64,000 nt of DNA from Catellicoccus marimammalium M35/04/3 (lineage in GTDB: Bacteria; Bacillota; Bacilli; Lactobacillales; Catellicoccaceae), in NCBI RefSeq assembly GCF_000313915.1, contig NZ_AMYT01000017.1, positions 62,001-126,000 on the forward strand, in the 5' to 3' direction. The notes beneath the pieces are model-generated. The model had not been told where the DNA came from and did no database searches. It was given only the letters and a program-made list of their open reading frames with translations. The translations under genes and the position numbers were made by a program. Below are positions 1 to 64,000 of the stretch, piece after piece. The first letter of the stretch is position 1, and each line of letters opens with the position of its first letter.

Positions 1-596
1 CGAACGATAATATGGCGTAATACTCCTTCATGACGCTCTTCATTATAAGCAGAAACACCAAATTCTGTTAAAATACGAGCAATCACTTGTAAGGCATCAT
101 CAATATCTTCTTGTTGGATGCCAAAATTTTGAATAGAGATAAATTGATGACTATTTTTACGATAGAACCCTACTTCCATCTTTCCATCTACTACACGAAC
201 AGGAACTTGAGCTTTATTACGATAATGCATTTGTTGTGGAGAAGGTGTCGTATCATGAACTTGAACCTCATCACAATGCATTTTATGTAGGCATTCTTCT
301 ACTTGACGTTTTTTAAATGCTAACTGAGCTTCATAACGCATATGTTGAAGAGGAGCGATTCCTGTTTGGGTCCATTTCTTTTCTTCACTAGGAATACGAT
401 CTGGGCTTGTTTTATAAAATTCCATCACTTTCCCAAAGCCAAATTTTTTGCCAACTTTAAGTACTTTAATGCGAACTTCTTCTCCAGGCAATGTATTTTC
501 AATAAATAAAGGATAATGGTCAATTTTAGCTACTCCCATCCCTTCATATGTTAAATCAACAATGGTTACATCATATTCTTGGTTTTTTTGTATCAT
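1..596 (-). CDS. rlmD: 23S rRNA (uracil-C5)-methyltransferase, N-terminal part (cut by window edge)
   Basis: This is the first ~198 residues of a RumA/RlmD-type SAM-dependent enzyme that methylates uracil C5 in 23S rRNA. The visible part starts with a TRAM RNA-binding domain (residues about 5-60, with YEGMGVAKID and FIENTLPGEEV). The start of the methyltransferase region follows, including the HYRNKAQVPV segment typical of the family. The catalytic domain lies outside the window. The ATG at 594-596 has a GGAG about 7 bases upstream. It follows gatB in the same direction but is separated by a terminator, so it is probably transcribed on its own. Gram-positive genomes often carry two paralogues, so the exact target uracil cannot be assigned. 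Confidence 0.85.
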   Translation of the reverse strand, partial: MIQKNQEYDVTIVDLTYEGMGVAKIDHYPLFIENTLPGEEVRIKVLKVGKKFGFGKVMEFYKTSPDRIPSEEKKWTQTGIAPLQHMRYEAQLAFKKRQVEECLHKMHCDEVQVHDTTPSPQQMHYRNKAQVPVRVVDGKMEVGFYRKNSHQFISIQNFGIQQEDIDDALQVIARILTEFGVSAYNEERHEGVLRHIIV

Positions 597-612
597 TTTG
601 TTCTCCTATGAA

Positions 613-640
613 TAAAAAAGGTGGAGATTGCCTCCACCCT
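613..640 (-). terminator. Rho-independent terminator after gatB
   Basis: On the minus strand a GGTGGAG/CTCCACC stem with a short loop is followed by TTTTTT. It lies just after the gatB stop codon and ends the gatCAB transcript. Confidence 0.8.
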
Positions 641-645
641 TTTGA

Positions 646-2079
646 TTAACGTTTTTCTAATTCTTCTTTGATTAATTGGTTAACCACACCTGGGTTTGCT
701 TGTCCTTTTGTCGCTTTCATTACTTGACCGACTAAGAAACCAACTGCGCGATCTTTTCCTTTTTTGAATAGTTCTACAGATTCCGGGTGTTCATCAACAA
801 TACCTGCTACGATTGGTTGTAATTGTGCAGGATCAGATAATTGAACTAATCCTTTTGCTTCTACTACTTCTTTGGCATCTCCACCATTCGTAATTAATTC
901 ACGGAAGACTTTTTTCGCCATTTTAGAAGAAATTGTACCATCCGCAATTAATTGAATCATTTGTGCTAAGTTTTGTGGAGTTAATTTTGTTTCGCTTAAT
1001 TCTAATTTCTTCTCGTTTAAGTACGCAGAAACTTCACCCATTAACCAGTTTGCTACTTGTTTTGCATCTGCTCCTTCTTTTACTGCTGCATCGAAGAAGT
1101 CAGACATTTCTACAGATAAAGTCAAGACCATTGCATCATATTCTGGTAAGCCTAATTCTTGTGTATAACGTTGACGACGAGATTGTGGAGATTCAGGCAT
1201 TGTTTCTTTAATTTCCGCAATCCATTCATCAGAAATATGATAGAATGGTAGATCTGGTTCTGGGAAGTAACGATAATCACTCGCTCCTTCTTTTACACGC
1301 ATTAAGATAGTTGTATTTGTGCTATCATCATAACGACGTGTTTCTTGTTGGATTTCTCCACCAGAAAGTAAGATTTTTGCTTGACGATTTTGTTCAAAAG
1401 CAATCCCTTTTTTCACGTTAGAAATAGAGTTTAAGTTTTTCAACTCTGTTTTTGTACCAAACTCTTTTGCACCATAAGGACGTAAAGATACATTGGCATC
1501 ACAACGCATAGAACCTTCTTCCATTTTCACATCACTTACGCCAGTGAATTGAATGATTTGACGTAATGCTTCTAAATAAGCATACGCTTCTTCTGGACTG
1601 CGCATATCTGCTTCAGACACGATTTCAATTAATGGTGTACCTTGACGGTTTAAATCGACATAAGAGTAACCATCGGTACCGTGTGTATTTTTCCCAGCAT
1701 CTTCTTCTACGTGAATACGTTCAATACGGATTTTTTTCTTTTGTCCTTCAACTTCAATTTCAATCCAACCATCATAACCAATTGGATATTTATCTTGGGT
1801 AATTTGGTATGCTTTTGGATTATCTGGATAGAAATAATGTTTACGATCAAACATTGTATCTTGGTTAATCTTACAATTTAAGGCTAATGCAGCGCGCATT
1901 CCAAATTCTAATGCCCCTTTATTGACTGTAGGTAATGTTCCTGGATATCCCCAGTCAATGACATTTGTACTTGTATTTGGATCTTCTCCATAAGTTACAG
2001 GAGAAGGAGAAAACATTTTTGAATTTGTTTTTAGTTCTACGTGAACTTCTAAACCGATGACTGTTTCAAAATTATTCAT
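646..2079 (-). CDS. gatB: Aspartyl/glutamyl-tRNA(Asn/Gln) amidotransferase subunit B
   Basis: GatB is the tRNA-binding kinase subunit of the GatCAB amidotransferase, which converts Glu-tRNA(Gln) to Gln-tRNA(Gln), and Asp-tRNA(Asn) where needed, in the cytoplasm. The start chosen is the ATG at 2077-2079, which gives [16 protein letters not shown] and has AAGGAG upstream. An ATG-like start six codons earlier lacks such a site. The conserved GLEVHVEL and [16 protein letters not shown] segments are clear, and the C-terminal YqeY-like tail (about residues 330-477) binds tRNA. Length (477 residues) is normal. The start overlaps the end of gatA by 8 bases, indicating translational coupling in a gatC-gatA-gatB operon. 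Confidence 0.97.
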
Positions 2080-3541
2080 GATCTTCTCCTTTCGCAATTT
2101 CAGGTTTTTCTAGATGGAAATCTGTTGCTTTTTCAAACGCAGAAGCGACTTGATAAATCGTTGCTTCATCAAATGGACGACCAATAATTTGCATTCCTAC
2201 AGGAAGTCCATCTACAAAACCACAAGGAATACTCATACTTGGTAATCCTGCTAAGTTTACAGGGATAGTTAATAAGTCGCTTGTGTACATCGCTACTGGA
2301 TCTTGTACTTCTCCAATAGTAAAGGCTGGAGTTGGTGAAGTTGGTGCTAAAATGACATCATACTCTTTTAACACTTTGGCAAAATCTTCGCAGATTAATG
2401 TACGCACTTGGCTAGCTTTTTTGTAGTGTGCATCAAAGTTACCAGCACTTAATGAATACGTACCAATCATAATACGACGTTTCACTTCATCGCCAAATCC
2501 CTCAGAACGACTTTTCACATAAACATCTTCTAAGTTTTCAACGTTTTCAACACGATATCCGTAACGAATACCGTCAAAACGGCTTAAGTTAGAAGCAGCT
2601 TCGGCACAGGCTTGAACATAGTATACAGAAATACCATAAGGAGCATAAGGTAAGCTCACTTCTTCTACCGTTGCTCCTAAAGCTTCGAATTGTTTCATTG
2701 CTTCTTGAACTTTTTCTTTCACTTCTGTAGAAACTGCATCACTCATGAATTCTTTTGGTACCCCAATTTTCATACCTGCAATATTTTGTCCGATTTTAGC
2801 AGTAAAATCAGGAACTTCTACACGAGCAGAAGTGTAGTCTTTTTCATCTGGACCACAAATCGCATTTAATAATAATGCGTTATCTTCTACTGTTTTTGTA
2901 ATCGTACCAATTTGGTCTAAGCTAGAAGCAAAGGCAATTAAACCATAACGAGAAACTCGTCCATAAGTTGGTTTCATTCCCACAACTCCATTGAAAGAAG
3001 AAGGCTGACGAACAGAACCTCCAGTATCGCTTCCTAGAGCACATGGAATTTGACGAGCCGCAACCGCAGTTGCTGAACCACCAGAAGATCCTCCTGGTAC
3101 TTTTGTATGATCCCATGCATTTACAGTTTGTTGGAAATGAGAAGTTTCTGTACTTGCTCCCATCGCGAATTCATCCATGTTTAGTTTCCCTACTGGAATC
3201 ATTCCTGCTTGGTATAATTTTTCCATAACTGTAGCATCGTATACAGGGACAAAGTTTTCTAACATTTTACTAGCAGCTGTAGTACGTAAGTCTTTTGTTA
3301 CGATGTTATCTTTAATCCCTACTGGAATCCCTTTTAAGTATTCTTCTTCTTTGATTCCTTCTTCATCTATTTTACGCGCTTGTTCTAAGGCTTGTTCTTT
3401 ATTTAATGTTAAAAAAGAACGCATCGTTTCATCTGTTGCTTCAATACGTTCAATATAGGCTTTCACTAATTGCTCTGAAGTGATTTCTTTGTTCACTAAC
3501 ATTTCATGCAATTGTAAAAGGGAACTATTTAAAACGTTCAT
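2072..3541 (-). CDS. gatA: Glutamyl-tRNA(Gln) amidotransferase subunit A
   Basis: GatA is the amidase subunit that releases ammonia from glutamine for GatB. It belongs to the amidase-signature family: [15 protein letters not shown] carries the Ser-cisSer-Lys triad region and [11 protein letters not shown] is typical of GatA. The 489-residue length fits the family. Its start codon overlaps the gatC stop (TAATG) and its stop overlaps the gatB start, so the three genes are tightly coupled. No disruption is seen. Confidence 0.97.
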
Positions 3542-3843
3542 TATTCTTCCTCCCCTTGATTTAACATAGCTGGAACTTTAATATAGCCATTTTCATGGAC
3601 AGGTACATTTTTCATTAATTCGTCACGGTCCATTGGTTTTTGGGCTACATCTTCACGCCATAAGTTTTCATCAAAAATAACATTTGTTGTTGGTTTTACT
3701 CCTGTAGTATCTACTTCGTCTAAATGCTCAACCATTGTTAAAATATCGGATAATTGAGAAGTGAATACTCCAATTTCTTCTTCCGACAATTCCAATTTTG
3801 CTAAGTGAGCGACATGATTTACTTGTTCTTTTGAAATTGACAC
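3541..3843 (-). CDS. gatC: Aspartyl/glutamyl-tRNA amidotransferase subunit C
   Basis: This 100-residue belt subunit stabilises the GatA-GatB complex. The N-terminus [19 protein letters not shown] and the [11 protein letters not shown] and LREDV-like (LWREDV) segments are typical of GatC. The start is GTG (3841-3843) with a GGAAG box a few bases upstream. It is the first gene of the gatCAB operon; the 150 bases upstream hold the promoter region and the terminator of the preceding gene. Confidence 0.95.
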
Positions 3844-3954
3844 GATCGTTCTTCCTTTCTTTATAGGTTCTTTTCCATTCTAGCACAGAAAAAGGCGTCC
3901 ATGCTACTTTGTAATGAAAATTCCTTGTTTTTTTCTCATTTTTTCACAAAAAAA

Positions 3955-3981
3955 TAAAAAAGAGACGAAATTCGCCTCTTC
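3955..3981 (-). terminator. Terminator of the DedA-like gene
   Basis: A GAGGCGAA/TTCGTCTC hairpin (one G-T pair) followed by a T-run lies on the minus strand after the DedA-like stop codon. It separates that gene from gatCAB. Confidence 0.7.
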
Positions 3982-3994
3982 TTTGTCTCTTTCT

Positions 3995-4510
3995 TTATGC
4001 TTTTTTCTGTAAATGTTTGGATAATAATAGGACAGGAATCATAATTGCCAACATGACTAAGAAAGTAACGATGACTAAATGAGATTTGACCCAAGGTAGA
4101 TTTCCAAAATAATGTCCTAATAATAAACAAGCACAGACGATGATAATATTAGCCATCGTATTAATGATAATAAATTTATGATAAGCATATTTTGTTGCCC
4201 CAGCAGACATGGAAACTGCACTATGCAATACAGGAGTACAGCTCATAAGGACAATGGCCATCGGTCCATATTTTTTAAAAATTGCCTCTCCTTTTTGGAT
4301 GGCTTCCTTTACTTTAGCTTCCTTATTTTTCTTTTGTGGCCATTTTTCAATGACATATTCTAAATACTTTCCTGTTAAATAATCAAAAGTATCACCAAAA
4401 AGACAACTTCCCAAAATTAATAACGCAGCAAGAGAAGGAGCAATTCCATGATATTGTGGATGAGTGGCTAACGCAGATAAACTAAATAAAATCGGTGCTA
4501 ACATCGACAT
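3995..4510 (-). CDS. DedA/VTT-family membrane protein
   Basis: This 171-residue integral membrane protein resembles the DedA (SNARE-associated/VTT) family, whose members include undecaprenyl-phosphate and phospholipid flippases. The GDTFDYLTGKYLE segment matches the family GDxxxYxxG motif. IFKKYGPMAIVLMSCTPVLH matches the second re-entrant region. Hydrophobic segments lie at about 5-20, 23-40, 85-105, 112-132 and 140-160. The usual Arg-Phe-x-Pro pair in the second motif is replaced by SCTP, which is odd for an active transporter. ATG at 4508-4510 has GAGGAGA upstream. It lies 19 bases after ligA and is probably co-transcribed with pcrA-ligA. Confidence 0.65.
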   Translation of the reverse strand: MSMLAPILFSLSALATHPQYHGIAPSLAALLILGSCLFGDTFDYLTGKYLEYVIEKWPQKKNKEAKVKEAIQKGEAIFKKYGPMAIVLMSCTPVLHSAVSMSAGATKYAYHKFIIINTMANIIIVCACLLLGHYFGNLPWVKSHLVIVTFLVMLAIMIPVLLLSKHLQKKA

Positions 4511-4529
4511 AAGCGTATCTCCTCTATTT

Positions 4530-6545
<2,016 letters not shown>

Positions 6546-8801
6546 CTATTTCTTTTTTTCAATTGGCGCATATTTAGCCATTAATTTTCTTGTTTCTCCA
6601 AGACTATTAAAGAATACTTCCAACTCTAATTGATCTCCAGAACCTTTCGTATTCAATACTGCTCCTTCACCCCATTTACGGTGGATGACTTTATCGCCTA
6701 CTTGATAACTTTCTTTTTCAGCCCCAGATAAAGTTTTATGTTCTACAATCTTTTGTAGTGGTTGACGATATCCACGATTTTTACGATATGGATTTTTATT
6801 TTCTGTCATTGTATTTTTAAAGCCAATTGGATTTGGTTGAATCGTATTTAAGTAACGGGCATCAATCTCTTCAATAAAGCGAGAAGGAGAATTATATTGT
6901 GTACGTCCAAAGAACATACGACGACGAGCGTTTAATAAAAATAGACGTTTTTCAGCACGAGTAATTCCCACATAGGCTAGACGGCGCTCTTCTTCAATTT
7001 GATCTTCTTCAATTTTACTTGGGAAAAGATTTTCTTCTAAACCAACGATAAAGACAACAGGAAACTCCAATCCTTTTGCAGCATGAAGCGTCATAAAGGC
7101 CACACTATCTGGAATTTCTTCTTCTTTAATATCCATATCAGATAGTAAGGACAAGTCATTTAAAAAGGCAGAAAGCATTGTTTGTCCTAATTCTTTTTCT
7201 ACTTCTCCACGTTCCCAACGTTCTACAAAAGCACGAGTAACGGATTGAAACTCTTTTAAGTTTTCCATGCGAGTCTCATTTTCTAACCCTTTGCTTTCAC
7301 GAAGCATGTCATAATAGCCACTTTCTTCTAGAACTAAGTCGACAAATTCTGTTAAGTCCATTTCTTTACTTAACTCTGCCCAACGTTCTACTTGTTCTGC
7401 AAATTGTTCCATTTGACCTACTGCTTTTCCACGGATTCCTGCCATACTTGCATTTTTACATGCTTCAATCGCAGATAAACCTTGTTCTTTAGCAAATGCT
7501 AAAATCTTTTCTAAAGAAGTAGCCCCAATTCCTCGTTTTGGCGTATTAATAATTCGACGGAAACTAATCATATCTTGGGGATTAGCAATCACTTTCAAAT
7601 AAGCAATTAAATCTTTAATTTCTTTGCGGTCATAGAATTTTAATCCTCCCACCATATGATACGGAAGATTAAATTGCATAAACACATCTTCTAAAGCACG
7701 AGATTGCGCATTGGTACGATATAAAATAGCCATTTCATGGTAATGGAATCCATCAGCAATCAATTCTTTCATTTTTTCAGCGATATAAATAGCTTCTGCT
7801 TTTTCATCATCAGCTGTATAGTAAGTAATCTTTTCGCCTTCTTCATTATCGGTCCATAATTGTTTCAATTGATCTCCCTGATCATAGTTGTTTTGAATTA
7901 CATTATTTGCAGCATTTAAAATCGTTTTTGTTGAACGATAATTTTGTTCTAATAAAATCTCTTTTGCTTTTGGATAATCTTTTTTGAAATTCAAAATATT
8001 AGTAATATCTGCTCCACGCCAAGCATAAATACTTTGGTCTGCATCTCCTACAACACATAGATTTTGATATTTTGCAGCCAATTGTTGCACTAATAAATAT
8101 TGTGCATGGTTTGTATCTTGATACTCGTCGACATGGATATAGCGGAATTGTTCTTGATACTGTGCAAGTACTTCTGGAAACTCCTCAAAAAGAGATAGAG
8201 TTAACATAATTAAATCATCAAAGTCCATCGTATCATTACGTTTCAATTCTTCTTGGTAAGCTACATAGCATTCACAAGCAATTTTTTGCAAAATATGAGT
8301 CGATCCTTCTAATTGTTTTTGGACTTCTTCTGGGAAAATGGTTTCATTTTTCCAACGACGAATATAAGACAAAATAGCATCTGCACTGAATTTCTCTTCG
8401 TCATAATTTTTTTCTTTTAAAATACGTTTCACAATTGTTTTTGTTTCAGAAGCATCCAAAATTGAAAAGTTTGAATGATATCCTAATTTTTCAGCATGAC
8501 GGCGTAAAATGCGGACACACATACTATGGAACGTAGAAACCCATAAATCACGACTACTTGGGCCAATCAGATTTTCTAAACGTTCCTTCATTTCACGCGC
8601 TGCTTTATTTGTAAAAGTAATCGCTAAAATATTCCAAGGACGTAAATCCATATGTGTAGATAATAAATATGCAATACGGTGAGTTAACACACGAGTTTTC
8701 CCACTTCCTGCGCCAGCCATTACAAGTAATGGCCCTTCTGTATATTCAACCGCTTCTTTTTGTTGCGGATTCATTCCAATAGTAAATTGATTTTCTGTCA
8801 T
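6546..8801 (-). CDS. pcrA: ATP-dependent DNA helicase PcrA (UvrD/Rep family)
   Basis: PcrA is the essential superfamily 1A 3'-5' helicase of Gram-positive bacteria, acting in repair, plasmid replication and removal of RecA or RNA polymerase from DNA. Seen motifs: Walker A in MAGAGSGKTRVLTHR, Walker B in HVDEYQDTNHAQY, QNYRST (motif IV), TLHAAKGLEFP (motif V) and RRLAYVGITRAEKRL (motif VI). The C-terminal 70 residues include the VGDKVIHRKWGEG Tudor-like segment that contacts RNA polymerase. At 751 residues it is full length. It is first in the pcrA-ligA operon; AAGGAA lies upstream of the ATG. Confidence 0.98.
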   Translation of the reverse strand: MTENQFTIGMNPQQKEAVEYTEGPLLVMAGAGSGKTRVLTHRIAYLLSTHMDLRPWNILAITFTNKAAREMKERLENLIGPSSRDLWVSTFHSMCVRILRRHAEKLGYHSNFSILDASETKTIVKRILKEKNYDEEKFSADAILSYIRRWKNETIFPEEVQKQLEGSTHILQKIACECYVAYQEELKRNDTMDFDDLIMLTLSLFEEFPEVLAQYQEQFRYIHVDEYQDTNHAQYLLVQQLAAKYQNLCVVGDADQSIYAWRGADITNILNFKKDYPKAKEILLEQNYRSTKTILNAANNVIQNNYDQGDQLKQLWTDNEEGEKITYYTADDEKAEAIYIAEKMKELIADGFHYHEMAILYRTNAQSRALEDVFMQFNLPYHMVGGLKFYDRKEIKDLIAYLKVIANPQDMISFRRIINTPKRGIGATSLEKILAFAKEQGLSAIEACKNASMAGIRGKAVGQMEQFAEQVERWAELSKEMDLTEFVDLVLEESGYYDMLRESKGLENETRMENLKEFQSVTRAFVERWERGEVEKELGQTMLSAFLNDLSLLSDMDIKEEEIPDSVAFMTLHAAKGLEFPVVFIVGLEENLFPSKIEEDQIEEERRLAYVGITRAEKRLFLLNARRRMFFGRTQYNSPSRFIEEIDARYLNTIQPNPIGFKNTMTENKNPYRKNRGYRQPLQKIVEHKTLSGAEKESYQVGDKVIHRKWGEGAVLNTKGSGDQLELEVFFNSLGETRKLMAKYAPIEKKK

Positions 8802-8994
8802 GATTTTTCCTTCTTTTCTTCTTGTATTCTTTACTATTGTAGCAAAATTCTCCTCTTTCCTTCTACTATTTTTCTTGGATTTTTGTCTTTTCTTTTTAGA
8901 ATTTATTCCTTAAAAAATAACAAAACAAATGAAAATATCTCATATTCAACATATGATTAAGAAAAAATAGGAACTGGCCGCTAGGAGCTAGAAT

Positions 8995-9023
8995 CGGACA
9001 CAACAATATGTAAACGCTATAAT
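8995..9023 (+). promoter_or_regulatory. Promoter of the LPxTG adhesin with overlapping cre-like site
   Basis: A -10 TATAAT (9018-9023) lies 17 bases after a weak -35 CGGACA (8995-9000). The 14 bases 9009-9022, TGTAAACGCTATAA, match the CcpA cre consensus at all but one position and overlap the -10. This suggests carbon catabolite repression of the adhesin. The assignment rests on consensus only. Confidence 0.5.
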
Positions 9024-9047
9024 TTCTTAGCGAAAGGAGAGATTGAT

Positions 9048-10766
9048 ATGAAAAAGATAGTATCAATGTTTTTAAGTCTTTTGCTCTTCCTTAATTTTCT
9101 GACTCCTGGAATTTGTGCAGCAGCACAAACAAATAATCCAGGTGAGGGTCAAGTAGAAGTCACAAATATAACAACTGGAGCACAAAATGTCACTGATGGA
9201 CAACGTGTAACGGTAAATGTGGACTTTGCGGGAGGTCGAAATGTTAAACCAGGGACAAAGTTAACCATTAACATTCCTCAACCTACCAATGATAAAGCAG
9301 GCTTATATGGTGTGAAAAGTACTTTTACCATTGACGGAAAAACAGCAAATGGTCAAGATGTGAAAGATATCGCAACCGTGAATATTCAAAATAATCAAGC
9401 GGTTGTTACATTTAATAATAATGTTTCTAAGTTACCAAATGGATTTACAGGTCACTTCACTTTCTCAGTAGAAGCCCAATGGGCATTAGAAGGAACATCT
9501 CAACAAACACAAGATGTCAAAATTGAAGTGAATGGTAAATATATTATCATCCATATTGTCCCAGGTACAACGACAGGTCCTGGACAAAATCCTTCTGGTC
9601 CGATTACCGCAAATATGGTAGAAAAAGTAGGACATAATGGGAAAAATGGATTAATCAACTGGCAAATTCAAGGAGCTACAGCACAAAATGCAACTGGAAA
9701 TGTAGTTATTCATGATACACCAAATGCGACACCAGGTGCCTCATTCATTCCAAGCTCTTTCCATTTATATATCACACCTGCAGGTTCTACCCAACAATAT
9801 CAAGTGGGATATACAAAATTAGTCCAATTAGGTTGGTTAAAAGTAAATGGTAATAGTTGGTCTCTTTCTGTTCCAGCTAAATATTTAGCAAATACAAATT
9901 GGATTGTTTATTATCAATGTAAACCTGATTCATTGAAAAATGGACAAAATTATACGAACCATGTCGTTGTTACTACTAATCACCAAACCGTTAAAGATGA
10001 TTATGTATTGAAAATTACCGACCAAGGATCTGGTGGTATTACCGGAAATGAAGGTTCTTCAAGTTCAAGTTCTTCAGCTACGAAACCAACAACTCCAAGT
10101 AGTAGTTCAAGCAGTAGCTCATCCAGTTCAAGTAGTTCTAGTTCTTCCTCCAGTTCAAGTAGTAGCTCATCTAGCTCAAGTAGTAGTTCATCAACTTCAT
10201 CTACCCCTGTAGATACAAGTTCAACTCCTGCCACTTCAGGCCCTTCTGGAGATACAGGAACTACAGGTACCTCTGATGAACCAACTGGTAACAAACCAAG
10301 TGGTAATAAACCAGGTCAAAGCACTGGAAACAAACCAGGTAATAAACCAAGTCAAGGCACTGGTAACAAACCAGGTAATAAACCAAGTGGTAATAAGCCA
10401 AGCCAAGGTACTGGTAACAAACCAAATACTGGTACTACGCCAGGACAAGGTGAATCTGGTCAACCTTCTTCAGGACAAGGATCTAGTTCTCAATCTCGTC
10501 CTAATGGAACAGGTAGCCATTCCGGTAGCCAAGGGGGAAATACAGAAGTAGTAGATACAACAATCGACGACACAACAGTTGATGATGTCAACCAAAATAC
10601 TCGACCAAATACGGGTAGTGTACAAGAGTTTGATAAAGATGTATTACCTCAAACTGGTGCCCAAAAAGAAAGAAAATTAGTCCTTTTAGGTACTTCTTTC
10701 CTTGTAGCCGCTAGTGGAATTTCTTACCTATGGTATCGTCATAAAAAACAAAATCGTAAAGCATAG
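9048..10766 (+). CDS. LPxTG-anchored MSCRAMM-like adhesin with serine-rich stalk
   Basis: This 572-residue secreted protein is covalently wall-anchored. A signal peptide (about 1-25) is followed by two Ig-like adhesin domains (about 30-180 and 185-325) resembling the collagen/fibrinogen-binding N-domains of MSCRAMMs. The first carries the pattern of a bacterial adhesion fold (GQRVTVNVDF, PGTKLTINIP). Then come a nearly pure serine stretch (about 335-385), Gly-Asn-Lys-Pro-Ser repeats (about 415-460), the sortase motif LPQTG (about residue 536), a membrane helix and a basic tail. The ligand is unknown. AAAGGAGAG precedes the ATG. The serine run uses mixed TCA/AGT/TCT codons, so it is not a simple slippage tract. 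It is a single-gene unit convergent with pyrR. Confidence 0.9.
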   Translation: MKKIVSMFLSLLLFLNFLTPGICAAAQTNNPGEGQVEVTNITTGAQNVTDGQRVTVNVDFAGGRNVKPGTKLTINIPQPTNDKAGLYGVKSTFTIDGKTANGQDVKDIATVNIQNNQAVVTFNNNVSKLPNGFTGHFTFSVEAQWALEGTSQQTQDVKIEVNGKYIIIHIVPGTTTGPGQNPSGPITANMVEKVGHNGKNGLINWQIQGATAQNATGNVVIHDTPNATPGASFIPSSFHLYITPAGSTQQYQVGYTKLVQLGWLKVNGNSWSLSVPAKYLANTNWIVYYQCKPDSLKNGQNYTNHVVVTTNHQTVKDDYVLKITDQGSGGITGNEGSSSSSSSATKPTTPSSSSSSSSSSSSSSSSSSSSSSSSSSSSSSSSTSSTPVDTSSTPATSGPSGDTGTTGTSDEPTGNKPSGNKPGQSTGNKPGNKPSQGTGNKPGNKPSGNKPSQGTGNKPNTGTTPGQGESGQPSSGQGSSSQSRPNGTGSHSGSQGGNTEVVDTTIDDTTVDDVNQNTRPNTGSVQEFDKDVLPQTGAQKERKLVLLGTSFLVAASGISYLWYRHKKQNRKA

Positions 10767-10795
10767 TACGATAAAATAATAGTACGATAAAATAA
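10764..10795. repeat. Tandem 16-bp direct repeat at the adhesin stop codon
   Basis: TAGTACGATAAAATAA occurs twice head to tail (10764-10779 and 10780-10795). The first copy contains the TAG stop of the adhesin. It is probably a small duplication with no coding effect. Confidence 0.8.
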
Positions 10796-10829
10796 AAGAA
10801 GCTCTTCGTTAACGAAGAGCTTCTTTTTT
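10794..10829. terminator. Bidirectional terminator between adhesin and pyrR
   Basis: A perfect GCTCTTCG/CGAAGAGC hairpin is flanked by A-rich and T-rich arms. It can end transcription from both the adhesin (plus) and pyrR (minus). Confidence 0.9.
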
Positions 10830-10837
10830 GATGCAAT

Positions 10838-11365
10838 TTATTTTAAATAAATACCATCTTTACCATCGGTTTCTTCTAATAAGACTACAATTTCTTCTGA
10901 TTTTGCAGTCGGGATATTTTTCCCTACATGGTCAGCACGGATAGGTAATTCACGATGACCGCGATCTACTAATGCTACTAAAGAAATAGATTGTGGACGT
11001 CCTAGATCCATTACTGCATCTAAGGCTGCACGAATGGTACGACCCGTATATAATACATCATCTACTAAAATAACTTTTTTATCTGTAATAGAAAAATGAA
11101 CCGCTTCTTGATTAGAATAAGTAGTGTCTTCTTTTTTATCATCGCGGTACGCAGTAATATCAATACTTGCGACAGGGACTTTCGTATCTTCTAATTCTTC
11201 TAAACGTTTTGCAATGCGTAAAGCAATATCACTTCCACGAGAACGAATTCCTAATAAAACAACATCTTCTAATCCTTTGTTCTTTTCAATAATCTCATAA
11301 GACAGACGAGTAATCATACGTTTCATAGCTTCAGCATCAATAATTTGTTTCATTGTCTCTGTCAT
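10838..11365 (-). CDS. pyrR: Bifunctional pyrimidine operon regulator / uracil phosphoribosyltransferase PyrR
   Basis: PyrR binds pyr mRNA to promote attenuation when UMP is high and also has uracil phosphoribosyltransferase activity. The PRPP-binding motif VILVDDVLYTGRT (about residues 95-107) and the N-terminal DAEAMKRMITRLSYEI segment are clear. Length 175 is normal. It is the last gene of an fhs-lspA-rluD-pyrR run, starting 4 bases after rluD. No pyrimidine biosynthesis gene or pyr attenuator follows it here, so its targets must lie elsewhere in the genome. Confidence 0.96.
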   Translation of the reverse strand: MTETMKQIIDAEAMKRMITRLSYEIIEKNKGLEDVVLLGIRSRGSDIALRIAKRLEELEDTKVPVASIDITAYRDDKKEDTTYSNQEAVHFSITDKKVILVDDVLYTGRTIRAALDAVMDLGRPQSISLVALVDRGHRELPIRADHVGKNIPTAKSEEIVVLLEETDGKDGIYLK

Positions 11366-11369
11366 CTGC

Positions 11370-12275
11370 TTATTCCCCTTTACGTAATTTCTCTAATGTT
11401 TCTTGGAATAATTTTGGTGGTTCTACAGAAAACTGCATCCATTCTCCCGTCGTTGGATGTTCAAACCCAAGTTCTTGAGCATGTAAAAATTGCCCTTCTC
11501 CAGCTAAAGTTTTCTTTGGACCATACAATGGATCTCCAGCTAAAGGATGTCCAATATAATTCATATGCACTCGAATTTGATGCGTACGTCCAGTTTCCAA
11601 CTGACAAGCAATTAAAGTATAACGACCAAAGCGCTCTAGTACTTCAAAGTGAGTGACTGCTGGACGTCCTTCTTTAATCACTGCTTGTTTTTTACGATCT
11701 TTTGGATCACGTCCAATCGGTGCATCAATTTTCCCTTTGGCATGATCAATATCTCCATGAACAATCGCTAAATAACGGCGATGGCTCGTTTTTTCTGATA
11801 ACTGCTTCGCTAATGATTCATGACTTTGATTATTCTTCGCTACCATCAATAAGCCAGAAGTATCTTTATCGATACGATGGACAATTCCTGGACGAATTGT
11901 GCCCTCTTCCATTTCTGATAATTGCGTATGATAAAGTAATCCATTGACTAATGTTCCATCAGGATGTCCTGGAGATGGATGTACAACCATTCCTTGCGGT
12001 TTATTAATGACGATTACATCTTCATCTTCATAAATAATATCTAACGGAATATTTTGTGGCTCTGCAGTTAGTGGTTTATCCTCTTGTGGCGTAAAGGAAA
12101 TTTGGTCTCCTGTAGCTACTTTATAATTGGATTTAGTTGGTTTTCCATTAACTGTCACGATGCCTTCTTTTACCCATGTTTGTAATTTGGAACGAGTATA
12201 TTCTGGGAAAAGATTCGCTAATACTTTATCGATACGTCCTTTTTCTGTTGTAATCGTATATTGTTTTTCTGTCAT
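11370..12275 (-). CDS. rluD: RluA/RluD-family 23S rRNA pseudouridine synthase
   Basis: This enzyme converts specific uridines in 23S rRNA to pseudouridine. An N-terminal S4 RNA-binding domain (about 14-75, RIDKVLANLFPEYTRSKLQTWVKEG) is followed by the RluA catalytic domain. That domain has the active-site segment GIVHRIDKDTSGLLMVAK, where the Asp after HRI is catalytic. The 301-residue length matches YlyB-like RluD proteins, which commonly sit next to lspA and pyrR in Firmicutes. It begins 12 bases after lspA. Confidence 0.93.
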   Translation of the reverse strand: MTEKQYTITTEKGRIDKVLANLFPEYTRSKLQTWVKEGIVTVNGKPTKSNYKVATGDQISFTPQEDKPLTAEPQNIPLDIIYEDEDVIVINKPQGMVVHPSPGHPDGTLVNGLLYHTQLSEMEEGTIRPGIVHRIDKDTSGLLMVAKNNQSHESLAKQLSEKTSHRRYLAIVHGDIDHAKGKIDAPIGRDPKDRKKQAVIKEGRPAVTHFEVLERFGRYTLIACQLETGRTHQIRVHMNYIGHPLAGDPLYGPKKTLAGEGQFLHAQELGFEHPTTGEWMQFSVEPPKLFQETLEKLRKGE

Positions 12276-12287
12276 TGTTTCTCTCCC

Positions 12288-12725
12288 TTATTCTTCTTTC
12301 ACCAAATAGAACATAATGCAGACCACACCAATACATAAAGCAATATCTGCAATATTAAAAACCGGAAAAGAGAATAATTCTAAATGAAACATATCTACTA
12401 CATAACCTAAACGAATACGATCAATCATATTCCCTAGTGCTCCGCCTAAACATAGTCCTAGACCAATACGTAACCATGGACTGCGATGGCGATATTTATA
12501 TAGTAAATAAATGATTACTAAACTTGCGATAAACGCAATTAAAAATAAAAATCCTACTTTTCCTTGAAAAATACTCCATGCAGCGCCTCGATTTTGTAAA
12601 TACGTCAAATCTAATACAGGGTTATGCCCAACAATATCTCCTAAAGGAATATGTTGGACAACCCAAAATTTTAAGGCTTGATCAGCTAGTAAAACAAAGG
12701 CACTAATCATTAATGGAATAACCAA
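12288..12725 (-). CDS. lspA: Lipoprotein signal peptidase (signal peptidase II)
   Basis: LspA cleaves the signal peptide of diacylated prolipoproteins in the membrane. Four hydrophobic segments are present. The aspartyl catalytic pair is visible in GNMIDR (Asp102) and FNIADIA (Asp127). The start appears to be TTG at 12723-12725: it has AAGGGG nine bases upstream (inside the end of fhs), while the first ATG five codons later has no such site. The fhs stop ends directly next to this start. Its likely substrates in this window include the lipoprotein at 41389-42006. Confidence 0.94.
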   Translation of the reverse strand: MVIPLMISAFVLLADQALKFWVVQHIPLGDIVGHNPVLDLTYLQNRGAAWSIFQGKVGFLFLIAFIASLVIIYLLYKYRHRSPWLRIGLGLCLGGALGNMIDRIRLGYVVDMFHLELFSFPVFNIADIALCIGVVCIMFYLVKEE

Positions 12726-14390
12726 TTAAAACAACCCCTTAATTTTTCCATTTTCATCTACATCCATATTTAATGCGGCTGGTTTTTTTGGTAACCCTGG
12801 CATTGTTAATACTGTACCTGTTAAGGCAACAATAAATCCTGCTCCTAATTTTGGAATAAAGGAACGAATTGTAATCGTAAAGTCTTTTGGTGCTCCTAAT
12901 TTCTCTGGTTGGTCGGATAAGGAATATTGTGTTTTTGCCATACAAATTGGTAAGTGATCCCAACCGTGAGCTTTAATTTCAGCTAATTGTTTTTGTGCTT
13001 CTGTAGTTAATACAAAATCTTTTCCGCCATAAGTATGAATGACAATTTGTCGAATTTTTTCTTCTAAAGAATCTGCTTCTGTATATAAAGGTGAAAACTC
13101 ATGTTTTTCCTCGCAAGCTGCAATTACTGCTTTGGCTAACTCACGACCACCTTCGCCACCTTTTGCCCATACTTCTGTATCTACCGCAACTACTCCTAGA
13201 CGAGCACAGAAATCTTTTACCCAAGCAATTTCAGCTTCTGTGTCTGTAACAAAGCGATTTAACGCAACAACGACAGGAACTTGATAACGTGTCAGACTTT
13301 GAATATGTTGTGCTAGGTTGGCACTTCCTTTTTCTAAAGCTTCTAAATTTTCTTTTGTTAAGTCTTCTTTTGCTACTCCACCGTTGTATTTTAAAGAGCG
13401 AATAGTGCTGACTAAAACAATAGCTTCTGGACGGTGATCTAGTCGTTCACTAACGATATCTAAGAATTTTTCTCCACCAAGGTCTGCTCCAAAACCAGCT
13501 TCTGTTACAGTATAATCTCCTAAGCGTAATGCCGCTTTTGTTGCCATAATACTGTTGCATCCATGAGCAATATTCGCAAATGGACCTCCATGAATAAAGG
13601 TTGGCGTATGAGCTAAAGTTTGTACTAAGTTTGGTTGGAAGGCATCTTTCAAAAGAACAGTTAACGCACCTTCTACTTTTAAGTCACGTACATAAACAGG
13701 TTCATTATTGTAGTTATAGCCAATTAAGATATTACTTAAACGTTCTTTCAAATCAGAAAGAGAAGTAGCTAAACATAAAATCGCCATAATTTCACTTGCG
13801 ACTGTAATATCAAACCCATCTTCACGTGGTACACCTTGCATAGGTCCCCCCAAGCCAACAACAACGTGACGTAATGCACGGTCATTTAAGTCTACACAAC
13901 GTTTCCATAAAATTTTGCGAACATCAATTCCTAATTCATTTCCTTGTTGGATATGATTATCAATTAAAGCCGCTAAAGCATTATTGGCAGTCGTAATGGC
14001 ATGAATATCTCCTGTAAAATGCAAGTTGATATCTTCCATTGGTACTACTTGGCTATATCCACCACCAGTCGCTCCACCTTTGATTCCCATTACAGGTCCT
14101 AAAGAAGGTTCACGTAACGCTAAAGTTGCATTTTCCCCTTCTAAACGTAAAGCATCAGCTAAACCAATCGAAACCGTTGATTTTCCTTCGCCACTTGGCG
14201 TTGGATTCGTAGCAGTAACTAAGATTAGTTTTCCTTCTTTTGTTGGCATGTTTTCCCATGCTTTATCATTAATTTTGGCTTTATAATGGCCATAACATTC
14301 AATTTGTCCTTCGGTTAATCCTACTTCTTTTGCCACTTTAGTAATGGGCCATAATGTAGCTGCTTGTGAAATTTCAATATCTGACTTCAT
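12726..14390 (-). CDS. fhs: Formate-tetrahydrofolate ligase
   Basis: Fhs makes 10-formyl-THF from formate, THF and ATP, feeding one-carbon metabolism. The P-loop-like segment [18 protein letters not shown] (about residues 63-80) and the [23 protein letters not shown] region are diagnostic. The 554-residue length is standard. A GAGGG box precedes the ATG. It heads a probable operon with lspA-rluD-pyrR; the pairing with lspA may be only positional, with the lspA initiation signal lying inside the fhs 3' end. Confidence 0.97.
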
Positions 14391-14407
14391 CTTTTTCCCT
14401 CTTTTCT

Positions 14408-14815
14408 TTATTTATTTTCAATTTTGATTCCCTTTGCTTGAAATGATTCCATCAATCTTTCTTTTTCTTTTGGCCAAAGATGGATAGAAAGCATGGATTT
14501 ATCTTGCAAATAAATAATACACATTCCTTGTTTCCATTGAACTCCTTCTATTGATGTATAGGGGATGTCCCTTCTTTTTTTGGGCCATACGGAATTCTTT
14601 TTTAGTGATTTGTCTGTGAATTGTAATTGTTGGCGATAAGCGATGATAACTAAAAGAAATGCTAAAAGTCCACAGCTAATCGACCAAACATTTGGTTTTC
14701 CTACTTCTAATGATATAATGACCACAAGACATATTAAAAATAAAGTAAGAGACCAATAAGTGATGTTATGATAACGATCAAAACAATAAAAAATTTTTTT
14801 CTCTTTCTTTTTCAT
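14408..14815 (-). CDS. EbsA-like small membrane protein
   Basis: This 135-residue protein has two membrane helices (about 19-36 and 43-60). The rest is a cytoplasmic pleckstrin-like tail ([27 protein letters not shown]). Size, topology and position next to an RNase H-like gene resemble EbsA of enterococci, named from aggregation-substance expression mutants. The molecular function of that family is unclear. The call rests on recalled family resemblance rather than a diagnostic motif. Confidence 0.5.
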
Positions 14816-14844
14816 TCTATACCCACCAATCGAAAGGAATTTCT

Positions 14845-15249
14845 ATGATTAGATTATATGTAGATGCGTCCACGAAAGGAAATCCTGGTCCTTGTGGTGT
14901 CGGCATTGTCATTCTTAAAGATCAAGAGCAACTGCAAATCAGTCAGCCCTTAGTTCATAATTATACCAACCATGAAGCAGAATTCATAGCGTTAATTACT
15001 GGACTTAACATTCTTTTAGAGCATCATTGGGAAAATGAATGGGTTTCCATTCATAGTGATAGCAAAATTGTCGTGCAAAGCATTGAGAAACAATACACAA
15101 AAAAACCAGAGTTTCAAAAGCTTTTAAAAGGAGCTTTACAGCAGCTCCAAAAATTCCCACTCCACTCTTTGACTTGGATTCCAGAAAAACAAAACCAAGG
15201 AGCGGACCACCTTGCTCGCCAAGCATTACAAAAAAGATTAAAAGAATAA
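14845..15249 (+). CDS. RNase HI-like protein
   Basis: A 134-residue RNase H fold protein. The acidic catalytic set is present: Asp7 in LYVDASTKGNPGP, Glu in NHEAEF, Asp in HSDSK and Asp in GADHLAR. This suggests it can cleave RNA in RNA-DNA hybrids. The family (YpdQ/YpeP-type) lacks the basic protrusion of E. coli RNase HI, and some members have weak or no activity. It is divergent from the EbsA-like gene and ends at a shared terminator with degV. Confidence 0.88.
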   Translation: MIRLYVDASTKGNPGPCGVGIVILKDQEQLQISQPLVHNYTNHEAEFIALITGLNILLEHHWENEWVSIHSDSKIVVQSIEKQYTKKPEFQKLLKGALQQLQKFPLHSLTWIPEKQNQGADHLARQALQKRLKE

Positions 15250-15281
15250 AAAAACAACACGAATTAACGTGTTGTTTTTTC
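15247..15281. terminator. Bidirectional terminator between RNase H-like gene and degV
   Basis: The hairpin CAACACG/CGTGTTG has A6 and T6 arms, serving both convergent genes. Confidence 0.9.
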
Positions 15282-16124
15282 TTATTTTGTACAGTACATA
15301 ATCGCAAACGCACCTTGTCCTGTATGTGTCGCTACAATTGGTGTAGTTTGCAATACAGGGATGTACATATCAGGATACATCTCTTGCATTTCAGCATGAA
15401 TTTTGTTGGCTAATTCTAAATCTCCAGCATGAGAAATACCAATTTGTGTCACTTCTTTTGTACGTAGATCTTCTTTAAATTTATTTAACCAACGTAAAAA
15501 GAATTTTTCACCACGACCTTTGCCCATTACTTCTAAATTAGAATCTTTCATTTGTAAAGTAATACGAATGTTTAAAAAGCTAGATAAGAAACCAGTAACA
15601 CGATTTACACGTCCACCTTCAACTAAGTTACGTAAATTGGCCACTCCTAAGTATAAGAAGCTTTGCTCATCACGTTGACGTTCAATCGCTTCAATAATTT
15701 CTTCTTTGCTTGCGCCTTCTTGTGCCATTTTAGCGGCATGAATGGCTAAAAATGCTTGTGTTTGATCGATAAAATGAGAATCAATTACCGTAACATCCGC
15801 ATCCGCAATGGTAGCTGCTTGACGAGCACAGTTCACTGTACCACTTAACGTTTCTGCTAAATGAATGGAAATAATCGCACTACCGTCACGACCTAATTCA
15901 TTATAAAGTTCAATAAACTCTCCAAGTGGTGGCTGGCTAGTCTTTGGTAGAGACTCACTTTCAGCCATTAAATCCATAAATTCATCACTTTGGACCGTAA
16001 CCCCATCAACATATACCACATTATCAATCATCACTGTCAAAGGAATGACATGGATATCAAATTGCTCGACCCATTTTTTCTCAATGGTTGCTGCGGAATC
16101 TGTTACAATCTTAACTTTTTGCAT
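15282..16124 (-). CDS. DegV-family fatty-acid-binding protein
   Basis: DegV/FakB-type proteins bind a fatty acid and present it to the fatty acid kinase FakA. The N-terminal VKIVTDSAATI and the GRVNRVTGFLSSFLNIRITL segment are typical. The start chosen is ATG at 16122-16124 (MQKVKIVTDSA), preceded by GAGG at good spacing; an in-frame GTG six codons earlier is less likely. Length 280 is standard. Monocistronic; no fakA lies nearby. Confidence 0.9.
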   Translation of the reverse strand: MQKVKIVTDSAATIEKKWVEQFDIHVIPLTVMIDNVVYVDGVTVQSDEFMDLMAESESLPKTSQPPLGEFIELYNELGRDGSAIISIHLAETLSGTVNCARQAATIADADVTVIDSHFIDQTQAFLAIHAAKMAQEGASKEEIIEAIERQRDEQSFLYLGVANLRNLVEGGRVNRVTGFLSSFLNIRITLQMKDSNLEVMGKGRGEKFFLRWLNKFKEDLRTKEVTQIGISHAGDLELANKIHAEMQEMYPDMYIPVLQTTPIVATHTGQGAFAIMYCTK

Positions 16125-16331
16125 ATAAGCTACCTCTTTCACTGGTGGAAGAGTTCTCTCTCCCCTATTTACAATTCATTTTATCACGTTTTTTCTTCTT
16201 TTGGGAAACGAATTATTGAGTTTTCACGGATTTTATTGGATTTTTTTAAGAAAAGCAAAATTATCTTCTACTCTTTTTGCTCTTTTTTGATTTATTTTGA
16301 TTGTTTTTATATATTTTTTGCATTTTTGTGA

Positions 16332-16360
16332 TTGATTTTGAATTTTCTCTATGATAAGAT
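16332..16360 (+). promoter_or_regulatory. Probable fruRKA promoter
   Basis: TTGATT (16332-16337) and TAAGAT (16355-16360) are spaced by 17 bases, about 20 bases before the fruR start. No clear FruR operator was identified by eye. Confidence 0.45.
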
Positions 16361-16381
16361 AAGAACGAAAGGAAGATGAAA

Positions 16382-17131
16382 ATGCTTACAATTGAAAGAC
16401 AAAATCAAATTTTAGCAGCGCTACAAAAACAACAATTTGTACGCACTAACGAATTAGCAGAAGAATTAAATACTTCTCTTTCTACCATTCGTCGAGATTT
16501 AAAAGAAATGGAAGAATTGGGATTACTTCGTCGTTGTCACGGAGGAGCACAACTCGTTTCTAGTCGAATTGATGAAGAAAAGTTAAGTGATAAAACGACG
16601 TTCCAAATGGAGGCAAAATTAAAAATTGGCGTGGTTGCAGCGAAGAAAATTAAACCACGAAGTGTCATTTTCTTAGACGCAGGAAGTACAACGTTACAAA
16701 TGATTCCTCATCTAGCAGGAAAAGAAATTACAGTGGTAACGAATTCTATCATCCACGCAAATCAATTAATGCAACATCATATCCCTACCTATATTATTGG
16801 CGGAATGATTAAAGAGAATACACAAGCAATTATTAATACTACTGCTCTTGAGCAATTACAACAATTTCACTTTGATTATGCTTTTGTAGGAGCGAATGCG
16901 ATTGATGTGCAAGATGGTTTTATGACTCCAGATCCAGAAGAAGCAAGTATTAAAAAAGTTGCAATTCAACATAGTGGCCAAGCTTATGTGTTAACTGATC
17001 ATACAAAATTTGATCGCTCTTCCTTTGTAACATTTTCTGCCTTGGAGGATGCAAAAATTATTACTGATTTTTGCCCTGAAGCTCTACGTCAAGAGATTCA
17101 AGAAAAAACACAATTGGAGGAACTATTATGA
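16382..17131 (+). CDS. fruR: DeoR-family transcriptional regulator of the fructose operon
   Basis: A DeoR/GlpR-type repressor. N-terminal winged helix (ERQNQILAALQKQQFVRTNELAEELNTSLSTIRRDLKEME) is followed by the sugar-phosphate-sensing DeoRC domain (DAGSTTLQM, GANAID, DHTKFDRSSF). It very likely senses fructose-1-phosphate and represses fruK-fruA. Two in-frame ATGs are possible: the second (16382) has the better distance to AAAGGA; the first is at 16376. Its stop overlaps the fruK start (ATGA), which couples translation. Confidence 0.92.
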   Translation: MLTIERQNQILAALQKQQFVRTNELAEELNTSLSTIRRDLKEMEELGLLRRCHGGAQLVSSRIDEEKLSDKTTFQMEAKLKIGVVAAKKIKPRSVIFLDAGSTTLQMIPHLAGKEITVVTNSIIHANQLMQHHIPTYIIGGMIKENTQAIINTTALEQLQQFHFDYAFVGANAIDVQDGFMTPDPEEASIKKVAIQHSGQAYVLTDHTKFDRSSFVTFSALEDAKIITDFCPEALRQEIQEKTQLEELL

Positions 17132-18042
17132 TTTATACTATCACCCTAAATCCTTCTATTGATTACGTGATTCAAATGGATCATTTGGAACTAGGTACAG
17201 TAAATCGTATGGACACTGATTTTAAATTTCCTGGTGGAAAAGGAATCAATGTTTCTCGTATTTTACAACGTTTAGAAATTCCAAATACAGCTTTAGGATA
17301 TGTCGGTGGTTTTACTGGAGCTTTCATCACCAATGAATTAGCTAAAGAAAACATTACGACTGATTTTATCTCGATTGCTGAAGATACACGTATCAATGTG
17401 AAGATTAAAGCTCAACAAGAAACAGAAATTAATGGTGCAGGTCCAATGATTTCTGAAGCAGAGCAACAACAGTTATTTGACCAATTATCTCAAGTAACAA
17501 AAGAAGACATCATTGTTTTTGCTGGAAGCACTCCCAAAAACTTAAAAGATGGTTTCTACCAAAAATTAATTCAGTTTGTCACAGAAAGAGGCGCTCAATT
17601 TGTTATTGATACTACAGGAAAAGATTTAGAAGCTGCTTTATCTTTCCGCCCTCTTGTTGTAAAGCCAAATAAAGATGAATTGGCAGAATTATATCAAACT
17701 ACTTTTGAAACGCAAGAAGATATTTATCCTTACGCTCAAAAATTAATGGCAGAAGGTGCTCAACAAGTCTTAATCTCTATGGCTGGAGATGGTGCTCTTT
17801 TATTTGAAGGAGAAAACATTTACTTTGCAGCTCCTTTGAAAAAACCATTAAAAAATTCAGTCGGCGCTGGTGATTCTATGATTGCTGGGTTCACAGGAAC
17901 TTATGCACAAACAAAGAATCCATTAGAAGCCTTCAAAATGGGCGTTGCTTGCGGAAGTGCTACTGCTTTTTCTGATGACTTAGCTACGGCAGACTTCATT
18001 CAAGAATGCTATAACGAAGTTGTCATTGAAAAAATTAAATAA
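17128..18042 (+). CDS. fruK: 1-phosphofructokinase
   Basis: FruK phosphorylates fructose-1-phosphate, delivered by FruA, to fructose-1,6-bisphosphate. It belongs to the PfkB family: GGKGINVSRILQRL near the N-terminus and the C-terminal anion-hole motif KNSVGAGDSMIAGF with catalytic Asp. The 304-residue length is standard. Middle gene of the fruR-fruK-fruA operon. Confidence 0.96.
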   Translation: MIYTITLNPSIDYVIQMDHLELGTVNRMDTDFKFPGGKGINVSRILQRLEIPNTALGYVGGFTGAFITNELAKENITTDFISIAEDTRINVKIKAQQETEINGAGPMISEAEQQQLFDQLSQVTKEDIIVFAGSTPKNLKDGFYQKLIQFVTERGAQFVIDTTGKDLEAALSFRPLVVKPNKDELAELYQTTFETQEDIYPYAQKLMAEGAQQVLISMAGDGALLFEGENIYFAAPLKKPLKNSVGAGDSMIAGFTGTYAQTKNPLEAFKMGVACGSATAFSDDLATADFIQECYNEVVIEKIK

Positions 18043-18161
18043 GAAAGAAAAATAAGAAAGAAAAAAGAAAAATACAAGATCCCCTCGTACAGATAAAAGA
18101 AAGATATATAAGATACAAATAAAAAAGGAAAAATTAAAATATAATCACAAGGAGATACAAG

Positions 18162-20060
18162 ATGGACGTAACAAAGTTACTGAATCAAGATTGCATGATC
18201 TTAGATTTAAAAGCAACAAACAAAGCAGATGCCATTGATGAAATGGTGCAGCGTTTATATGAAGCAGGAGTGATCCAAGATGTTGCTTCATTTAAAGAAG
18301 GAATTTTAAAACGTGAAGCACAAAGCTCTACTGGATTAGGAGATGGTATTGCTATCCCTCACGCAAAATGTGCTAGCGTAAAACAAGCAACCGTTTTATT
18401 TGCTCGTAGTAAACAAGGTTTAGATTATGAAGCATTAGATGGTCAAAACACTCATTTATTCTTCATGATTGCTGCTCCAGAAGGCGCAAATAATGAACAT
18501 TTACAAGCATTATCTGCCCTATCTCAATTATTGATGAATCCTTCTTTTGTTGGAAAATTAAAAGAAGTAACATCTAAAGAACAAGTGATCGAGTTATTTA
18601 AAGAAGAACAAAAAGAAGAAGAAAAACAAAATCAACCTGCAGTTGAAGAAAATAACGATGCTCCATTTATCGTTGCGGTTACTGCTTGTCCAACAGGAAT
18701 TGCCCACACTTATATGGCAGAAAAAGCATTGTATCAAGCAGCGAAAGATTTAAACGTGAACATCAAAGTAGAAACCAATGGTTCAGATGGAGCGAAAAAC
18801 GTTTTAACAAGCGATGAAATTGCGAAAGCACAAGCTGTTATTATTGCTGCAGATAAAAAAGTGGAAACTGCTCGCTTTGCTGGAAAACGCGTATTATTCC
18901 GTCCAGTAGCTGATGGAGTTCGTAAACCAGAAGTATTAATTGACGAAGCATTATCTGATCGTTGCCCAATTTATGAAGCTGATCAATCCGTAGCGACAGA
19001 AGAAAAAGCACAACCAACTTCTGTATGGCAAACAATTTATAAACACTTAATGAATGGGGTTTCTACAATGTTACCATTCATTATCGGTGGCGGAATCATG
19101 ATTGCACTTGCCTTCTTGATTGACCAAACGATGGGAGTTCCTAAAGATCATTTAGCACAATTAGGTTCTTACCACCCTGCAGCTGCGATGTTTAAACAAA
19201 TCGGTGATGCTGCATTTGGCTTCATGTTACCTGTATTAGCTGGATTTATTGCTTCAAGTATTGCAGACCGTCCTGGTTTAGTAGCCGGATTTGTTGCTGG
19301 TGCGTTAGCAAACGCAGGTGGTGCTGGATTCTTAGGTGCTTTAGTAGGTGGTTTTGCTGCTGGATACTTAGTATTAGGTGTGAAGAAAGTCTTCTCTTAC
19401 TTACCAAATGCATTAGCAGGTATCCGTAGTGTGTTATTATACCCACTATTTGGAGTAATGGTTACTGGATTTGCTATGTTATTAATTAACATTCCAATGA
19501 AAGCAATCAATGATGCGTTAAATGGTTTCTTAAACGGAATGAGCGGTACAAGCGCAGTTCTATTAGGTGCATTATTAGCAGGTATGATGGCTGTAGACTT
19601 AGGTGGTCCTGTAAACAAAGCAGCTTATGTCTTTGCGACAGGTACTTTAGCAGCAAGCGTAGCTTCTGGTGGTTCTGTAATGATGGCTGCCACAATGGCT
19701 GGTGGTATGGTTCCTCCTTTGGCAATCTTTGTTGCGACAACTTTATTCCGTAATAAATTTACAAAAGAAGAACGCGATGCTGGATTATCAAATATCGTTA
19801 TGGGTCTATCTTTCGTTACTGAAGGGGCAATCCCATTTGCCGCCGCTGATCCACTACGTGCGATTCCAAGTTTCATCATTGGTTCTGCGGTAACTGGAGG
19901 ATTAGTTGGTTTAATGAACATTAAATTAATGGCTCCTCACGGTGGTATCTTCGTTATCATGTTAGTAAGCCACCCATTCTTATACTTAGGATTAATCGCT
20001 TTAGGTGCGGTAATCAGTGGTGTAATTCTTGGTTTATTAAAGAAAAAACAAAATGCATAA
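18162..20060 (+). CDS. fruA: PTS fructose transporter subunit EIIABC
   Basis: FruA imports fructose and phosphorylates it at C1. Domains in order: EIIA (1-150, phosphorylated His67 in AIPHAK), EIIB (about 168-265, Cys176 in VTACPTGIAHTYMA) and EIIC (about 285-632, eight or more membrane segments). Length 632 is normal. The 119-base gap after fruK is A-rich purine sequence without an ORF, so fruA may be read through from the fruR promoter or processed separately. A strong AAGGAG precedes the ATG. Confidence 0.97.
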   Translation: MDVTKLLNQDCMILDLKATNKADAIDEMVQRLYEAGVIQDVASFKEGILKREAQSSTGLGDGIAIPHAKCASVKQATVLFARSKQGLDYEALDGQNTHLFFMIAAPEGANNEHLQALSALSQLLMNPSFVGKLKEVTSKEQVIELFKEEQKEEEKQNQPAVEENNDAPFIVAVTACPTGIAHTYMAEKALYQAAKDLNVNIKVETNGSDGAKNVLTSDEIAKAQAVIIAADKKVETARFAGKRVLFRPVADGVRKPEVLIDEALSDRCPIYEADQSVATEEKAQPTSVWQTIYKHLMNGVSTMLPFIIGGGIMIALAFLIDQTMGVPKDHLAQLGSYHPAAAMFKQIGDAAFGFMLPVLAGFIASSIADRPGLVAGFVAGALANAGGAGFLGALVGGFAAGYLVLGVKKVFSYLPNALAGIRSVLLYPLFGVMVTGFAMLLINIPMKAINDALNGFLNGMSGTSAVLLGALLAGMMAVDLGGPVNKAAYVFATGTLAASVASGGSVMMAATMAGGMVPPLAIFVATTLFRNKFTKEERDAGLSNIVMGLSFVTEGAIPFAAADPLRAIPSFIIGSAVTGGLVGLMNIKLMAPHGGIFVIMLVSHPFLYLGLIALGAVISGVILGLLKKKQNA

Positions 20061-20067
20061 TCAATCA

Positions 20068-20104
20068 TAAAAAAGAACCTAGTATTTGATACTAGGTTCT
20101 TTTC
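20068..20104. terminator. Bidirectional terminator between fruA and the ZIP transporter
   Basis: The hairpin GAACCTAGTAT/ATACTAGGTTC has A- and T-rich arms. Confidence 0.9.
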
Positions 20105-20113
20105 TTTTATCTT

Positions 20114-20920
20114 CTAGCCTAACGCTACATCTAAAATCATCATAATAATAAATCCAGCCATTAGACCAAAAACCATATAATGATCATTTCCATATTGTTT
20201 GGCTTCGGGAATTAGTTCTTCTGCTACTACATAAATCATCGCGCCTGCCGCAAAAGCTAAGGCAAACGGTAAAATACTAGCCATGCTCGTAACTAAAAGT
20301 ACTCCTAACACCCCAAAGATTGGCTCTACGATTCCTGATGCTTGTCCATAGAAGAAGGATTTGCCAAGACTCATTCCTTCTTGACGCAATGGAATGGATA
20401 CTGCTGCCCCTTCTGGGAAGTTTTGAATCCCCATCCCTAGCGCAATCGTCATCGCACCAATCAGTGCTTGTTCCATATTGTTACTTCCTTGAAGCGCTCC
20501 AAAAGCCACCCCTACTGCTAATCCTTCTGGAATATTATGCAAAGTAATTGATAGCACTAAAAGAACACTTCGTTGCCAACTCGTCTTTTTCCCTTCTGGC
20601 TCACTTGCTCCAATATGTAAGTGTGGTAAAATGCGATCTGCTAAATACAACACTAATCCTCCACAAGCAAATCCTGCTGCGACAATTAGCCAAGCAATTT
20701 GTCCATTTTCCTCCGCCTTTTCAATCGCAGGATCTAGTAAAGACCAAAAGCTTGCTGCCACCATGATACCGGAAGCAAAGCCTAGCATTAATTTTAGCGC
20801 ATTGGGTTTAATCTCTTTAAAAAAGAAAACCAATGCTGCTCCTAAAGCCGTCATCCCATAGGTAAATAACGTCGCTAAAAGAGCTAACTGCCATAAAGGT
20901 AACGTCAATAGTTTTTCCAT
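20114..20920 (-). CDS. ZIP-family divalent metal transporter
   Basis: A 268-residue ZIP permease, probably importing zinc, iron or manganese. Seven to eight hydrophobic segments are seen. The paired metal-site motifs are present: HNIPEGLAVG in helix IV and QNFPEGAAVS in helix V, the latter with Gln-Asn instead of His-Asn. The start chosen is ATG at 20918-20920 (MEKLLTLPLW) with GGAG eight bases upstream. An open frame extends 34 codons further but has no ribosome site. Monocistronic. Confidence 0.9.
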   Translation of the reverse strand: MEKLLTLPLWQLALLATLFTYGMTALGAALVFFFKEIKPNALKLMLGFASGIMVAASFWSLLDPAIEKAEENGQIAWLIVAAGFACGGLVLYLADRILPHLHIGASEPEGKKTSWQRSVLLVLSITLHNIPEGLAVGVAFGALQGSNNMEQALIGAMTIALGMGIQNFPEGAAVSIPLRQEGMSLGKSFFYGQASGIVEPIFGVLGVLLVTSMASILPFALAFAAGAMIYVVAEELIPEAKQYGNDHYMVFGLMAGFIIMMILDVALG

Positions 20921-21047
20921 TTCATTATCTCCATTATTATCCATAGTATTGAGAAACAGGTTTAAATGAAAACCTTTCTCAATCACCTTCATTGTAACGA
21001 AAAGCCTATTTTTTGACAACATGAATCATTTTTCACAATTAGAAAGC

Positions 21048-21077
21048 AAAAAACGAGCCATCAAGGACTCGTTTTAT
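21048..21077 (-). terminator. Terminator after the exonuclease-BRCT gene
   Basis: An ACGAG/CTCGT stem plus CC/GG pairs, followed by TTTTTT on the minus strand, lies just after the stop codon at 21083. Confidence 0.65.
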
Positions 21078-21082
21078 AAAAG

Positions 21083-21979
21083 TTATTCATTAATTAAATC
21101 ATAAAAAGTTTGTTCATCTATAATATCTATATCTTGCCCATTTAATTTTAAATTTTCTGCTTTCTTTTGTTTTACTGATTTTCCATCTTTAATAGACTTA
21201 TTATAGTCATTATTTCCCAATATTAAATAATTTGTTTTCTTACAAACAGAATTATCTAAAATTCCACCTTTATTAACTACTAATTGACAAGCTTCTTTTC
21301 TAGTCATTGTTTCTAATTTCCCTGTAAAAACAATATGTTTATTAAAAAAGAAATTATCTTCATCTATATTTTCATTTTCTGGATGTATAGAAGTAAGATC
21401 TAATTTGGATTTAGATTTATAGCTTTTTTTCCATAAATCTTGAATCGTTAAATTTTTCTCTTTCATATCATTTTTAATCCTATCATATAGTTCCTTTGTT
21501 GATATACAATCATCCAAAGACCTATGTGTATTCTCATGTAAATTCAAATATTCTGTTAAAGTTGAAAGCTTATAATTTCTTAACTCTGGATACAGCTTTC
21601 TAGAAAATTGTATTGTATCAATATATTTATTGTTCACTTCTTCTTTAAAGTTTTGAGATAAAAATCGTATATCAAATGAAGTATGATGTCCTACAATAAT
21701 ATCAGTGCCTATAAAGTTTAACACTTCACTCTCTATTTCATATATTTTAGGCATATTTACCAACATATTATTATCAATGCCTGTTAAGTTAATTATGAAA
21801 TCATCCAAAGTAATTTCAGGGTCAACTAATTGTGAATATGTATCAATAATTTGGTTATTTTCAACTTTTAAGATGCTAACCTCAATTATATTATCTAAAT
21901 AAGGAGATAATCCAGTGGTTTCTACATCTAATACACAATAGCTATCCACTATTTCTCTAACATAATTTGTTTTGTTCAT
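21083..21979 (-). CDS. DEDDh 3'-5' exonuclease with C-terminal BRCT domain
   Basis: This 298-residue protein joins a DnaQ-type exonuclease to a BRCT domain. Exonuclease motifs: Asp18 and Glu20 in VLDVETTGL, Asp103 in HTSFDIRFL, and His152 and Asp157 in HRSLDDC, giving a complete DEDDh set. The BRCT domain (about 211-298) has FNKHIVFTGKLETMTRKEA and LVVNKGG, like the BRCT of LigA. Such proteins trim DNA ends or nascent strands. It is markedly AT-rich compared with the neighbouring housekeeping genes. It lies 24 bases after the GIY-YIG/DUF2075 gene on the same strand, so it is the last gene of a three-gene unit that looks like an anti-phage or DNA-processing module. Confidence 0.88.
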   Translation of the reverse strand: MNKTNYVREIVDSYCVLDVETTGLSPYLDNIIEVSILKVENNQIIDTYSQLVDPEITLDDFIINLTGIDNNMLVNMPKIYEIESEVLNFIGTDIIVGHHTSFDIRFLSQNFKEEVNNKYIDTIQFSRKLYPELRNYKLSTLTEYLNLHENTHRSLDDCISTKELYDRIKNDMKEKNLTIQDLWKKSYKSKSKLDLTSIHPENENIDEDNFFFNKHIVFTGKLETMTRKEACQLVVNKGGILDNSVCKKTNYLILGNNDYNKSIKDGKSVKQKKAENLKLNGQDIDIIDEQTFYDLINE

Positions 21980-22003
21980 AATTAAAATACCTTCTTATAT
22001 AAT

Positions 22004-23650
22004 TTAATGAGATGCTATATCAAATGCTTTAGAAAAATATTCTCTCAATCCTGGATTTACACAGTAGATATAACATCCTTTAATCCCTCTACTTAGTAAA
22101 ACTTTATAAATTTTAATAATATACTCTTTTAAAGAAGCTTCATAATCCTTCAAAGAAATTTCGGTAGCCTTCAATTTACCTTTTTTATCTTTATAATTAT
22201 CTTTATATATTACAAAGTGACCATCAATATAATCTATTTCTTTTCCGAAAATTACCCCAACGTAATTAAGATCATATCCTTGAACTGTATGTATACAACC
22301 AACTTCATTAATAGAATTTTCACTATTAATCCAGTCTTCATCCTTTTTATTCCATATTAATTTGGTATTTCCAATCACAATATCATAGATATCCTTCTCT
22401 ATAGCTTCCTTATAAGTTAATTCTTTAGTTTTCCAATCCCATGAATAACCTGCGACTATCCTACATAGTCCATACTCATCATCTAATTTTTTAATACTAT
22501 TAATCATATTATCTAAATTTGTAAATAATTTTAGATCATAGTCTTTGATAGAATATTGATTTAAACGGTATAAATTATTATCTTTAAATAGTTCATTAAT
22601 AAAATTGATATACTCATCTCCTGCTATAACTCTCATTTGAGTATCTAATTTGTAGATATTATCTTTAGTCATAATTTTTCTAAATTGAGAGCTTCTTACA
22701 TCAGATGGTAATACAGATTGTCCTCTATCATAAAAAAATATTGAATATTTCGAATTATTTAAAATCCAATCTAATTCTGTTCCATTTTCATCCTTAATTT
22801 TCTTATTATTGTTGTCAAAAGATTTATAATTTGTCAGTCCAAATCTACGTTTTAGCCTATGTGCCTCATCAACAATTAAAATATCATAATCTTTTTTAAA
22901 GGTTTCCGTTGGAGATACAACCATAGATTTTTTTAATCCATAAATTTGTCCAAATACCTCTTTATAAGTTTTTCTCAATGATTTTACTGGAACGACAAGA
23001 GCTATATTAACATCAATATTTTTTTCTTTAAATATATCCGTTAATTGCTTAACCAAATATACAGCTAAAACACTTTTCCCTGTTCCTGCGCCTCCCTCGA
23101 TAATAAAATTTTTATGATTACTATTATGATCATTTAAAATTTTGTTGATTATAGATTTAACAATAGAATTTTGCTGATTAGTAAAAGTTTTGTATGGAGA
23201 ATATTTGAATAAATCTGTATTCTTAATTTCTTCTAAAGTATGGTTAACTAATTTTTTTTCCATTAATTGTTTCCATAAATTTTCAAAAGAATCTAAATAC
23301 ATATCTTTTTGATAATATTTATGATTTTTACTTTGACCACCGTTTCTATTTTGTAACTTATATCTACCATCTGCGGAAATATATTCAATTAATAAAGCTT
23401 CTAAATCTAGGATTGCAGATTTGTTAAACTTTTCATTAGAAATGATATTTACTCGATTTAATTTTGTATATCGTTCTTTTGTAGACAAATGCTGATTCAT
23501 ACGCATATTTACATCATTTGTCTCTCCTATATACATTTCATTTTTACCATGTATCATATATACAACTGGCCATTCATTAATGCTATCATTATTTTCTATT
23601 TCATTTTTTAAATTTTTATCAAAATCATATGTATCTATTTTATATTCCAT
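22004..23650 (-). CDS. GIY-YIG nuclease fused to DUF2075 (Schlafen group 3-like) helicase
   Basis: A two-part protein of 548 residues. The N-terminal ~100 residues form a GIY-YIG nuclease-like domain (PVVYMIHG, MYIGETND, then an Arg-rich turn and a Glu at about 84 that can bind metal). From about residue 150 a superfamily 1-like NTPase of the DUF2075 type follows. It has Walker A EGGAGTGKSV (about 185-194), Walker B DILIVDEAHRLKRR (about 256-269) and a late HTVQGYDLNYVGV motif. Start chosen: ATG at 23648-23650 with AAGGA six bases upstream. AT-rich. It lies 33 bases after the EVE-like gene and 24 bases before the exonuclease-BRCT gene, suggesting one operon. The substrate is not known. Confidence 0.85.
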   Translation of the reverse strand: MEYKIDTYDFDKNLKNEIENNDSINEWPVVYMIHGKNEMYIGETNDVNMRMNQHLSTKERYTKLNRVNIISNEKFNKSAILDLEALLIEYISADGRYKLQNRNGGQSKNHKYYQKDMYLDSFENLWKQLMEKKLVNHTLEEIKNTDLFKYSPYKTFTNQQNSIVKSIINKILNDHNSNHKNFIIEGGAGTGKSVLAVYLVKQLTDIFKEKNIDVNIALVVPVKSLRKTYKEVFGQIYGLKKSMVVSPTETFKKDYDILIVDEAHRLKRRFGLTNYKSFDNNNKKIKDENGTELDWILNNSKYSIFFYDRGQSVLPSDVRSSQFRKIMTKDNIYKLDTQMRVIAGDEYINFINELFKDNNLYRLNQYSIKDYDLKLFTNLDNMINSIKKLDDEYGLCRIVAGYSWDWKTKELTYKEAIEKDIYDIVIGNTKLIWNKKDEDWINSENSINEVGCIHTVQGYDLNYVGVIFGKEIDYIDGHFVIYKDNYKDKKGKLKATEISLKDYEASLKEYIIKIYKVLLSRGIKGCYIYCVNPGLREYFSKAFDIASH

Positions 23651-23683
23651 ATATAATCCTTCCATCATTTGTATGTTTTATTT

Positions 23684-24121
23684 TTAACTTATAATATTCT
23701 TTGTTCTACGAATCAAATAATCTCCCCATTTTAGTTGAGGCTCTACAGAATTTTTATAAACTTTACGAACTCCTTGTATATTTCCTCGTAAACCTTTTTC
23801 TTTTAATTCTGAATAAGAAATACCACCTTTTTCCAAAAGATTATATACCAATTTTAATCGCACAAAGTTTTGATTTTGATTTTGTCTTTTTGTTGGGTCA
23901 ATCCAATACTTCGAATCATCAATTGAAAATTCAAAAGGAATATTAATCTCTGTTACCTCTGTTAAAAATGCAATTTTTTGATAAGGTTCTCCCAAATAGA
24001 TATATATATAATCACCTACTTCAAAATTTCCTCGTTGTGTCCAGTCAATTTCTTTATTTTCTAAAAATGCGCTACAAACGTCATAATATTTTGTATTCGC
24101 AGGGATAACATACATACTCAT
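23684..24121 (-). CDS. EVE/PUA-like domain protein
   Basis: A 145-residue protein that looks like an EVE (PUA-fold) domain: MYVIPANTKYYDVCSAF, DWTQRGNFEVGDYIYIYLGEPYQKIAFLTEV, then FVRLKLV. EVE domains read modified bases in DNA or RNA and are often found in type IV restriction and toxin contexts. The C-terminal part (about 95-145) resembles a short winged segment (LRGNIQGVRKVY). It is the first gene of the three-gene unit with the GIY-YIG/DUF2075 helicase and DEDDh-BRCT exonuclease. The domain call is from pattern recognition; the aromatic cage was not verified. Confidence 0.65.
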   Translation of the reverse strand: MSMYVIPANTKYYDVCSAFLENKEIDWTQRGNFEVGDYIYIYLGEPYQKIAFLTEVTEINIPFEFSIDDSKYWIDPTKRQNQNQNFVRLKLVYNLLEKGGISYSELKEKGLRGNIQGVRKVYKNSVEPQLKWGDYLIRRTKNIIS

Positions 24122-24198
24122 ATTTCTTTTCCTCCATTATTCCTATTCATTTTTAAGCATACCATAGATTATTTTATAAAAAAATATGGATTTAAAAT

Positions 24199-24231
24199 AA
24201 AAAAGATGAGAATTTTCATTCTCATCTCTCT
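24199..24231 (-). terminator. Terminator after the immunity-like gene
   Basis: The minus-strand hairpin GATGAGAAT/ATTCTCATC is followed by a T-run, between 24243 and the EVE-like gene. Confidence 0.85.
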
Positions 24232-24242
24232 TATTTCATTTC

Positions 24243-24518
24243 TTAAATAATCGTTGCCCATCCTCGATAGGTACGATCAATTTTTTCAATCAATTGAATG
24301 CAATTGGCGACATTTTCTGTTAATTCTGAATAATGATTCAATGCATACTTAGCACAAGTATAGCCAATTCTTGTACAAATAATTTGATAGGATTCGCCTT
24401 TTTCAATCGATTGATACGCATCCAATAATAATTGTGCAAATTCAGGACTTGTCTTCACTACATCGTTATACGCTAAATGAATTTGCTGCAACAATTGTTG
24501 CTCTTCTTTTTTTGACAT
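24243..24518 (-). CDS. Putative bacteriocin-immunity-like helical protein
   Basis: A 91-residue (99 with an alternative start at 24542), all-helical, soluble protein. It shows LLQQIHLAYNDVV, a run ending in FAQLLLDAYQSIEKGES and a later helix LTENVANCIQLIEKI. Size and helix pattern resemble enterocin A-type immunity proteins (four-helix bundles that protect against class IIa bacteriocins), but no diagnostic motif proves it. It follows a broken membrane gene and another immunity-like gene on the same strand. No bacteriocin precursor was found nearby. Confidence 0.5.
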   Translation of the reverse strand: MSKKEEQQLLQQIHLAYNDVVKTSPEFAQLLLDAYQSIEKGESYQIICTRIGYTCAKYALNHYSELTENVANCIQLIEKIDRTYRGWATII

Positions 24519-24546
24519 CCAACCACTCTCTTTTTCTTTCATTCAC

Positions 24547-24792
24547 TTATTTTTTCTTACTATGTTTACCTTTATAATTCGCACTTCCATCTAGATCTTC
24601 GCCAAATAATGCAGCTATACGATAAATCAAAGATTCACCAAAACCATCCATAAAAACAATATATAAGGCAATGATATAAATCGCATGCTCTTTTATCTAA
24701 GAGACCCAAGATCCAGGAAGGATAGTTTCTAAGACAAAGAAAGCAAAAATACAGACTAAAATGGAACGAGTAATAAATTTATCAATATTCAT
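24547..24792 (-). pseudogene. Small membrane protein gene interrupted by an in-frame TAG
   Basis: Read from the ATG at 24790-24792 (with a GAGGG box upstream), the frame gives 31 codons of a hydrophobic protein (MNIDKFITRSILVCIFAFF...), then TAG at 24697-24699. It continues in the same frame for 49 more codons to TAA at 24547-24549 (HAIYIIALYIVFMDGFGESLIYR...). The whole would be an 81-residue protein with two membrane helices and a basic tail. Simple explanation: a nonsense mutation. It lies between two immunity-like genes and may once have been part of the same bacteriocin-related unit. The family is not recognised. Confidence 0.7.
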
Positions 24793-24867
24793 TGTAACCC
24801 TCACTCTTTTTCTTTTAATTCCATTTTACTTCTATATTTTTGATTTGTCTTACTTTCTCTCTTCTTT

Positions 24868-25146
24868 TTAGTTAGGGTAACCATAGCGAATATTTGACAT
24901 TTTTCTCAATTCTTCGACTTTTTCTTCCTGTTCTTTTGTCAATAGAATTTTATTTTTCAACAAGACACTTGCCATTTCAATATTCATCGCGCTTAATGCA
25001 AAAGGAATCGAAGTCCCCCAATCTAACTCTCTAATGTATTTCGCAAAGAATTCTTTTAAAATAGGGTCTTCTGTCGATTGATATAACTCAATCAATAATT
25101 TCATTGCGACCTTTTTTCGTTCTTGTCCCCCAGCATACCACTTCAT
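24868..25146 (-). CDS. Class IIa bacteriocin immunity protein
   Basis: A 92-residue cytoplasmic protein starting MKWYAGGQERKKVAMKLL and ending with a SxIRYGY-type tail (MSNIRYGYPN). With the internal SIPFALSAMNIEMASVL segment, it follows the pattern of pediocin/sakacin-type immunity proteins (PF08951). These bind the mannose-PTS-bacteriocin complex and block pore formation. Start chosen: ATG at 25144-25146 with AGAGGCG upstream, rather than the upstream extension. No bacteriocin structural gene is seen next to it, so it is an orphan immunity gene. Confidence 0.75.
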   Translation of the reverse strand: MKWYAGGQERKKVAMKLLIELYQSTEDPILKEFFAKYIRELDWGTSIPFALSAMNIEMASVLLKNKILLTKEQEEKVEELRKMSNIRYGYPN

Positions 25147-25235
25147 ACTACGCCTCTTTTCTAGAATCTTTCTTCTTTTATTATCATAAATATACCATAA
25201 ATTAATAAAAAATAAAGATAAAAACGTTTTCCAAC

Positions 25236-25265
25236 AAAAAAGACGATGAAAATTCATCGTCTTGT
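25236..25265 (-). terminator. Terminator after the 25272 membrane protein gene
   Basis: The minus-strand hairpin GACGATGAA/TTCATCGTC is followed by TTTTTT. Confidence 0.85.
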
Positions 25266-25271
25266 TCTGTA

Positions 25272-26612
25272 TTAATCTAATATACTATACTTTTCACCAA
25301 GTAAAGGTTTTACTTCATCCATAACTACTTGTAAAGATTTATAGATTTTACCATAAAATTCTGCATCAAAATACTGTGTATTTGAATCACTGAAGTTTTG
25401 GGCGATTGCGCGCATATCTGCTCCTGTTTTAGAAAGAGCATTCATTACATTGACAACATCTAGTTTATTTGAAGTTTGAATTAGTGCTGTATATTTTTCT
25501 CCATTATAATCAAAGTAAGTGACAATAGAATCTGAAGAATCTCCATCATCAAACATGAAAGTTTCATTTTCTGATTCAAAAGTAACATCACTTAAATAAA
25601 CATTATTTCTAAACGTTACACAAGGTGATCCTGCAACATTTCCATCATCTGTTTTGACAAATAAGTAGCCGACAGATACGTCTTCACTTAGAGAACGAAG
25701 GCAGTATGTAGAATTTCCTCGCTTGATTTTTGTGTATTTCTTCAAATCTTTTTTCGCTTGTGCTGCTTGTTCTTTATATACTTTTTTGCGCTCTTCTTTC
25801 CCTTTTTCCAAGTATTTTTGGGCTTCATCAATTGAAATACTTTGATTTTCTAAGACTTTTGCCATTTCTGTATTTTCTTGCATTTTATTATAAGTATCTT
25901 CTGCATCTTCTGTGGATATCGGTTCTTCTCCTGACCCACCACTTGTAGTATAATGAATGCTTACATTATCGCTAGAAGCCATATTTTGTAAAACTTCTAA
26001 CATATCGATATCACTATCTTCTAAATTTTCATTAGATAGGACAAAATATTGTCCATTTCCATCATGAGTATTATCATAATTCATCATCGCATCTGAATTG
26101 GTATTAAAATCATACGTATTATCATCTGTCTCTACTGTAGCATCCGTTAATAAAGAGCCACTACCAATTTCATAGCGTACAAAATTATCCGCTGATTCAA
26201 AAATATAGTTTCCATCTTTTTTCTCTACAGATAATGTAGAGCGCACTAATGTATTATGATTGACTTCTTGGTCAATATATAATCTATTATCTACTAATGA
26301 AACTTTGGCACTAGAAAGAACTTTTTTCATTTCTTCACGATTCGAAGGTGCTACGATAGAGCCGGAGTTATCTTTTGTTGATTGTGTGCGAGAGGCATTA
26401 AATTGTAAAATCATACCAATCATACCAATAAAGATAATTACACATAAAATAGGTAAAATCATACCTACGATACTTTTTTTATTTTCTGTTTTCTTTTGTT
26501 TGGGAGTAAAAAACGAAGAACTTCCTTTTTTTGGTGGTTCTTTTGTTCCTCCATCTTCTAGTTTTTCTAGTTCATTTAATAATTCATTTTTCTGTTGATT
26601 GAATTCTGACAT
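25272..26612 (-). CDS. Single-pass membrane protein of unknown function
   Basis: About 446 residues. A charged cytoplasmic N-terminus (1-45, rich in Glu/Lys) is followed by one strong membrane helix (about 50-70, GMILPILCVIIFIGMIGMIL) and a large extracellular part. That part has many Asp/Asn/Ser and a coiled-coil-like acidic/basic helix around 240-290. No family is recognised. Start: the ATG at 26610-26612 fits the GGAG six bases upstream; ATGs at 26615 and 26624 are alternatives. It follows the 26656-28176 gene by ~43 bases on the same strand, and the two probably form an operon. Both have a short N-terminus, a membrane anchor and a large soluble part. Confidence 0.7.
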   Translation of the reverse strand: MSEFNQQKNELLNELEKLEDGGTKEPPKKGSSSFFTPKQKKTENKKSIVGMILPILCVIIFIGMIGMILQFNASRTQSTKDNSGSIVAPSNREEMKKVLSSAKVSLVDNRLYIDQEVNHNTLVRSTLSVEKKDGNYIFESADNFVRYEIGSGSLLTDATVETDDNTYDFNTNSDAMMNYDNTHDGNGQYFVLSNENLEDSDIDMLEVLQNMASSDNVSIHYTTSGGSGEEPISTEDAEDTYNKMQENTEMAKVLENQSISIDEAQKYLEKGKEERKKVYKEQAAQAKKDLKKYTKIKRGNSTYCLRSLSEDVSVGYLFVKTDDGNVAGSPCVTFRNNVYLSDVTFESENETFMFDDGDSSDSIVTYFDYNGEKYTALIQTSNKLDVVNVMNALSKTGADMRAIAQNFSDSNTQYFDAEFYGKIYKSLQVVMDEVKPLLGEKYSILD

Positions 26613-26655
26613 CATGTTCTCCATTTATGTTTTTATCCAACCATTATTACTTTTT

Positions 26656-28176
26656 CTATTCTTTTTTATCTTTAGGATTGATATAAATCGTTTGATCTCG
26701 ACCGATTTCTGAAGAGCCCTCTTCTTGTGGACTATCTTTAAATAATTGAATTGGCTCATAAGTAATATAAATAAATTCTTTACTTGAATCTTTTTCTTTT
26801 TTCCAAATAAATTCTTTGGAATTCAATTCATTTTTCTTACAAAATTCTTCAATAGCCATACGTTCTTTAACGCTTAAGTGATTTAAAGAAGTACTTCCCT
26901 CATAATTGCGATACATAAAATATCCAGAAACACTAACCACGACAAGAACTGCAATAGAAGAAGCAATGGTAATCCATAAACGTTGAGTTTTTTTCTTCTG
27001 TTGGGCTTCAAATACCATTCTTTGTTCTGTTAATTCTTTCATTCGTTGTGGTGCGTCTTTATATTCCCCACACCAAGCATATTGAGAATGTAATGTGGTG
27101 AAGTACTCAATAGAAGGAGTCTCTTCTTCTTGCATTTTCACTGAGCGATTATAAATCTCTTCTCGTTCTTGTTGTAAACGAGAAAAAATCTCTGAATTTA
27201 ATTCCTCTTTATAAGGAGTTAATTCATGAATAATTTGGTCATAATTCATATTTTTTCGAGCTTCTACCGACTGATAAACCACAATTGCTTCATATTTTTT
27301 CTGTGCTCGTTGCATTAATTGATTGAATAATTCATAAATCGTATGACCTTCATCCTCTAAGCGACTTCCACGTTGGAAATTATTATCTTTTTTTAACATG
27401 TGTCCGCATAAGAACATCATTTCTGGAGAATGAATTTCTAAATTTGCTAAACTACGACCCAAATAAACTAAAGATTGATCTTCTCCAGCAATCAACAATT
27501 CTTCAAAATATTGACTCGCTGTTACATAATCCTCATCTTCCAATAGTTGATAACTACGTTTTAATTTTCCATTTTCTAAATGATTCGTAATATCATAGTA
27601 CGCATTTTGGAATTTTTGATATTCCTCTGTTTGTTTTTCATTTTGTACTACTTTTGCCCAAGCTTTAGAATCCAATTGATTATTCATTGTACTTGTTGCT
27701 TGTTTTTTACGTTGCGTTGTAGGTTGAACTGTAGTTGGTTCCACTTTTTGTTCTACTGGAGTAGCTGCAGAAGTTGGAACAGGTGACTGTGGATTATGAC
27801 CAAACATTTGTGACATTCGCATCATATAATTTTGATCTTGTTCCATAATTTCTTTATTCGTTTCATCGATTGCACTCTTCAATACAATCATATCCCAAAT
27901 GAACCAAAAGATGTATAAAACAAAAATCAAGAAGCGAATAGGTGTATTTGTCATTAGATTCGTTACATAAATACTAGTATCATTTATTGCATCCAATCGA
28001 TTAGCAATAATTAATAACCAAGCCATATACCAAGATATAGAACCAAAAATAAGTCCACATACTAAATGAATGACTGCATGAGCAATACGGTTTAAATAAA
28101 ACCATCCTGCCCCAAAATTGAAAAGTAAAATTTCCAATAAATAGGCTATCCCTGCACTTTTTTGTTTATTAATCAT
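26656..28176 (-). CDS. Membrane protein with TM2-like N-terminus
   Basis: About 506 residues. The N-terminus (1-110) has three or four membrane helices and resembles a TM2-type domain (KSAGIAYLLEILLFNFGAGWFYLNR). A long cytoplasmic region follows (about 120-400) with Pro/Thr/Gln-rich linker and helical segments (SYQLLEDEDYVTASQYFEELL), suggestive of TPR-like helices. Another membrane helix lies at about 415-435, with a short outer tail. Start: ATG at 28174-28176 with a strong AAGGAGG. It is transcribed with the 25272 gene. Function unknown; placement between immunity-like genes and a DUF262 protein makes a defence or envelope role possible, but this is inference. Confidence 0.65.
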   Translation of the reverse strand: MINKQKSAGIAYLLEILLFNFGAGWFYLNRIAHAVIHLVCGLIFGSISWYMAWLLIIANRLDAINDTSIYVTNLMTNTPIRFLIFVLYIFWFIWDMIVLKSAIDETNKEIMEQDQNYMMRMSQMFGHNPQSPVPTSAATPVEQKVEPTTVQPTTQRKKQATSTMNNQLDSKAWAKVVQNEKQTEEYQKFQNAYYDITNHLENGKLKRSYQLLEDEDYVTASQYFEELLIAGEDQSLVYLGRSLANLEIHSPEMMFLCGHMLKKDNNFQRGSRLEDEGHTIYELFNQLMQRAQKKYEAIVVYQSVEARKNMNYDQIIHELTPYKEELNSEIFSRLQQEREEIYNRSVKMQEEETPSIEYFTTLHSQYAWCGEYKDAPQRMKELTEQRMVFEAQQKKKTQRLWITIASSIAVLVVVSVSGYFMYRNYEGSTSLNHLSVKERMAIEEFCKKNELNSKEFIWKKEKDSSKEFIYITYEPIQLFKDSPQEEGSSEIGRDQTIYINPKDKKE

Positions 28177-28265
28177 AAGACCTCCTTGATAAGATAACAA
28201 AATTTTTCATATTTTTATCATATCATTGATTTAACATTTTTTTAATATTTGGAAAGGTTTTCAAA

Positions 28266-28300
28266 ATAAAAAAGATGATGAAAACCCATCATCTTTTTTA
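28266..28300 (-). terminator. Terminator after the DUF262/DUF1524 gene
   Basis: The hairpin GATGATG/CATCATC has A and T arms, adjacent to the stop at 28302. Confidence 0.85.
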
Positions 28301-28301
28301 T

Positions 28302-30062
28302 TTATATATCTGTATAAACATTACATAGAGAATTTAAGTATTTGATAATATCTACAGCTAAAGATTTTGTTCTTCTTTCAATAGCTTTTTTATCCCATAT
28401 ATCATTTTCTAAACACAATTTTTGATTTTCAATAATGCTACTTTCTAAATATTTACTTTTTTTTATGCTAAAATCACTATTCTTAATAGATGCATTAATA
28501 GAATTCAATAATAACGTACCATTACCTATATACTTATAATATCTTTCATGTTCTTCAACAGTAAACATCTTACTCCATTCACTATCACTACTAATAGTTT
28601 GAGGTAATATATGTTCATAATGAATGTTTTTGGTATCTTCTTTAATAACCGTTTCTTTATTATATTTATGATTATAAGTTTCTCTTAATAAAAATTTTAT
28701 TTTATGATTTTGCCTACGTACCTCAAAATTTTCAATATTATTTTTTAATAAATTTAGAATAGGAAATTCTATTTTTATATTTTCTAATATTTCTAATGTA
28801 TTGATTTTATCTGTATATATCTTATGAGCTAAGTTAGCAAATGATTTTTCAATTTTATTAGCCTTTTCAGAACAAAAATAAAATTTACTTATAGTTAGAG
28901 CTAAAATAGATTTTTGAACTTTGATGATATCTTCTAGTAAATATTGAGATGGATGCATAAACATTGCTAGCAATATAGGAAAATGTTGTCGAATATGAAA
29001 TAAATCAATTGCACGAGAATATTTAATAAATTTTTCTATTTCATAAGTATTAGTATATTTTTTATTGTTATACATTGTATCTGGAATACATATATATCGA
29101 TAATTAATAGATCCTTCATCCATCAACTTCAATAACTCTTTCATTTTTTGAACATCTTTCTTTGGGAATATACTATATAATTTATTCAACAAATTATCCT
29201 TTGATACTTTCCCTAACAAAATAGTTGCAAATGTAGTAAGAAATTGATTGTAATTAATACTATCCAAAGAAACTTCTATATTTTCCCAAAGTTCTTTTAT
29301 TGGCTCTACATCTGTTGTAGAAATAATATCATTCTTCAAAACAAAAAAATTTTCCAACTGTTTTCCAGTATTATTCAATGTTTCAAACATAGCCATTGCT
29401 AAACTATCATTTTCTGTTATTATTGTTATCAATTGAGTTTTAGTAAGGATATCATTAAAAAGAGAAATGATAAATTTTTTCTTACTATTATCTTCCAAAG
29501 TATTAAAGTTAGAATCTTTTAAATAATCATCGATAAGTTTTTCTAATAAATGATAGTTTTTTTCAATTGACTGTACAGTGTTTTTAGAACCTGAATCTAT
29601 ACTGTCGATATCTATAGTATAATTAGGATCTTCGATGATAGAATACAAAAATGATTCAGATTCTTTATGATTTGAATCAAAAAGAATTTTCAATTTATCA
29701 TTATTTCCTTCCAATTCACTTCCTGTTTTCTTTATATATGTTTCTACGATTTCTTTTCCTAATTTTGTAAACCCTTCTTTTTTAGCAATATTAGCTATTG
29801 CTCCGATAAATAATATGGTGGTAATTGTCCGTTGTTGTCCATCAAAAATAGATAAATTATCATTTTCTTTTGACAAGGTAAAAAAATTCAACATATGTAT
29901 TTCCACATTTGAATTATTCAATATAATTAGATCTTCAAATAATCGCTTTACCTGCTTCTCTGTCCATTCATAAGGACGTTGAGAATAAGGAATGAATAAT
30001 GAACCATTTTCTATTTGCAAATAACTTTTTAATGTTTCTTCATGAGCTTCTATCTTTGACAT
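28302..30062 (-). CDS. DUF262/DUF1524 protein (GmrSD-like restriction family)
   Basis: A 586-residue protein joining an N-terminal DUF262 domain (IPYSQRPYEWTEKQVKRL; IFDGQQRTITTILF at about 72-85, the DGQQR nucleotide-binding loop) and a C-terminal DUF1524 HNH-like nuclease domain (HYEHILPQTI; NGTLLLNSINASIKN). This is the architecture of GmrS-GmrD fusions, type IV enzymes that cut modified phage DNA, and of related anti-phage proteins. Start: ATG at 30060-30062 preceded by GAGGAG. AT-rich. It stands alone, with no partner gene on the same strand nearby. The exact substrate (glucosylated hydroxymethylcytosine or other modification) cannot be told. Confidence 0.85.
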   Translation of the reverse strand: MSKIEAHEETLKSYLQIENGSLFIPYSQRPYEWTEKQVKRLFEDLIILNNSNVEIHMLNFFTLSKENDNLSIFDGQQRTITTILFIGAIANIAKKEGFTKLGKEIVETYIKKTGSELEGNNDKLKILFDSNHKESESFLYSIIEDPNYTIDIDSIDSGSKNTVQSIEKNYHLLEKLIDDYLKDSNFNTLEDNSKKKFIISLFNDILTKTQLITIITENDSLAMAMFETLNNTGKQLENFFVLKNDIISTTDVEPIKELWENIEVSLDSINYNQFLTTFATILLGKVSKDNLLNKLYSIFPKKDVQKMKELLKLMDEGSINYRYICIPDTMYNNKKYTNTYEIEKFIKYSRAIDLFHIRQHFPILLAMFMHPSQYLLEDIIKVQKSILALTISKFYFCSEKANKIEKSFANLAHKIYTDKINTLEILENIKIEFPILNLLKNNIENFEVRRQNHKIKFLLRETYNHKYNKETVIKEDTKNIHYEHILPQTISSDSEWSKMFTVEEHERYYKYIGNGTLLLNSINASIKNSDFSIKKSKYLESSIIENQKLCLENDIWDKKAIERRTKSLAVDIIKYLNSLCNVYTDI

Positions 30063-30255
30063 TTTATCTCCTCTATATTTCTTAAAATTCATCTATATTC
30101 TTTAATAATAAAACTAATTTTATCATAATAAAAACAATTCTTCATTGCAATTCTCTCTGTTATTCAATTCTTTTCCCTCAATCCTTCTCTTTCTATTTTC
30201 TAACCATTAAGTGATAAAATGAACTTGGTAGTAAAAATGAAAAAGGAGTGATTGG

Positions 30256-31662
30256 ATGTTATATGGAAAAAAGAATCAGGAGGAAAATCCTTACTTAGAT
30301 CCAATTTTTGGTTCTTCTCTTGAAGGAGATCCACTGCCAAAATATCGTTTGAATCAAAAAGGAGTAGAGCCACGCATCGCGTCTCGTGTAGTTCAAGACC
30401 AGTTAGTGGATGAAGGAAATGCTCGTCAAAATTTAGCAACCTTCTGCCAAACCTATATGGAACCAGAAGCTACAGAATTAATGGCACAAACCTTATCGAT
30501 TAATGCGATTGATAAGTCTGAATATCCACGCATGACAGAGATTGAAAATCGTTGTGTGAATATTATTGGAGATTTGTGGCACGCTTCTGAAAAAGAAGAA
30601 TTTATTGGAACTTCTACTGTCGGCTCTTCTGAAGCTTGTATGTTAGCAGGAATCGCGATGAAATTCTCTTGGCAACAACGAGCAGAAGCTCAAGGATTAG
30701 ATCGAACAAAACAACGACCAAATCTTGTCATTTCTTCTGGTTATCAAGTTTGTTGGGAGAAATTTTGTACCTATTGGGATATTGAATTGCGTGAAGTTCC
30801 TATGGATAAAGAACATCTTTCTTTAAACATGGATACCGTGATGGATTATGTCGATGAATATACCATCGGGATTGTTGGCATTATGGGCATCACCTATAGT
30901 GGCCGCTATGACGATTTAAAAACATTGGATGCTTTAGTAGAAAAACATAACCAAGAAAGTGAGTTCCCGGTTTATATTCACGTCGATGCTGCCTCAGGAG
31001 GATTTTATACTCCTTTTGTAGAACCAGAAATTCCTTGGGACTTCCGTTTAAAAAATGTCATTTCTATTAATGCTTCAGGACATAAATATGGTTTAGTTTA
31101 TCCTGGAATTGGCTGGGTATTATGGCGTGATAAAAAATATCTACCAGAAAAATTGATCTTTAATGTTAGTTACCTTGGTGGTGAACTTCCTACGATGGCA
31201 ATTAACTTCTCTCGTAGTGCCTCACAAATTATTGGACAGTATTATAATTTCATTCGTTTTGGCTTTGATGGTTATAAAGAAATCCATTTACGTACGCATA
31301 AAGTCGCGATGTATATCGAAAAAGAATTGAAAGAAACTGGATACTTCACCATGGTAAATGGTGCCGAACACTTACCTGTTCTTTGTTATACATTAAAAGA
31401 AGAGATTGATGTTCCTTGGACGTTATATGATTTATCTGATCATTTACGTATGCGTGGTTGGCAAGTCCCTACCTATCCAATGTCTAAAAATTTACAAGAT
31501 TTAATTGTTCAACGTGTCGTCTGTCGTGCCGACCTTGGAATGAATGAGGCCATTGAATTTATCAATGACTTGAAAGATAGTATTAAAGAATTGAATGAAG
31601 CTCATCTTGTCGATGGTTCTGATGTGGTGAAAAAGAAAGGAACTTATGGCTTCACTCATTAA
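30256..31662 (+). CDS. gadB: Glutamate decarboxylase
   Basis: GadB converts glutamate to GABA and CO2, consuming a proton, for acid resistance. It is a PLP enzyme: the Schiff-base lysine is in NASGHKYG (about residue 278), with HVDAASGG upstream. Length 468 is standard. AAAGGAG precedes the ATG at good spacing. No gadC antiporter gene is adjacent, so the acid-resistance system must draw on a transporter elsewhere or the enzyme has another role. GC content is higher than in its accessory neighbours. Confidence 0.95.
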   Translation: MLYGKKNQEENPYLDPIFGSSLEGDPLPKYRLNQKGVEPRIASRVVQDQLVDEGNARQNLATFCQTYMEPEATELMAQTLSINAIDKSEYPRMTEIENRCVNIIGDLWHASEKEEFIGTSTVGSSEACMLAGIAMKFSWQQRAEAQGLDRTKQRPNLVISSGYQVCWEKFCTYWDIELREVPMDKEHLSLNMDTVMDYVDEYTIGIVGIMGITYSGRYDDLKTLDALVEKHNQESEFPVYIHVDAASGGFYTPFVEPEIPWDFRLKNVISINASGHKYGLVYPGIGWVLWRDKKYLPEKLIFNVSYLGGELPTMAINFSRSASQIIGQYYNFIRFGFDGYKEIHLRTHKVAMYIEKELKETGYFTMVNGAEHLPVLCYTLKEEIDVPWTLYDLSDHLRMRGWQVPTYPMSKNLQDLIVQRVVCRADLGMNEAIEFINDLKDSIKELNEAHLVDGSDVVKKKGTYGFTH

Positions 31663-31668
31663 ACATAC

Positions 31669-31701
31669 AAAAAAGCGAGCTCCTAAGAGTTCGCTTTTTC
31701 T
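31669..31701. terminator. Terminator of gadB (copy 1 of a repeated terminator family)
   Basis: A hairpin with AAAAGCGA and TCGCTTTT arms around CTC/GAG. It shares the AAAAAGCG...GAGTTCGCTTTTTC form with the terminators near 33740, 39278 and 42007. Confidence 0.9.
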
Positions 31702-31705
31702 TATA

Positions 31706-32032
31706 TCAACATAATCCTTCAAAAAAATATTGCCCGATGTCATAACACAATGCATATAGTTCTTGAATTTCTTTAGGATAAGCAGAAATGCTTCCTATTG
31801 TAGGATCTTTTTTACTTTCTAATATTAAATCTGTACAAATTCGATACGCCGCATATTCAATATCCTTTTCTTTGTTCAATCGTTTCATCGCGCGAACAAG
31901 GATTTCTTCTACTCCTTGCGGTAAAGGATGCACCTCTTTATAAATTTTGCGAATCGCAGTAATCATATCCTCTCTATCCTTTTGTGGATGGACCTCTCTT
32001 CTTCTTTTCGTCCTTTTCTTATATTGAAACAT
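31706..32032 (-). CDS. Putative bacteriocin-immunity-like protein
   Basis: A 108-residue protein with a very basic N-terminus (MFQYKKRTKRRREVHPQ) and a compact helical body (LPQGVEEILVRAMKRLNKEKDIEYAAYRICTDL, then YPKEIQELYALCYDIGQYF). The helix lengths and the KDIEYAAxRI pattern recall enterocin-type immunity proteins. Start: ATG at 32030-32032, preceded by GGAGGAG; the frame also stays open upstream without a ribosome site. No bacteriocin gene is adjacent. It is convergent with gadB. Other possibility: an unrelated small regulatory protein. Confidence 0.45.
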   Translation of the reverse strand: MFQYKKRTKRRREVHPQKDREDMITAIRKIYKEVHPLPQGVEEILVRAMKRLNKEKDIEYAAYRICTDLILESKKDPTIGSISAYPKEIQELYALCYDIGQYFFEGLC

Positions 32033-32110
32033 TATACTCTCCTCCTCTTCTTTATTATAGAAGATAAATAAAGTTATCAATAATGAACACACTTAAGAAA
32101 AGATTCACTA

Positions 32111-32138
32111 TTGACGAAGAGGTTTTTTACTATATAAT
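32111..32138 (+). promoter_or_regulatory. Promoter upstream of the NlpC/P60-GW gene
   Basis: TTGACG (32111-32116) and TATAAT (32133-32138) are spaced by 16 bases. Transcription would leave a leader of about 110 bases that carries the WalR-like boxes. A second promoter nearer the gene is possible. Confidence 0.6.
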
Positions 32139-32188
32139 GATGGATAACTTGAAAAAACAAAAATTTTTTCAATACTACTACCCTATAA

Positions 32189-32216
32189 CGTTACAAAAAT
32201 GTTACAATAAAGTTAC
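32189..32216 (+). promoter_or_regulatory. Three WalR-like boxes
   Basis: Three hexamers CGTTAC, TGTTAC and AGTTAC are spaced by exactly five bases each. The WalR (YycF) consensus is TGTWAH-N5-TGTWAH; the middle box is a perfect match and the outer ones differ only at the first base. WalRK controls wall hydrolases in Firmicutes, which fits the downstream NlpC/P60 gene. No walRK genes lie in the window. Confidence 0.55.
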
Positions 32217-32255
32217 AGAATATGACATGTGAATGGTCTTACAGAAAGGATGACA

Positions 32256-33731
32256 ATGATGAAGAAAAAATGGATTATGAATACTTCTATTTTATTGGCA
32301 GTTTCTAGCGTAGGAATCACTGAAGTTTGTGCTGCAGCTACAAAACCTGCAGATGCAAAAGCAACACAAATTTCTAAAGTAAAAGCAGCGTTATCTACAG
32401 CTCAACAAAAAGTAGTAGATGTAGCTAAAAAACAAGTTGGTGTGAAATATGCTGCGAATGGAAATACTCCAGAAACAGGTTTTGACTGCTCTGGACTTGT
32501 TCAATATGTATACAAAACAGCCTTGAATATGAATGTTGGTCGTTCTGTGAGTGAACAAGCCACTAAAGGTACAGCAGTTACGATGAAAGATATCCAACCT
32601 GGAGATATGGTCTTCTTCAATAATAATACTTATAACGGTGTTTATGTTGGAGATAATCAAGTCATCGCCACAAGTGGTACTTCTAAAGTAAAAACTATGG
32701 ATCTGAAAAATTTAGGTACTCCTTCTTCTATTCGTCGAGTAATCAAAGGAGATACTTCAACTTCTGAAGCGACAGAATTGAAAGATACTTATGTTTCTGT
32801 AATTAACAATTCTGACTACACATATAAAGATTTAACATTAAAAACTAAAAAAGCGAATTTAGCAGATTATTACCATACAACATTAAAAGCAAAACGTTAC
32901 TACACAATTGATGGTGTGAAATATTACTCTGTTTATAACAACAAAGATAAATGGTTAGGCTATCTTTCTGAAAAAAATATGGAAGTTGCGCCAGACCAAG
33001 GGGGTATTTATTACTCTGTAAAACGCAATGCTAAAGTTGTGAAAAAAGATTATGATCTATGGAAAGATTTAACATTTAAAAAGAAACGTGGTAATACCGA
33101 TAACCTATATCAACAAGTACTTTTTGTAAAAGGTGAATATCACCACTTCAACGGAGCGACTTACGCTTCCCTTTATAACAAAGAAAATAAATGGTTAGGT
33201 TATGTCAATGACCATGCGATTTCTTATACAAAAGGAACCTTAGATAAATACAAAAATTATAAAAAATATGTTTCTATTACGAAAAAAGGATTCAATATTT
33301 ATCGTGACAAAGAATTAACGAAAGTAAAAACGATTTCTGATAAACTATATCAAAAAACATATTTCGCAAAAGGATACTACACTTCTACAAACAATGATCG
33401 TTTCTTAAGTCTTTATGACAACGATAATAAATGGGTTGGCTATATCGATGAAAAAGCAACTACTTTAGGTCATAATGGTGGAAAAACAATGGAAGGTGCA
33501 CCAATTGCGGTCGCAGCTACAGGAACTATCAATGGCCGAGACTATGTTTTATGGAAAGATTTCACTTTCAATAATATTCAAAGCACAACTAAAAAATGGG
33601 CCAATAAAGAAGTCTATCTAAAAGATAAATTCCAATGTGCAGATGGTAGTGTATACTATGCAGTGTACAGCCAAAAAGATGGCGATTTCTTAGGTTATCT
33701 TACAGATAAAGCTATTACATTAAAAAAATAA
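32256..33731 (+). CDS. Secreted NlpC/P60-like protein with four GW modules, catalytic histidines replaced
   Basis: About 491 residues. A signal peptide (to about AAA at residue 29) is followed by an NlpC/P60 domain (about 50-150) and four GW/SH3-like modules (to the end), each closing in a WLGY- or FLGY-type motif. The cysteine of the catalytic triad is present (Cys78 in TGFDCSGLVQYVY). In the segment that should read HVAIYVG...IHA the residues are YNGVYVG...IAT, so both expected histidines are lost (Tyr126, Ala138). It may be a non-hydrolytic wall-binding protein. Start: ATG at 32256, or 32259, both near AAAGG. WalR-like boxes lie upstream. It is a paralogue of the intact protein at 42050-43945. 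Confidence 0.85.
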   Translation: MMKKKWIMNTSILLAVSSVGITEVCAAATKPADAKATQISKVKAALSTAQQKVVDVAKKQVGVKYAANGNTPETGFDCSGLVQYVYKTALNMNVGRSVSEQATKGTAVTMKDIQPGDMVFFNNNTYNGVYVGDNQVIATSGTSKVKTMDLKNLGTPSSIRRVIKGDTSTSEATELKDTYVSVINNSDYTYKDLTLKTKKANLADYYHTTLKAKRYYTIDGVKYYSVYNNKDKWLGYLSEKNMEVAPDQGGIYYSVKRNAKVVKKDYDLWKDLTFKKKRGNTDNLYQQVLFVKGEYHHFNGATYASLYNKENKWLGYVNDHAISYTKGTLDKYKNYKKYVSITKKGFNIYRDKELTKVKTISDKLYQKTYFAKGYYTSTNNDRFLSLYDNDNKWVGYIDEKATTLGHNGGKTMEGAPIAVAATGTINGRDYVLWKDFTFNNIQSTTKKWANKEVYLKDKFQCADGSVYYAVYSQKDGDFLGYLTDKAITLKK

Positions 33732-33738
33732 AACCTAT

Positions 33739-33773
33739 AAAAAAAGCGGACTCTTAAGAGTTCGCTTTTTCTT
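33739..33773. terminator. Terminator (copy 2 of the repeated family)
   Basis: The hairpin AAAAGCGGACTC/GAGTTCGCTTTT with T-run ends the NlpC/P60-GW gene. It shares sequence with the terminators at 31669, 39278 and 42007. Confidence 0.9.
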
Positions 33774-33812
33774 TTTTACTTCCTTCGTCTTATTTCTAAT
33801 CTATTTGCTTCT

Positions 33813-33944
33813 TCAACATAACCCTAGTTTTACATTATATCCAACCTCTCGAAATTTCTCACTCTTCCAACCATTTTGCGTCATTGCATATTCAATATCT
33901 TCTTCAAAATTCCGCTCATCCATTTGAATTATTATTATATCCAT
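33813..33944 (-). pseudogene. Possible N-terminal fragment of a type I restriction subunit (hsdR)
   Basis: A 43-codon frame starts eight bases after kwaB: MDIIIIQMDERNFEEDIEYA followed by MTQNGWKSEKFREVGYNVKL, ending in TGA. The pattern FEEDIEYAMTQNGW is like the start of HsdR-type restriction subunits, and remains of hsdM and hsdS lie on the other side of the kwa genes. A short independent gene is the alternative. Beyond the stop no continuation was recognised. Confidence 0.4.
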
Positions 33945-33951
33945 CTTTTAA

Positions 33952-34959
33952 TTAATTGTTATAATAGGGAATTTTAACTTTTCCTTCTAATAAAGAAACA
34001 ATAATTTTATTATCTAATAATGCAGCAAAAATAGGTAAACTATTTAGTGTTACAATTAATTCTCCGTTATTAAATATAGGTACCTTATCTTTGGTAAATG
34101 GAGTATTTTCAATTTTTTTTACATACTCATTTAAATAATCGATAACTGATTTTACTCGTTCTATATCTATACTATTAATTTTTCGTTTCCTATTATTTGT
34201 ATATTTTGATAAAGGATCATATATTTTAGAGTCCGATTCTATCAAATTATTAAATTTTTCTTCATTATCTATATCAATATCTATTATTACTTTCACTTGA
34301 TCATTAGCAATTTTATAAATACTATCTCTAAATTTTTGTATATTATTTTTAGCTGATATTTTTTGCGACTCTGATAGATTAAAACAATCATCAAAAGCAT
34401 AACTGTTATAAATATAAAATCTTTCCTCATCAAAATCAATACTAGCAATACATTTTTTTCTATCTACTGGAAGAGATATTATTTCATCAATGGCTTTCAA
34501 TCTATATGAATTTTGTTCTTGCCATTTTTCTTTAGAAAATAAAATCTTTTTATTACTTAAATAAATATTTTTTATACTTTCTTCAAAAATAAAAGCCTCA
34601 TTATCTTTAATGTAGATTACTAACATGGTAGTTTTAAAACAAGAGCACAATTCATCTAAACAAGGTATATAATCATGATTATCTGATTTAATACTACTTG
34701 AGAGTTTATTTAAAATATTACTACTATAAATTTCTTCGCCAAATGTAATATAATATTGAGTAAATCTTTCATGACTATCAAATGCTTCCTCCCAAGATCT
34801 AATTCTTTTCTTTTGTTTTTCAGTTGGAAAATTCACTTTTTTCAACTCATCTTCTATCTCATTATTAGATTGTCCACCCAAAAAATACATTCGTTTATCA
34901 AAATCATTAATATCATTCGATAAATTCAATATTAAAATATTATTTTCCAAGTTTATCAC
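33952..34959 (-). CDS. kwaB: Probable Kiwa defence protein KwaB (DUF4868-like)
   Basis: A 335-residue soluble protein. The region LPVDRKKCIASIDFDEERFYIYNSYAFDDCFNL (about 162-194) and the ensuing helices fit the DUF4868 domain of KwaB, the effector/DNA-binding half of the two-gene Kiwa anti-phage system. Length (KwaB is about 315) and partner fit too: the upstream gene is a small four-helix membrane protein that overlaps by 4 bases (GTGA, with GTG as start). Strongly AT-rich. The assignment is from domain pattern and gene pairing, not from a search. It lies among remains of a type I restriction-modification locus. Confidence 0.65.
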   Translation of the reverse strand: MINLENNILILNLSNDINDFDKRMYFLGGQSNNEIEDELKKVNFPTEKQKKRIRSWEEAFDSHERFTQYYITFGEEIYSSNILNKLSSSIKSDNHDYIPCLDELCSCFKTTMLVIYIKDNEAFIFEESIKNIYLSNKKILFSKEKWQEQNSYRLKAIDEIISLPVDRKKCIASIDFDEERFYIYNSYAFDDCFNLSESQKISAKNNIQKFRDSIYKIANDQVKVIIDIDIDNEEKFNNLIESDSKIYDPLSKYTNNRKRKINSIDIERVKSVIDYLNEYVKKIENTPFTKDKVPIFNNGELIVTLNSLPIFAALLDNKIIVSLLEGKVKIPYYNN

Positions 34960-35609
34960 TCCTTAATAATTCCTATATTAAGAGGTTGCTTTCTATCCCC
35001 TAAAAATATACAATTAGCTTTTTTTTGACCAAGATATTTTTCTTTATTTTTTAATGGTACAATAATGTATACATCCATATTAATTTGATAGCCGTTTATA
35101 GATAAGGTACTATTCCCTCTAACAATTCCATAATTAAATACAATTAAAAAAATATTAGGCAATAAATCAGATGAATGACTATTAAAATAATAAATTATTA
35201 TATATGAACCCCAACAAATTAACGTTGTAGCAACAGGATAATCATATAATGAAAAACTAGAGAATAGTGGTAAAAAATAGCTGAAAATAAATTCCCAAAT
35301 CCCCTCATTAAATGAAGTATTTAATTTTACTTCTTTAATTTGGCGTTGTGCTGATCCTGTAGAAATGTTTTTTATAATTTTTCTAATGATAAAAATACCA
35401 CCTACACCCCAAATAAAAAGAATCAAGGCAATTATTATATTTATTAAAAAACATATTCCGTTATATGAGTTCCAGCTCCCCTTATCATTAAAAATATACT
35501 TAAAGAATGTTGCGGAAGATGTTATCAATATAAAAAAACTGCATAGTAACATTGATGACATAAAATAACAATTCTTAAACTTCTTATTTGTTTTCCCATA
35601 GCCATTCAT
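34956..35609 (-). CDS. kwaA: Probable Kiwa membrane protein KwaA
   Basis: A 217-residue membrane protein with four hydrophobic regions (about 15-38, 48-72, 105-145 and 150-165), rich in Phe/Ile. The region EFIFSYFLPLFSS sits at the start of the third. Size, topology and tight coupling to the DUF4868-like gene match KwaA, the membrane sensor of Kiwa. Start: ATG at 35607-35609 with GGGTGA upstream; the frame also has TTG at 35621. Very AT-rich, unlike the housekeeping genes. It could also be an unrelated membrane partner. Confidence 0.6.
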   Translation of the reverse strand: MNGYGKTNKKFKNCYFMSSMLLCSFFILITSSATFFKYIFNDKGSWNSYNGICFLINIIIALILFIWGVGGIFIIRKIIKNISTGSAQRQIKEVKLNTSFNEGIWEFIFSYFLPLFSSFSLYDYPVATTLICWGSYIIIYYFNSHSSDLLPNIFLIVFNYGIVRGNSTLSINGYQINMDVYIIVPLKNKEKYLGQKKANCIFLGDRKQPLNIGIIKE

Positions 35610-35621
35610 ATTATCACCCAA

Positions 35622-36010
35622 GTTTTTCGTTATTTCTCTATTCTTCTAATAGAATTTTTTGTTTTTTATAATTTATATTCTTAGTTTTTAATCTCAAAGA
35701 ATTATTTTCTTTTTTATCTTATTAAATTTGAATTGTAATCCTTTTTTCAGTTTGTTTCAATTCATTGAAATGATTATTTTAAAATATTTCACTTTATTTA
35801 GAAGTTGATTGCATATTCCATATCAATAATGCTTTCGAATTTTTATACTATCATCTGCACTTTATATTTCTTTTTCCCTATATTCATTTATAAATCATTG
35901 GTTTTTTATATTCTCTTTGATACTTCACACATTGTAATGCATAAAAATGGAGCTTCTATTCTTTTTAATGCTTTATAATCTTTTAACATTAATTAAATTA
36001 GCATTTTTTT
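35622..36010. other. AT-rich stretch without an intact gene
   Basis: No open frame of useful length on either strand. It separates the hsdS remnant from kwaA. The 3' half of hsdS is expected here but could not be recognised, so it is lost or too decayed. It probably contains the kwa promoter (short A/T tracts). Confidence 0.5.
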
Positions 36011-36195
36011 GCTTTTAGAATATTTTTTATCATATAAATCTCCAAATTGAATTCATTTGATATTTCCACCATGGTATTTATTATCATTTGAATTTGAAGT
36101 AGATCCACTACCAACATATATAATATTATTTTTATTTTCACAATTTCTCAATCTTCTAAGATTTGACCTATCCACTCAATACCATTGTCCTTCAT
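36011..36195 (-). pseudogene. hsdS: hsdS remnant (type I specificity subunit, N-terminal part)
   Basis: From ATG at 36193-36195 the translation begins MKDNGIEWIGQI, the usual start of type I HsdS subunits (MKDSGIEWIGEIP...W). A stop follows where the conserved Trp codon should be (TGA for TGG). In a shifted frame VGSGSTSNSNDNKYHGGNIK and IQFGDLYDKKYSK continue the HsdS target-recognition domain pattern. So the gene has at least one nonsense change and one frameshift and is truncated. Confidence 0.75.
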
Positions 36196-36204
36196 TCCCT
36201 TAAC

Positions 36205-37878
36205 CATTGTCTTGATCTCCTGAAAGTAGAGGATTAAATTTTTCTTACATTTGCGCTTCAGATTCTTGAATATGTTTAGCAATTACTTATGAAGATTCAG
36301 GTACTTCGTATATGTAGAATAAGCGTGCAGATGAAATTTTATAGCCAATTTTATCCTTCTTATGCGTCATTTAGGCGTCTAGATTAAAAGATTTAACTTC
36401 ACGTTCAAAGTATTCATCAATATTTTTTGTTAACTGTATATCTTCTATATCTATCTTTTCGTCCTTTAATGGATAATGGACTTTCAATCATTACTTTTGT
36501 ATAACCAAAAGATAAATTATTATATACTTTAGATTCAATACTCAAATTTTGATGTTCTAGTAGTTCATTGGTAAATCTAGAATTTAACCATCAAATCACG
36601 ACAAGGTATTGTAATATCAACATGCTTCTTTCCAATATTTTTACGACGTTTTTCATAACATTTTGATACATTAACCAGTTGCATTTTTCCGTTTCGTAAC
36701 CTAATTTATTTTTAGTTGAAATTCAAATATACATCGCAATATCTGTGTTATAGAACAGATCATTTGGTAATCGAATAATGCCCTCTAATTAATCATTTTC
36801 AACGATATATTGACGAATAGCACTTTCTTCTTCTGTATTTCCTGAAAATAAAGCAACTCCATCATGAATAATAGTTATACGTCCTGTTTCTTTTAACTTA
36901 GACAATCCATTTAATTAGAATAAGAGTTGTCCATCATTTATTCTTGGATATCCAGGCGCAAAACGTCCAGCATCTCTCATTTCATATCCTTCTGTTCCTT
37001 CTGTGATTGCTTCCTTTGATGATTTCCAATCAACGACAAATAGCGGATTAGAAATACAATAATTGAAGTGATGAGCTATAAACTGATCATTAGATAATAT
37101 GTCGTCTTTTTTTCATATTATTCACGTTACCACCACGAATCATCATATCTACTCTGACATTTCATGATTTCACTCTTGCTCATAAGTGATAATTTAAATG
37201 ATGAATACGTTCAGTCATCGCGCCTAACATTTGTCCTGTTCCCATTGTTTGATCATATATCGTTGTCGTAATACTATCATCTTGAAGCACTTCTTTCTTA
37301 TCCACTAGTAATAAATTGGTCATCGAGTAGATAATGTCACGACTGGTGAAATATTCTCCTCCATCAGCTTCATAACTTTCAAAGAATTTCCGTATTAATT
37401 CCTCAAAAATATATCCCATATCGGTACTAATAACTGCTTTAGATCCAAAATAAGATGATGATTTATTAAATCCTTTAATCATATAAAATAGCATATTTTC
37501 TGAAACTAACTTACTAATCTCTTTATCAAATTCAAAATTTGATAGTACATCTTGAACATTATCAGAGAATTTGTTTAAATAAGAACGAAAATTCTCCTCA
37601 ATATAGGTTGGATTGGATAATAATGTTTCAAATGTAAATGAACTAATATTATTAAAATCATATCCAAATGCTTTGTTTAGCATTTTCTGACACATCTCAT
37701 TAGCAAATTTTTCTGTTTTTCTACTCGTTTCTATGACTACATCACATGTGGATCGTAATACATCGTGAAAACGTTTAATAATTGTCATTGATAAAATAAC
37801 TTTTTCATATTCATGAGCTTTATAACCACTACGTAAAATATTTACAATATTCCAAATCATAGTAACTTGAATTTGCAC
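36205..37878 (-). pseudogene. hsdM: hsdM pseudogene (type I DNA methyltransferase)
   Basis: The first 232 codons (37878 to 37180) read as an HsdM N-terminus: IWNIVNILRSGYKAHEYEKVIL, then TIYDQTMGTGQMLGAM (SAM-binding motif I). After a stop, further pieces in shifted frames continue in correct order: MMIRGGNVNNM, HFNYCISNPLFVVDWKSSKEA, INDGQLLF, LNGLSKLKETGRITIIHDG, IIRLPNDLFYNTDIAMYI, FGYTKVMIESPL and EYFEREVKSFN. At least six stops or frameshifts interrupt it. The catalytic NPPF motif reads NPLF. It is therefore inactive, though the N-terminal part could still be translated. Confidence 0.9.
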
Positions 37879-38216
37879 AATAGTTATAATTAGAAAAAGA
37901 AAATGCTCACTTTATTGCTTCATTCTATATAAAAATAAAATACAAAAATATTTAAAATACACAAATAATTTTATCATTGTTATATCTATATGACAATGTA
38001 TTGATGCATAATATTGTATTAGTTCTATATGTTGAAATTAATACAAATACTTTTACAGATTTTGTTAATTTGGTGAATCTATATAAAATAGATAAAACAA
38101 ATAAAAAATGAAAACCTTATCTATTGATAATATTAGAAAATATGCAAAAAAATATATACCTAGATAAAGATTGAAATCTAAAGTTTGTTATTTATATGAT
38201 ATAATAACAAAAAACT
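37879..38216. other. AT-rich intergenic region between hsdM remnant and the unknown cassette
   Basis: About 340 bases, very AT-rich, divergent spacer. No ORF, no RNA structure and no strong repeats were seen. It presumably holds the (old) hsdM promoter and the promoter of the 38217-39220 genes. Confidence 0.5.
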
Positions 38217-38948
38217 ATGGAAGGAGAAATTTATGTCGAAAATTTTTTGAAGAATATAAATAAACCATTCCTCTATACTTACAAAAAATTAACCCCTAAT
38301 ATGAAATCATATTCTGCAATAATTTCCAAAAATAATAATCTAAATAAATTCGCTTTAAACTCAGAATTATTTATCAATAACAATAGCTGTATTCTTGATG
38401 AAATTTTGTTAATGCAAACAAATATACAGAATATCTTTAAAGATGCTATTACATCATTAAGCGAATCTGAACATATAAAAAATGTGAAATATGTATGTGA
38501 TAATTTTAAAATTATTTCTTATAACTTATATAAAATAGATTGGTATGTCCATATATGGAGTTTGCCATTCAAATTATTTGATGATACTATTTTTAAACTG
38601 CTATCACAACTTAACTCTAAGAATATCAATAATTATACCTTATCAATATTAGATATATCACTATACAATTTATTTAAAAATACATTAGATACGAAAGGAA
38701 ACTTTATTGATTTATTTTCAAATAACGACTTATATCTATATGATCTTTACGTACAAAAACGCTATATTGAAATCGTGATTTTATGTCTACATAAAATAGA
38801 ATCTATTTTGACAAATTTTATCAATTATTTAGAAAATAAATCATTACCTAACATTAATTACCTAACATTAATGATTATCTCTCTAAAAATAGAAAGGAAA
38901 GAGCTGAATATAAAAGTTTCACAATTGGACAAAAAGAAGAATATATGA
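38217..38948 (+). CDS. Unknown AT-rich gene, possible frameshift at a T6 run near the start
   Basis: A 243-residue protein in the longest frame: Asn/Ile/Leu-rich, mostly helical, no signal peptide, no recognised motif. The start is unclear. The only good ribosome site (AAGGAG, 38221-38226) points to ATG at 38233-38235, whose frame runs MSKIF and then stops. Adding one T to the T6 run at 38243-38248 would join it to the long frame (MSKIFLKNINKPF...). So the gene is either frameshifted, switched by slippage, or started from the ATG at 38217 that has no ribosome site. It overlaps the next gene by ATGA. Confidence 0.6.
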   Translation: MEGEIYVENFLKNINKPFLYTYKKLTPNMKSYSAIISKNNNLNKFALNSELFINNNSCILDEILLMQTNIQNIFKDAITSLSESEHIKNVKYVCDNFKIISYNLYKIDWYVHIWSLPFKLFDDTIFKLLSQLNSKNINNYTLSILDISLYNLFKNTLDTKGNFIDLFSNNDLYLYDLYVQKRYIEIVILCLHKIESILTNFINYLENKSLPNINYLTLMIISLKIERKELNIKVSQLDKKKNI

Positions 38949-39220
38949 ATAAAATTCAAGAATTAAAACAAAAGAAGAATAATTCATTTGATGAGGAAAC
39001 ATTAATGCTTCTAGAATTATTTTTTGATGCTGCTTCGCCTGCTCAACTTTATCATGGATTTGATAAAGGAAAGTTCATATGTCAGTTAAATATTTTAGGA
39101 GAGATTCCCTTATGTAGAAACTTATTTCTTCATGGTATGGTTAGATCTGGAGATGTGTCTAAAAAACTTGCCATAAAAGCTTTATGTGCCTACCATTTCT
39201 TTACATTTTTTAGAGTGTAA
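38945..39220 (+). CDS. Unknown small protein coupled to the preceding gene
   Basis: A 91-residue protein, start overlapping the previous stop (ATGA), hence coupled. The sequence has an acidic/helical middle (DEETLMLLELFFDAASPAQLYH) and a cysteine-containing segment (CQLNILGEIPLCRNLFLHGM). No family recognised. It ends near a terminator at 39278. Together with the preceding gene it makes a two-gene cassette next to the type I R-M remains. Confidence 0.6.
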   Translation: MNKIQELKQKKNNSFDEETLMLLELFFDAASPAQLYHGFDKGKFICQLNILGEIPLCRNLFLHGMVRSGDVSKKLAIKALCAYHFFTFFRV

Positions 39221-39276
39221 GTTAATTCATTTTTTATATTAAGTATTTCATTTTATAATACAATAAGCATATAAAA

Positions 39277-39308
39277 CAAAAAGCGAACTTCTAAGAGTTC
39301 GCTTTTTC
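39277..39308. terminator. Terminator (copy 3 of the repeated family)
   Basis: The hairpin AAAAGCGAACT/AGTTCGCTTTT is shared in sequence with those at 31669, 33739 and 42006. It serves the unknown cassette and perhaps the convergent GW gene. Confidence 0.9.
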
Positions 39309-39372
39309 TTTTCCTTATATTCCTAGTTATTTTGCTTCAATACTCAAATTTCTTAAATACTCAAAAATTTTT

Positions 39373-40287
39373 CTAGTTCCAGAAGTAATATTCTGTGTTA
39401 GATTGAGAATCAGTTTCTCCTTTTATTGTTATTGTATGAGAGTAACCATATTTATATTTATTTAATTTATTCATACCATTTTCTTTTATCGTTGCATTTC
39501 CAGACCCTTGTCCTAATGTTTGATTAGGGTTTTTGTCACCTTTCCAAGTAACAGAAGTTGCATCACCTTCAAATGCATCCATAGTAGCAAAGTAATCCTC
39601 ATTATTTGATACCCATTGACCTTTCCAACCGCTATTTGTAATTGTTTGTTGGAATTGTTTATTCACTTCATTCGCACTTAATGAATCTTGTGGATTTGCA
39701 GGTTTTGATGGTTTTGAAGTTTTCACTGCAGAAACGGCATTTTTATTGACATAACCAATCCATTTGCCATTTTCTTTTGTATATAAAGAATAATAAACAT
39801 TTTGATTGAAATGATTATAATGTGGTTTTACATATAATGTTTTTTTATAATAGCTATTTGTTGTACCTTTTTTCTCTTTGAAATTTAAATCTTTCCAAAT
39901 ACGATAGTCTTTTTTTGTGACTTTTACTTTTTTATCCGTGTTAAACGCAATTCCTCCTGCAGTTTTCGCTGTTTTTACTGCGGAAGAGCGAACATATCCT
40001 ACCCATTTTTTATTATGATCATATAAGCTCATGTAACGACGACCATCTGATAAATTATAATATCCTTTAGCTAGATATGTCTTATGATATAATTTATCAC
40101 TTGTAGTCGCTTTTTTCTTGAAGTCTTTATCTTTGTAGAAGCCATATCCTTTTTTCATGATGGTTACATAATGTCCATCTTTATGATAGTTTCCCCATTT
40201 TACAGCGGCATCTGCTGATCCAGTTGTCGCAAGGATTCCTCCACATAAGCAAAGGCTACTTAATGCTAATAAATATCCTTTTTTCAT
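39373..40287 (-). CDS. Secreted GW-module protein with unique C-terminal domain
   Basis: 304 residues: signal peptide (MKKGYLLALSSLCLCGG..., to about ADA at residue 28), two GW/SH3-like modules (about 30-185, ending WVGYV and WIGYV) and a C-terminal domain (about 200-304). The last is rich in Asn/Thr and may be a small secreted ligand-binding fold. GW modules hold proteins to lipoteichoic acid or the wall by non-covalent binding. Start: ATG at 40285-40287 with GGGGAG eight bases upstream; the frame continues 12 codons upstream. No catalytic domain is seen. It is one of four GW proteins in the window. Confidence 0.8.
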   Translation of the reverse strand: MKKGYLLALSSLCLCGGILATTGSADAAVKWGNYHKDGHYVTIMKKGYGFYKDKDFKKKATTSDKLYHKTYLAKGYYNLSDGRRYMSLYDHNKKWVGYVRSSAVKTAKTAGGIAFNTDKKVKVTKKDYRIWKDLNFKEKKGTTNSYYKKTLYVKPHYNHFNQNVYYSLYTKENGKWIGYVNKNAVSAVKTSKPSKPANPQDSLSANEVNKQFQQTITNSGWKGQWVSNNEDYFATMDAFEGDATSVTWKGDKNPNQTLGQGSGNATIKENGMNKLNKYKYGYSHTITIKGETDSQSNTEYYFWN

Positions 40288-40384
40288 CTTTTTCTCCCCT
40301 TTTAATCTTAACTCCTCTTTCATTATAAGCTTCTTTTCCTTTACTAAATGTAACTTGCTTCACAAAAGAATAAGAAGAAAACAT

Positions 40385-40418
40385 AAAAATATCCCCAAAA
40401 GAAATCTTTCGGGGATTG
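40385..40418 (-). terminator. Terminator after the CPBP protease gene
   Basis: An ATCCCCGAAAGA... stem (ATCCCC/GGGGAT) with T-rich tail on the minus strand. Confidence 0.75.
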
Positions 40419-40439
40419 TATCATACACAATAAATATTT

Positions 40440-41117
40440 TTATACGAGCATACCAACAATATTATTTAACATATGTGCTCCTGAAGATAATAGGACATTA
40501 TCTTTACTACGAACATATAATAAACTCAACATTAATCCGTTCCAAATATATGGTAAGGCTTGTGGTAATTGATCAAGAGAAGTGATATGAATCAAGCCAA
40601 ATAGAATAGAAGAAGCGATGACCAGAATCCATTTTGGTAATTTTGTACCTAATTGACCAATAATCACTTCACGGAATAATAATTCTTCGTTCATCGGTCC
40701 AATAATTCCAACCGTAATCATAAATAAGAAGTTAGATAAAGGACTACCTACTTTAGCTAAAGAATCTACCGCTGCTTGATTATCACTTTGAATGAATGAG
40801 AAAACCATAGAACCAACTAACATTAAAATGAAAGTAAGTACGATTTTCCCCATATTGCTCCAAATTTTTTCTTTGAAGCGAGTCATATCTAATTTCAGTG
40901 TTTTTCTAAAAATAAGAATTCCCAAAATCAAACATAGAAAATGGAAACCAAAGAATCCATACTGGCGGAACATTTCTGCATCCATCATCGAACAATGGAA
41001 GGTTTGTTGATAAAATTGGCTCGATAATGGAGCAAGTGTATAGCCTAAACAAAGATAAGCAATTGTAAATGCAATAATTTTAAATGTTGGGGTTTGTAAA
41101 AATCCTTTTTCTTTCAT
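40440..41117 (-). CDS. CPBP-family intramembrane metalloprotease
   Basis: A 225-residue multi-spanning (about 6-7 helices) protein of the CAAX protease/bacteriocin-processing (Abi) family. The motifs EELLFRE (Glu-Glu-xxx-Arg, about residue 144-150), FGLIHI (His) and HMLNN (His) are those of the metal-dependent active site. In lactic acid bacteria such proteins often accompany bacteriocin loci and give self-immunity or process peptides. Preceded by GGAGG. It is not next to a bacteriocin gene here. Confidence 0.88.
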   Translation of the reverse strand: MKEKGFLQTPTFKIIAFTIAYLCLGYTLAPLSSQFYQQTFHCSMMDAEMFRQYGFFGFHFLCLILGILIFRKTLKLDMTRFKEKIWSNMGKIVLTFILMLVGSMVFSFIQSDNQAAVDSLAKVGSPLSNFLFMITVGIIGPMNEELLFREVIIGQLGTKLPKWILVIASSILFGLIHITSLDQLPQALPYIWNGLMLSLLYVRSKDNVLLSSGAHMLNNIVGMLV

Positions 41118-41388
41118 TGTTTCCTCCTTTTTTTGTTATCTTATCATGAAAGAAACAAAAGCAATAATAAAATGATAAAAAATGAATCTTCCTAAATAAA
41201 AACTTAAAAATATATCATTAACTATATTTCATAATTAGAATTAAAACCAAATTTCTAAAAGATTTATTTCTAAATTGATTTTGATTTGAAAAGCAAATAG
41301 AAATATTTTAATTCTATATTTATAACTTATTTTTATTTTTCTATTTTGTGATAAAATAACATTATAAACATTTCACAAGGAGAATATT

Positions 41389-42006
41389 ATGAAGAAATTA
41401 CTCGTTAGCTTTTGTTCGTTAAGCTTATTATTAACTTTATCCGCTTGTGGAACAAAAGAAAAAGAATTGCAGTCCACCATTGATAGTCAAAGTAAAGAAG
41501 TGGAAACATTAAAAAAAGAAAAGCAAAGTGCAGAGGATAAAAATAAAAAAAGTGCTGCTGATGTGGACAAACTAAAGAAAGAAAATAAAAAACAAAAAGA
41601 GGAAATCGAACGATTAAAAAAAGTATTAGCGTCGAAGAAGGAAAGTAATCGTCAAAAACAGTTACAACAACAAACTATCGCTACTTCTACTTCGACGCCA
41701 ACAGAAAACACAACTCAAAGTCAAAGTGGTGAAGGAATTTCTGCTGCAGCTACTATTCCTGAAATAGGTCCAGAATCATGTGCTTCACTTGACCATAATA
41801 AAATTGCTAAAGAAATTAGAGAAAAAAATAATCGTCCAGCGTTAACCTCTAAAGGACAGAAAATTTATGATCAAGATGGGAACGTTCTTACCGAAGGACA
41901 ACGTCAAGAAATCATCAATAATGGTGGTGGGGACCCAGTCATCCAAGTAGAAACAGCAGAAATTCAAACGGAATGGGCTAAAGAACATGGATTATTAGAC
42001 AAATAA
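41389..42006 (+). CDS. Coiled-coil lipoprotein
   Basis: A 205-residue lipoprotein: signal peptide with lipobox LSAC (Cys20), a long Lys/Glu coiled coil (about 25-95), a Gln/Thr/Ser-rich linker and a small C-terminal domain (about 120-205, with PGPESC-like IGPESCASLDHNKIAKEIR). LspA in this window could process it. Function unknown; perhaps wall spacer or scaffold. AAGGAG lies upstream of the ATG. The upstream 270 bases are AT-rich without an ORF. Confidence 0.85.
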   Translation: MKKLLVSFCSLSLLLTLSACGTKEKELQSTIDSQSKEVETLKKEKQSAEDKNKKSAADVDKLKKENKKQKEEIERLKKVLASKKESNRQKQLQQQTIATSTSTPTENTTQSQSGEGISAAATIPEIGPESCASLDHNKIAKEIREKNNRPALTSKGQKIYDQDGNVLTEGQRQEIINNGGGDPVIQVETAEIQTEWAKEHGLLDK

Positions 42007-42041
42007 AAAAAAGCGGACTCTTTGGAGTTCGCTTTTTTTTA
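42006..42041. terminator. Terminator (copy 4 of the repeated family), bidirectional
   Basis: The hairpin AAAAGCGGACTC/GAGTTCGCTTTT with T8 ends the lipoprotein gene. Its minus-strand form may serve the NlpC/P60 gene. Confidence 0.9.
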
Positions 42042-42049
42042 TTTAACTA

Positions 42050-43945
42050 TTACTTAATAGGCTCAAATGCCGTTGATCTCATATATCCTAACCATTTTCC
42101 GTCTTTAGATTCTCTTATAGAGTAAAAACGACCACCTTTTTTATTATCTTCTGTAGGAATTCGATCATAATATCCTTGAGCGTAGTATGTGTTTCCAGCC
42201 ATATTTAAAGAATTATTAATCATACAATCTGCACTCAATGATTGATGAGTATATAAACCATATTTAGTATCTTTTTTTGCCACTATAACCATCTTTTTCA
42301 ATGGATGATATTCTCCAAAATTATATTCCTCAATTTTTAATGCATCCATATTTGCATACCCAATGAAAGTTCTTTCTCCATTTTGACGATTAACATCATA
42401 TATCGAAGCATACCAATCATTATTAAAATGGTGATATTTATTTTTAATTTCATACCAATGATTTTTTTCTATCACTCCTAATTGTTGAGTGAAATTTAAA
42501 TCTTTCCAAATTGCTATATTATCTTTTTGAACTGATACTAAGGTATTTGGTTTTTGTTTAAATGGTACTCCTTCTTTTGAATCACCTTCAAGATCAGATA
42601 ATTTTAAAGCATCTGAATCCACATATCCAATCCATTTTAATCCATCATCAAGATCAGATTTATCTTCTTCAAATATACTCATATATCTATGATTGTCATA
42701 AGCATCATAGTATCCACGAATGTATACTGTCTTATTTAAATATTTATTCGTACTAGAAATAGCTTTTTTTAGCATAGTATCTTTGTATATATTAAATCCT
42801 GTATTTATAATGGTTCCATATTTCTTATATGAATGATGATCATTTAAGACACTAGAAACCTCTAAACAATCCAGGCGATTAACATATCCAAACCATTTAT
42901 CATTTGAATCATATAAACTTAAATAAGTATATCCATTAAAATTATTATAATGTCCTTTTACATGATAAATTTCATTAACGTGATCTTGAGCTGTACCAAT
43001 AGAATTCTTTAATTCTAAATCTTTCCAAATCTTAGCATTATTTCCTTTTGGATGAATTTTAATATAATAATCATCTGAAATAAAACTGCCTGCTGATCCA
43101 TAGTCGCTTATTTTTAATGCACTTTCGCATAAATATCCCTGAAATTCTTTTTTATTATTATATAATTCATAATATTTTTTACCATCATTATTTATTATAT
43201 AATTGGTAGCATGTAATGTCTTTTGATATAGATTTTTACTACTTTGTTTTACTTTAGTTAAAGTTTTATCTGTATAACAATCAGTATTATTACTAATAAT
43301 TGTCATAAAATTATCGCAACGTATTGGGCTTAAAGAAGATTCTGGTAATACACGTCTGGCAAAATCTGGTTTCCAATATTTTATTTCTCCATATTTGACA
43401 GTTTCTCCTGGTTGTGGAGCATGTATATATTGTCCATTTCCAACATAAATAGCTACATGATATGTATTGTTCTTGTCACCCCAAAATAATAAATCTCCAA
43501 CTTTTAAATTATTTAAAGAAACATCTTTACCACACTTCTCTTGCTCTGTTGTAACACGAGGAAGAGATAAATTAATAGCTTCTTTATATACATATTGTAC
43601 AAGTCCAGAACAGTCAAATCCAGAAGGACTAGTTCCTCCCCAAACATAAGGAACCCCTAAATATTTTTTAGCAGTATTAAGAACGGATGATTGTTGTGGA
43701 CTCAACATTTCTCTCTTTTCCATTAAATTATGACTATTAATAATAGGTTGTTTAGGAATAGACATAATGTTATTAAATTGTTCCTTAGTATATCCCTCTT
43801 TTTTAGCTTTAGACCATTCGCTATTAAAATTAATACTACAATCATTTACTATTGTACTTTGATTTTCTTTAGCATTAACTATGCTAATATTACTAATTCC
43901 TATTGTAGATAATATTGTAGAAAACAATAATATTTTCTTAAACAT
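42050..43945 (-). CDS. Secreted NlpC/P60 endopeptidase with five GW modules
   Basis: 631 residues: signal peptide (1-25), short linker, NlpC/P60 domain (about 85-195) with a complete triad (Cys112 in FDCSGLVQ, His163 in YHVAIYVG, and His175 in YIHAP) and five GW/SH3-like modules (to the end). It should cut peptide stems in peptidoglycan (D-Glu-to-diamino acid bond) during growth or division, held at the surface by the GW modules. Promoter TTGACA-17-TTATTC lies upstream. It is AT-rich relative to its paralogue at 32256-33731. Confidence 0.9.
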   Translation of the reverse strand: MFKKILLFSTILSTIGISNISIVNAKENQSTIVNDCSINFNSEWSKAKKEGYTKEQFNNIMSIPKQPIINSHNLMEKREMLSPQQSSVLNTAKKYLGVPYVWGGTSPSGFDCSGLVQYVYKEAINLSLPRVTTEQEKCGKDVSLNNLKVGDLLFWGDKNNTYHVAIYVGNGQYIHAPQPGETVKYGEIKYWKPDFARRVLPESSLSPIRCDNFMTIISNNTDCYTDKTLTKVKQSSKNLYQKTLHATNYIINNDGKKYYELYNNKKEFQGYLCESALKISDYGSAGSFISDDYYIKIHPKGNNAKIWKDLELKNSIGTAQDHVNEIYHVKGHYNNFNGYTYLSLYDSNDKWFGYVNRLDCLEVSSVLNDHHSYKKYGTIINTGFNIYKDTMLKKAISSTNKYLNKTVYIRGYYDAYDNHRYMSIFEEDKSDLDDGLKWIGYVDSDALKLSDLEGDSKEGVPFKQKPNTLVSVQKDNIAIWKDLNFTQQLGVIEKNHWYEIKNKYHHFNNDWYASIYDVNRQNGERTFIGYANMDALKIEEYNFGEYHPLKKMVIVAKKDTKYGLYTHQSLSADCMINNSLNMAGNTYYAQGYYDRIPTEDNKKGGRFYSIRESKDGKWLGYMRSTAFEPIK

Positions 43946-44074
43946 AAAAACCCCTCTTTAATAAAAATAAATAAAATACGAATAATAGAATAATACATAT
44001 TTAATATAATTGTCAATTATTTATTTTTAGTATTTTTTCACAAAAATTTAAAAAAATAAATAATTTATAGTATT

Positions 44075-44111
44075 AAAAAATAGAGAAGTGAATTCACTTC
44101 TCTATTTTTTA
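44075..44111. terminator. Terminator overlapping the end of the DUF5662 gene
   Basis: A perfect AGAGAAGTGAA/TTCACTTCTCT hairpin with A6 and T6 arms. It includes the stop codon of the DUF5662 gene. Confidence 0.85.
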
Positions 44112-44644
44112 ATCTTTTTCTTTCGTTTTAATTCTTCTCGAACAGTTTTAAAGAATTGGTCTTCCCCTACTTCTTTTAAATAGTATAAAGCATCATGAAT
44201 TTGTTGTGCAGTTTTGAGATGGGTTAATATCGTATGTTTTGTTTTCTCGTTGTATTCATAAGGCGAAGCGTCCGTGTATTTGTCTTTTAGATAATTTTTG
44301 CTAGCACCAATGCGATCACATAGTAATTCCACTAGATATTCATCTGTCATCGGCTGTGCAATAGTTCCTTCTTTACTATTATCTAACCAATATTCTAAAT
44401 GATGGGCATTATGTCCTTTATGATGAAGCCATGCTTTTGAACATCCTCCATGTTCCACCTTATCTTGATGAATTGGCGAATGAGTTCCTGTCCAATAACG
44501 ATGAACGTATAATTCTTGAGGCGAATATTTGGATAAATCATGTAATAAACCTCTTTTATATAAACCACAGCGGAAACAATTTTTCATTACTAAATGTCGG
44601 TGATGAGTAATTGTTTTTAAATGATTCCATAATGTTGATGTCAT
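44102..44644 (-). CDS. DUF5662 family protein
   Basis: A 180-residue cytoplasmic protein, rich in His (HHRHL, LLHDLSKY, HHKGHNAHHLEYW, CDRIGASK). The HDLSKYSP and HNAHHLEYW segments are those of DUF5662, an uncharacterised family with an HD-like metal site. Its role is not known; nucleotide or phospho-ester hydrolysis is only a guess. Monocistronic, convergent terminators on both sides. Confidence 0.8.
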   Translation of the reverse strand: MTSTLWNHLKTITHHRHLVMKNCFRCGLYKRGLLHDLSKYSPQELYVHRYWTGTHSPIHQDKVEHGGCSKAWLHHKGHNAHHLEYWLDNSKEGTIAQPMTDEYLVELLCDRIGASKNYLKDKYTDASPYEYNEKTKHTILTHLKTAQQIHDALYYLKEVGEDQFFKTVREELKRKKKIKK

Positions 44645-44694
44645 AAACTCTTCCTTTCTTTTCTTCTATTATCCTAACGCAAATTTCAGTAGAA

Positions 44695-44728
44695 AAAAAG
44701 AAGAAGACCTAAAAAGGTCCTCTTTTTA
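44695..44728 (-). terminator. Terminator after the NCS2 permease
   Basis: The minus-strand hairpin GAGGACCT/AGGTCTTC with T-run lies at the end of the permease gene. Confidence 0.7.
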
Positions 44729-46048
44729 TAAGTTCATTAAGTAAAAGTTCAAGATGAAAATAACATCTAAAATCCAAATCATTGGATGGACTTTTTTCCC
44801 ATCTCCAACAACAAGAGCGACAAAACTATAAGTAATAAACCCTACTGCAATTCCATTACTAATAGAGAAACTTAGTACCATCGTCAAAATCGTTAATAAA
44901 CAACAAGCCGCATATAAAATATGATCCCATTGAATACGAATTAAATCTTGACTCATCAAAATCCCCACAGCTACTAGTGCGGGTGCTGTTACCGCAGGAG
45001 TAACTAGACTATTAATAAATGGCGCAATATATAAAGATAGCCCAAATAATAATCCAGAAACAATAGAAGTTAGACCAGTACGTCCCCCTACTTCAATTCC
45101 ACTTGTACTTTCAATCAAGGTTGCCATACTACTAACGCCTATTGTACTCCCAAAAATATTCGCTGCTGAATCTACTAATAATGCCTTATGCATATTTTCT
45201 TCTCCTAAATTAGGATTCGCAACTTTCAAACGTTGATTGACGGTTAGTAATGTTCCTGTTGTATCAAAAAAGTCAATAAATAAAAAAGAAAATAAAACTA
45301 AAATCAAATTAGGAATCGAATGGAATAAATCAGGTAATCCTTGGATAAATCCACCCATTTCATCTAAACGAAAATCTACGCCAAAATGACTTGGAAAAGA
45401 AGGCATACCAGAAAATCCCATCGCTCCCATGCAAAGTCCTATGATAATCGTTGCAATCATTCCCCAAAAGATAGCTAAAGGAACACCACGAGCTAATAAA
45501 GCAATAGTAATTAAAATTCCAATCAAAGCTAATAATACTGTTGGTTTTGTGAAATTCCCTAGTTTTACAAAATTATTTGGATCAGCTACGATGATATTTG
45601 AATTTTTTAATCCGATGAACATGATGAAAAAGCCAATTCCAATTCCAATCGCATATTTTAACGGTTCAGGAATTGCATCAATGATGATTTTACGCAGTCC
45701 AGTCAAAGAAATAATAAAGAATAAAATACCAGATAAAAAGACAGCTGCTAGTCCTGCTTGCCAACTGCCTAATTGAGGCACTACAGTAAAAGCAAATAAA
45801 GCAGCAGTACCAATTCCTGGCCCTAATGTGATTGGATAATTTGCAAAGAATCCCATCGCAAAAGAACATAAGGCTGAAACAATCGCAGTCGTTACAACCA
45901 CCGAAGTTCGATTCATCCCTGCTTGAGAAAGAATGTTAGGAATCACCGCTAAGATATAGCCTGCAGAAAGAAAGGTGGTAATTCCCGCGATGACTTCCCT
46001 TTTCACAGAGGTATGATTCTCTCTTAATTTGAATAGTTTTTCAAACAT
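44726..46048 (-). CDS. NCS2/AzgA-family purine permease (guanine/hypoxanthine type)
   Basis: 440 residues with about 12-14 membrane segments. The N-terminal half has AGITTFLSAGYILAVIPNIL and ANYPITLGPGIGTAALFAF; the FIDFFDTTGTLLTV segment is typical of the AzgA/PbuG-PbuO subfamily. It imports guanine or hypoxanthine by proton symport. The start is ATG at 46046-46048 with AAAGGAG; the frame also stays open upstream into the riboswitch terminator. A guanine-class riboswitch and terminator precede it, in keeping with purine control. Confidence 0.93.
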   Translation of the reverse strand: MFEKLFKLRENHTSVKREVIAGITTFLSAGYILAVIPNILSQAGMNRTSVVVTTAIVSALCSFAMGFFANYPITLGPGIGTAALFAFTVVPQLGSWQAGLAAVFLSGILFFIISLTGLRKIIIDAIPEPLKYAIGIGIGFFIMFIGLKNSNIIVADPNNFVKLGNFTKPTVLLALIGILITIALLARGVPLAIFWGMIATIIIGLCMGAMGFSGMPSFPSHFGVDFRLDEMGGFIQGLPDLFHSIPNLILVLFSFLFIDFFDTTGTLLTVNQRLKVANPNLGEENMHKALLVDSAANIFGSTIGVSSMATLIESTSGIEVGGRTGLTSIVSGLLFGLSLYIAPFINSLVTPAVTAPALVAVGILMSQDLIRIQWDHILYAACCLLTILTMVLSFSISNGIAVGFITYSFVALVVGDGKKVHPMIWILDVIFILNFYLMNL

Positions 46049-46073
46049 ATAATCTCCTTTCGATGTTGTCATC

Positions 46074-46108
46074 AAAAAAAGAGCATACCTTAATAAGGTA
46101 CGCTCTTG
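46074..46108 (-). terminator. Riboswitch expression-platform terminator
   Basis: The minus-strand hairpin AGAGCGTACCTT/AAGGTATGCTCT (one G-T pair) is followed by T7. It lies between the purine aptamer and the permease start. Purine binding should favour it, turning the permease off. Confidence 0.85.
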
Positions 46109-46147
46109 TACGAATTTATCATGAAAAAGAAAAATTAATTTCATAAT

Positions 46148-46212
46148 AATTGTAGTCCATTATTTACGGTAATGGGTAGAGACTGATGACCTTATTACAT
46201 CTTTATACAATT
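46148..46212 (-). ncRNA. Purine (guanine-class) riboswitch aptamer
   Basis: The P1 helix pairs AATTGTA with TACAATT. P2 is GATG/CATC. J2/3 carries AGTCTCTACC (consensus GUUUCUACC), P3 is CATTA/TAATG with loop CCGTAAA, and the 3' junction reads GGACTAC. The pyrimidine that pairs with the ligand is C (GACTA), which marks the guanine/hypoxanthine class rather than adenine. It lies upstream of a purine permease and its terminator. The whole fits the known Firmicute riboswitch. Confidence 0.9.
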
Positions 46213-46225
46213 AATTTTTTCTTGT

Positions 46226-46253
46226 ATTATATCACGATCTCAATTGTTGTCAA
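46226..46253 (-). promoter_or_regulatory. Promoter of the riboswitch-permease unit
   Basis: On the minus strand TTGACA (46248-46253) and TATAAT (46226-46231) are separated by 16 bases, 14 bases before the aptamer. It abuts the stop codon of the ABC-F gene. Confidence 0.85.
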
Positions 46254-46259
46254 TATAGA

Positions 46260-48176
46260 TTATACATATTGAGAAAGATATTCCCAACGTTCCAATTTTT
46301 CTTCTAACGCTTGGTTGGTCTCATCTAATTTTTGTTGCAATTCTCCAAGATAAACAAAATCTGCCGTCGTATTTTGACTCATTTCATCTTCAATCTCAGA
46401 AATAGAAGTTTCCAACTGTTCAATGTCTTCTTCTATGGTTTCCCACTCTTTTTGTTCCATATACGTTAGTTTTTTCTTTTCTACTTTTTCTGGTTTTTCT
46501 TCTACTTTTGGTTCTTTTGGTTTTTCTTCTTTCTTTGTTGTTTTACGGAAAGATTGTTCTTTCTCTGCAAAGTATTCTGAAGCTGAACCATAGTATAAAG
46601 ATAAGTCTTCCCCTTTTTCAAAAAGTAATAGACGTTCTGCTACTTTATCTAAGAAGTAACGATCATGACTCACAGTGATAACTGCTCCTGGAAAAGTACT
46701 CAAATAGTCTTCTAAGATAGTCAAAGTATCGATATCTAAGTCATTGGTTGGTTCATCTAATAAAAGAACATTTGGCTGTTGAATTAATAATTTCAATAGA
46801 TACAGACGACGTTTTTCTCCACCAGAAAGTTTTCCAACTAACGTTCCGTGCATAGAACGTGGGAATAAGAAACGCTCTAGCATTTCTGTCACACTGACAA
46901 TTGATTGATCTTTTGTTCTTGTTTCTTCTGCGACTTCTTGTAAAAATTGGATGACACGCTTATTATCTTCCATTCCTTCATTTTGTTGTGTGTAGTAAGC
47001 GATTTTTACCGTTTCTCCAATTTCATAAACGCCACTCGTTAGTGGTAAACGCCCAGCTAAAACATTTAACAATGAAGTTTTCCCTGTTCCGTTATCCCCT
47101 GTAATCCCTAATCGTTCATGATTTTGGATTAAAAGATTTAAATGTGTAAAAAGAACATGGTCGCCAAAAGCTAATGAACCTTCTTCAATCGCTAATACCT
47201 TTTTCCCAAGACGAGTAGTTGCCAGATCAATGTTCCAGTCTGCTTCTTCTTTTTGATTCGATTTCATCGCTTCTTTTAAATCATAGAAACGTTTCTTACG
47301 TGCTTCTTGTTTTGTTCGACGAGCTTCAACCCCTTTACGCATCCAAGCTAATTCTTGTTTATATAGGCGTTGTTGCTTATGCTGTTGCACTTTTTCTTGT
47401 TCTAAACGTAACGCTTTTCCTTCTAAATAACTTTGGTAGTTTCCTTGATATTCATAGATGATTCCATGGTCTAATTCAAAAATTCGGTTCGTTACTTGAT
47501 CTAAGAAATAACGGTCATGGGTAATGACTAAAAGTGCTCCTTTGTATTGTTGTAAGTATTTTTCTAACCAACAAATACTACGATAATCTAGGTGGTTAGT
47601 TGGTTCGTCAAGTAATAATAAATCAGGTTGAGCAATCAATACTTGAGCTAAGCCAACACGTTTTTGTTGTCCTCCAGATAACGTACCACATTTTTGTTGT
47701 AAATCAGAAATTCCTAACTGTTGTAAGATAATTTTCGCATTCGTTTCTGCTAACCAAGCATCCGTTTCATTCATACGATTTTCTGCTTTTTCAAACTGTG
47801 CTTGACACGCTTCATCATAGCCTTTTTCTTCCATTGCTAATAAAGCTTCTTCATATTGACGCACCGCACGCATAATCGGTGCTTCCCCTTTGAAGACAAC
47901 TTCTAACACTGTTTTTTCTGGATCTAATTTTGTCTCTTGTGGTAAATACGCCACACTGTAATCATGAGGATAAGTAAACTCCCCTTCAAATGGCTCTTCT
48001 TCCACATAAGGGTTAGTTCCTTGTTGAGCTAAAATGCGCATTAAGCTACTTTTCCCTGTACCATTGATTCCAATTAATCCAATCTTATCGCCTTCTTGGA
48101 TAGAAAACGCAATATTTTTAAACAGTTGTTTTTCACCATAAGTTTTTGTTAATTGTTCTGCTTTAAATTCTTTCAT
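46260..48176 (-). CDS. ABC-F ribosomal ATPase (Uup/YfmR type)
   Basis: 638 residues without membrane segments. Two ABC ATPase domains: Walker A GINGTGKSS (first, about 36-44) and GDNGTGKTS (second), signatures LSGGQQKR and LSGGEKRR, and Walker B LLLLDEPTNHLD and VLLLDEPTNDLD. A linker (P-site tRNA-interacting motif) with charged residues lies between. The C-terminal coiled coil (about 570-638) is typical of Uup/YfmR. Such proteins act on the ribosome to rescue or tune translation. It is followed after one base by cca (upstream on the minus strand), giving a cca-ABC-F operon. Confidence 0.93.
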   Translation of the reverse strand: MKEFKAEQLTKTYGEKQLFKNIAFSIQEGDKIGLIGINGTGKSSLMRILAQQGTNPYVEEEPFEGEFTYPHDYSVAYLPQETKLDPEKTVLEVVFKGEAPIMRAVRQYEEALLAMEEKGYDEACQAQFEKAENRMNETDAWLAETNAKIILQQLGISDLQQKCGTLSGGQQKRVGLAQVLIAQPDLLLLDEPTNHLDYRSICWLEKYLQQYKGALLVITHDRYFLDQVTNRIFELDHGIIYEYQGNYQSYLEGKALRLEQEKVQQHKQQRLYKQELAWMRKGVEARRTKQEARKKRFYDLKEAMKSNQKEEADWNIDLATTRLGKKVLAIEEGSLAFGDHVLFTHLNLLIQNHERLGITGDNGTGKTSLLNVLAGRLPLTSGVYEIGETVKIAYYTQQNEGMEDNKRVIQFLQEVAEETRTKDQSIVSVTEMLERFLFPRSMHGTLVGKLSGGEKRRLYLLKLLIQQPNVLLLDEPTNDLDIDTLTILEDYLSTFPGAVITVSHDRYFLDKVAERLLLFEKGEDLSLYYGSASEYFAEKEQSFRKTTKKEEKPKEPKVEEKPEKVEKKKLTYMEQKEWETIEEDIEQLETSISEIEDEMSQNTTADFVYLGELQQKLDETNQALEEKLERWEYLSQYV

Positions 48177-48177
48177 A

Positions 48178-49383
48178 TTATTGTTCCTCTAACCATTGTT
48201 TTGTTGCGGCAAGTAACGCTTCTTTTGTATTTTCTACATTCGTATTGACCACTTGTTGTTGTAAGAAATGAAGGACTTTTCCTAACCAAGGACCTGGTTT
48301 TTCTCCTAATTCTTGCATCAACAATTTCCCATCTACTGCTAAATCTGCAATTTGGTGAATGGCCAATTGTTCATAGCGTTCTTTTTCTGTAGTTTCTTCT
48401 TCTGGTTGTAATAAATGATAGACAGATAATAATAATTCTAAATTTTCTGCTCCCAATTGGTATAATTCCCAAGAAGTTAATGCTCGTTCTAAACGTAATT
48501 CTAAATAAGGCAATGTGTGACATACTTTTTGACGTACCGCATTCGAGCATTTCCAAGCGCGAAGTACTTTTGATGTTTCTTTTTCTGACCATTGAGCAAA
48601 ATGAGCTAAGGTCAACCAAGTTTCTTCTTCAGTTAACGGACCATTTACAACAGTATAAAGTTGTTCTACTGCTTCTTTTTGCTCTTTCAGAGCAGGACAA
48701 CTTTCATAACATAAGGTATCAATAAATGGACGCAAACCTTTTTTAGGAGCGACTCCAGCCATTAATTTCAACCATTCTACTTGAATTCGCTCAACTGAAA
48801 TTTTTTCTAATAAACAATGGTGTTCTTGAATCGCAGCATATGTTTTTTCTTCAATGGTAAAGTCTAATTGACTGGCAAAACGAACCGCACGCATCATGCG
48901 TAAAGCATCTTCGTGGAAACGCTCCGTTGCCTCACCCACAGCACAAATACGATGATTTTTAATATCTTCTAGGCCATCGAATAAATCAATCACTTCACCA
49001 TTTCGATTCATCGCTAACGCATTCATTCGGAAATCACGACGTTTCAAATCTTCACTTAATGAGCGAACAAAAGTCACATGGTCTGGACGACGATAATCTT
49101 GATACTCACTTTCTGTACGGAACGTTGTAATTTCATAATGCTCTTCATTAAATAAAACAAGAACGGTTCCATGTTCAATCCCTAAATCAATGGTTTGTGG
49201 GAAAATTGCTTGTACCTCTTCTGGATAAGCAGAACTTGCAATATCCACATCATGAATCGGATGATCCATCATAATATCACGGACAGAACCTCCAACAAAA
49301 TAAGCTTCATAGCCGTGTTCTTCTAAACGCTCCATAACAGGAAGCGCCGCAATAAATTCTTCTGGTAATTGAGTTACTTGCAT
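48178..49383 (-). CDS. cca: CCA tRNA nucleotidyltransferase
   Basis: Adds the 3'-CCA end to tRNAs. Class II nucleotidyltransferase: GGSVRDIMM, the DVDIASSA metal motif, then EITTFR and RRDFRMNALA. A later helical region binds tRNA. Length 401 is normal for Firmicutes. Its start overlaps the MazG-like gene by 10 bases, and it is followed directly by the ABC-F gene, so all three form one transcript. Confidence 0.96.
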   Translation of the reverse strand: MQVTQLPEEFIAALPVMERLEEHGYEAYFVGGSVRDIMMDHPIHDVDIASSAYPEEVQAIFPQTIDLGIEHGTVLVLFNEEHYEITTFRTESEYQDYRRPDHVTFVRSLSEDLKRRDFRMNALAMNRNGEVIDLFDGLEDIKNHRICAVGEATERFHEDALRMMRAVRFASQLDFTIEEKTYAAIQEHHCLLEKISVERIQVEWLKLMAGVAPKKGLRPFIDTLCYESCPALKEQKEAVEQLYTVVNGPLTEEETWLTLAHFAQWSEKETSKVLRAWKCSNAVRQKVCHTLPYLELRLERALTSWELYQLGAENLELLLSVYHLLQPEEETTEKERYEQLAIHQIADLAVDGKLLMQELGEKPGPWLGKVLHFLQQQVVNTNVENTKEALLAATKQWLEEQ

Positions 49384-49733
49384 GATGAATCTCCTTCCTT
49401 TGGGTCTGTTTTTCCATCTCGACGTTCAAAACGATAACGATCGCGAACTTGGAATTTTTGCATACTTTGATTGAATGCTTCGGTTAAATCAATCTCTAAG
49501 CTATTCGCTAGCATAATTAAGGTAATAAAAACATCGGCCAATTCTTGTTCGACACTATTTTCTGGCTCTTCTTTTTTCTTTTGCTTTTCCCCATAACTGT
49601 GGTTGACTTCTCTCGCTAACTCGCCGACTTCTTCAGTAATTCGTGCCATTTGTGCTAACGGTGAGAAATACCCCGTTTTAAACTGTTGAATATATTGATC
49701 GACTTCTTGTTGCATTTCGTTGATCGTTTTCAT
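49374..49733 (-). CDS. MazG-like nucleotide pyrophosphohydrolase
   Basis: A 119-residue single-domain MazG/YpjD protein. The EEVGELAREVNH and EQELADVFITLIMLAN segments hold the acidic metal ligands (ExxE...ExxD). It probably hydrolyses non-canonical or excess NTPs. The partner gene order (TPR protein - MazG-like - cca) is common in lactobacilli and enterococci. It overlaps cca by 10 bases. Confidence 0.9.
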   Translation of the reverse strand: MKTINEMQQEVDQYIQQFKTGYFSPLAQMARITEEVGELAREVNHSYGEKQKKKEEPENSVEQELADVFITLIMLANSLEIDLTEAFNQSMQKFQVRDRYRFERRDGKTDPKEGDSSCK

Positions 49734-49752
49734 CGAGATCCCTCTTTTCGTT

Positions 49753-51018
49753 TTAATTTTCTAATCGGTTCGCTTCTAACCAATCTTCGACTTCAAAGTC
49801 TGTTGGTTCATGTTCTAAATAATGCTCTAAATAATGAATCGCTTCTTCTAAACGTCCTTCTTCTTGTAACATGAAACCATAATCTTTTAAAAATTCAGGG
49901 TCATGCCCCATTTCTTCTTTGGCTTTTTCATAGTGTTCCATCGCTTTTTCATATTCTTCTTCTTCACGATAAGCTTGTGCAAACAACCAATGAGCATAAC
50001 CATCGACTTCTGATAAACGTTGTAACACATCTAATGCTTCATCAGAACGTCCTTCTTTAACGTATAAAGTAGCTAAAGCAAGAGCTGTCGTATCGGTATT
50101 TTCATACTCACTTACTTCCATTGCTTTTAATAGTAGCTCTTCTGCTTCTTTTGGTTCATTTAGACGATAAGCAATATCTGCAGCTAAATGATAAGTGCTA
50201 CTCTTCAATGGATCATATTCTAAGCTTTTTTCTGCCATTGCTTTTGCTTCTTCTAAACGTTGTTCTTTCAATAATAGTTGTGCATATAAGAAAGAAGACG
50301 CGGCACTTAAACCATCTTGCTCTTCTAAATATTGTAAACAACGTAACGCTTTTTCATTTTCATTAATCGCTACATAGGCGGAAGCTAATAATTCTACAGT
50401 ATACCATTCGGGTTGGTCTTTTACCGCTTTGACTAAATAAGGAATCGCCACTTCTGCTCGGTCCATTTCTAAGTTACATTCCCCAATACGAGACCACAGA
50501 GAAATTCCTGCAATATGTGGATCATCTTGATTTTTCTCTAGTGCTTCTAAATAGTAACGATAAGCTTCTTTATATTGTTGCTCATGGAAATAAAATTCTC
50601 CTAAAGCAATATCGATTAACACATCATCGCTTTTTTCTTTTGCTAATAATAATTTTTGCGCACTAACTTCACTAAAGCCAATCATTTGATATAAATCCGC
50701 AAATAAAAGTAAAGCAGGTACATAGGCATCACTATCTTCTGGAATAGAATCTAATAATTCAAAAGCTTCTTCTAATTGATCTTCTTCAATCGCAATTTCT
50801 GCCAATGTGACTTTTAATTCGTCAAAACTTGGCTCTTTTTCCAAAATAGCAGTAATCACTTTTTGTGCTGCTTCAATATATCCTTCTTGGTATAAAACTT
50901 CTTGTAAGGCGTATAAATATTCGATAGGATCTTCTGAAATCGCTTGTTTGATTTCTTCTTCTAATACAGTCATGTTGCCATCTTCCATGGCTTGAACTAC
51001 TTTTTCACTATGTGTCAT
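49753..51018 (-). CDS. TPR-repeat protein (YpiA-like)
   Basis: About 421 residues made of tandem tetratricopeptide repeats, acidic overall (for example EQQYKEAYRYYLEALEKNQDD, then EEYEKAMEHYEKAKEEMG). Cytoplasmic. YpiA-type proteins lie next to aroE or cca operons in Firmicutes; their partner is not known. Start: ATG at 51016-51018 (MTHSEKVVQ); the AAAGGA box lies about 15 bases before it, which is far, so a start at TTG 51048 cannot be excluded. It heads the operon with MazG-like, cca and ABC-F. Confidence 0.85.
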   Translation of the reverse strand: MTHSEKVVQAMEDGNMTVLEEEIKQAISEDPIEYLYALQEVLYQEGYIEAAQKVITAILEKEPSFDELKVTLAEIAIEEDQLEEAFELLDSIPEDSDAYVPALLLFADLYQMIGFSEVSAQKLLLAKEKSDDVLIDIALGEFYFHEQQYKEAYRYYLEALEKNQDDPHIAGISLWSRIGECNLEMDRAEVAIPYLVKAVKDQPEWYTVELLASAYVAINENEKALRCLQYLEEQDGLSAASSFLYAQLLLKEQRLEEAKAMAEKSLEYDPLKSSTYHLAADIAYRLNEPKEAEELLLKAMEVSEYENTDTTALALATLYVKEGRSDEALDVLQRLSEVDGYAHWLFAQAYREEEEYEKAMEHYEKAKEEMGHDPEFLKDYGFMLQEEGRLEEAIHYLEHYLEHEPTDFEVEDWLEANRLEN

Positions 51019-51065
51019 ATCTATATCTACAATTCCTTTCTTACTCAATAAATGGAGGTAAAATA

Positions 51066-51097
51066 CAAAAGAAGCATAGGAACCTCCTATGCTTCAT
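51066..51097 (-). terminator. Terminator after hup
   Basis: The hairpin GAAGCATAGGA/TCCTATGCTTC with TTTTGT follows the stop of the HU gene on the minus strand. Confidence 0.85.
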
Positions 51098-51114
51098 TAT
51101 GATCATAATAACTC

Positions 51115-51402
51115 TTATAATTGAACGTCTTTTACTGCATCTTTCAAAGCTTTACCAGCTTTAAATTTAGGAGTTACTGCTGCAGCAATATCCATTGGTT
51201 CACCTGTTTGTGGATTACGTCCTTTACGAGCTGAACGTTGACTTAAGGCAAATGTACCAAATCCAATTAAGCGTACGCTATCGCCTGCTGCTAAAGTTTC
51301 TTCGATTGAAGAGAATACAGCGTCTACTGCTTCAGTCGCATCTTTTTTAGTTAAGCCTGTTTTTTCAACAACGCTATCGATTAATTCTGCTTTGTTAGCC
51401 AT
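51115..51402 (-). CDS. hup: HU-family DNA-binding protein
   Basis: A 95-residue nucleoid protein: [43 protein letters not shown] (DNA arm), [11 protein letters not shown]. It bends and compacts DNA without sequence specificity. Monocistronic, high-expression style ribosome site (GGAGGGTCATTCAA before ATG). A perfect 22-bp palindrome lies ~30 bases upstream. Confidence 0.97.
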
Positions 51403-51432
51403 TTGAATGACCCTCCATTATAAAAATCTTTA

Positions 51433-51454
51433 AAATACTGAATATTCAGTATTT
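51433..51454. promoter_or_regulatory. Perfect 22-bp palindrome upstream of hup
   Basis: An uninterrupted inverted repeat whose half-site is AAATACTGAAT (the two halves abut). It lies about 30 bases before the hup start codon, close to a weak TTGATA/TATATT promoter pair (spacing 19). It could be a dimeric repressor operator or an mRNA-leader hairpin. No known consensus was matched. Confidence 0.6.
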
Positions 51455-51650
51455 ATCTACAGATAATATATCAAAGTCTTTTCATTCTATCAATAAAAAA
51501 ATACTATAAAATCAACATTTTTCTTGTTTTTTTCGGTTTTTTCGTCGATTTTAACACTTTTTTAGAAATTTCTTCCTATTTATGCCTAATTTTCCTTTTG
51601 AATTACAACAAAAAGACTTATTTTATAAGAAAAAACAAAGGTGTATCTTT

Positions 51651-51860
51651 TTATAAAGCATGCCATATTTTTCGAACGAAATAGGAAATGAGTTTATAAA
51701 GTCCATAGATTACTAATCCACCAATCGTACATAACCAAACCAGTCCCTCAGCAATCAATTGCAAAATGTTCCAAAATCCAGCAATCATAAAAGAGAAAAA
51801 ATGGATGATGATTGATCCGATACCAAAGACTGCTAAAATGACTAATAATGTAGCCATCAT
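51651..51860 (-). CDS. Small membrane protein of unknown function
   Basis: A 69-residue protein with two hydrophobic segments (about 3-25 and 30-58) and a short basic tail (RKIWHAL). Start: ATG at 51858-51860 with GGAGGG upstream. No family is recognised. Single gene between the hup leader and the CRISPR-side GW gene. Confidence 0.6.
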   Translation of the reverse strand: MMATLLVILAVFGIGSIIIHFFSFMIAGFWNILQLIAEGLVWLCTIGGLVIYGLYKLISYFVRKIWHAL

Positions 51861-51930
51861 TGTTCCCTCCACTTCTATATTCATCCTTATTGTAAGACTT
51901 TGCTAAAGAATACACAATTGTTTTGAGTAA

Positions 51931-51985
51931 AAACCCCTCCCTATTTTGTAGGGAGAAGTTGGAATAAAATTTAGAAAGTACAAAA
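51931..51985. repeat. Copy A of a repeat: terminator hairpin plus degenerate CRISPR repeat
   Basis: Contains a CCCCTCCCTA/TAGGGAG hairpin (terminator of the GW gene on the minus strand) followed by AATTTAGAAAGTACAAAAA. The latter matches the CRISPR repeat core (AAATCTAGAAAGTACAAGAA) with two changes in 18. It lies immediately after the stop codon of the GW gene and is about 85% identical to copy B at 53211-53268. Confidence 0.75.
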
Positions 51986-51986
51986 A

Positions 51987-53144
51987 TTATTGAATTTGGA
52001 AAGATAATGCCTGCATCGCTTTTTGATACTCTTTATAATGCGGTACTGTTGCATATTGTTTCAATGCAACCTCTGCCTTTTTGATTGCTTCTTTCACTTG
52101 CTCTTTTCGTGATTCTGGAGCTGATTCAACATATTTTTTTGCGTATTGGATCATATTTTCATCACCAGAGGTATTTAATCTCCATTGATTTAAAGCATTT
52201 CCCAATGTAAAATTCCAATAATATCCTGCAGTTGCTGAAGCGTGTTTATCTTTCAACACTTTTTGCGTGCTATGAACAAAAGAAATCACTTGTTTTGTGT
52301 CTTTTTTATTCAAGCTCTCCGCTGGAATTTTACTAGAAATTTCTTGATAATCATGAACCAATTTTTCTAATTCTTTTTTCTGTTTTGAAGAAATTTTACT
52401 AGATAAATCTTTTCCTTGTACATACCCTAGCCAATGATTTTCATCAGAAACAGAATAATAAGATTTTTGTTGATTTACACGGTAAATGCAACGAACAAAA
52501 ACAGTTTGATCTTTTTTCAAAGTCTGATTTTTGTGATTTCCGTATAGGTCATTATTACATTGTGCCTTGTTAACTGCTACATAAATCGGATAATCGGCTG
52601 CTTTTTGATACTCTTTTTCTACTGATACTTTTTCTTTTTTTAATAAATGAATATCTTTAGAAGCAATATATCCTTTCCATTTCATATTCTCTTTAGCATC
52701 GTTTTGATATATAGAGTAATAAACTTGTCCATTTCCTAATCGATAAGCATATTTCACTTTATAGATGCTATCTTTTTTAATTGTTAATTTTTTATTTGTT
52801 TGGTTTAAATCTTTCCAACTCGTTGTATTTTTAGAGGCAACCACAAATTGATTTTCTTTTTGCGCTTTTAATGTGGTTACTTGAGTAGGTAGAATATAAC
52901 CTTTAAAGTTTCCTTCAGAAATTAGGTAGTAAGATTGTCCTTTTAGTTTCTTGTTCCCTACTAGTTGATAAACTTTTTCTTTTTTCAGTTTTACCTTTTT
53001 GGTTAATTTTTGATTTGTGTAGCAGACTGCTTGATCTTTTGTAACTGTCACTAAAGAATTGCTACTAGCTTCTGCAGTTGAAAAGCAAGATAAAGCTACT
53101 CCTCCCATTAAAATACTCATCATTATATTTTTTGTATTCTTCAT
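51987..53144 (-). CDS. Secreted GW-module protein at the CRISPR trailer end
   Basis: 385 residues: signal peptide (to about AEA at residue 26), three GW/SH3-like modules (about 27-260, ending FKGYI, WKGYI and WLGYV) and a C-terminal helical region (about 265-385, Lys/Ala-rich) that may form a bundle. It belongs to the same family as the proteins at 39373, 42050 and 32256, here without an enzyme domain. It starts with AAAGGGG upstream, only ~70 bases beyond the CRISPR terminator, in the same direction as the cas genes. It is bracketed by copies A and B of the terminator/repeat segment. Confidence 0.8.
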   Translation of the reverse strand: MKNTKNIMMSILMGGVALSCFSTAEASSNSLVTVTKDQAVCYTNQKLTKKVKLKKEKVYQLVGNKKLKGQSYYLISEGNFKGYILPTQVTTLKAQKENQFVVASKNTTSWKDLNQTNKKLTIKKDSIYKVKYAYRLGNGQVYYSIYQNDAKENMKWKGYIASKDIHLLKKEKVSVEKEYQKAADYPIYVAVNKAQCNNDLYGNHKNQTLKKDQTVFVRCIYRVNQQKSYYSVSDENHWLGYVQGKDLSSKISSKQKKELEKLVHDYQEISSKIPAESLNKKDTKQVISFVHSTQKVLKDKHASATAGYYWNFTLGNALNQWRLNTSGDENMIQYAKKYVESAPESRKEQVKEAIKKAEVALKQYATVPHYKEYQKAMQALSFQIQ

Positions 53145-53210
53145 TTTAAGACCCCTTTCTCAAGGTATACTACCACAAGAAAATCTTAAAATCCACCTTA
53201 GTTTTAATAA

Positions 53211-53268
53211 AAAACCTCTCCTTTTTTTGTAGGGAGAGGTTGGAATGAAATCTAGAAAGTATAAGAAC
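53211..53268. repeat. Copy B of the repeat: array terminator plus decayed CRISPR repeat
   Basis: Contains ACCTCTCC/GGAGAGGT with T6 on the minus strand, the terminator of the CRISPR transcript. Next to it is a damaged CRISPR repeat (ATGAAATCTAGAAAGTATAAGAAC at 53245-53268 with one base lost and one changed). It is closely similar to copy A past the GW gene. Confidence 0.75.
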
Positions 53269-53860
53269 AAGTATGTAATTTTGAATAATTATCTACTCTT
53301 TACCAATATGAAAATCTAGAAAGTACAAGAACGAGTCTTTACTTCAATAAAGAACATTCTGCGTTTTACTAATATGAAAATCTAGAAAGTACAAGAACAA
53401 CAGAAAGTTACTGACAACGAAAACAACAGTTTTACTAATATGAAAATCTAGAAAGTACAAGAACGAGTCTTTACTTCAATAAAGAACATTCTGCGTTTTA
53501 CTAATATGAAAATCTAGAAAGTACAAGAACAGTACTTAACTAATCTGTTCGGTAAATGCTGTTTTACTAATATGAAAATCTAGAAAGTACAAGAACTGAA
53601 ATGCCGAATCTTCTTGAAAAAGATTTGTTTTACTAATATGAAAATCTAGAAAGTACAAGAACATAGAGATTTTTTCATAACATCATGGTCATGTTTTACT
53701 AATATGAAAATCTAGAAAGTACAAGAACCTATTTTTAGATTTGATAATACCTGTAATTGTTTTACTAATATGAAAATCTAGAAAGTACAAGAACTGTGAC
53801 CTTTGTCAGTCATCGACTCTTTTGGTTTTACTAATATGAAAATCTAGAAAGTACAAGAAC
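53245..53860 (-). CRISPR. Type II-A CRISPR array, eight intact 36-bp repeats plus two degenerate ones
   Basis: In the transcribed (minus) direction the repeat begins GTTCTTGTACTTTCTAGATT and ends TATTAGTAAAAC, similar to the Streptococcus CRISPR1 repeat. Repeats lie at 53825-53860 (leader end), 53759-53794, 53693-53728, 53627-53662, 53561-53596, 53495-53530, 53429-53464 and 53363-53398 (identical). A degenerate one is at 53297-53332 (three changes) and a decayed one at 53245-53268. Spacers between intact repeats are 30 bases; the last gap is 28. Spacers 6 (53465-53494) and 8 (53333-53362) are identical. No spacer matched another part of the window by eye. Confidence 0.97.
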
Positions 53861-53913
53861 CTTAAATTGTAATATTTAAAATTCCAGTATTTCTTCTTTT
53901 CATCGTAAAACTT
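53861..53913 (-). promoter_or_regulatory. CRISPR leader
   Basis: The 53 bases between the csn2 stop codon and the first repeat are AT-rich and end in AATTTAAG next to the repeat. This recalls the ATTTGAG-type leader anchor used for spacer integration in type II-A. The promoter probably extends back into the end of csn2 (TATTATTATAG). Confidence 0.6.
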
Positions 53914-54840
53914 CTATAATAATAATTCTTTTACTGTATTATAGAATAACATATTTTCTGTTTCTTCATCAATCGCAATTGCTAATAACGTATTAATTAT
54001 CTCTGCATATAAAACAGAATCTTCTTCCGTATATTCCAAAGGATAATGGAAAAGAATCGTTTCTTTCATTATCTCAAAAGAAGGTAATTGTATATGATCC
54101 ACTCCAATATATAAAATTTCTTCTAAATCATTAGGATATATTTTTTCTTTTTCTTGAAAATAAAAGAGGATTAACTGCGGATATTTTTTAGCTAAATGTT
54201 GTAATCCTTCTATACATTCTTTCATTGCTTCTTGGGATAAAAATTGAGTTAGGTTTTTTAAAATAACAACTACATACTCATTATTTTGTCGTAAATAGGT
54301 CTCTAACATTTGTAGAAGAAGTAAGACTAATGACTGTGAATCTAAACTATAAAGAGGATAATTTTGATGTGTACACAGGTCCACGTGTTTCATAATTTCT
54401 TGATTCAAATCCCAATGAATTTGTAATTGTAAATCTTTACTTAACTCATCATCCATCCATATATTTTCTATTTCTAATAATGTATTGCGACATTCTTCTA
54501 TATATCTTTGTACCACAAAGCTCTCTATATAATTTTTAATATAGTGAAAGGATAGTGTTCCCTTCTTTTGACTTTCTAATTGAGTTAAAAAATCTTCCTT
54601 CCTCTCTAAAAAAAGAAATAGCGCTTGTTTAGACTTTATCTCTTTTTCATCAACACAAAAAATAGGAAAACTTTCACCAAAATAAGCTTCTTCTTCTAAA
54701 CTCAATGATTTATTTTCCGCTAGACGTAAAAAAAGTTGATAGAAATTATTTTTCCCTTCTTGATCTGGACCTAGAAAATAATGGATGCATTGTTTTTCAA
54801 TGTATAATTCTTCATTTCGATATCTCAAATATAATTCCAT
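53914..54840 (-). CDS. csn2: CRISPR adaptation protein Csn2 (long form)
   Basis: 308 residues, the length of the long Csn2 subtype found with S. thermophilus CRISPR1-like systems, rather than the ~220-residue form of S. pyogenes. The sequence is acidic and helical with an alpha/beta core (YVVVILKNLTQFLSQEAMKECIEGL, QLILFYF). Csn2 forms a ring that binds DNA ends during spacer acquisition with Cas1-Cas2 and Cas9. It lies two bases after cas2 and just before the array. Confidence 0.85.
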   Translation of the reverse strand: MELYLRYRNEELYIEKQCIHYFLGPDQEGKNNFYQLFLRLAENKSLSLEEEAYFGESFPIFCVDEKEIKSKQALFLFLERKEDFLTQLESQKKGTLSFHYIKNYIESFVVQRYIEECRNTLLEIENIWMDDELSKDLQLQIHWDLNQEIMKHVDLCTHQNYPLYSLDSQSLVLLLLQMLETYLRQNNEYVVVILKNLTQFLSQEAMKECIEGLQHLAKKYPQLILFYFQEKEKIYPNDLEEILYIGVDHIQLPSFEIMKETILFHYPLEYTEEDSVLYAEIINTLLAIAIDEETENMLFYNTVKELLL

Positions 54841-54842
54841 AA

Positions 54843-55166
54843 TTAAATCACCACAAGCTTTTTATTTCCAACTAATTCTTCTTGTCTACTACTCGTTCCT
54901 AATAAAAATTGCATATCATTATATTGCCGTTCAGTCACATAAAGCAGGCGTACTTCTCCTTGTTGTGGAATTTTTCTTTGTAAAATGGCTTGGTATTTTT
55001 TCATTGATTGTCGATTGGGCACTGGTCGTTGATAAACTGAATACTGCATCATTGTAAAACCATTCTCTAGTAAACATTTACGAAATTCTCGATAATATTT
55101 TTGTTCTCTTTTTGTTTCCATAGGTAAATCAAACATACATAAAATTCTCATTCGTTCATAACTCAC
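54843..55166 (-). CDS. cas2: CRISPR-associated endonuclease Cas2
   Basis: A 107-residue Cas2: RILCMFDLPMETKREQKYYREFRK holds the conserved Asp of the beta-1 strand. It forms the dimeric core of the Cas1-Cas2 integrase. Start: GTG at 55164-55166 with GGAGG eight bases upstream; the ATG five codons later is less well placed. It begins 3 bases after cas1. Confidence 0.95.
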   Translation of the reverse strand: MSYERMRILCMFDLPMETKREQKYYREFRKCLLENGFTMMQYSVYQRPVPNRQSMKKYQAILQRKIPQQGEVRLLYVTERQYNDMQFLLGTSSRQEELVGNKKLVVI

Positions 55167-55169
55167 TTT

Positions 55170-56084
55170 CTATTCCTCCAGCGAAATAAAATCATCTAAT
55201 GATATTTTTATTAGTTGTTTTTCATCTCTTAATTCGAGTGATTTTACAAAACTAGCTACATATTTTTGCATCACTTCATGTAAAGTACAAATTTTACTTT
55301 TATAACGCATCGGTTGATTTAATAAATCAATAATCGCTAAACGATGTTCATAATTTAAATACCTTACATCTTCACGAACAATTTCTTTTTGTACATAATA
55401 ATCTACAAATGGACGAAAAGGTTCAATAAGATCATCTACTAAATTAAACTCGTTATATTCATTACAATGATGAATGCCTAAACAAGGAATTAATCCATTG
55501 GCAATTACTAATCGAGCTAAAGCTGTACGTAAAATTGTATAGCCAAAATTTAGCCCAGCGTTAATTCCATTTTCATCTTCTCTCGTAAAATTTTTATAAA
55601 ATAAAGCATTAAAATATAGTTTAGCTACAATAGCTTCTTTATTCGTTCGATCCCCTAAAGCAATTTCAGATTTATGTTTTTCAATTGTAGAAAGTACATC
55701 TTCTTCTGCAATATCCCAATATTGTAAGTGTTGATATTGATTATCTAACTTCTGTTGAATAATTTCAGACCACATAATCTCTTGAAATAATTTTGGTACT
55801 GCGATTTGCATTTGATGTCGTTTTGCCATGCGATGATATTTGTATAGGGGTAAATATATTCCAATCGGTTCATATTTTATATTACATGTAATTAATGCAA
55901 TATTATACTCACTTAATTTTGCTAATAAGCGAGTCGTAATCGTTGTTCGCTGTCCCTCTAAAATGATAATAGATATATCTTGTAAGGGAATATAAATCGA
56001 TTCTCCATTTTTAACCACTTCAATATTTGTTAATTTTAATGAGAGTCGATTTCCCTCTTTGATATGAACAATTCTCCAGCTCAT
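55170..56084 (-). CDS. cas1: CRISPR-associated endonuclease Cas1
   Basis: A 304-residue type II Cas1 that integrates new spacers. Metal-binding residues are recognisable: Glu in the NAGLNFGYTILR region, His in CLGIHHCNEYNEF and Asp in NLVDDLIEPFRP. A good AAAGGAG precedes the ATG. It follows the tracrRNA gene and starts the cas1-cas2-csn2-array run. Confidence 0.96.
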   Translation of the reverse strand: MSWRIVHIKEGNRLSLKLTNIEVVKNGESIYIPLQDISIIILEGQRTTITTRLLAKLSEYNIALITCNIKYEPIGIYLPLYKYHRMAKRHQMQIAVPKLFQEIMWSEIIQQKLDNQYQHLQYWDIAEEDVLSTIEKHKSEIALGDRTNKEAIVAKLYFNALFYKNFTREDENGINAGLNFGYTILRTALARLVIANGLIPCLGIHHCNEYNEFNLVDDLIEPFRPFVDYYVQKEIVREDVRYLNYEHRLAIIDLLNQPMRYKSKICTLHEVMQKYVASFVKSLELRDEKQLIKISLDDFISLEE

Positions 56085-56164
56085 GTTTATCTCCTTTTAT
56101 TGATTATTTGAAATATTTTTCACAAACAATATACAAAAGAATTTTACATTGAGCAAGAAAAAAC

Positions 56165-56267
56165 AAAAAAACCTCACTCAAAGAGTGAGGTGAATCCGAC
56201 ATAAAGTCTTATTCTTGTAGATTTTCTAGATTTTCATATTAGTAAAAAGCGTGGAATTCATTCCACG
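56165..56267 (-). ncRNA. tracrRNA
   Basis: On the minus strand: a short hairpin (GCGTGGAA/TTCCACGC, loop TGAA, 56248-56267), then the anti-repeat TTTTTACTAATATGAAAATC at 56227-56247 continuing to 56216. It pairs with most of the crRNA repeat. Then comes AAGAATAAGACTTTATGTCGG, the nexus-like region resembling the CRISPR1 tracrRNA, and a terminator hairpin CCTCACTC/GAGTGAGG with T7 ending near 56165. It lies between cas9 and cas1. The exact 5' end is inferred from the promoter. Confidence 0.9.
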
Positions 56268-56272
56268 CTCTT

Positions 56273-56301
56273 ATTATAAATAATTATTTATTTGTCGTCA
56301 A
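56273..56301 (-). promoter_or_regulatory. tracrRNA promoter nested in the cas9 3' end
   Basis: TTGACG (56296-56301) and TATAAT (56273-56278) with exactly 17 bases between, on the minus strand. The -35 lies inside the last cas9 codons (Ile-Asp-Asp-Lys), and the spacer contains the cas9 stop codon. Transcription would start about 56265-56268, at the first base of the hairpin that precedes the anti-repeat. Confidence 0.8.
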
Positions 56302-59300
56302 TCATTTTTTTCGGATTTTCACTTTCTTTTTCTACAAAATAGGTATTTCCTAAAATATCTGTATTTCCTTTTAATAAAGTCCATCCTTTTTTTACAAATA
56401 CTGTTTGCATTTGTTTACGACATTTTCCATATACTGGAACTACTTCTCCATCTTCAAATTGATATTTTTCTACCGGTTTAATTTCAGCGTTATTTTTTCT
56501 ATTTGGCATACTTCGTGATAAGTAACGCACAACAATGGACTCACCATTTTCATCAATCACTTTAACCATCGAGTTTTTATAAAGACTGAAGACAAATTCA
56601 TCGTGCTCAGACAATTTATTATTAGCTTTAATTTCCTCATAACGAGATTTTGGAATTCCATAATGTCCATTCACAAATTTACCATCATTTTGATCAATTC
56701 CCACCAATGTATATTCACCAGTATCTTGGTTACGATATACGTCTGTGCGATATGGTTTCAACGATTGTAATACTACTTGACGATTTTTTGTTGAATATTT
56801 ATGACTAATATCAATTTTACGATTTAATTTGCTATCATAATATTTCAATTGTTTGATTACTGGACCATTATTTTTCTTCGCATACTTTGTTACTGGGCCA
56901 TTTTCTTCACGATATAATGCAAAAGGACTCACCTTTTTCTTCTTTCCTTTTTCATCTTCAATATACTCTGGATATTGCGCTAAAATTTCCTCTAATTTTT
57001 CAAAAGTTTGTGGGTCATGATGATACATTAAGAAAGATTCTTTATTTTTATCATAACGTTTTTTAAAGCGAACATACTCATCGTAATTATAAATATCTTT
57101 AATCTTCCCAATAACATAAGTTTCTTCTTTTTTATCTTTTCCAAGCTGAGCTTGTCTTGTGCCATAAATCGTATCATCCGCTACTTTTCGATTCATCTTT
57201 TGATCTACTTGATGCGAGAACTTAATTTTTAAATTACGTTCTCTTGTTTGTGGGCCACTAACCTCTTCTTTTGCAAAAGAATTACGTTGTAAAATTTGTA
57301 CGTCTTGAATAAAGCTTTCAGGAAGACGCATTTTCACCTTGAATTCTTTTTCAGGCATTGTTTCTTCTTCTGATACTTCTACTTCAACAACTTCTTCATT
57401 CGCTGATTTTGGTAACCATTCTTTTCTTTCTTTGAAAAATTCGATATTTGGAATGACTGCCATTAAAGAAGCATCAATCGCATGATGATGGAAAGTTTCT
57501 CGAGTTTTATCTAATTTCACTTTCTTACGTAAAATATTAGTCATCGCGCCACGAACAACAGAAACATTCATCGACAATTGATTTTCTTTTTTATATTGTT
57601 GTAATGCATTTAGGACAATACGAGCAGTATAAGAAGTATCTACTAAATTACGATTGATGAATCGTTTTCTTGTTTCAATATCATTGCTATAAATTTCAGC
57701 TAATAATAGTTCTCGTTTTTCTTTAGAGAAACGTTTATTTTTTCCAACTAATTCTTTCAATTCATGGAAGCTTAAGTGACCATCTGTATGAGTAGTCATA
57801 TATTCAAATGGAGTTTGATTGGATTTTTGTGAATTTAGTTGTTGACGAACTAAAACTTTATTGCATAATCGATCATCAAAAGAAATACTAATCGGAATGA
57901 TATGATCTACTTCATATCCTCCTTTATTTTGAAGTAAATCAGATAATGGAATTTCTTGACCCGAATAAACACATTTTCCTTCTTGCTCATACCAAAGCAT
58001 TAACTTCAAATAAAGACCTTTTGTTTTCAATAATTTTTCTTCTAATGCTTCTTCTGATAATCCACTTTGTGCTTGCGCTTCTTTTAAAATTTCTTTTTTG
58101 CGTTTCGCATTATTATCATTGATTTTTTTAATTTTTCGTTTTTGTTCATCTTCATTTGTTTCACGTGGCAATTCTACAATCACATTTTGAATATTTGGGT
58201 ATTTTTCTTGAATCGCTGTAAATACTTTTAACATCTCACAAGTTGATTTTCGTACTACTGGATTATAAAGATTTTCTCGCAATTCTGCATAATTAAAATG
58301 ATGGTTCTCATCTAGATAACTTGCTCGATTTTGAATAAATCCTCTCTCACATAAAATTGTACTTTGTTCTTTTGAAGTCTCCAATAATTCTGGAATAAAT
58401 TCTTTCATCAGTTTCAAAGAAAAGCGATGCCATTTATGATTCGATGTCGCAACAAAGGCTGTATGATTTTTCACTAAAACTTCAATGACCTCTGGGGTTA
58501 AAATATCATATTGATTTGTAATCTTATTCAATTGCTTGCGAATTTCCCCAGGTTCAGTATTTAATGTCATCATTGTCGCTAATTCATCTAACAATTCTTC
58601 AGAAAAATCTGCTATTTGAATTCCTTCTTTTTCTAGCATATTTTTCTGTTTTCGATAATAAGCTAAAGAATGCAAATCTGGTTTATCTTTTTCATCTTTT
58701 CGATATCCAGAAATCTCTTCTTTCGGTGCTTTTGTCACTTTAGAAATCAGTTTTAACATTCCACCCGATAGACGAGAAGTATTTTTTAATTCTGTAATAA
58801 TTTCTTCTTTTTGTGCTTTCGTTAAATGATGATCTTCTGTCGTTGGAATTCGTAAATTGTTTAAATCATTCAATAAATTAAAAATCTGTGCTGTATATGA
58901 ACTTCCTGCTGCACGATACTCTTCAGGATAAAATTTATCTTTTCCAATTAAAATTTCAAAAAGATTATCTAATGTTTCTCCATTTTCACGATAAATACCA
59001 TAATCTGTTCTTGATTTTTCGTTCCCTGGACCTACAAAATATTCACGTTTTCGAGTCACAAAAGAGATAATTTTTTCAATAAACACATCATCAATTTCTG
59101 GATGATATTTCTTTTGTGTCTCCAAAATTCGTTCTACTTCTTCTACATAATTTTTAGTTGGGAAAATATTGATGAGTAATCCATCTTCTGTTTGGATTTG
59201 TCCTCTGACTTGTCCATATTTTTGTAGACGATCATATTGAATTTCACCCACCGTTTTTGTTTTTAATAAACGACGATTATAATCTAATCCTGATTGGAAA

Positions 59301-59710
59301 GATTGGGTATTAGTTCCTTCTTCATCTGTAACATCTTCTAATTCATAACTGATCCCTCGATGTTTAACGATATTTAAAAGTGCAATGCTTAATTCTTCTT
59401 TAGATACTTTTTCATTTAATGCTCGCACTCGAATTTCATAGGGGTTCCATTCATCTTTAGGTTCTATATCTTTTAATTGGAAAACATTTTCTAAATATTT
59501 CTTTGCTTCTTGAATTCTTAATTTGCGTCTACGGAATAAACGACGACCTTGACGCTGATTACGTCGATTTACATTTTCATCTGCATCTGAACCAGAAAAT
59601 AAACGAACACCAGATTCAAGAATTTGATTCGTTTCTGCATTAATGACAGACCAACCAGCAGAAGAAATCCCTACGTCTAGTCCTACGTTGACTTTAGTCA
59701 TATTTTTCAT
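56288..59710 (-). CDS. cas9: CRISPR-associated endonuclease Cas9 (type II-A, short form)
   Basis: 1140 residues, the size class of S. thermophilus CRISPR1 Cas9. RuvC-I has Asp12 in VGLDVGISSAGW. The Arg-rich bridge helix lies at about 49-72 (NRRNQRQGRRLFRRRKLR). RuvC-II has Glu513 in VIVELPRE. HNH has Asp602-His603 in VDHIIPISISFDD. RuvC-III has His743 and Asp746 in HHHAIDAS. All catalytic residues are present, so double-strand cutting is expected. The C-terminal ~300 residues form the WED/PAM-interacting part; the PAM cannot be read from sequence alone. AAGGAG precedes the ATG. Confidence 0.98.
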   Translation of the reverse strand: MKNMTKVNVGLDVGISSAGWSVINAETNQILESGVRLFSGSDADENVNRRNQRQGRRLFRRRKLRIQEAKKYLENVFQLKDIEPKDEWNPYEIRVRALNEKVSKEELSIALLNIVKHRGISYELEDVTDEEGTNTQSFQSGLDYNRRLLKTKTVGEIQYDRLQKYGQVRGQIQTEDGLLINIFPTKNYVEEVERILETQKKYHPEIDDVFIEKIISFVTRKREYFVGPGNEKSRTDYGIYRENGETLDNLFEILIGKDKFYPEEYRAAGSSYTAQIFNLLNDLNNLRIPTTEDHHLTKAQKEEIITELKNTSRLSGGMLKLISKVTKAPKEEISGYRKDEKDKPDLHSLAYYRKQKNMLEKEGIQIADFSEELLDELATMMTLNTEPGEIRKQLNKITNQYDILTPEVIEVLVKNHTAFVATSNHKWHRFSLKLMKEFIPELLETSKEQSTILCERGFIQNRASYLDENHHFNYAELRENLYNPVVRKSTCEMLKVFTAIQEKYPNIQNVIVELPRETNEDEQKRKIKKINDNNAKRKKEILKEAQAQSGLSEEALEEKLLKTKGLYLKLMLWYEQEGKCVYSGQEIPLSDLLQNKGGYEVDHIIPISISFDDRLCNKVLVRQQLNSQKSNQTPFEYMTTHTDGHLSFHELKELVGKNKRFSKEKRELLLAEIYSNDIETRKRFINRNLVDTSYTARIVLNALQQYKKENQLSMNVSVVRGAMTNILRKKVKLDKTRETFHHHAIDASLMAVIPNIEFFKERKEWLPKSANEEVVEVEVSEEETMPEKEFKVKMRLPESFIQDVQILQRNSFAKEEVSGPQTRERNLKIKFSHQVDQKMNRKVADDTIYGTRQAQLGKDKKEETYVIGKIKDIYNYDEYVRFKKRYDKNKESFLMYHHDPQTFEKLEEILAQYPEYIEDEKGKKKKVSPFALYREENGPVTKYAKKNNGPVIKQLKYYDSKLNRKIDISHKYSTKNRQVVLQSLKPYRTDVYRNQDTGEYTLVGIDQNDGKFVNGHYGIPKSRYEEIKANNKLSEHDEFVFSLYKNSMVKVIDENGESIVVRYLSRSMPNRKNNAEIKPVEKYQFEDGEVVPVYGKCRKQMQTVFVKKGWTLLKGNTDILGNTYFVEKESENPKKMIDDK

Positions 59711-59740
59711 TATCTTATCTCCTTATAATTTATTACTTTT

Positions 59741-59769
59741 ATTATACCATTTTGTACGTATATTCACAT
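59741..59769 (-). promoter_or_regulatory. cas9 promoter (extended -10)
   Basis: Minus strand TGGTATAAT (TATAAT at 59741-59746, with an extended TG) about 35 bases before the cas9 start. A weak -35 TGTGAA is 17 bases upstream. Confidence 0.6.
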
Positions 59770-59794
59770 AGATAATTTATAAAAAAATAACCAT

Positions 59795-59829
59795 AAAAAA
59801 AACTCCCACTATATTAGTGAGAGTTTTTT
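59795..59829 (-). terminator. Terminator after the trehalose PTS gene
   Basis: The hairpin AACTCTCACTA/TAGTGGGAGTT (one G-T pair) with T8 on the minus strand lies after the PTS stop and before the cas9 promoter. Confidence 0.85.
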
Positions 59830-59837
59830 GTTTAAAA

Positions 59838-61754
59838 TTATGGACGTTTTTTCTTTTCTACTTTTTGTCCCATTGTCATATCATCAGAGTATCCCCAAAC
59901 CCAAGTGATAACAAAAGATACAACAATTGCTACAGCACTAGAAATTAAGAAAGCATAGAAACTATGTAAATCTGTTGGATGTTGTGGATTGAAGAAAGAA
60001 GAGAATCCAATTAAAGATCCTGTAAATCCATACATCGTTCCATGCATTAATCCTGTAATTAAGCCACCACAAGCAGAACCGATTAATCCAGAAATAAAGA
60101 CTTTTTTATAACGTAAGTTTACTCCGTAAATGGCTGGTTCTGTAATTCCACAAAATGCTGAAATCGCTCCAGCAAAACCTAATTCTTTCATTTCTGTTTT
60201 ACGAGATTTCATAGCTACTGCTAACACAGCTGCCCCTTGTGCTACCATGGTAATAGAAATAATCGCATTTAATGGTGTTTCTCCTGTACTTGCAATTTGT
60301 TGTGCAATCAACGGAACAACGCCCCAGTGCAAACCAAATATAACTAGTAATTGATAGAATCCACCAATAATTAAGCCGCCTAACCAACCAGAAGCACTAA
60401 CTAACCAAGTAATTCCATCTGCAATCAGATTTGCAATTCCTTGAATTACTGGACCTGTCACAACTAATGTAATCGTACATACAAGTAGTAAAGTTAATAA
60501 TGGTGTCAAAATAGATTTTAAGTAAGAAGGTAACCATTCTTTTAATTTATTTCCAATAACTTTTACTAACCAAGCAGCTAAAATCATTGGGAAAATAGAA
60601 TAAGTATAATTGATAAAGTTAAAAGATAAGCCACCAATTTCAAACATTTCTTTCCCTTTCATTCCCCACTCTACTATTTGTGGATAGGTTAGAAAGGCAC
60701 CAATCGTGGCAGTAACAATCGGATCTCCTCCCAAACGTTTTGCGGCTGAAAATCCGACCAATACTGGTAAGAAGAAGAATGCTGCATCGGCCATCGCGCT
60801 AATCGTAATATAAATTTCACTATTTGTACTCATAATACTACCTAATTGAGGTAGTGTTAATAATGCTAAAATTCCTTTAATAATCCCTGATGCAGCGATA
60901 ATTCCAACAACTGGACTCATTGATCCTGTAATTACTCCAATTAATTGATTCATGCCACGTTTCAATGGGTTCTTTTCTTTTGGCTCTTCTACAACTTCTT
61001 GATTCAAAGTTCCTAATTGTTGAATGATTTTATCAAAAACTACATCCACTTCTTGTCCAATAACCACTTGATATTGTCCACCAGATTGAATGACATCGAT
61101 AACTCCAGACATAGATTGTAATTTTTCTGTTTGAGCAATAGATTCATCTTTCAAATAGAAGCGTAAACGAGTAAAACAATGAACCACATTGTTAATATTT
61201 TCTTTTCCTCCAACGGAAGCAATAATTTCTTGAGCTAACAGTTGATAATCTTTTTTCTTTGGTTTCGCTTTTCCATTTTCATTTGCTTCTTCTTCCCAAG
61301 AGGCAACAAAAATAGGTTCTTTTGCTTTTTTCTCTCCAACAAAAGTTTCAACTTCCATTTCTTTCCCAATGCTATTTGTTAAGATAAGCATAATTGTAGA
61401 AGCATATCCCTTTTCTTTTATGAAAGAAAAATCTACAGTTCCTAATAAATCTCCAACTTTGACTTCTGATCCAACTTGACAAGACAAGTTAAATCCTTCT
61501 CCTTTTAATTTCACCGTATCAATCCCAATATGAATTAACAGTTCTATTCCTTCTTCTGTTGTAATCCCAATTGCATGTTTTGTTTCTGCAATCATAGTAA
61601 TTGTTCCATTAACTGGAGAATAAATGTTATCTTCAGATGGCTCTACTCCTAAGCCTTTTCCCATCATTCCAGAAGAAAAAACAGGATCTTTTGTATCTTT
61701 TAATTCTATGACCTGTCCAAATACTGGAGAAAATAGTGTACATTGTTTTTTCAT
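59838..61754 (-). CDS. treP: PTS trehalose transporter, domain order EIIA-EIIB-EIIC
   Basis: 638 residues. EIIA of the glucose family is N-terminal (about 1-140, phospho-His75 in LLIHIGIDT with the second His60). EIIB follows (about 168-250, Cys193 in VVHCFTRLRF), then EIIC (about 265-638, about ten membrane segments). It imports trehalose as trehalose-6-phosphate for TreC. The usual trehalose enzyme order is B-C(-A); here A precedes B. Start chosen: ATG at 61752-61754 with GGGAG eight bases upstream. An ATG five codons earlier overlaps the cre site. Divergent from treR. Confidence 0.9.
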   Translation of the reverse strand: MKKQCTLFSPVFGQVIELKDTKDPVFSSGMMGKGLGVEPSEDNIYSPVNGTITMIAETKHAIGITTEEGIELLIHIGIDTVKLKGEGFNLSCQVGSEVKVGDLLGTVDFSFIKEKGYASTIMLILTNSIGKEMEVETFVGEKKAKEPIFVASWEEEANENGKAKPKKKDYQLLAQEIIASVGGKENINNVVHCFTRLRFYLKDESIAQTEKLQSMSGVIDVIQSGGQYQVVIGQEVDVVFDKIIQQLGTLNQEVVEEPKEKNPLKRGMNQLIGVITGSMSPVVGIIAASGIIKGILALLTLPQLGSIMSTNSEIYITISAMADAAFFFLPVLVGFSAAKRLGGDPIVTATIGAFLTYPQIVEWGMKGKEMFEIGGLSFNFINYTYSIFPMILAAWLVKVIGNKLKEWLPSYLKSILTPLLTLLLVCTITLVVTGPVIQGIANLIADGITWLVSASGWLGGLIIGGFYQLLVIFGLHWGVVPLIAQQIASTGETPLNAIISITMVAQGAAVLAVAMKSRKTEMKELGFAGAISAFCGITEPAIYGVNLRYKKVFISGLIGSACGGLITGLMHGTMYGFTGSLIGFSSFFNPQHPTDLHSFYAFLISSAVAIVVSFVITWVWGYSDDMTMGQKVEKKKRP

Positions 61755-61768
61755 TTTCCTCACTCCCA

Positions 61769-61782
61769 TGAAATCGTTTTCT
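61769..61782 (-). promoter_or_regulatory. cre-like (CcpA) site between treP promoter and start
   Basis: AGAAAACGATTTCA on the minus strand matches the cre consensus TGAAAACGNTTTCA at all but the first base. Located downstream of the -10, it would act as a roadblock for catabolite repression of treP. Confidence 0.7.
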
Positions 61783-61790
61783 TGATTTTT

Positions 61791-61819
61791 ATTCTATACT
61801 TGTCTATACAAGTTGTCAA
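61791..61819 (-). promoter_or_regulatory. treP promoter with TreR operator in the spacer
   Basis: Minus strand TTGACA (61814-61819) and TAGAAT (61791-61796), 17 bases apart. The 16-bp near-palindrome ACTTGTATAGACAAGT (61798-61813) fills the spacer exactly. This is a TreR-type operator placed to block RNA polymerase. Confidence 0.85.
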
Positions 61820-61843
61820 ATATTTTTTTAGCTTTAATTTCAA

Positions 61844-61890
61844 TTGAATTATACTTGTTTATATGATTTAATATTCTTGTATAGACAAGA
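61844..61890 (+). promoter_or_regulatory. treR promoter with second TreR operator
   Basis: TTGAAT (61844-61849) and TTTAAT (61867-61872) are spaced by 17 bases. TCTTGTATAGACAAGA (61875-61890) overlaps the transcription start and its core is the exact inverse of the core in the treP operator. TreR thus probably represses both itself-treC and treP. Confidence 0.75.
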
Positions 61891-61913
61891 TGATATAGAA
61901 AAAGGTGAAGATA

Positions 61914-62630
61914 ATGAAAAACAAACAAGAACTTATTGCAAGCGATTTAGCACAAAAAATCCGCTCAAAAATGTATTCAGTAGGTGAGTTTCTTCCTAGT
62001 GAAAATCAATTAACTGAACTTTATGGAACTTCTCGAGAAACCGTTCGAAATGCATTATCCCTTTTAACTCAATTAGGACTCATTCAAAAAATTAAAGGTA
62101 AAGGATCCATCGTACTTAATTCAGACCGCTTTTCTTTACCTATTTCGGGGATTGTTAGTTTCCAAGAATTAAATGAACAACTAGGGTTACATGCTTCTAC
62201 TAAAGTTATTTCTTGCGAACCCATTTCTTCTATCCCGCAATATTTTATAGAGCATGGAGTAGATGAAAATACTACAGGTACTTATGTAGAGCGTCTTCGT
62301 ACGATTGATCAAGTTCCAAGTGTAATTGATTGCGACTATCTCCTTCCACCAGTCACAGGAATTACAAAAGAAATTGCTGAACATTCTTTATATCAATATA
62401 TTGAGGACACATTAAAATTAAAAATTGCTTATGCTAATAAAGAAATTACTGTTGAGCCAGCAACAGAAAAAATCAAAGAGGAATTACAACTAGACCAACC
62501 ACTAGTAGTAGTAACCAGAAGCATGTCTTTTTTACAAGATACTACCCTTTTTCAATTAACAGAATCTTATCATCGACCAGAAAAATTCAAATTCACTGAT
62601 TTTGCTAGACGAAATCCAATTCAATTTTAA
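61914..62630 (+). CDS. treR: GntR-family trehalose operon repressor TreR
   Basis: About 238 residues. N-terminal GntR winged helix (ASDLAQKIRSKMYSVGEFLPSENQLTELYGTSRETVRNALSLL) and C-terminal UTRA effector domain (about 85-238), which senses trehalose-6-phosphate. Start: ATG at 61914-61916 with AAAGGTG six bases upstream; an in-frame GTG at 61905 lies in the ribosome site itself. Followed 12 bases later by treC. Confidence 0.93.
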   Translation: MKNKQELIASDLAQKIRSKMYSVGEFLPSENQLTELYGTSRETVRNALSLLTQLGLIQKIKGKGSIVLNSDRFSLPISGIVSFQELNEQLGLHASTKVISCEPISSIPQYFIEHGVDENTTGTYVERLRTIDQVPSVIDCDYLLPPVTGITKEIAEHSLYQYIEDTLKLKIAYANKEITVEPATEKIKEELQLDQPLVVVTRSMSFLQDTTLFQLTESYHRPEKFKFTDFARRNPIQF

Positions 62631-62642
62631 GGAGGAAAACAG

Positions 62643-64000
62643 ATGAATTTAGGAGAAAAAGTTATTTATCAAATTTACCCTAAATCTTTTTATGATAGTA
62701 ATGGAGATGGAATTGGCGATTTACGAGGAATTATTCAAAAAATCCCTTATATTCAATCATTAAATATTGATATGATTTGGTTTAATCCCTTTTATGTTTC
62801 TCCTCAAAAAGATAATGGATATGACATTGCTAATTACTATGAAATTGATCCTCTCTTTGGAACTATGGAAGATTTTGAAGAATTAGTCCATAAACTAAAA
62901 GAAATCAATGTCGAAGTTATGTTAGATATGGTATTTAATCACTGTTCTACAGATCATGAATGGTTCCAACGTGCTTTAGCAGGTGAAAAAAAATATCAAG
63001 ATTATTTCTATTTACGTCCAGCTAAACCTGATGGATCTTTACCAACTAATTGGCAGTCGAAGTTTGGCGGACCAGCTTGGGAACCTTTTGGGAATACAGA
63101 TTTATATTATTTACATCTATATGATAAATCACAAGCTGATTTAGATTGGCATAACCCTGATGTTCGTCATGAGATGCAAAATATTGTGAATTTTTGGTTA
63201 GATAAAGGAGTAAAAGGATTCCGTTTTGATGTTTTAAATGTCATTGGAAAAGACGAAATTTTAGTAGATTCTATCAATCCAACACAAGAAAAATCTTTAT
63301 ATACAGATACTCCTATTGTTCACGAGTATATTCAAGAACTAAATGAAGCCACTTTTGGTAAAGAAAAAGATTCAATCACTGTGGGAGAAATGTCTTCTAC
63401 TACAATTTCAAATTCGATTCAGTATACTCGTCCTGATCGTCATGAATTATCTATGGTATTTTCTTTTCACCATTTAAAAGTAGATTATAAAGATGGAGAA
63501 AAATGGACAAAAACACCTTTTGATTTTCTAGCATTGAAGGATTTATTTATTGAATGGCAAACTAAAATGGATGAAGGAAATGGTTGGCAAGCATTATTTT
63601 GGAATAACCATGATCAGCCTCGAGCTTTAAATCGTTTTGGTGATCCAGTACATTATCATATTGAATCAGCTACAATGCTGGCTACAGCCATTCATGGATT
63701 AAGAGGAACTCCTTATATCTACATGGGAGAAGAAATTGGAATGATTGATCCGTCTTATCAATCTATGGATGATTATGTAGATGTAGAAGCGATAAACGCA
63801 TATGAAGAATTATGTAAAACTATTCCTAAAGAAGAAGCTTTTTCAATTATTGCAACAAAAGCACGTGATAACTCTCGCATCCCTATGTCTTGGGATGATA
63901 CAGATAATGCTGGATTTAGCAAAGAGACTCCTTGGTTAGCTCCTTCTAATCAAAAAGAAATCAATGTAGAAAAAGAACAACAGGAAGGTAAAATTTTTAA
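62643..64000 (+). CDS. treC: Alpha,alpha-phosphotrehalase (cut by window edge)
   Basis: The first ~452 residues of a GH13 family enzyme that splits trehalose-6-phosphate into glucose and glucose-6-phosphate. Seen: VIYQIYPKSFYDSNGDGIGDL, DMVFNHCS, nucleophile Asp in GFRFDVLNV, acid/base Glu in VGEMSS and NNHDQPR. A strong GGAGG lies upstream of the ATG. The C-terminal part (usual total about 540 residues) is beyond the window. It is the second gene of treR-treC. Confidence 0.95.
   Translation, partial: MNLGEKVIYQIYPKSFYDSNGDGIGDLRGIIQKIPYIQSLNIDMIWFNPFYVSPQKDNGYDIANYYEIDPLFGTMEDFEELVHKLKEINVEVMLDMVFNHCSTDHEWFQRALAGEKKYQDYFYLRPAKPDGSLPTNWQSKFGGPAWEPFGNTDLYYLHLYDKSQADLDWHNPDVRHEMQNIVNFWLDKGVKGFRFDVLNVIGKDEILVDSINPTQEKSLYTDTPIVHEYIQELNEATFGKEKDSITVGEMSSTTISNSIQYTRPDRHELSMVFSFHHLKVDYKDGEKWTKTPFDFLALKDLFIEWQTKMDEGNGWQALFWNNHDQPRALNRFGDPVHYHIESATMLATAIHGLRGTPYIYMGEEIGMIDPSYQSMDDYVDVEAINAYEELCKTIPKEEAFSIIATKARDNSRIPMSWDDTDNAGFSKETPWLAPSNQKEINVEKEQQEGKIF

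Follow-up and report, generated by a model that had tools for sequence, protein, structure and literature searches.

What is the function of the hairpin that separates the tracrRNA promoter from the antirepeat in the short interval between cas9 and cas1? We addressed this question for a stretch of bacterial DNA 64 kb in length (hereafter, the window), in which the minus strand carries cas9, a tracrRNA gene, cas1, cas2, csn2 and a CRISPR array. The cas9 gene (56288–59710) encodes an S. thermophilus CRISPR1 Cas9-like protein of 1,140 amino acids; its closest solved structure is the S. thermophilus CRISPR1 enzyme (phmmer, 6.2e-264 to 6rj9, S. thermophilus 1 Cas9), and both Cas9 comparison and a tree place it in the St1 Cas9 family. 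Downstream lie a type II cas1 (55170–56084), cas2 (54843–55166) and the long form of csn2 of the St subfamily (53914–54840; PF16813, 1.2e-10), followed by the array (53250–53860), which has the repeat GTTCTTGTACTTTCTAGATTTTCATATTAGTAAAAC and a leader ending in ATTTAAG, one base off ATTTGAG. Because its Cas9 is nearest to the St CRISPR1 enzyme and its Csn2 belongs to the St subfamily, we assign the system, on its sequence, to type II-A, CRISPR1-like. Several other features of the window are recorded here for completeness. The array contains a duplicated spacer (53299–53531), with the repeat–spacer units 53299–53399 and 53431–53531 sharing 99% identity across 101 nt. At 51909–51986 and 53190–53267 lie the copies of a 78-nt direct repeat (81%), which includes a CRISPR repeat in truncated form together with a hairpin resembling a terminator; the 385-amino-acid open reading frame between these copies (51987–53144) has no confident family match. 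Farther away, a purine riboswitch (46133–46253, minus strand) has a perfect 12/12 promoter (TTGACA-16-TATAAT) just upstream.

The tracrRNA promoter begins inside the end of cas9. Its −35 box, TTGACG (56296–56301), overlaps the final cas9 codons ATT GAC GAC; the 17-base spacer (56295–56279) includes the cas9 stop codon TAA (56290–56288); and the −10 box is TATAAT (56273–56278), an arrangement that an earlier note on this DNA had described and that we confirmed in full on the minus strand. In a promoter scan, this site (11/12 matches) ranked first among 29 promoter-like sites in 7 kb, and only 5 sites with at least 11/12 matches occur on both strands of the 64-kb window. Such nesting is common in relatives: the −35 box lies inside the cas9 open reading frame in 23 of 50 loci, window included, which supports the proposal of a tracrRNA promoter overlapping the cas9 end. 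The spacing in relatives agrees with the assigned −10 box, and its position predicts a transcription start at the G at 56268 or 56266.

Transcribed from this start, the RNA would consist of a hairpin, an antirepeat, a nexus and a terminator, in that order. The hairpin, GCGUGGAA-UGAA-UUCCACGC (56249–56268; as DNA, GCGTGGAA-TGAA-TTCCACGC, read from 56268 to 56249), is followed by a T5 tract (56244–56248) that overlaps the start of the antirepeat, as the earlier note had also read correctly. Block 1 of the antirepeat (56223–56247) is complementary to the CRISPR repeat at 25 of 25 positions, and block 2, TACAAGAAT (56211–56219), pairs with GTTCTTGTA at the 5′ end of the repeat. Next come the nexus AAGACTTTATGTCG (56197–56210), of the form GAC-TTTAT-GTC, and an intrinsic terminator, ACCTCACTC-TTT-GAGTGAGGT-T7 (56165–56191), with a score of d = +47 in our own implementation of the d'Aubenton-Carafa method. 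The gene thus has an antirepeat complementary to the array's repeat, a nexus and a Rho-independent terminator, as a tracrRNA should. In folding, the hairpin region lies 6.1 standard deviations below shuffled sequences (0 of 200 shuffles as good), and the predicted tracrRNA also folds below its shuffles (z −6.2); the comparative support set out below is far stronger than these promoter and folding chance statistics. Between the tracrRNA terminator and cas1, about 80 nt (56085–56164) leave room for a promoter in the window; this gap is too short for one in many relatives, and cas1–cas2–csn2 there should consequently depend on read-through of the tracrRNA terminator.

We compared about 90 related systems, drawing relatives from whole genomes and from 80 named loci, and examined the interval from cas9 to cas1. 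There, a tracrRNA nexus is present in 70 loci, the window among them, and in 49 of the 70 the antirepeat is preceded by a hairpin whose loop is GACG, including loci of Enterococcus, Companilactobacillus, streptococci, Listeria, Carnobacterium, Vagococcus and Aerococcaceae, among others. The window hairpin is its positional counterpart with UGAA in place of GACG. The earlier note had missed the GACG loop of the conserved form. In 43 of 50 loci the loop begins 12–13 nt past the −10 box, the figure for the window being 12 nt; the stem therefore begins where transcription should begin, in the window at the predicted start. The distance between hairpin and antirepeat varies from about 0 to 31 nt. 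Fixed with respect to the promoter and variable with respect to the antirepeat, the hairpin belongs to the 5′ end of the tracrRNA.

Blind to the motif, a count of all tetraloops on stems of at least five Watson–Crick pairs in the cas9–nexus stretch returned GACG in 45 loci from 16 groups, against 0.03 expected in shuffles; any other loop occurred in at most 2 loci, and in shuffles any loop reached at most 3. Across 27 distinct sequences, 94% of stem cells were paired and 65 double changes were counted, compared with 18 in shuffles; these sequences were chosen for a GACG loop with at least four pairs, with the window added, which partly guarantees pairs 1–4 but neither pairs 5–7 nor the variety of pair types. 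Double changes fell at all seven of seven stem pairs, and when the pairing was slid the signal collapsed, with no slid register coming close. Consistent with these results, an out-of-sample set of 12 loci from a distant branch (36–37% Cas9 identity; 9 new, 3 already known as L029–L031) carried the GACG hairpin in all 12, and the loop lay 12–13 nt from the −10 box in all 11 measurable loci. The suggestion that the hairpin forms the 5′ end of the tracrRNA therefore gains support both from the 43 of 50 loci and from these 11 loci of an independent branch. We consider it probable that the window element comprises the promoter and 5′-terminal stem-loop of a type II-A CRISPR1-like tracrRNA, and that the stem-loop folds and protects the 5′ end of that RNA.

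Some further observations bear on how widely the hairpin and its host loci are distributed. Three Bacillaceae (L105, L107 and L108), in which the tracrRNA lies upstream of cas9, retain a GACG hairpin adjoining the antirepeat. Lachnospiraceae tracrRNAs do not have the 5′ GACG hairpin; there, GACG is the loop of the 3′ terminator, in 11 loci (9 by a strict stem criterion). In eight loci (L062, L063, L066, L078, L079, L083, L084 and L093), the 5′ end of the tracrRNA bears a tandem pair of GACG-loop hairpins. Stops interrupt the cas9 reading frame in L049, L043 and L106, which may mean that some of the loci are in decay. One contig assigned to Prevotella by binning (L060) has a Cas9 of the Liquorilactobacillus/Lactococcus branch, by transfer or misbinning. 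No tracrRNA family of Rfam matched, a single Yersinia sRNA match far below the cut-off being due to chance; phage records gave no match to the element, and plasmid Cas9 matches were distant.

The earlier note had assigned the hairpin two further roles, the first as a terminator for cas9. If the hairpin and its T5 tract were mainly an intrinsic terminator of the cas9 mRNA, its position at the tracrRNA start would be a by-product of gene packing. The window gives this idea some footing, because the T5 tract behind the GC-rich stem renders the hairpin weakly positive as a terminator (d = +9.4) and read-through RNA could form 12 pairs; a minus-strand terminator scan, for its part, did not list this hairpin. 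The relatives' hairpins, however, are kept without any such property: 0 of 49 score positive (median −47). Their true tracrRNA terminators are positive in 44 of 49 cases (median +27). Given the lack of positive scores and the retention of the hairpin in the three Bacillaceae loci with the tracrRNA upstream of cas9, the conserved hairpin cannot be explained as a cas9 terminator, and stem covariation and the fixed distance to the tracrRNA −10 box also speak against it. We thus regard cas9 termination as an unlikely main function. Its claim to generality falls, and what stands is a possible local effect, in that the window hairpin may terminate part of the cas9 read-through at T5.

The second role was that of an attenuator, whereby a share of tracrRNA transcripts would end at T5, about 25 nt from the start, and so limit full-length tracrRNA. 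The T5 tract behind a GC-rich stem in the window would allow this, but the tract is specific to the lineage and is not conserved in relatives, and an alternative fold would need upstream RNA, none of which is expected from a predicted start at the hairpin itself. Moreover, as part of the antirepeat the T tract pairs with AAAA near the repeat end, which gives it another reason to exist. Attenuation is, in our judgement, very unlikely. From these sequence comparisons, neither termination of cas9 nor attenuation appears to be the conserved function; either would be at most a recent extra in the window.

The GACG hairpin is not confined to the tracrRNA but recurs in the leaders of the CRISPR arrays. 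Within 110 nt before the array, counting stems with at least three Watson–Crick pairs, GACG hairpins were found in 37 of 61 loci from 13 groups (shuffles, 0.3; maximum for any loop, 13), an upper figure because some of them, near −65, could be no more than −35 boxes (TTGACG). Of the GACG words in leaders, 38 of 55 lie in stems; eleven control words reached 17% at most (1 of 6), and 4 of 208 overall. In Enterococcus and many streptococci, the hairpin immediately precedes the leader end ATTTGAG, and in Companilactobacillus, Vagococcus and Aerococcaceae it sits in the 3′ coding end of csn2, where GACG is always read as Glu-Thr-Ser (GAG ACG TC) and the flanking bases and codons mostly preserve pairing. 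Loci with the csn2-embedded form, at −73 to −97 from the array, include L035, L036, L038, L039, L041, L045, L046 and L049, as well as L067, L076, L078, L079, L081, L083, L084 and L093. No locus has a leader GACG hairpin unless its tracrRNA carries one too (37 with and 18 without, against 0 and 5; Fisher p = 0.006, with relatedness ignored). In the distant II-A branch, a TATAAT box stands about 10 nt ahead of the first repeat (leader ends of L114, L115, L118 and L120–L123), so that the pre-crRNA should have almost no leader RNA; the leader hairpin is absent there.

Three candidate explanations for the motif were tried and rejected. It does not behave as a general host RNA-binding motif: among about 1,500 strong tetraloop hairpins that lie outside tracrRNAs and leaders in the DNA flanking the loci, a hand tally gave about 7 with GACG, a background frequency near 1 in 256. 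Nor does the loop have a CGUC partner with which to pair, CGTC being present in 0 of 45 distinct repeats and 2 of 70 tracrRNA bodies, and in leaders almost solely as the second half of GACGTC. A conserved role in marking the boundary of the repeat duplex fails on the hairpin–antirepeat distance of 0–31 nt.

The same data bear on readings in which the hairpin acts as DNA or as a guide. A repressor of the tracrRNA promoter might bind the inverted repeat after the −10 box as its operator, and the repeat does overlap the start region at a fixed distance from the promoter; but its arms vary in sequence yet stay complementary, its GACG centre is asymmetric and recurs in the sense orientation, as befits an RNA more than a dimeric DNA binder, and in Lachnospiraceae the motif is located in the 3′ terminator, which together make an operator very improbable. 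That the upstream part mimics the repeat and guides Cas9 to a cas promoter, as a natural single-guide RNA like S. pyogenes tracr-L, is extremely improbable: RNAs of this kind are known from other II-A systems (PMC11417352) and three Lachnospiraceae loci have a repeat mimic of 11–14 nt after the −10 box, but the window sequence between the cas9 stop and the antirepeat matches the 3′ half of the antirepeat by pairing over just 6 nt, and no similarly strong second promoter lies just upstream. The mimics of those loci (L095, L094 and L089; Lachnospiraceae and Eubacterium) are complementary to the 3′ half of their own antirepeats and sit just after the −10 box, for example GTTTTAGTAGATTT against AGATCTACTAAAAC, as though such an RNA might fold back on itself in the manner of a spacerless guide.

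The reading that we favour, a 5′-terminal stem-loop of the tracrRNA, suggests the following model. RNA polymerase would start at about 56268–56266, and the primary tracrRNA would open with the hairpin, which, judging from this anatomy, most likely folds the 5′ end away from the antirepeat and from 5′-end decay. In its ancestral form, the stem would present its GACG tetraloop to an RNA binder encoded in the CRISPR system, with Cas9 the most plausible one, and this binder would recognize the leader RNA through its GACG hairpin as well. That the motif has no CGUC partner and is not general in hosts may point to a reader encoded by the CRISPR locus itself. Cas9, which is known to bind these RNAs, would be the first candidate. 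The variable placement of the motif, at the 5′ end, in the 3′ terminator or in the leader, would fit a trans-acting reader better than the geometry of RNase III cleavage. We therefore raise, tentatively and at somewhat less than even confidence, the idea that the GACG hairpin is a recognition tag common to the tracrRNA and leader RNA of many II-A systems. A protein of the CRISPR system, for instance Cas9, would read the tag so as to join the two RNAs, mark primary transcripts or regulate the system, and the window lineage would have lost it from both RNAs.

In the Cas9 tree, the window and L044 (Candidatus Paralactobacillus gallistercoris) are nested inside the GACG clade (99, starred), from which it follows that the UGAA loop is derived; GACG thus appears to be the ancestral loop. 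L044, the nearest relative of the window, has merely a weak, G-U-rich hairpin, and the window leader has no GACG hairpin, so the lineage appears to have lost the motif from both the tracrRNA and the leader. Staphylococcus tracrRNAs likewise have a hairpin before the antirepeat without GACG, and their leaders have no GACG hairpin. Because the conserved loop is absent from the window, conservation of the motif cannot vouch for function there; with the stem kept, the loop changed and no leader copy, only a structural role at the 5′ end can remain, perhaps with weak termination of cas9 read-through as an extra. The terminator and attenuator reading of the window is thus corrected to that of a tracrRNA 5′ hairpin with a derived loop.

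To our knowledge, descriptions of tracrRNAs start at the antirepeat and ignore the part 5′ of it. That part is among the best conserved structural features of these RNAs, with a position fixed by the start, a covarying stem, a nearly invariant GACG loop and a recurrence in the leader. If a Cas protein does read GACG, the hairpin would represent a missing step in the making, pairing or regulation of II-A guide RNAs. In the part of the literature that we covered, we met no account of this hairpin for the tracrRNA or for the leader RNA, although a prior one is possible, and a search with the St1-type hairpin sequence returned no paper.

A tracrRNA between cas9 and cas1 is known in CRISPR1-type systems, and the window shares with the S. 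thermophilus CRISPR1 type its gene order, long St Csn2, Cas9 family, antirepeat, nexus and terminator. It differs in its UGAA rather than GACG loop, in the T5 tract right after the stem, in its repeat and antirepeat, and in a leader that ends in ATTTAAG rather than ATTTGAG. Certain streptococci with what is presumably the CRISPR1 repeat carry the 5′ hairpin in the same place as the window. In S. pyogenes, tracr-L and tracr-S (PMC11417352) have a dedicated promoter and extend 5′ beyond the antirepeat, as does the window tracrRNA; unlike in tracr-L, the extension in the window is a short hairpin, and no repeat mimic (6 nt at the longest) or guide-like stretch was found in it. In II-A arrays, a hairpin formed by leader and repeat is reported to suppress extraneous crRNA (Liao et al. 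2022, as cited in PMC12080349). Going by that secondary account, the likeness lies in a hairpin just upstream of the first repeat, which in several relatives of the window is capped by a GACG loop; the difference is that what is conserved in relatives is the GACG loop as such, which recurs in the tracrRNA, whereas the window leader is without it. A survey of 167 II-A loci (PMC5382924) defined ATTTGAG as the Group 1 leader motif from alignments of the last 20 leader bases, in a text that mentions neither GACG nor a hairpin. The loci with a GACG leader hairpin agree with Group 1, their leaders mostly ending in ATTTGAG.
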